Positions 1-41,879 of a DNA stretch of 41,879 nucleotides are shown here, one piece after another. Location of the stretch: positions 1 through 41,879 of the forward strand of contig VGSG01000029.1 of the NCBI GenBank assembly GCA_016875095.1, in the 5' to 3' direction. The notes below the pieces were generated by a model. That model worked only from the letters and a program-made list of their open reading frames with translations, searched no databases and had not been told where the DNA came from. The DNA is from Deltaproteobacteria bacterium (lineage in GTDB: Bacteria; Desulfobacterota; Desulfomonilia; Desulfomonilales; Desulfomonilaceae). Position 1 is the stretch's first letter; each line of letters opens with the position of its first letter. The position numbers and the translations under genes were made by a program.

Positions 1-2418
1 TTTTTCGTCAGGGTCCCGAAACGTGGCTCCCTGGCTGACGGTTGTGAGAAGTTTCTTTTCTACCCAACACAGGCTGGATTCGAAGACCGGATGACCAAAG
101 CACAGGAACTCAGCATCGGGATTCTTGAAGGCCATCTCTTTGTCGAAAGTGGCTTTTGGATAAGATTTTTGAATAACCCCGTAGCGTCTTTTGAAATCAT
201 CTTCATAGGATAGTTGTCGAATTTCGGCAGGAACGCCCTCGATGGCCAAGAGTGAATCCTTCCGGTCCTTGACTCTTCCTCCTACCAGTTGGAAGACCTT
301 CCTGAAAAAACCCTCTGTGTACTCAGGGATGAGACGCGACTCACGAGCACGGGCATTCATCTCTTTAAGGCGTGTGTAGTCTATGTAATGGGTCGCAAGG
401 CTATCGCCAAGGTTTTCCTTGACTTTTGCGATATATTCTTCGTCCACGTGGATCTCAATTTCTTTCAGGATATCCTCAAGGTTTCTCGCATTAGCGGCGG
501 CATCCAGCAGCAACTGGGAAAGATTCTTCCCGTACAGGACTTCGCTTAGCACATCGAAGACCTTGTCACTGCCGAGAGCGGCTTTTATCTCCTCTATCTT
601 GGCAAATAATCGGGTAAGAACCTTGCCTTCACGGGTGTCTTCCGCCACGAGGTTGAAGACGTAGACCTCCTGGGTCTGGCCATAGCGGTGTATACGCCCC
701 ATGCGTTGCTCAAGGCGGTTGGGGTTCCACGGAATGTCGTAATTTATCATAAGGTTGCAGAACTGAAGATTGATACCCTCACCGGCAGCTTCCGTTGCGA
801 TCAGCACTTGCGTTTCGTTGCGGAAACGGGATTCCTCGGTGATACGGTCCTCAAGTCTCAGCCCACCGTGGATCGTGTTGACGGAGTATCCCCATGAGAC
901 CATTCTCTTGGCCAGATATTCAAGAGTATCCCTGGATTCCGTGAAAATAAGAATTTTCTTGCCGGAAAATTCTTTGTCGAGATGGTCAAGGGTGGATCTC
1001 AGTTCGCGAAGTTTTATTTCTTCGCCCTGCTCAATTATCTTTCTGGCCTTCTGTTCGAGGTCCTCCAAGATCGAGATTTCCTTTTGCAGCTCTTCCCTGG
1101 TTTCGGCAACGCTCAGAGTTTCCCAGAGTTCTTCTTCTTTCCACCGGTCCTCTTCGCTCAAGTCCTCCGTAGTATCAAAGTCAAAGGTCTTATCATTCCT
1201 CCCCATCCCTTCTTTAGGACCCTCTAGCAGTTCAATAAGGCGTTTCTTCCGTCTTTCCAAAGATCTCAGCAAGGCATAGACGCTCGAAGCAAACCGGCGT
1301 TGCAGGATGACCAAGGCAAAGGCCACGTTTCTTTTCTTGTCTTTGGACAGGGCCTTGTTGTACTGGGTGTTCACATACTCTGAAAGCTGGTTATAGAGTT
1401 CTTTTTCAGCGGGAGAATCCGTTCCAAGGTTGAATGACAATGTCCTAACGTGTCTAGGCAGAAAAAGGGGCTTCCCTTCAAAGTCTTTGAGATCTTCCTT
1501 GACCCGCCTAATGAACAGCGGATTGTCTCTCGAAGAGATTGATTCTTGGAGCATTTCTGCCGTGGCAAAGAACCCTGGCTCCAAGAGATCTAAGAACAGC
1601 CGGAAATTTTCGGGATCCCCTTTGTGCGGCGTAGCCGTAAGAAACAAGAGATGGGTCCCGATTCGTGAAAGGGTTTCCCCTAGTCTGTAACGGCTTGTTT
1701 TGTCCAACTTATCCCCGTACCGATAAGCACTCATCTTGTGAGCTTCGTCAGCAATAATAAGGTCAAAGTGGGTGGAACTCAGCGAGGGCAGGATTTCATC
1801 TCTTTTTGAGAAGTCTATAGACGTTATTACCTGGTTCTCCCTGTCCCACGCATTTTCTCCGTAGGTAACATCCAGGAAGCCTCGGTCGATTACCATGAAA
1901 TGCTCCTCGAATCGCTCCTTTAATTCTCTTCGCCACTGATCCTTGAGGTGTCCTGGAACGACGATCAGGATTCTTTTGACCAGATGGCGGAGCTTCAACT
2001 CTTTGATGATTAGGCCCGCCATGATGGTCTTGCCTGCACCTGGGTCGTCCGCAATGAGGAACCGAATTCGAGGCAGCTTCAAGGCAAATCCATAGACGGC
2101 TTCAATCTGATGAGGAAGGGGGTCAACCTTGGACGTATTGACTGCTAGGAGCGGGTCGTAGAGGTTGGCATATCGGTATCGCTTGGATTCAAGGGCCAGA
2201 AATACATGAAGGGGGTCCGCTGTGAAGTGGGACTCGATCTTTCGCACCGTGGCATCAGCCAAGTCTGCCTTGGAGATCAGTTGATCTATGTGCTTCCGAG
2301 AGCGGACGGTCACTCCCACCAACTGGACGTAATCCCCGCCCACGTAATTGATGAGTTTCACCTCGACCGGCTCTTCCCACCTTGGCGATTCAATGATGTC
2401 TCCTGCCTTAATTTCCAT
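1..2418 (-). CDS. SNF2-class DEAD/DEAH helicase, C-terminus beyond window
   Basis: Translating the minus strand from ATG 2418 gives 806 open codons running off the left edge, so the C-terminus is missing. An SD-like AGGGGA lies 6 nt before the start. Visible motifs, in order: motif I ADDPGAGKT (about residue 125-133), motif II ADEAHK (about 222), motif III LTATPHKG (about 262), and helicase C-terminal motifs ending in QRMGRIHRYGQ (about 576). The first 90 residues (MEIKAGDIIES..) form a small domain ahead of the helicase core. The DDPGAGKT form of motif I is typical of large SNF2-like helicases in bacterial defence loci (DrmD-like, or those beside DUF1156 methylases) rather than of RapA. It should be a dsDNA- or RNA-dependent ATPase. 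The defence role is inference, because the partner genes would lie to the left. Confidence 0.9.
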   Translation of the reverse strand, partial: MEIKAGDIIESPRWEEPVEVKLINYVGGDYVQLVGVTVRSRKHIDQLISKADLADATVRKIESHFTADPLHVFLALESKRYRYANLYDPLLAVNTSKVDPLPHQIEAVYGFALKLPRIRFLIADDPGAGKTIMAGLIIKELKLRHLVKRILIVVPGHLKDQWRRELKERFEEHFMVIDRGFLDVTYGENAWDRENQVITSIDFSKRDEILPSLSSTHFDLIIADEAHKMSAYRYGDKLDKTSRYRLGETLSRIGTHLLFLTATPHKGDPENFRLFLDLLEPGFFATAEMLQESISSRDNPLFIRRVKEDLKDFEGKPLFLPRHVRTLSFNLGTDSPAEKELYNQLSEYVNTQYNKALSKDKKRNVAFALVILQRRFASSVYALLRSLERRKKRLIELLEGPKEGMGRNDKTFDFDTTEDLSEEDRWKEEELWETLSVAETREELQKEISILEDLEQKARKIIEQGEEIKLRELRSTLDHLDKEFSGKKILIFTESRDTLEYLAKRMVSWGYSVNTIHGGLRLEDRITEESRFRNETQVLIATEAAGEGINLQFCNLMINYDIPWNPNRLEQRMGRIHRYGQTQEVYVFNLVAEDTREGKVLTRLFAKIEEIKAALGSDKVFDVLSEVLYGKNLSQLLLDAAANARNLEDILKEIEIHVDEEYIAKVKENLGDSLATHYIDYTRLKEMNARARESRLIPEYTEGFFRKVFQLVGGRVKDRKDSLLAIEGVPAEIRQLSYEDDFKRRYGVIQKSYPKATFDKEMAFKNPDAEFLCFGHPVFESSLCWVEKKLLTTVSQGATFRDPDEK

Positions 2419-2449
2419 TGCGGTCCCCTAGCAAGATCTTCGCGGTAGA

Positions 2450-2479
2450 TTATTAGCGGACCTCCGACAAATAGTCCAA
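2450..2479 (-). promoter_or_regulatory. possible sigma70-type promoter of the helicase
   Basis: On the minus strand a -35-like TTGGAC (2474-2479) is followed after 18 nt by TAATAA (2450-2455), 31 nt upstream of the helicase ATG. The match is moderate. The rest of 2419-2749 up to the IS end shows no credible gene. Confidence 0.35.
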
Positions 2480-2749
2480 GGAAAAATGGGTTTTATAAAG
2501 GCTTTTTGGGATAGGCATGGACCGATTTTCCTGGACCCGCCGACGGTCCAGGTTTCTCACGGTTCCGATCTGACTCCTCCGTCCTCATGGGCGGCGCCGA
2601 GTCGAGTCTGCTCCAGTCGCCCCTACATGTCAGGAAGAGGCTCCCCCCCCCTTCTTTATCCAGGTCCACCTTCCTGAGCGCTTACGGTCAGCCTGGAAAT
2701 TGTATCAAGAACATGTGTCAAATAAGGTCAAACGAGGAAAAGCCCCGTC

Positions 2750-2803
2750 TGTGAACGGTCAAGTAAAAAGGGACCAGTGACGGCCATCTAAAAGGGGACC
2801 ACC
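2750..2803. repeat. IS21 left terminal repeats
   Basis: TGTGAACGG starts at 2750. Two copies of a TAAAAAGGGACCAG / TAAAAGGGGACCACC block lie at 2764-2777 and 2789-2803, separated by GACGGCCAT-type sequence that also occurs inverted at the other end. These are the likely transposase binding sites. Confidence 0.8.
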
Positions 2804-2821
2804 TGGTTGAACGAGAGAGGG

Positions 2822-3574
2822 TCATTGTTTCTTCTTTCTGGACATGCTCTGTTTGAACCGGTAGCTCTCCCCGTTCATGGCCAGGATGTGAGCATGATGG
2901 GTGAGGCGGTCCAGCAGGGCTCCGGTGAGTTGCTCACTGTGGAAGACCTGGGGCCACTTGGAGAAGTCCAGGTTCGTGGTCATGATGATGGATTGCCGCT
3001 CATAGCTGTCGGCAACCACCTGGAAGAACAGCTCGGCGCCCTTTTCCGAGAAGGGGACGTACCCGATCTCGTCGATGATCAAAAGGTCGAGCTTGGTCAG
3101 CGCCCGCTGGACTTGCGATAATCGGAGCGCTGCCTGCGCTTCGGTCAGTTGATTGATGAGCCCCGCCGCGGTGAAGAACCGTACATTCTTCCCCTGCTGG
3201 CAGGCGATGAGCCCCAAGGCGGTGGCAAGGTGGGTCTTGCCGGTACCGCTGTTGCCCATGAGCAGCAGGTTTTCTTTCTTCCCGATGTACTCGCCCTGGG
3301 CCAGATGGAGCACTACGGCCTTGTTCAGAGACGGTATCGCTGAAAAGTCGAACCGGTCGAGGGTCTTGAGTAACGGGAATCGAGCCTGGCTTACCCTTCG
3401 CTTGTACGCATTTTCTTCTCGCTGATGGGTTTCAAGCTCGGAAAGTGCGAGCAGGTACCCTTCGTAGGTCTGGCTGCCCTGTTCAGCCTGCCTGGCCATT
3501 TCCTGATAGTGGCTCAGCATGGCCGGGAGCTTCAGACGCTTCAAATACGCCTCCAGGAGCATCTGGTGTTCCAT
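2822..3574 (-). CDS. istB: IstB-type AAA+ ATPase of IS21 transposition
   Basis: The 250-residue protein is the helper ATPase that directs IstA to target DNA. Walker A GNSGTGKT is at residues 107-114 and Walker B LLIIDE at about 164-169. An all-alpha N-terminus (YLKRLKLPAML..) precedes the AAA core, and the length is normal for the family. The start at ATG 3574 is chosen because TAAGGAGG lies just ahead of it: the istA stop codon TAA is fused to the Shine-Dalgarno, leaving 10 nt between the genes. A longer reading from 3616 would overlap istA and has no SD. No frameshift was seen, so it is probably functional together with istA. Confidence 0.93.
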   Translation of the reverse strand: MEHQMLLEAYLKRLKLPAMLSHYQEMARQAEQGSQTYEGYLLALSELETHQREENAYKRRVSQARFPLLKTLDRFDFSAIPSLNKAVVLHLAQGEYIGKKENLLLMGNSGTGKTHLATALGLIACQQGKNVRFFTAAGLINQLTEAQAALRLSQVQRALTKLDLLIIDEIGYVPFSEKGAELFFQVVADSYERQSIIMTTNLDFSKWPQVFHSEQLTGALLDRLTHHAHILAMNGESYRFKQSMSRKKKQ

Positions 3575-3584
3575 AATCGCCTCC

Positions 3585-5066
3585 TTATGCCCTGAGCAAG
3601 AGATCGAACTGGTCAACCCGGTTGGGCAGAACCGGAGGCGAATTCACCCGCAAGGAGGCGATCTCCATTGGAGGTTGATGGGCCTGGGAGAGGAGATTGA
3701 TCACCCCGTCCGCGCTGGATATGCCGTAGGAGAGGGCCTTCTCCACCGCTGCGGTCACCTCCTCCACCGGATGGTCTTTGAGGAGCATGAGAATACGGAT
3801 GTATTCCCTGATTCCTTGGGAGCCCTCATGTCGCTCTTTCAGGCGACGGCGGCACAGGTCGTAGACCGGAGGGAGCGGCCAGGAGACGATTGGCGTGGCC
3901 CGCTCAAAAGCGCCCGGTTTTCTCATGAGCACAGGCAGGTAATGGTGGGGGTCGAGCATCTCCTCGTCGCGGTCGTAGCTGCGCGAATGGACCGCGATCA
4001 CTGTTTCGGCCAGGACGATGATCACCCGGAATACGAATGCCTTGACGGTTACCGTCTTCCCCACGTACTGCGGCGGCACAGAGTACCAGTTGCTTGCAAA
4101 GCGCACCATTTGCCTACGGTTCACCTTTGCCGTTGCAAAGACACATGCCTCCGGCATCTTCTCCGGCAAGGGACGGAGCTTCTCTTTTTCCTCAAGCCAT
4201 AGCTCGTGAGCCGTCTTCCCCCACCGCGTTCGTTCATGGGAGTCCTTCTCGCAACAGCTGAGCAGGTAGGCGTTGAGTGAATGAAAGTCTGACACCACAG
4301 GCATGGGAACGAGGAAATTGCGTCGGACGTAACCTACCAGATTCTCGACCCCGCCTTTCTCCTGTCCTTTGCCGGGGGTACAGTAATCTGCTTCAAACAG
4401 GAAATGAGACCTGAAGGCCACCCACAACGACTGCTCGTGTCGATTCCCGCCCTTCAGGACCTTCGCCACCGCCTGCTTCATGTTATCGTAGCGTATCCGC
4501 TCAGGAACTCCCTCCAGGTACTGAAATGCATCGATGTGGCTTGAAAAAAGCCCTTCGCTCCGCTCGCTCGGCAAGGCGCACACGAAGAATTTGCTCGAAT
4601 AGTCCAGTCTCATACATGCCAGATGCACTTTCCGCTGCGTGCCGTCCATCACTACCTGTGCGTCACCAAAGTCAAAGGTGGCTCCGTCTGCAGGCCGGTA
4701 CGTCTGCGGAACGTGACTGTCAGGGACCTTTTCTCTCAGAAGGCTCACCTCCCGGCGTACCGTCCTTTCTCCACCCGGGAAGCCGTATTCCTCTTTGAGA
4801 CGATCATAGATACGCTTGGCGGTATGGCGCTGTTTGGGAGGCCGCTGTCGGTCCTCCTCCAGCCATTGCTTGATGACTGGAAGGTATGGGCCGATCACTG
4901 ATTTTTCGCGTGGTTTGTGCCTACTGTACACGGGAATCCCAGGATCCATGAGCGCCTTGTGGATCGTCTTGCGACTGTGATGGAACTCCCGAGCGATCTG
5001 ACGCATCGACTTGCGCTTGATGAAATACTCCCGCCGAATAATCTCTTTCTGGTCCACCGTAATCAT
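3585..5066 (-). CDS. istA: IstA-type DDE transposase of IS21
   Basis: The 493-residue transposase starts with an HTH region (SMRQIAREFHHSRKTIHKAL, residues about 20-39). An RNase-H-fold DDE catalytic domain follows: D133 in FDFGD, D195 in RYDNMK and E242 in KGGVENLVGY. A beta-barrel-like C-terminal part follows. Length and motif order match IS21 transposases. AGAGGCAGAGGAG sits directly ahead of ATG 5066. It is followed by istB in a two-gene operon and lies inside the matching terminal repeats. No premature stop is present. It should cut and join the element's ends, with IstB selecting the target. Confidence 0.93.
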   Translation of the reverse strand: MITVDQKEIIRREYFIKRKSMRQIAREFHHSRKTIHKALMDPGIPVYSRHKPREKSVIGPYLPVIKQWLEEDRQRPPKQRHTAKRIYDRLKEEYGFPGGERTVRREVSLLREKVPDSHVPQTYRPADGATFDFGDAQVVMDGTQRKVHLACMRLDYSSKFFVCALPSERSEGLFSSHIDAFQYLEGVPERIRYDNMKQAVAKVLKGGNRHEQSLWVAFRSHFLFEADYCTPGKGQEKGGVENLVGYVRRNFLVPMPVVSDFHSLNAYLLSCCEKDSHERTRWGKTAHELWLEEKEKLRPLPEKMPEACVFATAKVNRRQMVRFASNWYSVPPQYVGKTVTVKAFVFRVIIVLAETVIAVHSRSYDRDEEMLDPHHYLPVLMRKPGAFERATPIVSWPLPPVYDLCRRRLKERHEGSQGIREYIRILMLLKDHPVEEVTAAVEKALSYGISSADGVINLLSQAHQPPMEIASLRVNSPPVLPNRVDQFDLLLRA

Positions 5067-5127
5067 CTCCTCTGCCTCTCGGATCAGCAGTGCTTGGCGG
5101 CACTCCCAATATCAAAAGGCGGTTTAC

Positions 5128-5190
5128 GGTGGTCCCCTTTTGCATGGCCGTTATGACCTCAAGTGGTCCCCTTTTATATTGCCGTACACA
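5128..5190. repeat. IS21 right terminal repeats
   Basis: GGTGGTCCCCTTTT at 5128-5141 and AGTGGTCCCCTTTTATA at 5162-5177 are inverted copies of the left-end blocks. The outer tip GCCGTACACA (5181-5190) mirrors TGTGAACGG at 2750 with one mismatch in the first nine bases. Confidence 0.8.
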
Positions 5191-5431
5191 CATGATTCCT
5201 GCTCTTGCGTGTGCTCTCCTGGTTGAGCTGTGATTGGCCTTCCAGAAATACGAGCACATGTTTTGGATGCTTGCAGAGGTCTTTGAAGGCCGGGGAGCGA
5301 TAGAGGTCACGGTACACCATGAACGCACCTTTCGTGTCTGCGGCCAGCACCTGGCCCCATTCAACGACTGTGCGCGGCTCCTTACGAATTCGGGTCCCCG
5401 CGTCGATTGGGCGTCTGTGGCTCACATTCAT
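5174..5431 (-). pseudogene. replication-type ORF truncated by the IS21 right end
   Basis: The reading frame from ATG 5431 gives about 80 native residues and then enters the IS at 5190, stopping at 5174. The core YRDLYRSPAFKDLC..HVLVFLEG resembles the start of small winged-helix replication or plasmid proteins in integrated elements (pattern: residue-rich start, SPAF, then a helix), but no family is assigned firmly. It has no clear SD. It lies downstream of, and on the same strand as, the excisionase-like gene at 5564-5773, as in integrative-element modules. The missing C-terminal part was not found on the far side of the IS. Translated flank frames stop within 8 to 16 codons, so the remainder may be lost. 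Confidence 0.45.
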
Positions 5432-5563
5432 AGCTAATCAGCGATGCGTCTAGCGGCTGTTTTGGTTTTCACTTTGCTGCGCGCATAACCTTCTGTGACT
5501 GGAGTCCCACGAAGACTCTACGGGTGCCGTGGGCGTTGGGGGGCTCCAGGGGTATGGTCTCGG

Positions 5564-5773
5564 TCACGATTTATTCAGCCCTGACCCTATGCGGCATTCG
5601 GCCTCGTACCGCTCCACATCGTCCAATCGGAACCGGACGCAAGGCCGCGCTCCCCGCCCTCGCGCCAAATCGATCCACGGCAAGCGACCATCTTGTCGCG
5701 CACGATCAACAGTCCGCACACTCACGCACCACCGCTCCGCAAGCTGATTCCGGTCCAACAATGTTGCATCCAT
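5564..5773 (-). CDS. small HTH (excisionase/MerR-like) DNA-binding protein
   Basis: A 69-residue protein with an AAGGAG Shine-Dalgarno 7 nt before ATG 5773. The N-terminal LLDRNQLAERWCVSVRTVDR is the helix-turn-helix of HTH_17/AlpA/excisionase-type proteins. It is followed by a wing and a typical ending FRLDDVERYEAE. In mobile elements these proteins bend DNA for excision or control transcription. Here it sits just upstream of the IS-truncated ORF and downstream of about 0.6 kb without genes. No integrase is visible in the window, so the element's own integrase has been lost or lies further left. Confidence 0.8.
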   Translation of the reverse strand: MDATLLDRNQLAERWCVSVRTVDRARQDGRLPWIDLARGRGARPCVRFRLDDVERYEAECRIGSGLNKS

Positions 5774-6467
5774 CTCGCACTCCTTACGACAATTTCCAGG
5801 CTTGAGCCGCTGCTGATCTGCCTCGCAGGCCAGCTCTCGTTTCTCGCATCCATCAGAATGTCCTTTTCCTGACTAGCCCAATGCAGTCCGGTACAAGCGT
5901 AGCGACTTCTGTCATGGTTTGTGTTACATGTCAACAGCTTAGAAACGGTTGTCTCAGCGCCACAAGAGATCATAAGAAGTCAAACGTTGACACGCATAAA
6001 GAAAAGTATTGTCTATGAATCCTTTGGGCGCGTTTCGATGGTGCCAGCAGGCGAGCTTCACCCGTTCAGCGAGCGCGTAAGATATGAGAAAATTTCACCG
6101 GAAGATTCGCCTCGCGTGAGGCTTCACGAGAGCCCCGCTACGCGATTTTTATGGCAAGGGTATAAAGAAGGGTGCGCGCAACCCGGATCGTCCAACATCG
6201 CGCGTCTCAGAGGGTCACTCGTTCAGGTCCCGGGATGCCGGGCAGCTCTCTTTTCCCAGCCGTCTTGCCAGTACACACGACTCGCGGCGGTCATGCAAGA
6301 ACGCTGTGTGGAACTTTCAGGAGCCCAAATTGTCTTCTTGGTTGAGTCTTAGATAGAGATTGACCCAAGTGCAAATTCCTGATATCTGATTCTGAGTTAG
6401 CACCCCCCTCCGGTTCGGCCGAGGGGTGAGGGCCTTCGTAAGGGGGCCCTTGTTTATTTGGCCAATC
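5774..6467. other. gene-poor stretch with one hairpin
   Basis: No ORF with an SD or recognisable sequence was found. The 143-codon plus-strand reading at 5921-6352 lacks family features. The stretch ends in a GC-rich hairpin (6405-6426) ahead of the NYN gene. Confidence 0.5.
6405..6426. other. GC-rich hairpin upstream of the NYN gene
   Basis: CCCCT(C)CGG pairs with CCGAGGGG around a TTCGG loop with one bulged C. There is no T-tract on either side, so a classical intrinsic terminator is not supported. It could be a leader structure for the gene starting about 40 nt further on. Confidence 0.4.
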
Positions 6468-7088
6468 GTGCGTACCTACGTCTATATTGATGGTTTCAAT
6501 CTGTATTATGGGGCGGTCAAAGGCACACGCTTCAAGTGGCTTGACCTTCATGCCCTCGCGCGCACCATCCTGGACCCCCGCCATAACATCCTACGTCTGA
6601 AGTACTTTACGGCAATCGTGTCGGCCCGGCCCAATGACCCCGAAAAACCACATCGGCAAAAGACCTATATCCGTGCATTGGAAACCTTCATCCCCAATAT
6701 TGGAGTCTACTACGGCCACTTTCTGAGCCATCGTCAGACTGCTCCCCTGGCCGAAGAAAGAGAAGGGCTCAAGTTTGCCAAGGTCATTCGTACCGAAGAG
6801 AAGGGATCGGATGTCAATTTGGCGGTACATCTTCTTAATGATGCCTGGAAGGGGGTCTATGACTGTGCTGTTGTAGTCTCCAATGACAGTGACCTCGCGG
6901 AAGCCTTGAAGCTGGTCCGCGAGGAACACCGCAAGCGCATCGGGATAATATCCCCCCGCCGTCCGGTGTCACACGCGCTGCGGAACTGCGCGGATTTCGT
7001 GAGATACATTCATCGTCCGACCTTGCGAGCCTGCCAACTCCCTGATCCAATCCCAGACACTTCAATCCGAAAACCTCACTTGTGGTAA
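6468..7088 (+). CDS. NYN-domain (PIN-like) protein
   Basis: A 206-residue protein from GTG 6468. Conserved acidic positions of NYN/DUF88 nuclease domains are all present: D8 in YIDGFNLYY, the EKGSDVNLAVHLLNDA block (D115, D125), and VVSNDSDLAEAL (D140, D142). The family is predicted to be metal-dependent RNA-cleaving enzymes, in line with PIN domains. The start is uncertain. GTG 6468 gives the canonical N-terminus but lacks a close SD, while TTG 6450 and ATG 6426 are in frame upstream. The 3' end overlaps the convergent zinc-ribbon gene by 27 nt. It lies in accessory DNA next to small-protein and GNAT modules, so a role in RNA-targeting defence or element biology is possible but not shown. 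Confidence 0.85.
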   Translation: MRTYVYIDGFNLYYGAVKGTRFKWLDLHALARTILDPRHNILRLKYFTAIVSARPNDPEKPHRQKTYIRALETFIPNIGVYYGHFLSHRQTAPLAEEREGLKFAKVIRTEEKGSDVNLAVHLLNDAWKGVYDCAVVVSNDSDLAEALKLVREEHRKRIGIISPRRPVSHALRNCADFVRYIHRPTLRACQLPDPIPDTSIRKPHLW

Positions 7089-7247
7089 GGCCGTGCTCGA
7101 TTCGAGCCTTCCGGGTGAGAGCCCGCAGTTCATAAGCACACAGCCCGGCGCCGGCTCGCCAGGGCCACAGGTTATTGTATTCGCATGGAGCGCCACCGGG
7201 ATAATTTCCCCGCATTCCGCACAATGTTTCTTAGGCTTTTTTCCCAT
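7062..7247 (-). CDS. small zinc-ribbon protein
   Basis: The 61-residue ORF starts at ATG 7247 and overlaps the end of the preceding gene by 17 nt in another frame (GATGGGAAAAAAGCC is read twice), suggesting translational coupling. KKHCAECGEIIPV..TITCGPG....GC has the CxxC..TC..C pattern of small zinc-ribbon proteins often carried by phages and mobile elements. After residue 40 the sequence has no family features, and the 3' end overlaps the convergent NYN gene. The function is unknown; metal-binding DNA or RNA contact is a guess from the fold. Confidence 0.6.
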   Translation of the reverse strand: MGKKPKKHCAECGEIIPVALHANTITCGPGEPAPGCVLMNCGLSPGRLESSTALPQVRFSD

Positions 7248-7692
7248 CGCTCGCCCCTTTCAAGGAGTCTTCCCGCAACGAAGCCGCTAAAACCCGGATC
7301 AATCTGTTGAACGAGGACGTAGAAACCTCCTTCGTCCACAAATAACCTGTTGGGGACGTTTCTCGCCATTTCTTGTCGGCTTTACGCCTGAATTCTTCCT
7401 GCTCCTCATCGCTCAACCCAGCGAAACCCTTCAAGTCCGGCGGACTTTCCACAGAGACCCCCAGATCTGCGGTCTGAAGTCCCGGAAAAAGGCTCCGCCA
7501 GGTGGCCCGGAAAACCGGAATCTTGGGCCAAAACTCACACCGGTCAATGAGTGCAGTCACCACCACTCGGAACTCATCAGCCGGAATATTTACCAGGGCC
7601 CGGTAGTACTCTTCAGCTTCCAAGGTACTCGCCTGGTGATGGAAGTGCTCCGTAAGTCGCTTGAATTCTTTGGCAAATCCTTTCCGCTCCAT
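7231..7692 (-). CDS. phage-type helicase-loader-like protein
   Basis: The 153-residue protein starts at ATG 7692 with AGGAGA 9 nt ahead (TTG 7695 directly before it is a less likely start). It is mostly helical and charged. The core YYRALVNIPADEFRVVVTAL followed by ..FWPKIPVFRATWRSLFPG resembles the repeated-helix domain of phage helicase loader/inhibitor (G39P-like) proteins, in which a short region ends in a FPs/tv-type sequence. This is pattern similarity only. It precedes the zinc-ribbon gene with overlap and follows a 59-residue ORF with the same SD layout. It is probably a replication accessory protein of an integrated element. Confidence 0.55.
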   Translation of the reverse strand: MERKGFAKEFKRLTEHFHHQASTLEAEEYYRALVNIPADEFRVVVTALIDRCEFWPKIPVFRATWRSLFPGLQTADLGVSVESPPDLKGFAGLSDEEQEEFRRKADKKWRETSPTGYLWTKEVSTSSFNRLIRVLAASLREDSLKGASDGKKA

Positions 7693-7713
7693 CAAGCGTT
7701 TCTCCTAAAACGG

Positions 7714-7893
7714 CTAATTTAGGGCGATAAAGCAACCGAGACAGATCACCCCAATAGAGACACATGGCCATGTGGCTGATCTCGGCGCTTCGCCACATCT
7801 CATAGGAGGAGCCTCCCATTCATCAGGTTTCATGGGCCGCATCCGCCCCAGCTCTTCATCGAAGATCCAATATCGGTCACTAAATTTCGTCAT
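7714..7893 (-). CDS. small hypothetical protein (59 aa)
   Basis: ATG 7893 (MTKFSDRYWIFDEELGRMRP..) has AGGAGA 9 nt upstream, exactly the layout of the next gene at 7692, and is open for 59 codons. Its SD lies inside the end of the upstream ORF, whose stop is 2 nt before this ATG. The C-terminal part (VSIGVICLGCFIALN) is hydrophobic, so a single membrane segment is possible. No family was recognised. It was too short for usual ORF cut-offs. Confidence 0.5.
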   Translation of the reverse strand: MTKFSDRYWIFDEELGRMRPMKPDEWEAPPMRCGEAPRSATWPCVSIGVICLGCFIALN

Positions 7894-7895
7894 TG

Positions 7896-8129
7896 TTAGG
7901 CTTCTCCTGTGACTTCAGGGCTAGTTTGCCGAAGGTGATACGCCCATGCACACCCGTTGTCAACAGCCGCGCTTTCAATTAATAGTTCATTATTTCGCTG
8001 GGTTAAGTCACTGCATGGCTTTTCCTTGACTAATTTTCGTACGCAGGTCATCCTTTGGGTGACCGAAACGCGGTCGTCAAGGAAGAGTTCTCTCGGCGGG
8101 ACCTTTCCGGTATGGTAAGGTGTCCCCAA
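7896..8129 (-). CDS. small hypothetical protein (77 aa), coupled start
   Basis: The reading from TTG 8129 to TAA 7896 is open for 77 codons and ends 2 nt before the ATG of the next small ORF, with that ORF's AGGAGA inside its last codons. This spacing fits an operon of coupled small genes. There is no good SD for the TTG and no family resemblance, and its 5' end lies 34 nt from the divergent 54-aa gene. It may instead be non-coding leader. Confidence 0.35.
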   Translation of the reverse strand: MGTPYHTGKVPPRELFLDDRVSVTQRMTCVRKLVKEKPCSDLTQRNNELLIESAAVDNGCAWAYHLRQTSPEVTGEA

Positions 8130-8162
8130 GAGGGAAGTGTCTAATTTACGGCGAGGTGTGTT

Positions 8163-8327
8163 ATGGCAACGCCAATTGCTCCTACCCCGGTCTTAGAGGG
8201 TGAGGACGCAGAAGAGTTCTGGAAAATGGACAGGGACGAGAGTTTGAGAGTGCCGCTAACCCCCACCCCAAAGCTGAAAGAAACGCGGGAGAAAATGCTT
8301 GCGGATGATCGAAGTCGCAAGAAATGA
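8163..8327 (+). CDS. 54-aa antitoxin-like protein upstream of GNAT
   Basis: ATG 8163 has a GAGG-type SD (GGCGAGGTGTGTT) and is open for 54 codons to TGA 8325. The sequence starts MATPIAPTPVLEGEDAEEFW.. and ends in a basic, lysine- and arginine-rich tail (..MLADDRSRKK). A conserved TPxLxGEDA-like start followed by a charged helix is seen in small genes preceding GNAT acetyltransferases, but no numbered family is claimed. It overlaps the GNAT gene by 23 nt (ATG 8305 is inside it), so the two are co-translated. Best reading: the antitoxin or partner of the downstream GNAT. It differs from the usual ribbon-helix-helix DUF1778 antitoxins in being half their length and lacking an obvious RHH. Confidence 0.6.
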   Translation: MATPIAPTPVLEGEDAEEFWKMDRDESLRVPLTPTPKLKETREKMLADDRSRKK

Positions 8328-8922
8328 GGTTCGATACGAAGGATTCGTTTTGAGACCCTGTGGCGCTGTCCCAGGGTCTTTTGATTGTGGAAAATCCGAT
8401 TTGAACGAGTTCTTCATCCAAGATCAGCTCCAATACGAGGAGCAGCTCTTGGCAAAAACCTATGCCCTGCTGCCTGAAGGAGGCGATGAAGAATTTCCCA
8501 AGGCCCTAATCAGCTTCTGTAATGATGCCATACGAGCCGAGTCGTTCGAGGATAAGAAAGATTTTGAAAAGATCAAGAAGCAGCTTCCGCATGGGAAGCG
8601 TTACAACAGCCTTCCCGCCGTCAAGATCGCAAGACTCGGAGTCCATCGTCATTATCAGCGCAAAGATGTTGGAACCCACCTTCTAAACATGACGAAATTG
8701 CTGTTCTTGACTGAGAACCGCACAGGATGCCGATATATTACAGTAGACGCCTACAGGACGAAAAGGGCGGTCGAGTTTTACAGAAAAAGGGGCGGCTTCC
8801 GATTTATGGAAAAGGAAGTGCAAACAGATTACGAGATGCGCTTGGCCGACCCTAATTTTGAAGTGGAAGATTCAGATGAAACCGTGTCTCTATATTACAA
8901 CCTGAAATGGACCCAATTGTGA
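8305..8922 (+). CDS. GNAT acetyltransferase, toxin-like
   Basis: The 205-residue protein starts at ATG 8305; TTG 8299 is an alternative. Near the N-terminus it has SFDCGKSDLNEFF, the region seen in GNAT toxins (FDCGxxxLNxFL). Motif A is AVKIARLGVHRHYQRKDVGT, in which the acetyl-CoA loop is Q118-RKDVG-T124, the Q/RxxGxG/A type with the last Gly replaced by Thr. ITVDAYRTKRAVEFYRKRGGF is the motif B/C region. Family members acetylate aminoacyl-tRNA or other amines. Pairing with the 54-aa gene and location in island DNA suggest a toxin-antitoxin pair; toxicity is inferred. The last 71 nt overlap an opposite-strand ORF of doubtful status. Confidence 0.8.
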   Translation: MIEVARNEVRYEGFVLRPCGAVPGSFDCGKSDLNEFFIQDQLQYEEQLLAKTYALLPEGGDEEFPKALISFCNDAIRAESFEDKKDFEKIKKQLPHGKRYNSLPAVKIARLGVHRHYQRKDVGTHLLNMTKLLFLTENRTGCRYITVDAYRTKRAVEFYRKRGGFRFMEKEVQTDYEMRLADPNFEVEDSDETVSLYYNLKWTQL

Positions 8923-9367
8923 TCCCCCCGCTACCGCGACACCATGCGTGAATAGTAAAAAGCTCCGGGCTAGTCGTATTGTCGCGCATCTCTGCCACAA
9001 CGCGGTATTCATTGCATGGGTTCTCAGTTTTAAGAGATGGCGGATCAGGGCATCGCAGAACATAGCCTACACAGTAGGGTTGACCGGCTCCCTCCCCTAC
9101 GTCTTGACCCATGACATACTCGCCTCCCGAAAAGTGGTGTTTCCATATCTTCACATTTCCAGAGGGGTTGGCGACAAATTCGTAGTCAATTCTTTCAATG
9201 AACCGAGAATCAACTTCAACCGCTCCTACGGCGGCTGGAGGGCGGCTTTCAGAGAGCTTCCGAAGACGTAGAAGCACGTCGGCCTTAAACCATGCGGAGC
9301 TTTCGAGCTTCAATTGTCCACTGCGGAAACGCAGGTCCCAGGAAGTCCAGTCGGGATTCCCAGGTGG
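8852..9367 (-). pseudogene. possible 5'-truncated ORF of unknown family
   Basis: The minus frame is open from 9367 to a stop at 8852. It has coding-like composition (..WTSWDLRF..WFKADVLLRLRKL..) but no ATG or GTG; TTG 9313 is the first usable start. An in-frame TAA at 9368-9370 lies just upstream. It may be the 3' remnant of a larger gene decayed toward the tRNA. The last part overlaps the GNAT gene and is probably not translated. No family was recognised. Confidence 0.3.
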
Positions 9368-9548
9368 TTATTGTCGAAAAAGGCACTCTTCCGATAATAC
9401 GGAATCCGTTATTTCTTCAAACAATAATAGCGCCGAGAATGCTCCGACGCGTACACAGTTGAAGCCCGAGGGGTTTCATCGAGGTCGGTCGCGAAAGCCT
9501 GAAAAGCGCTCGTCTCTCCCGAAGATCCGAGCGTCTTAATCGCCCCCT

Positions 9549-9582
9549 TTTTCCGCTTTGCGTTTACCGCTGATTTACCGCT
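9549..9582. repeat. three short direct repeats next to tRNA 3' end
   Basis: TTTTCCGCT (9549-9557), TTTACCGCT (9563-9571) and TTTACCGCT (9574-9582) lie 45-78 nt from the tRNA 3' end, with starts 14 and 11 nt apart. The layout resembles integrase arm-type sites; their function is inference. Confidence 0.45.
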
Positions 9583-9626
9583 ATCGTTTTTGGTCTTTTT
9601 GGCTGGCCAGTAACTTATTGGAATCA

Positions 9627-9702
9627 TGGAGCCGGGGATGGGAGTCGAACCCACGACCTGATGATTACGAATCATCTGCTCTGGCCTCTGAGCTACCCCG
9701 GC
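9627..9702 (-). tRNA. tRNA-Thr (anticodon CGU)
   Basis: On the minus strand the acceptor stem GCCGGGG pairs with CCCCGGC, followed by U and encoded CCA (9627-9629). The D arm is GCTC..GAGC. The anticodon stem-loop GATGA-TTCGTAA-TCATC carries anticodon CGT. The T arm GTGGG-TTCGACT-CCCAT is complete. The 76-nt gene is intact. Its 3' end faces the accessory region, the usual arrangement for island insertion. Confidence 0.96.
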
Positions 9703-9824
9703 CCTGGACGGGTAGCGCCAGGATAGATCAGGTCCGGCGGCCGTGTCAATGTTCGAGGCGCGGGCGCAGGCCCTCCCGGCGCATCTGAGCCGACAGAAGG
9801 GACCGGGGCGCTGAGACTTCGCTT

Positions 9825-10667
9825 CTAGGGCGTAACGCTGATAGGAACAGGCACAAAGGTCAGTACGAAGAGGACCAGCGCTGTCCAGCCCAGGAGCCTG
9901 GCGCCGCGGCTCAACGGGGTTACGGGGTCCAGCGGCGCAGGGTGACGAAGCCCCAGGAAAAAGACCAGAGCCCCAAAAACGAGCCAACCCGGCCATACGA
10001 ACACGCCCAGCGGAATGAGAACGCCAAAGAAGCCGTATGAAAACAAGGCGGCCTTTCGCGGTCCGACCAACGCATAGATCACATGCCCGCCGTCAAGCTG
10101 GCCGATAGGGAGTAGATTCATGGCTGTGACAAAGAGCCCGAACCAAGCGGCCACCGCAGTAGGGTGCAGAATAATGGTCATGTTGGCAGTGTACTCCCCA
10201 AACCTCAGCAGGGACAGGAGCTCCAGAATCAACGAGGCGCCGAAAGCAAAACTTTCACCCTTGGGCGGCTCCGGGAGGACTTCCGACAGGAAGAGCCCCA
10301 CCATGAGAAGCGGTATTGCCACAATGGCGCCCGCAACAGGACCACATGCGCCGACCTGCATGAGCGCCTTCCGATCCGTGATCGGGGACCGGATCTTGAT
10401 GAACGCGCCGAACGTTCCCGCGGGCCACGGTCCGGGCAAGAAATAAGGTGGCGTCACGTCGAGGCGGTTGATTCTGGCCGCGATGTAATGCCCCATTTCA
10501 TGCACGAGGAGAATCCCCATGAGGGGGACAGAGAATACCCACCCGCTCAGGAAAAACGAGATCCATCCGTCAACGGTCTTGTTCGCGTGGAGCGCGCCCG
10601 CAAAGGTGGTCGTGATTGCGGTCAACGCAAAGAGCGCAAAGTTGAGTCGAAAACGCTGTCTCCTAAT
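9825..10667 (-). CDS. site-2 protease family (M50) membrane metalloprotease
   Basis: A strongly hydrophobic protein with the zinc-binding HEMGH in a membrane helix (H42, E43, H46 counting from the TTG at 10625) and the third ligand region NLLPIGQLDGGH (D178). This is the M50 layout for intramembrane proteolysis or membrane protein turnover. About six membrane segments are visible. The start is odd. TTG 10625 lacks an SD, whereas GGAGG lies 6 nt before an in-frame ATT at 10667 that would add RRQRFRLNFALFALT and complete the first membrane helix. A 6-codon ATG ORF overlaps this SD in another frame. Coordinates given use the ATT; the product is sure, the start is not. Confidence 0.85.
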   Translation of the reverse strand: MRRQRFRLNFALFALTAITTTFAGALHANKTVDGWISFFLSGWVFSVPLMGILLVHEMGHYIAARINRLDVTPPYFLPGPWPAGTFGAFIKIRSPITDRKALMQVGACGPVAGAIVAIPLLMVGLFLSEVLPEPPKGESFAFGASLILELLSLLRFGEYTANMTIILHPTAVAAWFGLFVTAMNLLPIGQLDGGHVIYALVGPRKAALFSYGFFGVLIPLGVFVWPGWLVFGALVFFLGLRHPAPLDPVTPLSRGARLLGWTALVLFVLTFVPVPISVTP

Positions 10668-10911
10668 CGTGAACCTCCGTCATGATCAAAGAGTCGGCGG
10701 GGCGAAGAGCCATTACCGATGCCCGTGATATATGGACGGCTGCGCATTCGTATGGACCTCTTCCCATGCTATACGTCCTCCCCTCACCCTGCCCTCTCCC
10801 GCTGTGGGAACGAGGTTCCTGGACGCACTCCCTTACCGGAAATGGGTGAGTAGTGGGTGGCGATTCGTTCGGTCCGCCGACGAGCAATCGCCATTTCGGG
10901 GCCGATCCGGA

Positions 10912-12792
10912 TCACGGGGCCGCAATTTGCCCCACTGCCTCGTCGGTTTTCCGCAGGTGGACGGGTTCGGTGAAATGCGGATCGGGCCTTACCACTGAGA
11001 GAACCTCCTCCACGGTGGTGACACCGTTGAGCAGCTTTCGGATCGCATTCTCCCAAAGAGCGCTGAACTTCTTCTTTCGGGCCATTTCCTTCATGTCACG
11101 CACGCTCGGCTGGTCCGTGATCAATTTGGCCATGTCGTCGTCAATCGCCACAACCTCATACACGCTCTCTCTCTTGAAATAGCCGGTATCACGGCACTGA
11201 TGGCAACCTCTACCCCTCTTGAGCACGATAGTTTCCGGCCCTTCAAAGTTGAATCCCATCCGATTCAGTTCTTTCAGGCCGATCGGGTAGGACTCCTCGC
11301 ACGCGGGACATATCCTCCGGATCAGCCTTTGCGCGAGCAGGCCGACCAACGTGTTCGACAGCAAGAAATGGGGCGCTTTGAGATCGAGCATCCGGGTAAC
11401 AGCGCTCACCGCATCGTTGGTGTGCAGGGTGGAGAAGACGAGGTGTCCCGTGAGCGCGGCCTGCACGGCAAGGGACGCGGTCTCTTCATCCCTGATCTCT
11501 CCGATCATGATGATGTCCGGGTCTTGTCTCATCACGTGCCGGAGGATGGGTCCGAACGTCATCCGTTCGTCGGGGTCGTGGAGCATAGTCACCGCGGGAT
11601 TCACCGATATCTGATTGAAGCGCTCGTAAACCATTTCCACCGGGTCCTCTATGGTGGTGATATTCCGATCGGGAGTGGAGAGCGCCCGGAGCGCGGAATA
11701 GAGCGTGGTGGTTTTGCCCGATCCGGTGGGCCCTGTCACGAGCACGATTCCAAAAGGTCTGCTGATGAGTGACTGGAATATGGTCAGGTCCAGAGGCGAG
11801 AACCCTAGATCTCCCAGGTCCATAAAGAGCAGATCCGGGTCCTGGATGCGGCAAACGGCCTTCTCTCCGAACGCGGTGGGCACCGTGGAGACCCTTACTT
11901 CCACTTCCCGATGATGGAAGTTGAGCTTGATGCGACCGTCCTGAGGGCGCCGCTTCTCCGCGATATCCATTTGAGACATCCCTTTAATGCGTGTGACGAA
12001 AGCCTGGTGGAGCGGCGCGGGTATGGAGTCGATATCATGTAGTATGCCGTCGATGCGCATCCGAAGTAGGCTTCGGGATCGTTTGGGTTCCACGTGGACG
12101 TCGCTGGCCCTCTGGGAGATGGCTCTCCTGAACATCGCGTCCACAGCGGTCCGGATATTTCTGTCGGTATGGGAGATCTCTTCAAGGCTCTTGACTTCGA
12201 CCAGTCTCTCCAGGTCGGAAAGCTCCTTGAAGTGCTTGACATGCTTAGCTTCCGCGGCTCGTATGGAACCCTTAAACCCGTGAAACTCCAGAATAATCTT
12301 GGTAATGTCTTCTTTCGGCGCGATGACGATTTCCACTACTCGGCCGGTCACGCGCGAAACGTCCTCAATCACTTCTTTCTGGGACGGGTCATACACGGCG
12401 ATGCGAATCTTGCCGTCCACCTCGCCTACAGGCAGGACCAGGAAACGGTCGGCGAATTTCTGAGGGAGTGTCTTAGTAACGAAGTCGGGGTCGAGTTCCA
12501 GGGAGTCCAGTCTCATGAAGCCGAACCCGAGATGATCGGCCACGGCATGAACGATGGAGGCTTCGTCGAGCAGACCTTCGGGGCCGGAGAGCTTCATCTC
12601 CGCCACGATATCGATGACGGTGGTCTGGTGGGAGTGGGGCACACCTTGTTTGATCTGTCGCGCCCGCTCCTGCGAGAGGCGATCCTTAATGTACTGATCC
12701 GCCTCTTGCAGTCGGAGAATACCCTCTTCGTCGAGCAGTCCTCGGCTATAAAGGATCTCTCCTATTTGATTGAGATCGTTGTAGAGTTCCAC
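10912..12792 (-). CDS. GspE/PilB-type secretion or pilus assembly ATPase
   Basis: A 626-residue protein, GTG start at 12792. An N-terminal GspE_N/MshEN-like region (LGFGFMRLDSLELDPDFV..) is followed by the T2SSE ATPase core. Visible motifs: Walker A GPTGSGKT (about 352-359), Asp box region TTIEDPVE, Walker B-like IMIGEIRDEETA, and His box LVFSTLHTNDA. The zinc site has cysteine pairs CPAC (about 494) and CHQC (about 528). This is the cytoplasmic hexameric motor for type IV pilus extension or type II secretion. No gspD/F/pilC genes are adjacent, so which system it serves is open. The only other pilus gene in the window is a broken pilT copy at 39437-39863. Confidence 0.93.
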   Translation of the reverse strand: MELYNDLNQIGEILYSRGLLDEEGILRLQEADQYIKDRLSQERARQIKQGVPHSHQTTVIDIVAEMKLSGPEGLLDEASIVHAVADHLGFGFMRLDSLELDPDFVTKTLPQKFADRFLVLPVGEVDGKIRIAVYDPSQKEVIEDVSRVTGRVVEIVIAPKEDITKIILEFHGFKGSIRAAEAKHVKHFKELSDLERLVEVKSLEEISHTDRNIRTAVDAMFRRAISQRASDVHVEPKRSRSLLRMRIDGILHDIDSIPAPLHQAFVTRIKGMSQMDIAEKRRPQDGRIKLNFHHREVEVRVSTVPTAFGEKAVCRIQDPDLLFMDLGDLGFSPLDLTIFQSLISRPFGIVLVTGPTGSGKTTTLYSALRALSTPDRNITTIEDPVEMVYERFNQISVNPAVTMLHDPDERMTFGPILRHVMRQDPDIIMIGEIRDEETASLAVQAALTGHLVFSTLHTNDAVSAVTRMLDLKAPHFLLSNTLVGLLAQRLIRRICPACEESYPIGLKELNRMGFNFEGPETIVLKRGRGCHQCRDTGYFKRESVYEVVAIDDDMAKLITDQPSVRDMKEMARKKKFSALWENAIRKLLNGVTTVEEVLSVVRPDPHFTEPVHLRKTDEAVGQIAAP

Positions 12793-13052
12793 CGGGCCCG
12801 CCCGATTGTGCGCTGGGAGCCTGTCCCGGAGCCTATGGGCCTGAAGGACAAACTCCTTACGCCGCTCGTTTCCGCCTTGAACTCAAGAGCGTCCGGCTCG
12901 GTCGGCCGTCATGGCGCGTCAACACGCTGACACAGACGCTCCGCGCGCCTGTACGATACTGGAGAGCATCGGCGGAATCAAGAGTCACGTCGCAGGCCAC
13001 CAGTCGGTCCTTACCCGGTCCTCTCGAAACAAAGCGCCGGGCAAAAGAACAT

Positions 13053-13082
13053 CGAGGCTGCCGTGAGCATCAGACAGCCTCG
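13053..13082 (-). terminator. hairpin terminator after HU gene
   Basis: On the minus strand CGAGGCTG pairs with CAGCCTCG (8 bp) around a 14-nt loop that contains the HU stop codon, followed by ATGTTCTTTT. The T-tract is short, so termination may be partial. Confidence 0.5.
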
Positions 13083-13351
13083 TCCACTTTTTCCTTGAGC
13101 TCTTTTCCGGTCTTAAAGAAAGGGAGCCTCTTCGCCTTGACTGATATCCTGTCTCCCGTCTTGGGATTCCTCCCCGTGTACCCGTCGTACTCCTTCACCG
13201 TGAAGGAGCCGAAGCCACGGATCTCTATGCGGTCACCGCCAAGAAGCGCCTTGCCCATAGTCTCGAAAACCAGATTAACGATGTCTTCCGACTTGCGCTG
13301 AGGGAGATCCGCTTGCTGGGCCAGGGCTGCTACCAGATCTGATTTGTTCAT
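13070..13351 (-). CDS. HU/IHF-family DNA-binding protein
   Basis: A 93-residue protein with the family's signature beta-arm, GFGSFTVKEYDGYTGRNPKT, and a helical N-terminus (MNKSDLVAALAQQ). It bends DNA nonspecifically as HU, or at sites as IHF. The closest sequence in the window is the third copy at 38666-38947, and the two share nearly the whole arm. It lies 20 nt downstream of a second, divergent family member, so the two may be co-transcribed. A hairpin overlaps the stop. Confidence 0.93.
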   Translation of the reverse strand: MNKSDLVAALAQQADLPQRKSEDIVNLVFETMGKALLGGDRIEIRGFGSFTVKEYDGYTGRNPKTGDRISVKAKRLPFFKTGKELKEKVDEAV

Positions 13352-13371
13352 AGCAGCTTCCCACCCGCGTG

Positions 13372-13656
13372 CTACTTCGCCTTCTTGACGGCTTCCTTCA
13401 GCGCTCGGGACGGACTGAAACGGGGGACCTTTGTAGCGGCAATCTTGATCTTTTGCCTCGTCTGCGGATTGACGCCGGTGCGAGCCTTTTTCTTTACTAC
13501 TTTGAACGTCCCCAGGTCGGCCACGCGGATTCTTCCCTCTTTCTTCTTCAGCGCATCGTGAATAGCCGCGACCAGGGCATCCAACGAACCGGCCGCAGCC
13601 TTTTTCGTAATGCCGGCCTTTTCCGCAATCCGAGTAACTAGTTCGCTCTTCGTCAT
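13372..13656 (-). CDS. HU-family DNA-binding protein, lysine-rich
   Basis: A 94-residue protein from ATG 13656 with GGGAGG 7 nt upstream; a reading from TTG 13671 would start inside the SD. It has MTKSELVTRIAEKAGITKK, then a shortened arm (LGTFKVVKKKARTGVNPQTRQ) and a basic C-terminus. The arm lacks the usual GFGSF, having DLGTF instead, so it is a distinct paralogue from its neighbour. It is probably a nucleoid protein. A strong sigma70 promoter lies 63 nt upstream, suggesting high expression of the pair. Confidence 0.92.
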   Translation of the reverse strand: MTKSELVTRIAEKAGITKKAAAGSLDALVAAIHDALKKKEGRIRVADLGTFKVVKKKARTGVNPQTRQKIKIAATKVPRFSPSRALKEAVKKAK

Positions 13657-13718
13657 GATAACACCTCCCAAAATGTTAGAGCGTTCAAGGGCTTGAAGTG
13701 AGATTCAAGGATTGCAAA

Positions 13719-13747
13719 ATGTTATCGATAGCAAACTGATTTGTCAA
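13719..13747 (-). promoter_or_regulatory. strong sigma70-type promoter for the HU pair
   Basis: On the minus strand a perfect TTGACA (13742-13747) is followed after 17 nt by TAACAT (13719-13724), with an AT-rich spacer and surroundings. It is upstream of ATG 13656. Confidence 0.8.
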
Positions 13748-13823
13748 GTGAAATTCGCTTCGCGACACGCAGGAAAGTGGCATTGTGTCATGAAACTGGC
13801 TCCAGATGAAGTCATTTCCCCTC

Positions 13824-13852
13824 TTGACAAATCGCCTGGAACAGTCTACTCG
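13824..13852 (+). promoter_or_regulatory. possible promoter for 13890 gene
   Basis: TTGACA (13824-13829), a 17-nt spacer, then TACTCG (13847-13852). The -35 is perfect and the -10 weak. It is located 38 nt before GTG 13890. Confidence 0.4.
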
Positions 13853-13889
13853 ATCTTCCCACTCATGGGGCAATTCAGGAGGCGCCGGC

Positions 13890-14156
13890 GTGAACGACCT
13901 GCTGCTCCTCGGGCATTTGGAAGAAATAGCCACACGTCTTGGAATAGAACTGAGGTACGAAAACCTCGGTCAGACGGGCTTTAGGTCGATGGGAGGGCTT
14001 TGCAGAGTCGCGGGGAAGCCTCTCATCCTCCTTAATCGCCGGGACCCCCGGCGGCAGAAGATACGCGTCCTCGCCGAATCTCTGAAAAAGCTAGACCTGG
14101 AGGGCATCTTCATCCCCCCCGCGGTCCGAAGGGTCCTGGAACTCGAGAATAATTGA
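13890..14156 (+). CDS. conserved hypothetical protein (88 aa)
   Basis: GTG 13890 is chosen because AGGAGG lies 7 nt upstream; the in-frame reading from 13806 has no SD. The sequence NDLLLLGHLEEIATRLGIELRYENLG, then GGLCRVAGKPLILLNRRDPRRQKIRVLAESL, ends with IFIPPAVRRVLE. It looks like an intact small soluble alpha/beta protein of a type I associate with this lineage, with no assigned function. Confidence 0.75.
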   Translation: MNDLLLLGHLEEIATRLGIELRYENLGQTGFRSMGGLCRVAGKPLILLNRRDPRRQKIRVLAESLKKLDLEGIFIPPAVRRVLELENN

Positions 14157-14409
14157 TCGACAACTCACCCAAAGACCTTCCCCACCCCGGCCCAGGATTC
14201 TCTCAGGCGCAATGATTTGCGCGCCTGCGGCCAACTCCCCAGCGTGTATTTTTCAGCCCTCGGGCTGATCCGCGCGAATCGAGCTACTCTCCACGAACGG
14301 CCAACATTGTGTTTTTTCTGTTGAACAGGTATCTTTCAATAGTTCTGCGTCCCGAGTTCATCTCGTAGTCCCGGCCGACATCGTCCAGCCGCGAAAGAGG
14401 ACCGCGCAC

Positions 14410-16107
14410 GTGAAATCTTCCTCTCACACACTGAGCCTGAGCATTGACGAGCGTCTCGCGGTAGCGGCTGAACTGTTGGAGGAGAGGTCACGGGCTGAGC
14501 GGCTGCTCCAGGCGCTGTCCTGGAAACAAGGGTTCGAAGCGGGATATCCGCTCATCATGGCGCTCGTTGGGGGCACAGGCACGGGGAAGAGCACTCTGAT
14601 CAATTCCTTGGCAGGCAAGGTGATCAGCGCGGTTGGGATCAGACGTCCATGCACCCACACTGCTACGGTATTCGCGCACCAGGATTGGGCAAGTCAATTC
14701 CGCGGCTTTCCCTTTTCCGCGAGGCGCGGTGAGTCCGCCGCGGGGGCTCTCCCCAGCGAGATCACACTACTGACGCATGACAACGCTGACCTTGCCGGGC
14801 TCGTTCTCGTGGACACCCCTGATGTGGACAGCGTTGAACTGAGCAATCGCTTGGTAGCTGAGGATTTCTTCTTCGTCAGCGACGTGTTGGTCTTTATTAC
14901 CTCACAGGAGAAATATGGCGATCTGAGCGGACAACGGGTCAGAGAGCAGGCCCGCGCCTGGGGCAAAAAGATGCTCCTGGTGATGAACAAGGTGGCGTCC
15001 GACGCCGCATTTGAGGATTTCCGCGAATCACTGACGCATTCTGAGCGGTCGATCGCGGATGTGACGCGTGTTGCGCGACTGGATTCATTGCCGGAGCTGA
15101 TACCGGGCCTTTGGGAACATGCGGGATTCGTTGCCTTGCAAAGGCTTGCGTCAGACGAGCATCGGGAAGAAACTCGCATGGGCGAAATGGGCCGGCTGGT
15201 CCGGCAAACACGCCGCAGCTTGGAAACCCTCGAAGGATCGCTCAATGCGCAGTTCGAACGAATTGATCGCATCAATAAACGTATCGGGGCCCTCGTTGGC
15301 GCAGCGCAAGGAGAGCTGGACGCGGAACTGGACCACATTGTTTCGGATGACGTGGAGGCCCACATCCAGGAGCGCCTTCAGCAACTGCTCAGAAAGTACG
15401 ATATATTCTTCACGCCCCGCATGATCATTCGCAATGCCGTCCGGAAAGCCCTTGGCCTGGTGGTAGAGTTGTTTTTTTCCACGCCGACTGAAGCTCAGGA
15501 TAGGGAGAAGGCGCTTCGATCAGAAGACTTGGAAACCACGCGTTCATTTGTCCGGTTGCAGCCTCTCGAATCCGCTGTAGCCAAGCTGAACCTGAGAATA
15601 GCGGAACTGCTGGCGTCAGACCCGGCGTCTGAAGACCTCCGCCGCGTTGCTCGAACAGATGTGCCCCCATGGGACGAGGCGGAAATACGCCGGCGCTTTG
15701 AACCGGTCTTCCCAGGAGTGCAGAATTTGTTGGAAGCTGAATTCGACCGCCTTCGCGGCGGCTTGACTCTGGGGGACGAGCTCAAGCTTTACGGCTCATA
15801 CACGGTTTGGGCGCTCCTGTTGGTCACGGCGGAAATCGTGCTCGGAGGGGGCTTTACTCTCTTGGACGCTCTGCTGAACACGGCAATCGTTCCCTTGATC
15901 CCCAAGTGGCTACTGAACCTTAAGATAGTCGATCTGCTCCGTGAGATCGGTCAGCGGGTAGACCTGGCCTACCGCGCGGCGTTGAGCGCGATTGTGGAGC
16001 AACGGGGTGAGATGTATATCGCGGCATTCCAAGGGCTGCTCCCCGACGAAAAAGAGAGAAAGCTCGTGCGTGGCTTGAAATTGAGCCTTGACGGTGGGCC
16101 TGGTTGA
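14410..16107 (+). CDS. dynamin-like / Era-type P-loop GTPase
   Basis: A 565-residue protein, GTG 14410. G1 GGTGTGKST is at about 54-62, G3 DTPDVD at about 135-140, G4 NKVA at about 193-196. A long helical region follows, and near the C-terminus is a hydrophobic stretch (YTVWALLLVTAEIVLGGGF) that may contact membrane. This matches large bacterial GTPases of the dynamin/50S-binding-GTPase clan, but no specific family is recognised. It stands alone in its direction between an HU-linked gene and a protease. AGAGGA lies about 9 nt before the GTG. Confidence 0.8.
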   Translation: MKSSSHTLSLSIDERLAVAAELLEERSRAERLLQALSWKQGFEAGYPLIMALVGGTGTGKSTLINSLAGKVISAVGIRRPCTHTATVFAHQDWASQFRGFPFSARRGESAAGALPSEITLLTHDNADLAGLVLVDTPDVDSVELSNRLVAEDFFFVSDVLVFITSQEKYGDLSGQRVREQARAWGKKMLLVMNKVASDAAFEDFRESLTHSERSIADVTRVARLDSLPELIPGLWEHAGFVALQRLASDEHREETRMGEMGRLVRQTRRSLETLEGSLNAQFERIDRINKRIGALVGAAQGELDAELDHIVSDDVEAHIQERLQQLLRKYDIFFTPRMIIRNAVRKALGLVVELFFSTPTEAQDREKALRSEDLETTRSFVRLQPLESAVAKLNLRIAELLASDPASEDLRRVARTDVPPWDEAEIRRRFEPVFPGVQNLLEAEFDRLRGGLTLGDELKLYGSYTVWALLLVTAEIVLGGGFTLLDALLNTAIVPLIPKWLLNLKIVDLLREIGQRVDLAYRAALSAIVEQRGEMYIAAFQGLLPDEKERKLVRGLKLSLDGGPG

Positions 16108-16363
16108 CTTCGCTCATCAAGGTCCTATATCTAGGAAGGGTTTGAAGAAGAGATCGCCGTCCAACCGGACACCGTGACGTCGGCCCATTCGCATGACCGA
16201 GGGGACCGGGGCGCGGGAAGCGACTCGAAGAGAACCGGGAGTTTTTGGGGAGCCCCGTGCCCCGCGGGGCGGGAAATCCTCTCCCCTCCCTGGGGAACAG
16301 GAGGAGGGGGAGAACTCAAGCGGGTCCCCGGCGACTCCTGCCAAAATTCGCAGGAGGAGTCTT

Positions 16364-19024
16364 ATGGTCCTGAAAGCTCGCGCTACGTTCCGATGGATCT
16401 GGGTGACCCTTGTGGTGGGATTGTTCATGATACCGCACGACCTTGAGGCCAGGCCGGCCAAATTGAGCCGTTATACGCTTTCCAACGGACTGGAGGTCAT
16501 GATCCTGGAGGACCATGCCCGCAAAGTGGCTACCATACAGTACTGGGTGCTTGTGGGGAGCGCGGACGAAGAGGAAGCTGAGCGCGGCATCAGCCATGTG
16601 ATCGAACATATGGCGTTCAAAGGGACACAGCGCCGGGGAGTGGGCCGGATCGCATCGGAAGTCGAATCTCTCGGCGGCGAGATGAACGCGTACACGAGCT
16701 GGGATGAAACCGTGTTTCACGTTACGGTCCCGTCACGGGCTATTCTGCAGGGCCTCGACATCATCACCGATGCGGTGCTCAACCCGGTCATAGACGCCGA
16801 CGAGCTGGAAAAAGAGAAGCAAGTGGTGATCGAAGAGATCCTGGAAGGAGAGGAACGCCCAAACAAGAAAGCGTCAAAACTTCTCTTCGAGACAGCATAC
16901 ACCACCAGCCCGTACCGTTACCCGATCATCGGGTACAAGAGAACCGTTGAAAGTTTTTCCCGGGAGAACATGATCTCCTTTCGAAAGAAATGGTATGCGC
17001 CGGAAAACATGTTTCTCCTCATCGTAGGTGATGTGGACCCGGCCGCGATCCGTCCCGAGATCGAACGACTTACGGCAAAATTCAAACCCACGGGCTTCTT
17101 TCGCCCTCCACGAGGGCAGGAGCCCGTGCAAAAGACGATCCGGGGCGCGCTGCTCAGGGACAAGAACGCACGGGAAGCCCGCTTGCTAATGGCTTTTCAC
17201 GTCCCGTCGCTCAAAGGAGCCGATGTGAACGCTCTCGACCTCGCTGCCAGCATCCTGGGCGGAAGAGAAAGCTCTCGCTTGGTCCGGGCGCTCAAGAAAG
17301 AAAAGCAACTGGTGAATTCGATCTCTTCCCACGCTCTCACGCCAAAGGAACCGGGCTTGTTCCTGATTTCCGCGACACTCAACGGAGCGAATTTAGAGGC
17401 CGCGACCAAGGCAATCATGGAAGAACTCCGACAGCTTGACCAGACAGCTCCGTCCGACGAAGAGCTGAAGCGCGCCAAGACCGACATTGAATCAGATCAT
17501 CTGTATGCAAGGGAGACCGTAGAGGGATTGGCGCGGAGCATGGGGAGCTTCCAGGCGACCATTGGCGACGCGCTCTACGAGGAGAAGTACCTGAGACTTA
17601 ACGCGGCCACAACGGCGCAAGCGGTTTCCGACGCCGTTCGCCGCTATCTCATCCCACCCAACGTGTCGGTGACCGTGCTGATGCCGGAAGGGGATGCGAG
17701 AGAATTCCAGATCGCCAGGCTCGAGGAAATTGTGGGGGAATTCAAGCCCAAGAAGTCCAAGGAGGCTGAAGAAGCCGCGGCTGAGGGCATGATCACTCGG
17801 ACCCTCCCCAACGGAATGAGAATCGTCCTTGTTCCCGACGATTCAAATCCGGTCGTTTCGTTCCGCATCGCCTCTCTGGGAGGGAAACGTTTCGAGACCA
17901 AGCAGACGGAAGGAATCTCGAACTTCATAGCGCAGATGGTCACCAAAGGGACCAGCGCGATGAGCGAACTCGACATATCCCGCAAGATCGAGGACATGGG
18001 AGGTCGTCTGGGCGGATTTTCGGGCTATGATTCATTTGGGCTCTCTGCCAGCTTTTTCGGTCGATACCTGGACCAGGGCCTCGACTTGCTGTCTCAGATC
18101 TATACTGACGCCTCCTTCCCCCAAGAGATATTGGATAGGGAACGCGCCCTGATCATTAATCAGATAAAGACTCAGCCGGATCGACCCGTTCCCTTCGCTC
18201 TGAACCAGCTCAATGAAACGTTCTTTGGGAATCATCCTTACGGATTCAATAAGGAAGGGGCGCTTGAGTCCGTGGCCGGTTTCATCAGGGACGACCTGAT
18301 TCAGACCTATCGGCGACTCGCGGTCCCCACCAATACGGTTATTACCGGCGTGGGCGATATGGACGTTACGCAAGCCATGCGGCGCATCACAGAGCTGTTC
18401 GGCAAGATCTCGGCCAAGCAGTTCGACCCTCCTCCGACGCCCGCGGAAACGCCTCTGAGAAAGGTGATAGAGAAAACGGTGAAAATCCCGCGTGCCAAAG
18501 CGCACCTGGTTGTGGGATTCGGAGCGACCACTTTCAAGGATGAGGATCGCTATCCACTGGCAGTGCTCAACAATGCGCTTGCGGGCCAGGGCGGCCGGCT
18601 CTTCTCCCAGTTGAGGGACAAGGAGTCTCTCGCGTACATCGTCACATCGATTTTTCGTCCCGGCATGGACCCCGGCCTCTTCGCCTTCTACATCGCATGC
18701 GATACGTCAAAGATCGATCAGGCGGTCCAAAGCCTCTTTCGCGAGATCCGTATGGTGAGAGACAACTTAGTGAACGACGAGGAACTGAACCGATCAAAAG
18801 AGAACCTGATCGGGAACCATCTGATCAACCTGCAGAGTTCATGGTCTCGGGCCGAAAATACGGTCTTGAATACCCTCTACGGCCTGGGATACGATTACGA
18901 CAAGCTCTACATACGGAAGCTTTCCGAAGTAACCGCGGATCGGGTTTTGACCGTTGCAAAGAAGTACCTCGACCCTGAGCGGTGCGCTATTGTGAAGATT
19001 TTGCCCGAAGAAGATGAGAAATAG
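16364..19024 (+). CDS. two-domain M16 (insulinase-type) zinc protease, exported
   Basis: ATG 16364 follows GGAGGAG by 5 nt; an upstream reading from 16193 is probably non-coding. The 886-residue protein begins with a positively charged start and hydrophobic core, then IPHDLEARPAK, consistent with a signal peptide. The first M16 half has the inverted zinc motif HVIEH (H78-E81-H82) and a downstream EEILEGEE. The second half (from about 475, ITRTLPNGMRIVLVPDD) lacks the motif, having NFIAQM instead, as expected for the non-catalytic half of this family. It is likely a periplasmic peptidase of PqqL/processing-peptidase type. Its substrate is unknown. Confidence 0.92.
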   Translation: MVLKARATFRWIWVTLVVGLFMIPHDLEARPAKLSRYTLSNGLEVMILEDHARKVATIQYWVLVGSADEEEAERGISHVIEHMAFKGTQRRGVGRIASEVESLGGEMNAYTSWDETVFHVTVPSRAILQGLDIITDAVLNPVIDADELEKEKQVVIEEILEGEERPNKKASKLLFETAYTTSPYRYPIIGYKRTVESFSRENMISFRKKWYAPENMFLLIVGDVDPAAIRPEIERLTAKFKPTGFFRPPRGQEPVQKTIRGALLRDKNAREARLLMAFHVPSLKGADVNALDLAASILGGRESSRLVRALKKEKQLVNSISSHALTPKEPGLFLISATLNGANLEAATKAIMEELRQLDQTAPSDEELKRAKTDIESDHLYARETVEGLARSMGSFQATIGDALYEEKYLRLNAATTAQAVSDAVRRYLIPPNVSVTVLMPEGDAREFQIARLEEIVGEFKPKKSKEAEEAAAEGMITRTLPNGMRIVLVPDDSNPVVSFRIASLGGKRFETKQTEGISNFIAQMVTKGTSAMSELDISRKIEDMGGRLGGFSGYDSFGLSASFFGRYLDQGLDLLSQIYTDASFPQEILDRERALIINQIKTQPDRPVPFALNQLNETFFGNHPYGFNKEGALESVAGFIRDDLIQTYRRLAVPTNTVITGVGDMDVTQAMRRITELFGKISAKQFDPPPTPAETPLRKVIEKTVKIPRAKAHLVVGFGATTFKDEDRYPLAVLNNALAGQGGRLFSQLRDKESLAYIVTSIFRPGMDPGLFAFYIACDTSKIDQAVQSLFREIRMVRDNLVNDEELNRSKENLIGNHLINLQSSWSRAENTVLNTLYGLGYDYDKLYIRKLSEVTADRVLTVAKKYLDPERCAIVKILPEEDEK

Positions 19025-19098
19025 GCAAACACCTTCCCTTTGGGAGCTGTCTTAGTTTATATGAGAGCAGAAACGTCCGACACCATCGGGGTTCTTCT

Positions 19099-20781
19099 GT
19101 GAGCGCTGTTTTCGGTTCACTGAAAGGTCTAAAACCGTCTCAACGCGCTCGGTTGGAAAAACTGGCATTCAGGAGGGTCCCGCCGGACAAGGCGCTCACG
19201 CAGGAAATCTCTCGTCACCTCACGGAACTTTCCGCAGAGATCGGCCGTCAGATCGGTGTCCTCGTTGACCGCAAGGGCTTGGTGAGAAAGGTTCTGGTTG
19301 GCAACGGGCGTTCGATTCTCATTCCCAAGCTGGAAGGATGGCGGGTCGGCGCGGGCCGGCTCCGGGGGCTCCGGCTGATACACACTCACATCGGCGACGA
19401 GCCGTTGAGCCAGGAGGATCTCTCCGATCTTGCTCTGTTGCGGCTCGACTTAGTTGCCGCGGTCGGTGTTGACGACCAAGGCCTGCCGACAATGGCTCAT
19501 GTAGCCCATCTGCTCCCTGAGAATCCCGGCGGCCAGGTGTGGCGGGTACTCCAGCCGATTTCTCCGTCGCTCCTTGACTTGGATTTTGCCGCTTTTATCA
19601 AGTCTCTGGAAGACGAGATGGCGCGTTCATTTGGGGGCCGCGCGGTGGACGGCTCCAGGGAACGGGTCTATCTGGTGGGAAAGACCTCCGGGAAGGAGTG
19701 GGAAGTCGAGGAATCCCTCGCCGAATTGGAGCAATTGGCCGATTCGTGCGGCGTGAAGGTGGTGGGGAAAACCTACCAGCGCAGAGAAGCGCCCGACAGC
19801 CACTTTGTCGTTGGAAAGGGGAAACTCCAGGAGATCGTGATCGACGCGCTTCACAAGGGCGCGGGCGTGCTGGTCTTCGACAGAGAATTGACCCCGGCTC
19901 AGGTGAGGGCCGTTAGCGACTTCACGGAACTCAAAGTTCTGGATCGCTCGCAGCTCATCCTGGACATCTTTGCGCAGAGGGCCAAGAGCCGTGAAGGCAA
20001 GATCCAGGTGGAGCTCGCGCAGCTTAAGTACGCCCTTCCCCGTCTCGGAGAGAAGGACGACGCGCTCTCGCGGCTCACCGGCGGTATCGGCGGTCGAGGA
20101 CCTGGCGAGACGAAATTGGAGATCGATCGGCGCCGCATCCGCAGTCGCATCGGCTTCCTTGAAAAGCAGACTGAAAACCTCGGCAAACAGCGAGGTGTTC
20201 GTCGCGAGCTGCGAAACAGGAGGAGAACTCCGATCATTTCGATAGTGGGCTACACCAACGCAGGAAAATCCACGCTGCTCAATCGCCTGACCAAATCCAA
20301 TGTTCCCGCGCAGGACATGCTCTTCGCCACCCTTGACCCGACCAGTCGTCGCCTCAGGTTCCCGCGAGAGACCGAGGTGATCATCACCGACACCGTAGGC
20401 TTCCTCAAAGACCTTCCTGATGCGCTGGTGGCGGCGTTCTCCGCCACACTGGACGAACTGTGCGATGCGGATCTCTTGCTGCACGTGGTGGATATATCCA
20501 ACCCCGCCTTCGAGCAGCAAATGGCGGCGGTGGAAGAGCTTCTGGAGAAATTGAGCCTCCACCTGACGCCTATGATCAAGGTCTTCAATAAACAGGATCT
20601 GGTGGAACCGGACCTGGTCCGTAACATGTGCGCGCGCTACGACGGAATAGGGATTTGCGCGCACAGTTCCAAGACGCTCTCGCCACTGATCGGACGAATG
20701 GAAGACGAGATTCTGAGTCTGATTTCCGGCTCGGAAATGCGCCGCACCGACGGCCGAATAGCGCAACCCGGGCTTTCGTAA
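19099..20781 (+). CDS. hflX: GTPase HflX, long form
   Basis: A 560-residue protein, GTG start. The C-terminal half has the HflX hallmark GRGPGETKLEIDRRRIR and a GTPase domain with G1 GYTNAGKST (about 384-392), G3 DTVGF (about 431) and G4 NKQD (about 497). HflX is a ribosome-splitting GTPase acting after heat or antibiotic stalling. The roughly 190 extra N-terminal residues (ISRHLTELSAEIGRQIGVLVD..) are shared by HflX forms of several anaerobes; their role is unknown. Its stop codon TAA overlaps the next ATG by one base. Confidence 0.95.
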   Translation: MSAVFGSLKGLKPSQRARLEKLAFRRVPPDKALTQEISRHLTELSAEIGRQIGVLVDRKGLVRKVLVGNGRSILIPKLEGWRVGAGRLRGLRLIHTHIGDEPLSQEDLSDLALLRLDLVAAVGVDDQGLPTMAHVAHLLPENPGGQVWRVLQPISPSLLDLDFAAFIKSLEDEMARSFGGRAVDGSRERVYLVGKTSGKEWEVEESLAELEQLADSCGVKVVGKTYQRREAPDSHFVVGKGKLQEIVIDALHKGAGVLVFDRELTPAQVRAVSDFTELKVLDRSQLILDIFAQRAKSREGKIQVELAQLKYALPRLGEKDDALSRLTGGIGGRGPGETKLEIDRRRIRSRIGFLEKQTENLGKQRGVRRELRNRRRTPIISIVGYTNAGKSTLLNRLTKSNVPAQDMLFATLDPTSRRLRFPRETEVIITDTVGFLKDLPDALVAAFSATLDELCDADLLLHVVDISNPAFEQQMAAVEELLEKLSLHLTPMIKVFNKQDLVEPDLVRNMCARYDGIGICAHSSKTLSPLIGRMEDEILSLISGSEMRRTDGRIAQPGLS

Positions 20782-21497
20782 TGAAGAAAATCCTGAGCGC
20801 ACAAGATAAGGTCCGCCTGGCAATAGCGGGAGGCATTATTACAGCCGCATGGAGCGTGATCGCGTATTTGGCCTATTCCGGTCAACTCGATCCCTTGATT
20901 TGCGCGTTTTGGGAGACCTTCGCAAGTCGAGACCATTTGCGGACGTACGTGGAGAGTTGGGGTAGATTGGCTCCGCTGGCTTTTATCGTTATTCAGGCGT
21001 TTCAGGTGGTCTTCGCTCCCATACCGGGGGAATTCACCGGCGCGGTAGGCGGATTCATTTTCGGGGGGCTCCCGAATGTCTTTTATTCAACCGTCGGGCT
21101 CGGATTTGGATCGGCTGCGGCGTTCCTTGCGGCCCGGATTGTGGGGTTGCCCATTGTCAATGTGCTGGTCCCTGATGAAACTCTGAAGCGGTTTCACTTT
21201 CTCACCGAGGGTCGAGGAATAGCTCTGGCCCTTCTGCTCTTTGTCATCCCGGGTTTTCCAAAGGATTTTCTGTGCTACATCCTTGGGTTGAGTCCCATGA
21301 ATTTCCTGCCGTTTGTCCTGGTCTCGGCGCTGGGAAGGATTCCCGGAACCGTGCTGCTCAGTCTTTGCGGTTCAGCGGTGTACAACGAAAATTGGGCTCT
21401 CTTGTTTCTCATCTCGACGATTACCGCAGTCGCGCTCGTCCTGGTGGTTTTCTACAGGGAGAGACTAGATTCCTGGCTGAGGAATTCCCGCGGCTAA
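20781..21497 (+). CDS. TVP38/TMEM64 (DedA-superfamily) membrane protein
   Basis: The start is ATG 20781, overlapping the hflX stop as TAATG, which gives 238 residues; a longer reading into hflX is not supported. Six or so membrane helices are visible. The signature is QVVFAPIPGEFTGAVGGFIFG and, later, the VIPGFPKDFLCYILGLSP segment. SNARE-associated/TVP38 proteins are thought to be lipid scramblases or transporters; the cargo here is unknown. Co-transcription with hflX is likely. Confidence 0.9.
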   Translation: MKKILSAQDKVRLAIAGGIITAAWSVIAYLAYSGQLDPLICAFWETFASRDHLRTYVESWGRLAPLAFIVIQAFQVVFAPIPGEFTGAVGGFIFGGLPNVFYSTVGLGFGSAAAFLAARIVGLPIVNVLVPDETLKRFHFLTEGRGIALALLLFVIPGFPKDFLCYILGLSPMNFLPFVLVSALGRIPGTVLLSLCGSAVYNENWALLFLISTITAVALVLVVFYRERLDSWLRNSRG

Positions 21498-22007
21498 GGT
21501 TATACCTGTTGCCAAAAGTTTTGTCCGATTCGAGGCAGCCCGATTCCGTCATTCCTGCGAAAGCCGGGGTGACGGACGATCAACAGGCCATTACTTTTGG
21601 CAAATGCTATATTCTCCCGCGTTGTTCGGCCCGCTTCCCGGGAATTCTGAACTCTTCAAACAGAAGCATTATGACGCATTGGTAGGGGCCGGCGTCCCTA
21701 ACGGCCGGCTTTGGGTAGAACTGGAGCCCTCCCGGAACGAACTGTTTGCGCATACACGGCAGGCACGGAGGCTGATTCCCGCCAATCCGAAAGATCCGCG
21801 CTTCAGAATCGGAAATAAACTCCAGCCATCGCGAACACCGATATCTCGCACCGCGGCTATGGCATTTTCCTTGGCTGACAGGTAAGATATCAACGTGGCA
21901 GCCTCAATAGTACACATCTGCTCCGGCTGCTCTTCCGCGCCACGTCACGCCGCGCCTAAGACGGACATCAAGAGATAGGTTGGTTCCTTGAGCGCTCGGA
22001 CTTTGCC
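21498..22007. other. intergenic stretch, REP-like hairpin only
   Basis: Apart from the 21546-21575 hairpin no gene or RNA was recognised. The plus-strand reading 21604-21885 is proline- and arginine-rich and lacks an SD. Confidence 0.5.
21546..21575. repeat. REP-like palindromic hairpin
   Basis: CCGTCATTCC pairs with GGGGTGACGG (two G-T pairs), then GC-GAAA-GC closes a tight loop. The near-perfect 30-nt hairpin has the shape of dispersed intergenic elements that begin GTCATTCC. Confidence 0.6.
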
Positions 22008-22388
22008 ATGAAGACTCGCTTCCGCACATTTATGGAGGCGTTTCTGCATCTTGGAGAAAACGGAATCCTCTTCCCCAAGAAGTGTCGCGCGTGCGAACGA
22101 GTGTTCGAGTCTTACGCTCAATATCTTCGGCAGACAACTCCCAAGCGCCATGTCATGGAGGATTGCTGTGACGTCATGCGCAAACCCTACACAATGCTGT
22201 ACCGGCATTGCTTATGTGGTAATACGCTTGTGCTCTCACTTACCGAGGAGTCATTCCCTTTGCTGGATGAGTTGTGGGCCGCGCTCAGGGCGGAAGCCGG
22301 GCAGACCGGCAAGCCTTTGGAATCTGTGGTGAGCGAATTCCGCGAAACCTGCGACCGCCATGTGCTCCAGCGCTCTGATGAAGGCTAG
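22008..22388 (+). CDS. Cys-rich conserved hypothetical protein (126 aa)
   Basis: ATG 22008, no strong SD. It contains a CRAC pair at residues about 26-29, then EDCCDVM and HCLCG pairs, so seven cysteines and several histidines lie within about 45 residues. This suggests one or more structural metal sites. The C-terminal half (LTEESFPLLDELWAALRAEAG..) is helical, like a sensor or coiled linker. A diagnostic family was not recognised. Composition and codon use match neighbours, and it is followed by a 388-nt stretch without genes. Confidence 0.7.
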   Translation: MKTRFRTFMEAFLHLGENGILFPKKCRACERVFESYAQYLRQTTPKRHVMEDCCDVMRKPYTMLYRHCLCGNTLVLSLTEESFPLLDELWAALRAEAGQTGKPLESVVSEFRETCDRHVLQRSDEG

Positions 22389-22776
22389 GTCTTGGACCGC
22401 TTCGCAAAACTGCCTCCAAGGCTGAGATTATCAAAGGCGCCTCCGCGCCCGAAATGCCGTGCTATAGTGAACGGCATTGAGATTTGCGCGAAAGGTCACC
22501 CTCCCCCTTCCCCATCCCATCAAGGGATGGGTCATAAAACTCTCTCCCCCGGCGGGAGAGGGAAGAGAGAGAGGGATTCCAGCCTCATCTAAAGACGCAC
22601 ATCTCAACGCAGCCTTCTATAGGATGGGTGGCGGGGACGTCATACGTCCCGGGGCCCCAGGCGCAGAAGGCTTATTCTCTAGATCGCGGGCAGAGCAAAG
22701 AGGCCAAAATTAGTTCGGGCCCCCGTAAGAAAGGGCATTGGCAGTCCTCATTGTGAGCCGGGAGAGGAATTCTTCA
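22389..22776. other. gene-free stretch with paired hairpins
   Basis: No ORF with an SD or family features was found. It contains the two adjacent palindromes given separately and sequence of the repeat-rich CTCTCCC/GGGAGAG kind, which also appears near 10780 and 16290. Confidence 0.5.
22511..22560. repeat. two tandem hairpins in an intergenic repeat
   Basis: Hairpin one pairs CCCATCCC with GGGATGGG around ATCAA (22511-22531). Hairpin two pairs CTCTCCC with GGGAGAG around CCGGC (22542-22560). Related GGGAGAG/CTCTCCC sequence occurs at other intergenic sites in this window. Confidence 0.55.
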
Positions 22777-23247
22777 TTGAAGACGGAAGAACCCAAAGAG
22801 CTTCTCATTATTTATCATTCTCAGTCGGGTAATACGGAGCGGCTGGCCGAAGCGGTGGAACGCGGCGCTCGACGCGTGCGCGGGATCGAAGTGAGACGAT
22901 TGAGAGCGGCGAAGGTCACGGCACATGACTTTCGGACCGCTCGGTGCCTTGTCATGTGCAGCCCGGAGTATTTCGGATACATGGCCGGAGCGCTCAAGGA
23001 CCTCTTCGATCGGACGTACGAAGAGGTCCGTGAGGACGTTTCGGGCAGAGCTTACGCTGTCGTCATTTGCGCAGGCAATGACGGCGCCGGCGCGCTGAGC
23101 AGCATAGAGCGCATAATACTGGGGTACAAGTTACGTCGGGTTCAGGAGCCGGTCATCGTTCGAGGCGAACTTTCAGCCGCAGCTCTGGAACAGTGCGTCA
23201 ATTTAGGCCATACATTGGCCGAGGGAATGGATCTTGGCATCTATTGA
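22777..23247 (+). CDS. flavodoxin-family protein (WrbA/NADPH-FMN type)
   Basis: A 156-residue protein from TTG 22777 with AGAGG about 9 nt upstream; GTG 22753 or TTG 22738 are other in-frame starts. The FMN phosphate loop is YHSQSGNTERLAEAV, followed by a flavodoxin-like fold with SPEYFGYMAGALKDLFDRTYEE for the isoalloxazine region. It likely carries FMN and shuttles electrons or reduces quinones. The following HAD gene begins just downstream, so they may be co-transcribed. Confidence 0.85.
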   Translation: MKTEEPKELLIIYHSQSGNTERLAEAVERGARRVRGIEVRRLRAAKVTAHDFRTARCLVMCSPEYFGYMAGALKDLFDRTYEEVREDVSGRAYAVVICAGNDGAGALSSIERIILGYKLRRVQEPVIVRGELSAAALEQCVNLGHTLAEGMDLGIY

Positions 23248-23293
23248 TGATGCCTTTTCGATGAACGACGACTTTGGAGCAACGACCGTTCGC

Positions 23294-23935
23294 ATGATCC
23301 GTGATATCGTTTTTGATCTGGGGAATGTTCTGCTGCCGGTAAACCGGCTGGGTGCGTTCAAGCGGTTGATCCCTTATCTCCCCGGTGATCGCGCGCATCT
23401 GCTGCGCGCTGAGCCGCAGGCTTTTGAAAGGCTTTTTGACGGGCCCGTTGCGGAACTGGAGACGGGGCGCATCACCTTCGATCTCTTTCAACGCCGGGTG
23501 GAGGAACTCCTCGGAACGCAGATAGATGCTGGAGAATTCCAGTCCATTTGGTGTGACATGTTTAGCCTCGATGAAGAAATGGCGCGATTTGGCAAAGCTC
23601 TTTCCACTCGCTATAGGACCTGGCTGGCTTCCAACACCAGCGAAACGCATTACCGATACATTCTTGACCGGTTTCCACAGGTCTCGTTCTACCGCGCGGC
23701 AGCCCTTTCGTATGAACTGGGAGTCATGAAACCGGCCAAAGCCTACTTTGAAAAAGCGTTGGCGCAGTTCGGTATCAAGCCGAAATCCGCGGTATTCATT
23801 GATGACCTGGAAGTGAATGTGCGGGCCGCGATTGAAGTGGGCCTGCGCGGCATCGTATTCAGAGGCTATCCGGACCTGCTCGCTGAACTGACCAAATTGG
23901 GCGTCAAATCGTGGGATGCTGGAGACGGCGAATGA
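23294..23935 (+). CDS. HAD-superfamily phosphatase (YihX-like)
   Basis: ATG 23294 gives MIRDIVFDLGNVLLPV, the usual start for this group, for 213 residues; readings from 23234 or 23261 overlap or approach the flavodoxin gene. Motif I is FDLGNVLL, motif II LASNTSETHY, the Lys region ELGVMKPAKAYFEKAL, and motif IV AVFIDDLEVNV. It is likely a sugar-phosphate phosphatase; the substrate is not predictable from sequence. Its TGA overlaps the argJ ATG as ATGA. Confidence 0.88.
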   Translation: MIRDIVFDLGNVLLPVNRLGAFKRLIPYLPGDRAHLLRAEPQAFERLFDGPVAELETGRITFDLFQRRVEELLGTQIDAGEFQSIWCDMFSLDEEMARFGKALSTRYRTWLASNTSETHYRYILDRFPQVSFYRAAALSYELGVMKPAKAYFEKALAQFGIKPKSAVFIDDLEVNVRAAIEVGLRGIVFRGYPDLLAELTKLGVKSWDAGDGE

Positions 23936-25134
23936 AGGAAGACTCTCTGGAGATTACGGGATATCGATTTTCCGCAGTTGCCGCGGGAATAAAACAACCG
24001 GGCTCCGAGCGGCGCGATCTTGCTTTGATATGCGCGGACCGGCCCGCAACTGCGGCCTGTGTAACCACCACTAACCTTGTCTGCGCTGCGCCTGTGGAGA
24101 TCACCCGCGAGCGGTTCAAAGCGGGATCATGTCAGGCCATTCTCATCAACTCCGGCAACGCCAATGCGGTCACGGGAAGACAAGGGATTGACGACGCTCT
24201 TGTTTTGCTCGATCAGGTGGCCCAACACCTGAATATCGATCGTAGACTCGTTGCGCCCATGTCCACGGGTGTCATCGGCGCCCCTTTGCCCGTGGACCGT
24301 ATGCGCGCCGCCGTCCCTGAGCTGGTGGCCGGCCTCGATGCGACCAAAGCGCCGGATGTGGCCACAGCCATGATGACCACCGACACGCGGCCGAAAACTG
24401 TGCTTCTGAACGAGACAATTGGAGGTCGGTCCGTCCGGATACTGGGCATGGTGAAAGGAGCGGGGATGATTGCGCCCAACATGGCCACCTTGCTCGCTGT
24501 CGCGCTGGTGGACGTGCGCGTGGAAGCCGTCATGCTTGGTAAAGCCCTGCGCGACGCAACGCGAAATACCTTCAACGCTATTACGATTGATGGTGATACC
24601 AGCACCAATGACACGGTGATCGCGTTGACGGGCGGGGCGCCATTCGCGGAGGAGCTCGGATCGGACCACGATGCGACGCAGGCGTTCGCCGGGATGCTTC
24701 AGACGGCCTGCGCGAATCTGGCGCGGCAGGTGGCCGCAGACGGCGAAGGCGCTACCAAGCTCGTGGAAATACGGGTCCGTGGAGCGCGTGATAAAAGAGA
24801 CGCATTGACGGTCGCAAGGACCATCGCCGAATCTCCCCTGGTAAAGACCGCATTCTACGGCCAGGACCCTAACTGGGGACGCATTATTGCAGCGGCCGGC
24901 AGGTCGGGAGTGAGTTTCGATCCTGACCGGTTGGACCTCTTCATCGACGGGATTCCGGTGCTCAAGAACGGGGCCCCGCGCAGTGATGAATGGGAGCCCC
25001 AGGCTGCTCAGGCGATGAAGAAACGAGAATTCTTCGTGCTCCTGGACCTCAATCACGGCACAGCCGAGGCCTCAATGCTCACCACGGACCTCTCCGAAGA
25101 ATATGTCCGGATCAACGCCGCGTACCGCACCTGA
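23932..25134 (+). CDS. argJ: glutamate N-acetyltransferase / amino-acid acetyltransferase
   Basis: A 400-residue protein from ATG 23932. It has the self-cleavage site in MVKGAGMIAPNMATLLAV (the Thr after MA is the catalytic nucleophile) and conserved QDPNWGRIIAAAGRSGV. ArgJ transfers the acetyl group from N-acetylornithine to glutamate in the cyclic arginine pathway, and some forms also use acetyl-CoA. It overlaps the preceding HAD gene by 4 nt, so the two are translated together. It faces iscU tail to tail across 85 nt. Confidence 0.95.
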   Translation: MKEDSLEITGYRFSAVAAGIKQPGSERRDLALICADRPATAACVTTTNLVCAAPVEITRERFKAGSCQAILINSGNANAVTGRQGIDDALVLLDQVAQHLNIDRRLVAPMSTGVIGAPLPVDRMRAAVPELVAGLDATKAPDVATAMMTTDTRPKTVLLNETIGGRSVRILGMVKGAGMIAPNMATLLAVALVDVRVEAVMLGKALRDATRNTFNAITIDGDTSTNDTVIALTGGAPFAEELGSDHDATQAFAGMLQTACANLARQVAADGEGATKLVEIRVRGARDKRDALTVARTIAESPLVKTAFYGQDPNWGRIIAAAGRSGVSFDPDRLDLFIDGIPVLKNGAPRSDEWEPQAAQAMKKREFFVLLDLNHGTAEASMLTTDLSEEYVRINAAYRT

Positions 25135-25219
25135 CGCCACTGCGCTTTTTTTCGGAGACTGCCGAAGCACCGGATCCAACCGAACCGCGTCAAAATGACG
25201 GGACGATGGAAAAGGGCTC

Positions 25220-25708
25220 TTACGAGGTGGGTTTTCTCTCGCAGACGGTCGTGCAGTACAGCGCCTCTTCCGGGTCTTCGGCCGAACATGCCGCACACTC
25301 GCAGCTTTCCGGATGATCCTCAGGCGGTTGGTACACTTCGCCTCGTTGTCGAGCCCGGTAGTCTTCAATGGCGCGTTGGAGCGCGTCAGAGCCCAGGTTA
25401 GAGCAATGATGTTTCTTCTTGGGAAGTCCGCCGAGAGCCTCGATCACGGACTTGGCGCTGATCGTCATCGCTTCGTCCAGCGTTTTACCGACAGCCATTT
25501 CACTCACGATGCTCGAAACGGCTATCGCGGCGCCGCATCCGAAGGTCTTGAACTTCACGTCTTCAAGCCGGCCGTCCCTCACCTTGATGTAGAACGTCAT
25601 GATGTCTCCGCATGCGGGGTTGCCGACTTCCCCTATCCCATCCGCGTCTGCTATCTCCCCCACATTGCGCGGGTTCTTGAAGTGCTCCATAACGATTTCG
25701 CTGTACAT
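25220..25708 (-). CDS. iscU: IscU/NifU-type Fe-S scaffold with Cys-rich tail
   Basis: A 162-residue protein from ATG 25708 (AGGA 8 nt upstream). The scaffold core has the three cluster cysteines in GNPACGD, FGCGAAIAVSS and HHCSNLGS, so the metal site is intact. The usual IscU stops at about 130 residues. Here a tail HPESCECAACSAEDPEEALY, then CTTVCERK, adds five cysteines, with a CxCxxC arrangement. Tails of this kind could hold another metal or stabilise a cluster. Its position downstream of a desulfurase-like protein lacking the PLP lysine (26016-27218) suggests the pair works in cluster assembly. They are 307 nt apart. Confidence 0.93.
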   Translation of the reverse strand: MYSEIVMEHFKNPRNVGEIADADGIGEVGNPACGDIMTFYIKVRDGRLEDVKFKTFGCGAAIAVSSIVSEMAVGKTLDEAMTISAKSVIEALGGLPKKKHHCSNLGSDALQRAIEDYRARQRGEVYQPPEDHPESCECAACSAEDPEEALYCTTVCERKPTS

Positions 25709-26015
25709 AACGCCATCCTATCGAGGTGTCTTCTTGCAATTTCCGAAGGGCTGAGTGCGCTCTTTGCTCTCCGTTCCCGCAAGAGCTTTGTCAGCCGGTT
25801 CGACCGTGGCGCTCCGTCTCATAAGCGCAGTCAAATATCCCAACATATTTGGCGGGACACTCCCACGACACGCGGGATTGCCTCTCATACCTCCGGGAGA
25901 CGGATTGTGGCCCGAATAGATAGGCGAGACGCCTGTCCCACCGAGACTGGTCCCAGCCCTTCCGCCACATTCATTTACCGAACCTACAAAACCGTACCCT
26001 GGCTCAACGGTTTTC
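25709..26015. other. 307-nt iscS-iscU intergenic region
   Basis: No gene was recognised. Around 25900-25960 a stretch reading GGGACAGGCGTCTCGCC on the minus strand looks like a dispersed intergenic repeat, but no second copy is visible in the window. Confidence 0.4.
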
Positions 26016-27218
26016 TTAGCTTACCGCGCGAGTCTTCCCCGTCTTCTTGTACAGAGGCGACATGTCTCGCAGTCTTTGCACGATCGGCGGCAGAATCCTC
26101 AGGAAATCGTCTATGTCCCGGTCGGTATTGTCCCGCCCCAGCGTGATAAGAAGCGACCCCTGAGCGGTGGCCGCGTCGATCCCCATACAGAGCATCACGT
26201 GCGAGACCTTGAGGGATCGAGATATGCATGCGGAACCACTGGCTATCTTTACTCCTTCCATATCCAGGAACAAGAGCATGGATTCGCCTTCCACATACTT
26301 CACCGTCAGGCTCACGTTATTGGGAAGTCGCCGCGTGGGGTGCCCCACGATCTCCACTTCTTCCACGGCCTTTGGTAGTTCAGCGATAAGCCGATCTCTG
26401 AGCCTCCGGGCGTGCGCCATGCGGGACGGCAGCTCACGCAACGCAATCCCAGCCGCGATCCCCATCCCAACAATCCCCGGAACATTCTCCGTGCCGGCTC
26501 GGAGTCCGTTCTCCTGGATGCCGCCATCGAGCAGAGGCGCGATACGCACTCCCTTGCGAATGTATAGCGCGCCCGCCCCTTTGGGCCCGTAAAACGAATC
26601 CGCGGCCAGGGACAGGAGATCCACATGGAGCGCTTGAACGTCTACGGGAATTACGCCGGCGGTTGCCACGGCGTCACTATGGAAGGGGACCTTGTGAGCG
26701 CGAGCGATCTTCCCGATTTCCTCGATCGGCTCGATAGTCCCGATCTCGTTGTTCCCGTGCATCACCGAGATGAGAACCGTTCGCTGGGTAACGGCCCTTT
26801 CCACATCCGCGGGATCTACTATGCCGTGACGATCCGTGGGGAGGCGAGTCACCTCCACTCCCTGGGTTTCCAGGGCCTTCACCGCATGCATGATGGAGAA
26901 GTGTTCCACCCCGGACGTGATCACATGATTACCGCGCGCGCGATTCGCGTGCGCCACGCCTTTGAGCGCGAAATTATTCGATTCCGTTCCGCACGAGGTG
27001 AAGACAATTTCCGTTGGGCTCGCGCCAATGAGAGCCGCGACCTTTTCCCTCGCCTCATTGAGCGCCTCTTCGGCCTCCTCGCCCAGGCTGTGAATGCTGG
27101 AGGGGTTGCCGTACTTTTCGGCAAGATAGAGGGTCATTGCATCCACAACTTCCGGCAGGACCGGTGACGCGGCCACATGGTCCAGATTGATTGTCCTCAC
27201 GACGGTTTTCCCTCTCAT
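26016..27218 (-). CDS. IscS-like protein lacking the PLP lysine
   Basis: A 400-residue fold-type I aminotransferase-like protein that aligns with cysteine desulfurase IscS along its whole length. The start [26 protein letters not shown], the [11 protein letters not shown]-stacking His and the Cys loop [11 protein letters not shown] (C331) are kept. The Schiff-base region, normally SAHKFYGPKG, reads [10 protein letters not shown], so Lys becomes S208 and His becomes D207. The pocket Gln after DAV is A185. A published Archaeoglobus IscS with the same kind of loss has no desulfurase activity and gives a Cys ligand to an IscU cluster. This protein is probably the same type. Starts at ATG 27218 or GTG 27200 (AGAGGG 9 nt ahead) are both possible. 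Confidence 0.9.
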
Positions 27219-27267
27219 TCAACGGGTGGAACACGGTTGGCTTTACAGACTCCACCAAATCGTTCTT

Positions 27268-27296
27268 TAGATAATTATCGCGCCGAAAAAAGTCAA
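27268..27296 (-). promoter_or_regulatory. promoter and palindromic site ahead of iscS
   Basis: On the minus strand TTGACT (27291-27296), a 17-nt spacer and TATCTA (27268-27273) precede the gene. A perfect 10-bp palindrome GATAATTATC (27270-27279) overlaps the -10, a candidate repressor site. The regulator is unknown; an Rrf2/IscR-type protein would be expected. Confidence 0.5.
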
Positions 27297-27432
27297 CAAA
27301 ATGGAATTGGGTTTGAAGTTGTGGCAGAGGCGCAAGCCGTGATAACAATTTCCGTTGTGATGAATAGAGGCGTCTTGCCGATTATTCGCGGGGAGATCGC
27401 CTCCAACGTAACGTTCTATTCAGGAGTAAGCC

Positions 27433-28008
27433 GTGAAATCCGAACAGTGGGGAATCTCTCGTGAGCGAGCGCTGGAGTTGATAGAGCAGTATCTCGAGGC
27501 CGAAAGCATCCGCAAGCATTGCTTGGCATCGGAAGCGATCATGAGGGCGCTTGCCCCACGATTCGGGGAAGATCCGGAACTATGGGGCCTGGTGGGATTA
27601 CTCCACGATCTCGACTACAACGAAACCCGTGATCGCATGGACCAGCACACGATCATAACCGGAGAAATTCTCCGTGCCCACGGAGCGCGTGAGCCGGTCA
27701 TCGAAGCGATACAATCCCACAATGCCGAGAACTTGGGAATCACCCGAAACAAACCGGTACACTTGGCGCTCACTGCAGCGGAGACCATCACAGGGCTCAT
27801 CGTGGCCACCGCGCTGGTTTACCCTGATAAGAAGCTGGCAAGCGTTAAACCAAAATCCGTTCGAAAGCGCATGAAAGAGAAGGAATTCGCCCGGTCCGTC
27901 AACAGGGATCACATTCGTCTCTGCGAGCAACTGGGCATGTCCCTAGACGAATTCATTGAGGTGAGTCTTGACGCGATGAGGGGTATAAGCGACCGCCTCG
28001 GATTGTAA
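27433..28008 (+). CDS. HD-domain (HDIG-type) phosphohydrolase-like protein
   Basis: A 191-residue protein from GTG 27433 with AGGAG 6 nt upstream. The HD pair is in GLLHDLDYNET, with further histidines in DQHTIITGE and IQSHNAEN, the pattern of small metal-dependent phosphohydrolases often acting on nucleotides. It is divergent from iscS with about 210 nt between them. Function is not narrowed further. Confidence 0.85.
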   Translation: MKSEQWGISRERALELIEQYLEAESIRKHCLASEAIMRALAPRFGEDPELWGLVGLLHDLDYNETRDRMDQHTIITGEILRAHGAREPVIEAIQSHNAENLGITRNKPVHLALTAAETITGLIVATALVYPDKKLASVKPKSVRKRMKEKEFARSVNRDHIRLCEQLGMSLDEFIEVSLDAMRGISDRLGL

Positions 28009-28199
28009 ATGTCCGCTTAGGGCCCGTAGGTTGGGTAGGCGTATCAAAGGCCGTTTTGCCTCAATGCTCGTGTTATGAACGGAACATTGGATCCGATCGA
28101 GGCGCCCATGTTCCGCAGGAGAGACGGCTTATCCTAGGAGCAGGCGCATGAGCAGACATGATCCGCGGTCAGCCCCATAGGTGCAAAATTCGAGAGCCT

Positions 28200-28418
28200 C
28201 TAGCTGTCGGAATCAACTGCATCGGCCTCTATTCTATAGCGATGTTTGCGAGAGGGATGGCCGTCCGCGTCTCGCCACGCGAGTTTCACGTAACCCGTTT
28301 CGAATCCGACGATGACGTACTTGCCTTCGGGCAAGGTGCAGCGGGAGAATCGGTCCTTACCGAAGAGGCTGTATTCAGCTTTGAGCCCATTGAGGTGGAT
28401 GATGTCGCCTACTTCCAT
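28200..28418 (-). CDS. small hypothetical protein (72 aa)
   Basis: ATG 28418 has GGAGG 5 nt ahead, and the upstream in-frame extension to 28520 is not needed. MEVGDIIHLNGLKAEYSLFGKD..TLPEGKYVIVGFETGYVKLAW looks like a small beta-rich, SH3-like protein. No family was assigned. It lies downstream of the AT-rich inverted repeat at 28586-28605, which may be its operator. Confidence 0.65.
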   Translation of the reverse strand: MEVGDIIHLNGLKAEYSLFGKDRFSRCTLPEGKYVIVGFETGYVKLAWRDADGHPSRKHRYRIEADAVDSDS

Positions 28419-28585
28419 GCTTCCTCCTTTTTCCTGAAACAGGAACTGAATTGACGTCTTCGGGCGCCGAAGGTCATCAGCAAAAAGCGGCGCCCGGAAA
28501 CGGCAAGAGCGAGGGGTCATGAGAAACCGGGCGTAGGACCCATGAGCCCTGGGCGCAAAACCCTTGACATGGCAGATGCTGATAA

Positions 28586-28605
28586 GACAAATTAGAAAAT
28601 TTGTC
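28586..28605. promoter_or_regulatory. AT-rich inverted repeat (operator or terminator)
   Basis: GACAAATT-AGAA-AATTTGTC is a perfect 8-bp inverted repeat in otherwise GC-rich DNA. It lies 22 nt downstream of a plus-strand TTGACA (28564) and about 170 nt upstream of ATG 28418 on the minus strand. No terminator T-tract follows, so a protein-binding site is more likely. Confidence 0.45.
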
Positions 28606-28682
28606 CAGCAATTAATTGCATCCCGCCCCGTTCTTTAACGAAGAATCGCTGTCAAACGCGCGCCGACACTATGGCAATTTTT

Positions 28683-29786
28683 TTACGGAGGGTACCCGTA
28701 ACGCTCGAAGGTGGCGCGCCACCGAAGGGCGACCTTTTCGCGGGTAGCCTCTTCCATCGAAAACTCATTCTTCCGGTAATCGCTGACCGAGGATAGGTAG
28801 GTCAAGACCCGGCCCCGGAATGAGGCAAATCCGCTCAACCCCAACTCCCGGTACGCGCTTTCGAGGGTCTCCAGTGGAGAGTTCTCCAGGTCTTCGAACT
28901 TCATTTCGTGCAGCGCGCCCTCGGGGATTAACGGCCTGTCCCTCTCAAAGAGTGAGAATAATTCATTGTGCCAGGAAAGGATGATTTCATCCACCAGGCC
29001 CGCATCAGGGACCTGGAGGTGACAGCGGCCGAAGGTTTCCCGCCAAAGCCGGTGAGTGGATAGGTAGACTGTGTAGGGATCTCTCACAATGTGGATGAAT
29101 TGGGCCTGGGGGAAGATTTCCAGCAAGGTGCGCACGCGCCCGAGATGGGGCGGAGATTTGAGAGCGGCGCGTCTCCCCTCGGAAAGGGTTAGTTTCTTGA
29201 CGAAGAGAACAAGCGATTCTTTCCAACTTTGCAACGCTTCCGGAGGGATGAGATCGGGATTCAGCTCTGAGTATCCGGGATCGCCGGTGCGTGGGAACAG
29301 TACGCGCATGTACGGGGAGACTCCGCACATTGCAGCCAAGGCGAATTCGTCTTCGTGAGGAGCGTCTGACGAGAAGGCTACATTGTCCATGGGACGCGTC
29401 CGGGGAGCGAGGAGGTTGAACACCATGCCTCCAGCCTGGCTGAAAATGAAATGATGCGGAAAAAGCGCTTGATATGCCGTGGGGCAAGCCAAGTTCTCGT
29501 CGCAGCTCAGCAGGTTATGCAGATGGGTCGTCCCACTACGCCAGTGACCGATTACGAACAGAGGAGGTTGTCCAATAGCGACCGAATCGATATCCCGGCC
29601 GTTGAACAGCTTCTCGCAACCCCCATAAATCGAATTAAAGACACCCAAGACGATCAGATGAGCGAGTCTCCCCAGGCACGCTGCGTCAACCTGCAAGTGA
29701 TTTCTGACTAGCGCCTGAAGAAGCCTGCTCAGCGTCATCCCCTGGATGACCTGCGGAGGCAGAATCCCTCCGTTTTCTCGCCCCAT
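28683..29786 (-). CDS. sulfotransferase-family protein
   Basis: ATG 29786 is taken with a GGAGG about 12 nt upstream; an in-frame start at 29843 would add 19 residues. The 367-residue protein shows the 5'-phosphosulfate loop GHWRSGTTHLHNLL, the 3'-phosphate motif IHIVRDPYTVYLSTHRLW and further YRELGLSGF. It uses PAPS to sulfate a carbohydrate or lipid. No PAPS-making genes are in view. It lies near a deacetylase and a carbamoyltransferase on the same strand, so the three may modify one surface molecule. Confidence 0.85.
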   Translation of the reverse strand: MGRENGGILPPQVIQGMTLSRLLQALVRNHLQVDAACLGRLAHLIVLGVFNSIYGGCEKLFNGRDIDSVAIGQPPLFVIGHWRSGTTHLHNLLSCDENLACPTAYQALFPHHFIFSQAGGMVFNLLAPRTRPMDNVAFSSDAPHEDEFALAAMCGVSPYMRVLFPRTGDPGYSELNPDLIPPEALQSWKESLVLFVKKLTLSEGRRAALKSPPHLGRVRTLLEIFPQAQFIHIVRDPYTVYLSTHRLWRETFGRCHLQVPDAGLVDEIILSWHNELFSLFERDRPLIPEGALHEMKFEDLENSPLETLESAYRELGLSGFASFRGRVLTYLSSVSDYRKNEFSMEEATREKVALRWRATFERYGYPP

Positions 29787-30154
29787 TTGCCTAAAGTTCC
29801 TCCATTGCCGTGCCGGCGGGTCGTTGCTCCGCCCGAGAACCAAACCAGGACAGATTTATGAATGGAGAATGTACCCCTGTCTGAGCTGTGGCGCAATAGA
29901 TCGCGGTTCCAACAATTCTCAACGTATGGACCGGCCGCGTCTATGGAAGTCGGATAGGGCGCCGGATCCCTGCCGGGCCTAATCTGTAGAATTCTTTGAT
30001 TATGGTCCGCAGGCGCGAAGCCCGGTGGCCGCCGATTTCAAGCGCATGAGTTGCAGGCTTTTGCTCACTGCAATATGTTATGTCTTGACCGAGGAGACGG
30101 CTTCAACTCCTTGAGCGTATTGGGTCGAAGCCAATTGGAGCGGTGGCGGAATCG
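29787..30154. other. intergenic region, no gene recognised
   Basis: No gene, hairpin or RNA was identified. The plus-strand reading at 29746-29982 is an antisense artefact of the sulfotransferase start region. Confidence 0.45.
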
Positions 30155-30388
30155 ATGGATTTCCCAACCATTGGAAAAATGGTCGCGTTTGTGGGCTTGG
30201 CGGTCGTGGCCCTAGGGCTCCTCTTGTGGCTTGGCGGCAAGCTCGGCCTCCCATTCGGAAGCCTTCCGAGCGACATTCGAGTGGATCGCCCCGGATTTTC
30301 GTTCCGATTCCCGCTCATGACCTGCATCGTGCTGAGCGTTATTCTTTCGGTTCTCGGCAGCGTCTTGTTTTGGATCTTCCGAAAATGA
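30155..30388 (+). CDS. DUF2905-type small membrane protein
   Basis: A 77-residue protein with two membrane helices: TIGKMVAFVGLAVVALGLLL and TCIVLSVILSVLGSVLFWIF. Between them is the family segment GKLGLPFGSLPSDIRVDRPG. GTG 30143 is an alternative start with GGAG closer ahead. The function of the family is unknown. It faces the deacetylase gene across 8 nt. Confidence 0.82.
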   Translation: MDFPTIGKMVAFVGLAVVALGLLLWLGGKLGLPFGSLPSDIRVDRPGFSFRFPLMTCIVLSVILSVLGSVLFWIFRK

Positions 30389-30396
30389 CCGCTCAC

Positions 30397-31845
30397 TCAA
30401 CTGCAAGCAGATTGAGAAGCGCCTAAAATGAGGTCTGCTCGCGCGTTCCAGTGCTCGACCAACTCGCGTGGCAAAGCGATCCATGCATCCCGATTCGTAA
30501 GGTAAGGTTCGAGCACCGCATCCAGCGCCTCGAAGAATCCAGCGTATTCTAACCGATTGAAGCCCTTTTCCTGATGCCAATTGAGAACCGCTGCGCCGCC
30601 GAAGGTTTTGACCACTTCCATGAGGTCACGACCCAGCCGAACCGCTTCCTCATGATCCCGTCGAGCCCCGCTCACATCACGGAACAAGATGTGACCGTCC
30701 ATCAGATTGCACGGAAGTTCCGTCAGAGGCAGCGTTTTTTCGGTTTCCGGATCGTAAAGCGCATAAGGAAGACATGTGCCTGCTCGGAAACCGGCCTGAT
30801 CTCGCCACGCAACAGAGCTGTCGTACAAGAAGCCTGATTCCGCGTGTAGTCGATAGGTTCGGTGCGGAGCTCGCCAATCGATGGCCCAGTAGTGATGACG
30901 AACACCGTGAACCGGCCCCTCCAGTTTGCCCTCGAGCCATGCCTTGGCCTCGGGGATCGCTGCCGGGCGCTCCCGCGAACGGATCGAAGAATGGAGGCCG
31001 AATTCCCATCCCTCATCCGCAATCCTGCGGAGCGTTTCCCAATCGGTCCGGCGACCTGCAACCGAGGACTTGCAGTCATTGATGTCAAAACGGACTCCTC
31101 GCGGCCGATAGAAGAGATAGAAAGCGCTTTTCAGGTTACTTTGCCTCTCCCACTCCTTCCAGCGCTGAAACTGGAAGTGCGGATCGGCCGCGTTTCTCCC
31201 GAGACCGAACAGTCCAAGAGTAAAGAGCCTGGCATGTGAAGCGCTGCCGCGCAGGAGCGCTTTTGTGAGGTTTGCGGCCATCTCCAATGGGGCTGACACG
31301 TTTACGGCGTCCACGTCATGCGTGAGAACGAGCGCATACCGCTTTCCACCGGGCCAGCGCGGGATGGCCGCCTCCTTGAGACGTGGCCGTACGCGGAGCG
31401 CCTGCTCCAGCAATGCCGCCGCGTGGTTTTCCACAAAAGGAACCGCCGCGGATTGCGCGCGGTCAGGAGGAAGCGCCTTATTGACGAAAATGCCTCGTCG
31501 GTCCCGGTTCTCCGCACGCACCTGAGACTCATCCAGGTGAGTGAGCAGGCGGTAGGTAGTCCCCACCAGATCGGGCCAATCCCTATCGTCACCTGCGACC
31601 ACCCAATTTGCGCTTCCATCTTTCCGACGGAACGCGCATACGGTCTGAGGCCGATACGCGGATTCGTCGAACGGTAAGCGCAGCGCAGCGCCCGCGGCCG
31701 CGGCGGAATCCGACCCACCGTATCTTAGATCGGGCTCGTCAGATGTGAAGAGCACCGGGATACCCCATCGGAGCGCAAATGTTCGGAATACGTACTCAGC
31801 CCGGGATCTGTACGGATGAGGAACCTGGATGCTCACTCGAATCAT
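30397..31845 (-). CDS. polysaccharide deacetylase-like protein
   Basis: A 482-residue protein, ATG 31845, following the carbamoyltransferase by 15 nt with GGGGGAAG ahead, so the two form an operon. The first ~165 residues form an unnamed domain that starts MIRVSIQVPHPYRS. Then comes a NodB-type domain: metal site 1 LVLTHDVDAV, later EFGLHSSIRS and RHHYWAIDWR. The second metal motif has only one His in place of H..H, as in the LTHDVD subgroup of carbohydrate esterases, so activity is likely but the details differ. It may remove N-acetyl groups from a glycan whose carbamoylation is made by its partner. Confidence 0.85.
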   Translation of the reverse strand: MIRVSIQVPHPYRSRAEYVFRTFALRWGIPVLFTSDEPDLRYGGSDSAAAAGAALRLPFDESAYRPQTVCAFRRKDGSANWVVAGDDRDWPDLVGTTYRLLTHLDESQVRAENRDRRGIFVNKALPPDRAQSAAVPFVENHAAALLEQALRVRPRLKEAAIPRWPGGKRYALVLTHDVDAVNVSAPLEMAANLTKALLRGSASHARLFTLGLFGLGRNAADPHFQFQRWKEWERQSNLKSAFYLFYRPRGVRFDINDCKSSVAGRRTDWETLRRIADEGWEFGLHSSIRSRERPAAIPEAKAWLEGKLEGPVHGVRHHYWAIDWRAPHRTYRLHAESGFLYDSSVAWRDQAGFRAGTCLPYALYDPETEKTLPLTELPCNLMDGHILFRDVSGARRDHEEAVRLGRDLMEVVKTFGGAAVLNWHQEKGFNRLEYAGFFEALDAVLEPYLTNRDAWIALPRELVEHWNARADLILGASQSACS

Positions 31846-31860
31846 GAGCGCTTCCCCCGG

Positions 31861-33588
31861 CTAGTCATCTTTCCACAGCCACCAATTACCCAGCGCCAGG
31901 AAAGGCAGGCCGGAATTGTGGAAGACTTCCAGCGCCTCCATTGGGCGATAAACAATCGGATGCCCATGCAGATTGAAGGAGGTGTTCAAGATGATGCCCT
32001 CCCCTGTGAACTCTTCATAATATTTGAGCAGCCGGTAGTATTCGGGATTCCAGTTCTCAGTGACTTCTTGGGGTCTCGCGGTGCGGTCGTAGGGGTGCTG
32101 CGCGGCGGGGAACTTGTCTCTCGACTCGGGCCTCGTGTCGAACGCGATGATCATGTACGGCGAAAAGAACGGTTTCGGCTTGATGTAGTACTCCTCCGCG
32201 CGCTCCGCGAGGACTGACGGCGCAAAGGGCATCCAGAAGTCCCGGTTCTTGACCATTCGGTTGATGATCTGGACCACGTGCGAGCTTTCCGGGCGGGCAA
32301 GAATGGAACGATTCCCCAATGCGCGGGCCCCGAATTCCATGGGTCCTTTGGCGCGCGCGACCACATGGCCCGCCGCGATGGTTTCCGCGGTGAGTTTCTC
32401 AATGTCCGGCGCGTGCCAAGACCGAAATTTGGGCGCGGGCCGGAAGTCGCGGATGGCCTGTTCCACTTCTTCGTCCGTAAAGCCCCCTCCCAAGTAAAAC
32501 GGACCGAGCGGGTCGATGTTTACGGGTTTACTTTGCGCCAGGCGGGATTGCGCATGGAGGAGATAAGCGGCGCCGATGCTGTTCGTCTCATCTCCGCATG
32601 ACGGAAATATGAAGAGGCTCTGAACCTCCGGCAATTCAAGGATCCTCTTGTTGGCCTTCACATTCATGAAGACGCCGCCGCTGAGGGCCACCTGATGAAT
32701 TCCGGTTTCACGGACAGCGTTGCTCACCCACTGTACAAGGAGATCTTCGGTGAATTTCTGCAAGCCCGCGGCCACGAGATCAAAACGCCGTCGATAGATC
32801 AAACTCTGGATAAGGCCCGTGGCGCTGTACAGGGACGGCACTCCCCGTTTGCGTCGCCAGATCAGCGGATTGCGAGAGTCAAACTCGAAGAGATCCGAGA
32901 AGACTCGGGCCATATCCGCGACCCTCTCGTCGTCAGGCACATAAGGAGCGAGACCCATCACCTTGTACTCGTGTTCGTGGGGAAGCATTCCCATGAGGAA
33001 CGTGACCACCGCGTACAACCTTCCCAAAGAGTCGCTCTCGTGAACCTCCGCTATACGATCCAGTCGCCCATTCTCGCCGATGCACACCGTGGCGGAGAGG
33101 CGGTCCCCACTCCCGTCACAGGTGAGCGCCAACTGTCGTCCGCTCATGGGGCTGCCATAGTACGCCGCGGACGCGTGACACATGTGGTGATCAAGGCTCG
33201 TGAGGCGCTCAGAGCGGAACTTCAGTTGTTCGTACTCCGCCAGCCGGCCGGTCCTGCGATACTTGCGATAAAGGTCGTCAACAACGCTGTTCTTCAGCTT
33301 CTGTTTGATATGGCCCCACGGACTGGACGCGTGCTGATATTGCCGAGTCACCGCTTCTCTACTCCACCGACCGAATGAGGTATAAGCCCCTGCCAGCGCC
33401 ACCTGATCAATCTCTTTCAGGGTCAGACCGTGAGCCTTCAACACATCGTCAATCGCCATCCCGGGAACGCCGCCCTGATTCTTCACGCGAGTCAGTCGCT
33501 CTTCCTGGACCGCGCCGAGGAGCACGCCGTCAGACAGGATTGCCGCCGCGCTGTTGATATTGTCGTTCACGCCGAGTATGACAGTCAC
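31861..33588 (-). CDS. NodU/TobZ-family carbamoyltransferase
   Basis: A 575-residue protein, GTG 33588 with GAGGAG about 11 nt upstream. The start MTVILGVNDNINSAAAIL and DHHMCHASAAYYGS (residues about 133-146, the metal site) are followed by LSGGVFMNVKANKRI and KGPMEFGARALGNRSILA. These mark the ASKHA-fold Kae1-like domain and the YrdC-like half of O-carbamoyltransferases. They move carbamoyl phosphate to hydroxyls of sugars or antibiotics. Adjacency to a deacetylase and a nearby sulfotransferase suggests decoration of a surface or secreted glycan; the acceptor is not known. Confidence 0.94.
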   Translation of the reverse strand: MTVILGVNDNINSAAAILSDGVLLGAVQEERLTRVKNQGGVPGMAIDDVLKAHGLTLKEIDQVALAGAYTSFGRWSREAVTRQYQHASSPWGHIKQKLKNSVVDDLYRKYRRTGRLAEYEQLKFRSERLTSLDHHMCHASAAYYGSPMSGRQLALTCDGSGDRLSATVCIGENGRLDRIAEVHESDSLGRLYAVVTFLMGMLPHEHEYKVMGLAPYVPDDERVADMARVFSDLFEFDSRNPLIWRRKRGVPSLYSATGLIQSLIYRRRFDLVAAGLQKFTEDLLVQWVSNAVRETGIHQVALSGGVFMNVKANKRILELPEVQSLFIFPSCGDETNSIGAAYLLHAQSRLAQSKPVNIDPLGPFYLGGGFTDEEVEQAIRDFRPAPKFRSWHAPDIEKLTAETIAAGHVVARAKGPMEFGARALGNRSILARPESSHVVQIINRMVKNRDFWMPFAPSVLAERAEEYYIKPKPFFSPYMIIAFDTRPESRDKFPAAQHPYDRTARPQEVTENWNPEYYRLLKYYEEFTGEGIILNTSFNLHGHPIVYRPMEALEVFHNSGLPFLALGNWWLWKDD

Positions 33589-34123
33589 TGGGGAGTTGCT
33601 CCTCAGCCCTCTCTCGGGTTACAGTTCCCCGTTATCTAGCGGACGAATTGTACTCGTCACTGTGCTATCTTGTAAAGCATTAGAGCTTCCGGATGGCCTC
33701 CGGGTCCGATGAGCCTCTCCGGCGCTCACCGGTTCGGCTATGAAAAGCGCTCTGCTCTTCATAATTGGCGCTTTGTTCGCATACTTCGTGATCTCGATTT
33801 TCCATTACCATCCGCACTTCGCCGGCCCTATGCCGTGCGATTCGGAGCGCCCGACCAAGAACGCTTATGCGTTCGCAGCCCGCGACCCTGGGCAGGTGAT
33901 CGGCGTTTTTCCCCACCGACCGCGTTCAATTGCGGGCTTCTCCGTGAATGAAAGAAAGATCAGGCCGGAGACTCGCATTAGTCGCTCAGGGGCTTCGGCT
34001 GCAACCCTAAACCGTTTGTGAGAAAGCAAACTGCTATGATATGGTGATTTTCGCTGCATTAGCTTATACTGCGATGTTTGTTGCGAGCATCACTGTGAAT
34101 CTTGGAATCTGAGGAGGTTGCAC
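33589..34123. other. mostly non-coding, one doubtful small ORF
   Basis: An AT-rich TATACT at 34065-34070 is a plausible -10 for the next gene but has no good -35 partner. Other readings show no family features. Confidence 0.4.
33740..34021 (+). CDS. doubtful small secreted or membrane ORF (93 aa)
   Basis: ATG 33740 opens MKSALLFIIGALFAYFVISI, a convincing hydrophobic N-terminal segment, then a polar tail rich in proline and arginine. No SD is visible and the tail looks non-coding. Kept only because the leader is so signal-like. Confidence 0.25.
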   Translation: MKSALLFIIGALFAYFVISIFHYHPHFAGPMPCDSERPTKNAYAFAARDPGQVIGVFPHRPRSIAGFSVNERKIRPETRISRSGASAATLNRL

Positions 34124-34327
34124 ATGGCGAAATCCGGTGAGAGTGGAGGTCGGCTGGCGGAAATGATCAAGAAAGCTATCGAAGACGGCAAGCTGTCGAA
34201 TTCGGAATATGATCGGATCATGGCGCTCGCGGACGCGGATCTTCATATCGACGCGCAGGAGCGAAATTTGCTCAAGCAACTCCAGGAGATGCTTTCCAAC
34301 AAGACCATAGTTCGTGTGCCGGATTAG
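34124..34327 (+). CDS. TerB-like small acidic protein
   Basis: A 67-residue protein from ATG 34124 with GAGGAGG 7 nt ahead. KKAIEDGKLSNSEYDRIMAL, then LHIDAQERNLLKQLQEMLSN, resembles the TerB-type helical repeat (acidic residues, I-D-E-E spacing). No metal or tellurite role follows from sequence alone. It precedes the antiporter by 96 nt. Confidence 0.65.
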   Translation: MAKSGESGGRLAEMIKKAIEDGKLSNSEYDRIMALADADLHIDAQERNLLKQLQEMLSNKTIVRVPD

Positions 34328-34423
34328 CGCCGCGGCTGGTCCGTCGGGGAACGAGCCGGGGAGACCCTTCGGATAAGAGATGGAAATGGTGGCTGAGCCG
34401 TATGGGCCGATCACGGTTTTGTC

Positions 34424-36067
34424 ATGGAAACATGGACCATCCTGCTGGAAATATTGGAACTGCTGTCCGCAGCAATGGTTCTGGGAATCATATTCGAGCG
34501 GCTCGGCCAGAGTTCCATTTCAGGATATCTGATAGCCGGGACGCTCCTGGGGCCGGGGTTCCTCAATGTGGTCCAGAACCAACAAGTGGTGGACGGCCTC
34601 GCAGAGCTCGGAGTGGCTCTTCTTCTCTTCACCATAGGATTGGAATTCTCCTGGCAGCGCTTGAAGAGTTTTGGGGCGGTCGGGGTTGGCGGAGGCGCGC
34701 TCCAATTGACCCTCACGACTTTGGCGGCCGCCGCTATGGGATCGGCCTTGGGAATGCGATGGGACGTATCCCTGGCCGTGGGGCTTATGATCGGCCCAAG
34801 CAGCACCGCGTGTGTTTTGCGCGTGCTGCGTGACCGGAGTATGCTAGACGGCATTCACGGGCGGCACGCTCTGGGAATATTGCTGCTTCAGGATGCCGCA
34901 TTGGCGCCGCTTGTCCTTCTTATGGTTCTGCTGGGCGGTAAGGGTACGCCGGTCACGATCATTTTCGATTTTGCGGTGGTTGCAGGATCGGCCATAGGGC
35001 TTGTCGCCCTGTTCTATGCGCTCATCAATTATGCGTTTCCTAGACTGCTCTCGGCGGTAGTCGCGACCCGCAATCGAGAGCTTTTTGTCCTCATCGCCGC
35101 GACCACGAGTCTAGGCGCAGCTTGGGCGGCTCATGCCGTGAATCTATCTCCCGCGCTCGGAGCTTTTTTCGCAGGTATGATTCTGGCTGAATCGCCTTTC
35201 GCGACGCAGATTCGAGCTGACGTAACAAGCTTTCGGACTCTGTTTGTCACGGTCTTCTTTGCTTCGGTCGGTATGCTGGCCGACCTGCAATGGATAGGAT
35301 ACAACCTACTTCCCGTGCTAGCGCTTACGGCAGCTCTCATCGCAGGGAAGGCCGCCATCGTGTGGGCAGTCCTGATCGGCTTGCGTTCCACGGTCGGCAA
35401 TGCCTTGGCGACCGGCGTGACTCTGGCGCAAGTGGGAGAGTTCTCGTTTGTTCTCTCAGGCGTTGGCGCCGCACACGGGCTGATCGATCAGACTACGCTT
35501 CGGCTCTTGCTGTCCGCCACTGTCCTTTCTCTATTCATCACGCCTGCGCTGGTCATGTATGCGCCAAGGCTGGGGCGATTCCTTGACCGGACGCTCTCGG
35601 AAGCGCGCGAACCACTGCCGACAGGAGGCCGTGCCGAACTCGGTGAGCGCCCTGCCGAAGGGCACTTGATCGTCGTGGGTTTTGGGCCCGCGGGAGAGAA
35701 GGTCGCCGACGCGCTGAAGGAAGAGGGATTCCTTGTGCTGGTGTTGGATTTGAATCCGCGCCTCGTGGCTCAGGCTAAAGAGTTGGGCCTGTTTGCCGAG
35801 GTTGGTGACGCGTCTCTTGAGGCTACACTCACTCACGCGAACGTGGAGCGTGCGTTGGCCGTGGTTGTTACCCTGCCGGATCCTCACGCGGCCCACGACG
35901 TTATCGGCCAGGTTCGGTCCCTCGCGCCGAAAACACGGGTGTTCGCTCGGGCCCGTTGGAACCGTTACGTTGACACACTCAAGCACGCAGGAGCTGAAGT
36001 CTCTATGAGTGAAGAAGAACTGGTCGGTCGAGAACTCGGGGCTGAGGTGGTCTCTAGGCTTACGTGA
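34424..36067 (+). CDS. cation:proton antiporter, KefB/CPA2 type with TrkA-N
   Basis: A 547-residue protein. About 12 membrane helices carry GYLIAGTLLGPGFLNVV, LGVALLLFTIGLEFS and ALGAFFAGMILAESPF of the CPA2 exchangers. The C-terminal TrkA-N (RCK) domain has HLIVVGFGPAGEKVADALKE, the nucleotide-binding GxGxxG-like turn, and VLDLNPRLVAQA. It probably exchanges K+ or Na+ for protons under nucleotide control. The start at ATG 34424 has no strong SD. It ends 43 nt from the glgA stop, tail to tail, with a short CCGATC/GATCGG hairpin between. Confidence 0.93.
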   Translation: METWTILLEILELLSAAMVLGIIFERLGQSSISGYLIAGTLLGPGFLNVVQNQQVVDGLAELGVALLLFTIGLEFSWQRLKSFGAVGVGGGALQLTLTTLAAAAMGSALGMRWDVSLAVGLMIGPSSTACVLRVLRDRSMLDGIHGRHALGILLLQDAALAPLVLLMVLLGGKGTPVTIIFDFAVVAGSAIGLVALFYALINYAFPRLLSAVVATRNRELFVLIAATTSLGAAWAAHAVNLSPALGAFFAGMILAESPFATQIRADVTSFRTLFVTVFFASVGMLADLQWIGYNLLPVLALTAALIAGKAAIVWAVLIGLRSTVGNALATGVTLAQVGEFSFVLSGVGAAHGLIDQTTLRLLLSATVLSLFITPALVMYAPRLGRFLDRTLSEAREPLPTGGRAELGERPAEGHLIVVGFGPAGEKVADALKEEGFLVLVLDLNPRLVAQAKELGLFAEVGDASLEATLTHANVERALAVVVTLPDPHAAHDVIGQVRSLAPKTRVFARARWNRYVDTLKHAGAEVSMSEEELVGRELGAEVVSRLT

Positions 36068-36109
36068 CGGATCGAGTCCGATCGCTGACCGAAGATCGGC
36101 GCGGCCGCG

Positions 36110-37585
36110 CTAACGGGCGGCGAGCATGGCTCTTCGATTCGCCAGAGCTTTCTCGTAGAGTTTCTTGTATTCTGCGGCGGAGCGACTCCACGAGAAATCT
36201 TTTTCGATCGCCCGCGCGACAAGTCTCTTCCACGCGTCTTGGTCCTGCCGATACAGCGTGATTGCCTTTAAGAGAGCATGTTCGAAGGCCGCGACCTCCG
36301 GCGGATAAAACTTGAATCCGGTGCCTCGGTCTTCATGGCGGTTGTATTCCTCAACGGTGTCGTTGAGCCCTCCGGTGGCCCTCACCACAGGGATCGCGCC
36401 GTACTTGAGGCCGTAGAGCTGATTCAAGCCGCAAGGCTCGTACCTGGAGGGCACGACCACGATGTCAGCGGCCGCGAATATTCTGTGAGCCAGATCCATG
36501 TCGTACGTGAGGAAAACCCTTACGTGATGGGGATACTGTTTGGCTAATTCCTGAAAGACGCGATGGTAGCGCTCATCTCCGGCGCCCAGCAGGGCTAGTT
36601 GCACGTTCTGGTCCACAAGACCCGGAATCGCGGCTTCCAAGAGGTCGATTCCCTTCTGGTTTGAAAGCCGGCTCACGGTGCCGATCAGCGGTACGTGCGG
36701 ATTGACAGGCAAGTTCGCAAACTTCTGGAATTGCGCCTTACACGCAGTCTTTCCCGAAAGATCCTCGTGGTTGAAGTTAGCTGGAATGAGAGGATCGGTT
36801 GCGGGATTCCATACGGAATAGTCCACTCCATTGAGAATGCCTGTGAGATGGGAAGCCTTGTCCTGGAGCACACCCTCCAGCCCGAATCCGAACTCGCCGG
36901 TCAGTATTTCGTTTCGGTATCCGGGGGAAACGGTATTCACTTCGTCCACGAAGACTATTCCGCTCTTAAGGAAGTTGAGCTGGCCGTAGAACTCCATCTG
37001 GTCCGGGTTGAACAGCTCCCAGCCGAGCCCGACCATAGGCATATTCCCCTGACCGAAGATCCCTTGGAATCCCAGATTGTGAATGGTCAGCACAGATGCG
37101 CTTTCTTCGAAGAGTTCCTCTCCCGCGTAGAGTGTGCGCAGGTACACAGGCGCTAGAGCTGCTTGCCAGTCATGCGAGTGAAACAGGTCGTACTTGATCT
37201 TGCCGGTGAGGGCCATTTCGAACGCGGCGCGCGTGAGGAAAACAAACCGCTCCGAATTGTCCTCGTAATCGCCTCCCGGACCTCCATAGAGACCCTCTCT
37301 GTTAAAGTAAGCGTCATTCTCGACAAACAGGTAGCGCACTCCCCGGTCGTCACGCAGCTCCCAGATCGGAGCAGCCACGCTGGTGGCGTTTAAGTGCACG
37401 GAAACCTGCGAGCCCATTCGGGTAATGGGCCATCTATCGGGTGTGATATGCCGGTATTTCGGGAGCGCCACGTCGACTTCGATTCCTTGACGCACCAGTT
37501 CCGCGGGGAGCGCGGAGAGCACCTCCCCAAGCCCCCCTGTCTGAGCGAAAGGCGTTGCCTCTGATGTAATCATGAGGACTTTCAC
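36110..37585 (-). CDS. glgA: glycogen synthase (ADP-glucose)
   Basis: A 491-residue GT-B enzyme, GTG 37585 with GGAGG 9 nt upstream. The N-terminal MITSEATPFAQTGGLGEVLSA contains the KTGGL-like ADP-glucose site, in which the Lys is Gln. Later YDLFHSHDWQAAL, EFGFGLEGVL, SRLSNQKGIDLL and the C-terminal SRYEPCGLNQLYGLKYG. It elongates alpha-1,4-glucan from ADP-glucose. The Gln for Lys is a visible deviation and may shift donor preference. No other glg gene is in the window. Confidence 0.95.
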   Translation of the reverse strand: MKVLMITSEATPFAQTGGLGEVLSALPAELVRQGIEVDVALPKYRHITPDRWPITRMGSQVSVHLNATSVAAPIWELRDDRGVRYLFVENDAYFNREGLYGGPGGDYEDNSERFVFLTRAAFEMALTGKIKYDLFHSHDWQAALAPVYLRTLYAGEELFEESASVLTIHNLGFQGIFGQGNMPMVGLGWELFNPDQMEFYGQLNFLKSGIVFVDEVNTVSPGYRNEILTGEFGFGLEGVLQDKASHLTGILNGVDYSVWNPATDPLIPANFNHEDLSGKTACKAQFQKFANLPVNPHVPLIGTVSRLSNQKGIDLLEAAIPGLVDQNVQLALLGAGDERYHRVFQELAKQYPHHVRVFLTYDMDLAHRIFAAADIVVVPSRYEPCGLNQLYGLKYGAIPVVRATGGLNDTVEEYNRHEDRGTGFKFYPPEVAAFEHALLKAITLYRQDQDAWKRLVARAIEKDFSWSRSAAEYKKLYEKALANRRAMLAAR

Positions 37586-37910
37586 GCGTCATGACCTCCA
37601 CAATTGCGAGCGCTTGCTCAGGGGAAGCCCCCCAAAGACAACCGGCCGTATCGCTGAGCAATCAAAGTCTGCCCTCGCGCGCCCACGGAGCCGCCTACGC
37701 GACATCCGGCGAGGAAAAGTCATCCCGATCTCCCAGCCCCACACGCTGCAAGGGTCATCCGCAAAACGACTGATTCCCCGTCTCCCAGCCGACACACGCC
37801 TCAGGGGAAGATACCGGAAGTCGGCGGCGCCAACGCGCGTCGCTCATTCAATTATCGCAAATTATGGCGCTTTCCGATACCCTGAAATAACGAACAACGA
37901 TCAAAACACG
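37586..37910. other. 325-nt intergenic region, no gene recognised
   Basis: A plus-strand reading (37572-37952) overlaps the glgA start and the leuD end and is not credible. No hairpin or RNA feature was recognised. Confidence 0.45.
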
Positions 37911-38453
37911 TCACCGACTGCCCTTCCCAGGCTCTTTGTTCGAGGGGTCTAAGGGGCCACATGCCACGCTTCTCTTCTGGAGATGCGCAATCAAGCCTCC
38001 GTTGCGCAGCAGCTCGGCCATGAAGGGCGGGACAGGCGATACCCGAAACTCCTGACCGGTCGCGATGTTTCTGATGAGACCTTGGTCTGTGTCCACATCG
38101 AGCGCTTCACCCTCTAACACAGCGGCAGCCGCTTCGGGCGCTTCCAGGATGAGAAGCCCCATGTTGAAGGCATTCCGAAAGAAGATCCTGGCAAAGCTCC
38201 TGGCTATGACGCAGGCCACTCCCGCGGTTCGAATGGCTACCGGAGCGTGCTCGCGGGACGAGCCGCAGCCAAAGTTCTTCCCAGCCACAATGATATCTCC
38301 AGGCTTAACCTTTGAGGGAAACGTAGGATCAATGCCTTCCATCACGTGCCGGCCAAGTTCGGACAGGTCCGCCAGGCTCAGGTACCGTGCAGGGATGATC
38401 TCGTCCGTATTGACGTCGTCACCGAATTTCCATACTCTGCCTCTGAATTTCAT
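37911..38453 (-). CDS. leuD: 3-isopropylmalate dehydratase small subunit
   Basis: A 180-residue protein. DDVNTDEIIPARYL and GKNFGCGSSREHAPVAIRTA are the aconitase swivel-domain hallmarks, and VIARSFARIFFRNAFNMGL follows. This is the short bacterial/archaeal LeuD/HacB form that pairs with a separate LeuC. It isomerises isopropylmalate in leucine synthesis, or a homologue in a related pathway. No leuC or other leu gene is visible here; the partner would lie elsewhere. Confidence 0.92.
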   Translation of the reverse strand: MKFRGRVWKFGDDVNTDEIIPARYLSLADLSELGRHVMEGIDPTFPSKVKPGDIIVAGKNFGCGSSREHAPVAIRTAGVACVIARSFARIFFRNAFNMGLLILEAPEAAAAVLEGEALDVDTDQGLIRNIATGQEFRVSPVPPFMAELLRNGGLIAHLQKRSVACGPLDPSNKEPGKGSR

Positions 38454-38548
38454 GCCATACCGCCCAACGGCATTCCCGTTCGTTCCAGCCCCATTGTTGT
38501 GGCGCCATTGAATCCAGGTTGCAAGAACCCTCTGGTTTCGCTAGTCCC

Positions 38549-38577
38549 TTGACTTACGAAGCAGTGGAGGATAGGCT
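38549..38577 (+). promoter_or_regulatory. weak promoter candidate for the third HU gene
   Basis: TTGACT (38549-38554), a 17-nt spacer, TAGGCT (38572-38577). The -10 is poor. It lies about 90 nt before ATG 38666. Confidence 0.25.
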
Positions 38578-38665
38578 CATGATTTACGCAAGCTTTTTCT
38601 TTCCCGTGACATCCTTGGCTGAGGGGGCTCGCGTAAGGATGCGCACGACTTGGGGGCACGGACTC

Positions 38666-38947
38666 ATGAACAAATCTGACCTGATCAAGTCACTGGCGGC
38701 GGAATACAGTCTCCCGCTGCGAAAAGCGGAAGAAATAGTGGCCAAAGTATTCGACACCATGTACGATGCCCTTAAGTACGGCGACCGTATAGAGATTCGG
38801 GGGTTCGGTTCCTTCACCGTAAAGAAATACGATGGTTATACGGGGCGAAACCCCAAGACCGGCGCACAGATTCACGTTGAAGCCAAGAGACTCCCCTTCT
38901 TCAAGGCCGGCAAGAACCTCCTGGAACAGCTCAACAGCGACTCGTGA
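38666..38947 (+). CDS. HU/IHF-family DNA-binding protein
   Basis: ATG 38666 gives 93 residues, MNKSDLIKSLAAEYSLPLRK. The arm is GFGSFTVKKYDGYTGRNPKT. The in-frame upstream reading from 38519 lacks SD support. It is the close paralogue of the HU/IHF protein at 13070-13351 and differs mainly in the first helix and the C-terminus (EQLNSDS). It is expressed divergently from leuD. It could be IHF-beta-like; the partner subunit is not decided from sequence. Confidence 0.93.
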   Translation: MNKSDLIKSLAAEYSLPLRKAEEIVAKVFDTMYDALKYGDRIEIRGFGSFTVKKYDGYTGRNPKTGAQIHVEAKRLPFFKAGKNLLEQLNSDS

Positions 38948-38997
38948 TTCCAGCCAAGCTCGCAACTCGGTTATGCCCGCTCACGGGTGATCGACCG

Positions 38998-39246
38998 TCA
39001 GTTCCCCTTGCGTTTGTCCTTGTTGTTCCACGGGCCGGACAGATCCCGAGACCGATCGGGCTGGTGCTTTGTTTTGCACGCGACGGCGCATTGCGCGTTC
39101 AGGCTCGGCTCAAAGAGCCTGCTGAAGTTCGCGTTGCATTGATCTAAGCAAGATTTCAGAGCGTAGTCACCAAAGAAATCCGCCCAAGCGGGAAACACGG
39201 ACACCCAGAGAAGCGCGACGACCAATATGGGGATCACCTTGCTCAT
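38998..39246 (-). CDS. small exported protein with twin CX3C motif
   Basis: ATG 39246 gives 82 residues; a longer reading to 39471 would put the signal peptide inside the protein. MSKVIPILVVALLWVSVFPAW then ADFFGDYALKSC is a typical signal peptide with an A-x-A-like cut. The mature part has CLDQC and CAVAC, two CX3C pairs 15 residues apart, the layout of helical-hairpin disulfide proteins. The C-terminus is basic. No family was recognised. No good SD is seen, so confidence is moderate. It lies between the HU gene and a pilT remnant. Confidence 0.55.
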   Translation of the reverse strand: MSKVIPILVVALLWVSVFPAWADFFGDYALKSCLDQCNANFSRLFEPSLNAQCAVACKTKHQPDRSRDLSGPWNNKDKRKGN

Positions 39247-39436
39247 GCCATAAACATATTCATCTACAGACAAGGTGTCATCATTAAGCGCGTTGAGATC
39301 GATACCGGCGCGCGGCCAAGTCCCGCGGGCTCCGTTTTGACCGCGGTGCGGGCGCGCTCTGCGATGGCTTGATTCAACAATGATTTTTTCACCGGGCGCA
39401 AGCGTTGCGCGCGGGATAAGACCGGCGGCGGTTCTT

Positions 39437-39863
39437 TTATTCCAAGATCGGGTCCGCGCACTGATCGGCAAAAAGCGACTTGTCCATCGCCTTGAAGTAC
39501 GCTGCTTCAGGCGTGATCCGTCCTTGATTGACCAGTTTTTGGAGCGCCTAGTCCATTGTCTGCATGCCTTCGGCGCTTCCGGTTTGAATGATAGAGTGGA
39601 CCTGAGCCAATTTCGACTGCCTGATCATGTTCCCTACAGCCGGCGAACACAGCAGTATCTCCACTGCCGCGCATCTCCCTTTTCCATCGGCCGTTTCGAG
39701 CAGTTGCTGGGAGAGAATGGCTTTAACGCTATCGCTGAGCATGGTTCGTATCTGATTCCGCCTATTGGCGGAGAACACGTTAATTATTCGATCTATGGTT
39801 TTGACCGCGGAATTCGTGTGCAGGGCGCCAAACCAGCGAAGCCCTTCTCCGCCCCTGGAACGC
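39437..39863 (-). pseudogene. pilT: pilT C-terminal remnant with in-frame amber codon
   Basis: The minus strand encodes ALHTNSAVKTIDRIINVF.., ending ..IIQTGSAEGMQTMD, clearly the C-terminal half of PilT, the retraction ATPase of type IV pili. The next codon is TAG (39548-39550) where PilT has Gln (MQTMDQ). After it the frame reads ALQKLVNQGRITPEAAYF to a TAA at 39437. The N-terminal half, with the Walker A motif, is absent; upstream sequence joins the REC gene region. So it is a double-damaged pseudogene: a deletion plus a nonsense change. Confidence 0.85.
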
Positions 39864-39941
39864 GGAAACAATCCCAACGAGGGCGATGATTCTCAGAGGG
39901 GGGATCGCGCCAAATGCGGCTGATCTCGATACGCGCCGCGT

Positions 39942-41597
39942 TCAACGGCGGCGAGAAGGGCTGGGTGGCAGCATGTCCCAAAGGCTCATCTCTAACTGAG
40001 AACGAGAATCGACTGGAGACTCGTCCGGCATCTGACGGATCTTCCGAAATTCTTCACTCACGCTGACAAAAGCATCCACGAGATCGGGGTCGAATTGCTT
40101 GCCTCGTTTCTCAATGATCAAAGCACACGCTTCCTCATGGGAGAAGGCTCTTTTGTAGCGCCTCTCGCTCGTGAGCGCGTCGTACACGTCCGCGACGGCC
40201 ACGATACGGGCCGGCAGGGGAATGTTGTCCCGCGTGCGCCCTTCCGGGTACCCTCCTCCATCCCAGTGCTCATGATGATAATACGCGATGTCTCGGGCCA
40301 TAGAAAGGAAGCCTTCTTCCCCGGTTTCCCTTGTCGCTTCCTCAAGGGATCGGCCTCCCAGGGTAGTGTGGCTTTTCATAACCTCGTATTCTTCGCTGCC
40401 GAATCGTCCGCTATTAAACAGTATGGTGTCGGGAAGGCCGACCTTTCCGATGTCGTGGAGAATGGAGGATTGCGCAAGATCTTCGATGAACCGGTCGGTC
40501 ATGACCTCGCGGAACTCCTGACGCGACCGAAGGTGTCGACACAGAGAAAGGCAGTACTGCTTGAGGCGGTGGAGATGGAACGCGGTCTCCCCGTCACGGG
40601 ACTCGGCCAGCTTGGCCAATGCAAAGATGGACGATTCCTGCATCCTCTTGATGCGACGATAGGATTCGCTCAATTGCTCCAGCAATTGCTCTTCGGCGGT
40701 CACGTCCTGCCCCAGACCCAGGATGCCCCTCACTTCACCAGTGGCATCCAGCATGGGGGAAATGTGCAGCGAAATCGTGAGCACGCGGCCATCCTTGGCC
40801 CGTTGGCGCACCTTGGCCTGCACCGCGCCCGCCTTGTCCCTCATCATCGAACGGAGGCGCTCCACCAAAGCTAAGTTAGGACTGTCCGCAACATAGAGCT
40901 GGGTTATGGAAGAGCCTATCATTTCCTCCGCGGAATACCCGAACAGCTTCTCCGCGCCGGAATTCCAGAAGAGCACGTTTTGGTCGAAGTCTGTCAGAAT
41001 GATCGAAACGCCGGCCGAGCTATTAAGAATGCCTCTCAGAAAGTCGTTGGTTTGGGCCAGTTCTCGAGTGCGCGCCTCGATCTCGCTTTCCAACAAGCGC
41101 GTATGTTCCTTTTCGAACCGCCGAAGCCTAACGTGTTCCATCGCCCGGCGCGCCGCCTTGAGCAGAAGCTCGGGATTGATCGGTTTTTGGATGAGATCGA
41201 ATGCGCCTTGCCGAAGCGCCCTGATCGCGGTTTCCAGATCTCCATGACCTGTCACAACCACAACCGGTATCAGTGGATCGATTTCCCGAACGCGCCGCAA
41301 GACCTCCAATCCGTCTGCGCCCGGCATCCGCAAATCAGTGATTACCAGGCTCTGACGCTCCGGATCAAACGACAGCAAGCCTTCCTCTCCGCTCTTCGCG
41401 GTAAGAACCCTGTGCCCGCTCATCTCCAGGAGTTCCTTCAAGAGCTCCCTGGGCACGTCCTCATCGTCAATCACTAGTACGGAGTCAAGACTCACGGCGT
41501 TGTCAACCATCCTTGAATTCGTGATGACCACCGCGGCAGAAGTTCCAGAAAGACGGTCCGAAGGGCGTGCAAGCCCTTCTTGCAGCTCGCGCTCCAA
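39942..41597 (-). CDS. REC-PAS-HD-GYP response regulator
   Basis: A 551-residue protein (or 522 from ATG 41510, where MVDNAVSLDSVLVIDDEDVP begins). The receiver domain is phosphorylated at D88 (VITDLRMPG), with KP at IQKPINP. PAS motif: ILTDFDQNVLFWNSGAEKLF. The HD-GYP domain has HDIGK at about 380 and HHEHWDGGGYPEG at about 439, so the metal and GYP sites are present. It should hydrolyse cyclic-di-GMP (or a related dinucleotide) under phosphorylation control, linking to motility or biofilm. No partner kinase is visible. A remnant pilT lies just downstream, and a PAS input suggests redox or small-molecule sensing. Confidence 0.94.
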   Translation of the reverse strand: MERELQEGLARPSDRLSGTSAAVVITNSRMVDNAVSLDSVLVIDDEDVPRELLKELLEMSGHRVLTAKSGEEGLLSFDPERQSLVITDLRMPGADGLEVLRRVREIDPLIPVVVVTGHGDLETAIRALRQGAFDLIQKPINPELLLKAARRAMEHVRLRRFEKEHTRLLESEIEARTRELAQTNDFLRGILNSSAGVSIILTDFDQNVLFWNSGAEKLFGYSAEEMIGSSITQLYVADSPNLALVERLRSMMRDKAGAVQAKVRQRAKDGRVLTISLHISPMLDATGEVRGILGLGQDVTAEEQLLEQLSESYRRIKRMQESSIFALAKLAESRDGETAFHLHRLKQYCLSLCRHLRSRQEFREVMTDRFIEDLAQSSILHDIGKVGLPDTILFNSGRFGSEEYEVMKSHTTLGGRSLEEATRETGEEGFLSMARDIAYYHHEHWDGGGYPEGRTRDNIPLPARIVAVADVYDALTSERRYKRAFSHEEACALIIEKRGKQFDPDLVDAFVSVSEEFRKIRQMPDESPVDSRSQLEMSLWDMLPPSPSRRR

Positions 41598-41879
41598 GAT
41601 CGCTACAGAGCGCTGCTCATCCTTTCAATTCACCCCCACTTTCTGCCTGGCAAATCGCTGCTCACCCCACCCCAGTAGGCAGGTTTCTTGACCGGCGCAA
41701 TAAAGTTCGATTTCCAATTCTAAGACCAACGCTACTTTCTGTCAACGATCACCACCCTATTTGGCTCCAGAAGCCATTCCTCTCTTTCGGTCCATATGGC
41801 GAACAATCGATCGGAAACCGACGCTGCGCGGCTTGAGAGGCGCCCGCAATCTCCAGCTCTTGAAACCGGTTCACACGGG
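41598..41879. other. right-end stretch, no gene recognised
   Basis: No ORF with SD or family features was seen. It includes the presumed promoter zone of the REC gene. Confidence 0.4.

Follow-up and report, generated by a model that had tools for sequence, protein, structure and literature searches.

The window (the whole stretch of DNA analysed, 41,879 nucleotides) encodes an IscS homologue that lacks the lysine which binds pyridoxal phosphate (PLP), and which is best explained, with a probability that we put at roughly two in three, as a former cysteine desulfurase that has been retained as working partner to its own IscU. The IscS fold, the IscU partner and the loop cysteine Cys331 have been kept under strong selection. 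Judged from its residues, the protein very probably lacks PLP desulfurase activity, and it is likely to work with IscU in Fe-S assembly through Cys331; that sulfide or carriers, and not a paralogue with the lysine (Lys+), provide the sulfur is about an even bet. The features concerned are collected in Table 1.

Table 1. Features of the window that bear on the Lys-less IscS and its surroundings.
Feature	Position	Strand	Basis
Lys-less IscS homologue, 400 aa, ATG start	26016..27218	-	ORF and translation
Ser208, codon TCG, replaces PLP Lys (E. coli K206)	26595..26597	-	Alignment, codon
Asp207, codon GAT, replaces His (E. coli H205)	26598..26600	-	Alignment, codon
Ala185, codon GCA, replaces Gln (E. 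coli Q183)	26664..26666	-	Alignment, codon
Leu357, codon CTT, replaces conserved Arg (E. coli R354)	26148..26150	-	Alignment, codon
Cys331, codon TGC, loop cysteine kept (E. coli C328)	26226..26228	-	Alignment, codon
IscU/NifU_N scaffold, 162 aa, downstream of iscS	25220..25708	-	NifU_N PF01592, TIGR03419
Putative zinc-ribbon-like, Cys-rich C-terminal tail of IscU, CECAAC-n10-CTTVC	25241..25303	-	Sequence pattern
HD-domain gene, transcribed away from iscS; a neighbour, doubtful as a member of the system	27433..28008	+	PF01966

Translation of the iscS gene gives the motifs LSLA-A206-D207-S208-FYGPKG, FHSDAV-A185-TA and SGSA-C331. The first-pass annotation, which had read Ser208, Asp207 and Ala185 at the Lys, His and Gln sites with Cys331 kept, was borne out by translation, alignment and codons; it had given no strand for the reading frame, which is the minus strand, and it overlooked the replacement of the Arg by Leu357. 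The alignment with IscS/NifS and the Archaeoglobus fulgidus protein (AfIscS) that it had proposed was run, and set Leu357 against E. coli R354 and Cys331 against C328; the Lys, His, Gln and Arg sites are all replaced, and Cys331, His106 and Asp182 are kept. Six active-site residues of E. coli IscS have been studied by mutation (H104, D180, Q183, K206, C328 and R354; PMC9978102), and the window protein has counterparts of H104, D180 and C328 (H106, D182, C331) but none of Q183, K206 and R354. It would take no sulfur from L-cysteine, because Lys208 is gone, and with it the internal aldimine, and Gln, His and Arg are gone too; the loss of these residues of PLP chemistry supports the earlier expectation that the protein should fail as a PLP cysteine desulfurase. 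In E. coli IscS, K206A and Q183E each leave zero desulfurase activity (PMC9978102).

The protein matches Aminotran_5 (PF00266) over the full Pfam profile and scores 304.8 bits against NCBIfam NF002806, 'IscS subfamily cysteine desulfurase', a margin of 0.8 over the cut-off of 304; in the same kind of profile search it falls below the cut-offs of TIGR03402 and TIGR02006. In its AF2 model (pLDDT 82.8, pTM 0.85) the fold is that of IscS and the Cys loop (328-336) is flexible, and Foldseek matched this model in the PDB to Nfs1 with ISCU2 and to AfIscS (TM 0.87-0.91). By full-length sequence and fold similarity, the window protein is of the IscS fold (class V aminotransferase, IscS branch).

That Ser208 reflects a sequencing error or a decaying pseudogene has a practically negligible probability, and we rejected it on the orthologues without Lys, on selection and on codon distance. 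A misreading of AAG as TCG had been considered for a codon near 26600; the codon lies at 26595-26597, and the orthologues contradict such an error. Eleven genomes of the same GTDB family yielded orthologues (L007-L017, 68-77% identical to the window IscS), and every one of these lacks the Lys and has P, Q or A at the site. The Ser itself is odd, being seen in one genome only, which speaks for an error, but several base changes are required (from TCG, two to reach the Lys codon AAG or three to reach AAA), three other active-site residues are altered too, and the frame is intact. Across the family iscS genes, pN (0.06-0.22) is far below pS (>0.7), and since synonymous sites are saturated at such pN values, the window iscS is under strong purifying selection; together with the orthologues this means neither error nor pseudogene. 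Within the subfamily this site is most often Gln, and the Ser of the window protein is one of the states reached by drift. The window genome also holds a second Lys-less IscS (C1:88091; L163:8092-9306, G000:C1), a 67% paralogue with Ala at the Lys site and no iscU near it, whose orthologue is L017 in genome G015.

Relatives were sought in one genome per species, and the figures are a lower bound. Among the matches listed, Lys-less IscS occurs in more than ten bacterial phyla, mostly with Gln at the Lys site (motif A[AG]NQFYGPKG); the groups include Chloroflexota, several deltaproteobacterial groups, Omnitrophota, Planctomycetota, Acidobacteriota, Aminicenantota, Margulisiibacteriota, Nitrospirota, Actinomycetota, Bacillota and Elusimicrobiota, and archaea carry it as well. 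The earlier suggestion that the route is wider than one archaeon stands in that the Lys-less type is far broader, although Methanosarcina acetivorans IscS1, reported to lack the Lys (PMC7585200), had already extended it past A. fulgidus. When 58 Lys-less sequences were compared with 37 Lys+ sequences, Lys at the K206 site and Arg at 357 (E. coli R354) were each present in none of the former and all of the latter, His at 207 in 3/58 vs 37/37 and Gln at 185 in 4/58 vs 37/37. Cys331 is found in every sequence of both sets (58/58 and 37/37), as are Asp182 and His106; in the Lys-less sequences T78/T243 are mostly kept and the pocket Ser is mostly Ala. No substitute Lys appears among the sites fixed in the 58 Lys-less but not in the 37 Lys+ sequences.

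A careful tree that left out the active-site columns unites the bacterial Lys-less proteins (support 100/100) and places the archaeal ones, including AfIscS, in a separate group (100/97) joined to Lys+ archaeal IscS (99/94). A single change of the Lys was seen in no bootstrap tree of this analysis, and the bacterial and A. fulgidus groups may represent separate losses; yet a single Lys-less clade has an AU p of 0.405 on the careful tree (0.852 on a quick tree, which favoured it), so that one loss and two are both possible. A sub-branch of nine loci (L022, L025, L058, L063, L065, L067, L068, L086, L095) has the loop SGSAC changed to (T/V)(R/K)SAC, and has iscU upstream, not downstream, of the Lys-less iscS. 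Rubrerythrin-like and flavodiiron-like genes were seen by inspection to recur near Lys-less iscSU (L048, L060, L082, L113, L043, L046), which suggests an oxygen-defence context.

The first-pass annotation had also placed the gene next to iscU, and a same-strand iscU does adjoin it downstream. This IscU keeps all its ligand residues (three Cys, Asp and His: C33, D35, C58, H101, C102), and shows all three signatures of the partners of Lys-less IscS, namely the AVSS loop, CSNLG and the Cys-rich tail. AV in the loop after Cys58 was found in 42/49 IscU beside Lys-less IscS vs 0/61 beside Lys+ IscS, CSNLG or CSKLG likewise in 42/49 vs 0/61, and the two-knuckle Cys-rich tail in 25/49 vs 0/61; these signatures are mostly clade-level and stand for few independent events. 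Chloroflexota encode the zinc ribbon apart from IscU, in an ORF of 61 aa that follows iscU (PF12773). The HD-domain gene beside the Lys-less iscS is kept in five loci of the family (L007, L008, L011, L012, L015).

Genes for sulfur carriers are a further feature of the relatives. Within 3 kb, tusA (Pfam-confirmed) accompanies 22/63 Lys-less vs 2/103 Lys+ IscS genes, and dsrE2 14/63 vs 0/103; the Fisher test for tusA gives p 5e-9 with kinship ignored and only two independent Lys contrasts. The tusA link is nevertheless recurrent, because it changed at least 10 times within the Lys-less group. In L040, L043 and L046 the gene order is iscS, iscU, zinc ribbon, dsrE2 (PF13686) and tusA (PF01206), and L075 has this L040-type order (iscS, iscU, dsrE2, tusA) without a separate zinc ribbon. 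Among archaea, tusA lies beside Lys-less iscS in L077 and L153, and a DsrE-type gene does so in L191; in L252 the order is a tusA-like gene, iscS, a Rrf2/IscR-like gene (recognized by sequence inspection) and iscU. In the window and its family, neither tusA nor dsrE2 was found in the 3 kb on either side of the Lys-less iscS. In E. coli, IscS hands sulfur on to TusA (PMC2854127), and DsrE/TusA homologues of Metallosphaera carry thiosulfate (PMC4175335); beside Lys-less IscS, sulfur may flow from TusA to IscS.

Lys-less IscS with IscU is already known from A. fulgidus and M. acetivorans. The A. fulgidus pair (PDB 4EB5, 4EB7, 4HVK) resembles that of the window in its replaced Lys, Gln, His and Arg, its kept loop Cys and its IscU partner, and the likeness to the Archaeoglobus protein that had been proposed holds, since the replacements are of the same kind (in 4EB5 the Lys site is Asp199, the Gln site Ala and the Arg site Leu; PDB 4R5F is a D199K variant). 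With Lys, Gln and Arg replaced, Cys kept and iscU adjacent, the window protein is of the A. fulgidus type in residues and neighbour. The two proteins are 46% identical over the fold alignment and differ in having Asp (A. fulgidus) or Ser (window) at the Lys site; the careful tree sets the archaeal group apart, though a single clade is not rejected (AU p 0.405), and the zinc-ribbon-like tail is present on the window IscU, with none noted for A. fulgidus IscU. A. fulgidus IscS is reported to be inactive and to supply a Cys ligand to the cluster on IscU (PMC7585200, PMC5176006). M. acetivorans IscS1, likened here by its published description, is archaeal, and is likewise reported to lack the essential Lys and to be linked to IscU1 (PMC7585200).

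The NifS/IscS desulfurases (E. coli IscS, human NFS1; TIGR03402, NF002806) share with the window protein the fold, a dimer-type sequence, the loop Cys and an IscU partner, but, unlike it, have the PLP Lys together with Gln, His and Arg at the other conserved sites. Like the window pair, the minimal IscS-IscU system (MIS) consists of two genes with no adjoining chaperones or carriers; it is described with a cysteine desulfurase, whereas the window IscS is predicted to be without activity (PMC12192291). The SMS system (SmsCB) also assembles clusters without a cysteine desulfurase and is fed by sulfide, as proposed for the window system, but uses a SufBC-type scaffold in place of IscU and has no IscS homologue (PMC12192291). 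The open-access papers searched, a set that does not include the one defining MIS, gave no mention of the breadth of bacterial Lys-less IscS, the loss of Arg, the signatures of IscU or the link to tusA/dsrE2.

As a working partner, the window IscS would dock IscU and present Cys331, on its mobile loop, to the cluster being built. Cys331 would there act as a ligand, in the way seen in the A. fulgidus crystal, or else relay persulfide; the sulfur would arrive as inorganic sulfide or as protein-bound persulfide of the TusA/DsrE2 type seen in relatives. Free sulfide is the simpler guess for the window organism, because dsrA is present and no carrier gene is linked. A related possibility, held at a substantial but minority probability, is that Cys331 only completes the coordination of the cluster, in the manner proposed for A. 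fulgidus, with free sulfide and no sulfur passing through IscS. The replacements are the same as in AfIscS, whose loop Cys binds the cluster in 4EB5 (PMC5176006); the window organism has a full-length dsrA and is likely a sulfide producer, and its family has no linked carrier within 3 kb. Such a ligand role leaves the recurrent tusA/dsrE2 linkage in relatives unexplained, and is only one option, because these linked genes suggest sulfur-carrier input; its sequence expectation is the same as that of the relay form of the working-partner reading.

It is unlikely that the sulfur still comes from cysteine, with the Lys-less protein receiving persulfide from, or forming a heterodimer with, a Lys+ paralogue. 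Most carrier genomes do hold Lys+ class I copies, some adjoining the Lys-less gene (L094/L147, L075/L146), and these copies, often without their own IscU, could supply sulfur. On the other hand, neither class of Lys+ desulfurase was found in G062, a Dehalococcoidia genome consisting of one contig, in which masked stretches limit such absences and whose other strong class V protein is, by inspection, of the alanine-glyoxylate aminotransferase type; and both Lys+ class I copies of G003 are tied to other tasks, through a molybdopterin oxidoreductase fusion and a PaaK-like neighbour. G063 was rejected as a genome with only a Lys-less copy, its second copy being partly masked (L207). In an Omnitrophota locus (L094:6001-8339), Lys-less and Lys+ iscS stand in tandem, 48 bp apart and followed by iscU, and offer a natural test case for a heterodimer. 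It is very unlikely that the protein has stayed a PLP enzyme, with PLP bound non-covalently or by a different residue, and has a weak desulfurase activity or some other one. In favour of this, D182 and H106 are present, as are T78/T243 for the most part, and a few PLP-fold proteins are known to function without the Lys. E. coli IscS K206A retains some PLP but is inactive (PMC9978102); moreover, the loss takes in Gln, His, the pocket Ser (mostly Ala) and Arg at once, and the Lys-less group has fixed no Lys elsewhere to replace the missing one. A return of Lys by S208K alone is a weak test, because the Arg is lost as well.

The window pair need not be the main system of its organism, because the genome has a canonical NifS with full-length NifU (on C11) and other Lys+ desulfurases, including a SufS-like gene and a Lys+ NifS-like gene adjoining a PaaK-like ligase gene (L003/L212, G000:C108); its only TusA sits in a selenium-type cluster, and the SufB/D core was not found, an absence limited by masked stretches and incomplete assembly. 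In eight genomes (G003, G052, G060, G062, G063, G067, G071, G075) the sole NifU_N stands beside the Lys-less IscS, and in two more (G073, G081) it is 1.3 kb away or follows a tandem pair, within the limits of masking and incomplete assemblies. G003 and G052 are 96% and 94% complete, and no SufB/D was found in either, subject to the same limits. The PaaK-adjacent Lys+ gene occurs also in G003 (L211, G003:C48), two family genomes in total, and likely serves a task other than Fe-S assembly. Also in G003 (L210:2030-5443, G003:C36), molybdopterin oxidoreductase and Lys+ NifS-type desulfurase (SAHKIHGPKG) are fused in one frame of 1137 aa, and frames of about 1140 aa surround a NifS match in G005, G011, G016, G022-G024, G029 and G031. 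Full-length dsrA is present in 18/18 sampled family genomes and also in several relatives without the Lys-less gene; its pattern follows phylogeny, and a link of Lys-less IscS to sulfate reduction is weak.

Lys-less IscS has hitherto passed for a peculiarity of archaea. The bacterial subfamily described here is large and under selection, has an IscU signature of its own and repeatedly stands near sulfur-carrier genes; for genes of this type the automatic annotation 'cysteine desulfurase' is probably wrong. Tentatively, and at somewhat less than even odds, it may represent a widespread cysteine-independent route of Fe-S assembly in anaerobic bacteria and some archaea, composed of a desulfurase-dead IscS, a co-specialised IscU and a fused or separate zinc ribbon, and fed by TusA/DsrE2 or sulfide; if the TusA-fed form of this reading is true, the known sulfur flow from IscS to TusA would be reversed. 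Since the subfamily has its own IscU, recurrent carrier neighbours and, in some genomes, the sole NifU-type scaffold beside it, any non-cysteine source of cluster sulfur in anaerobes becomes testable with defined proteins.
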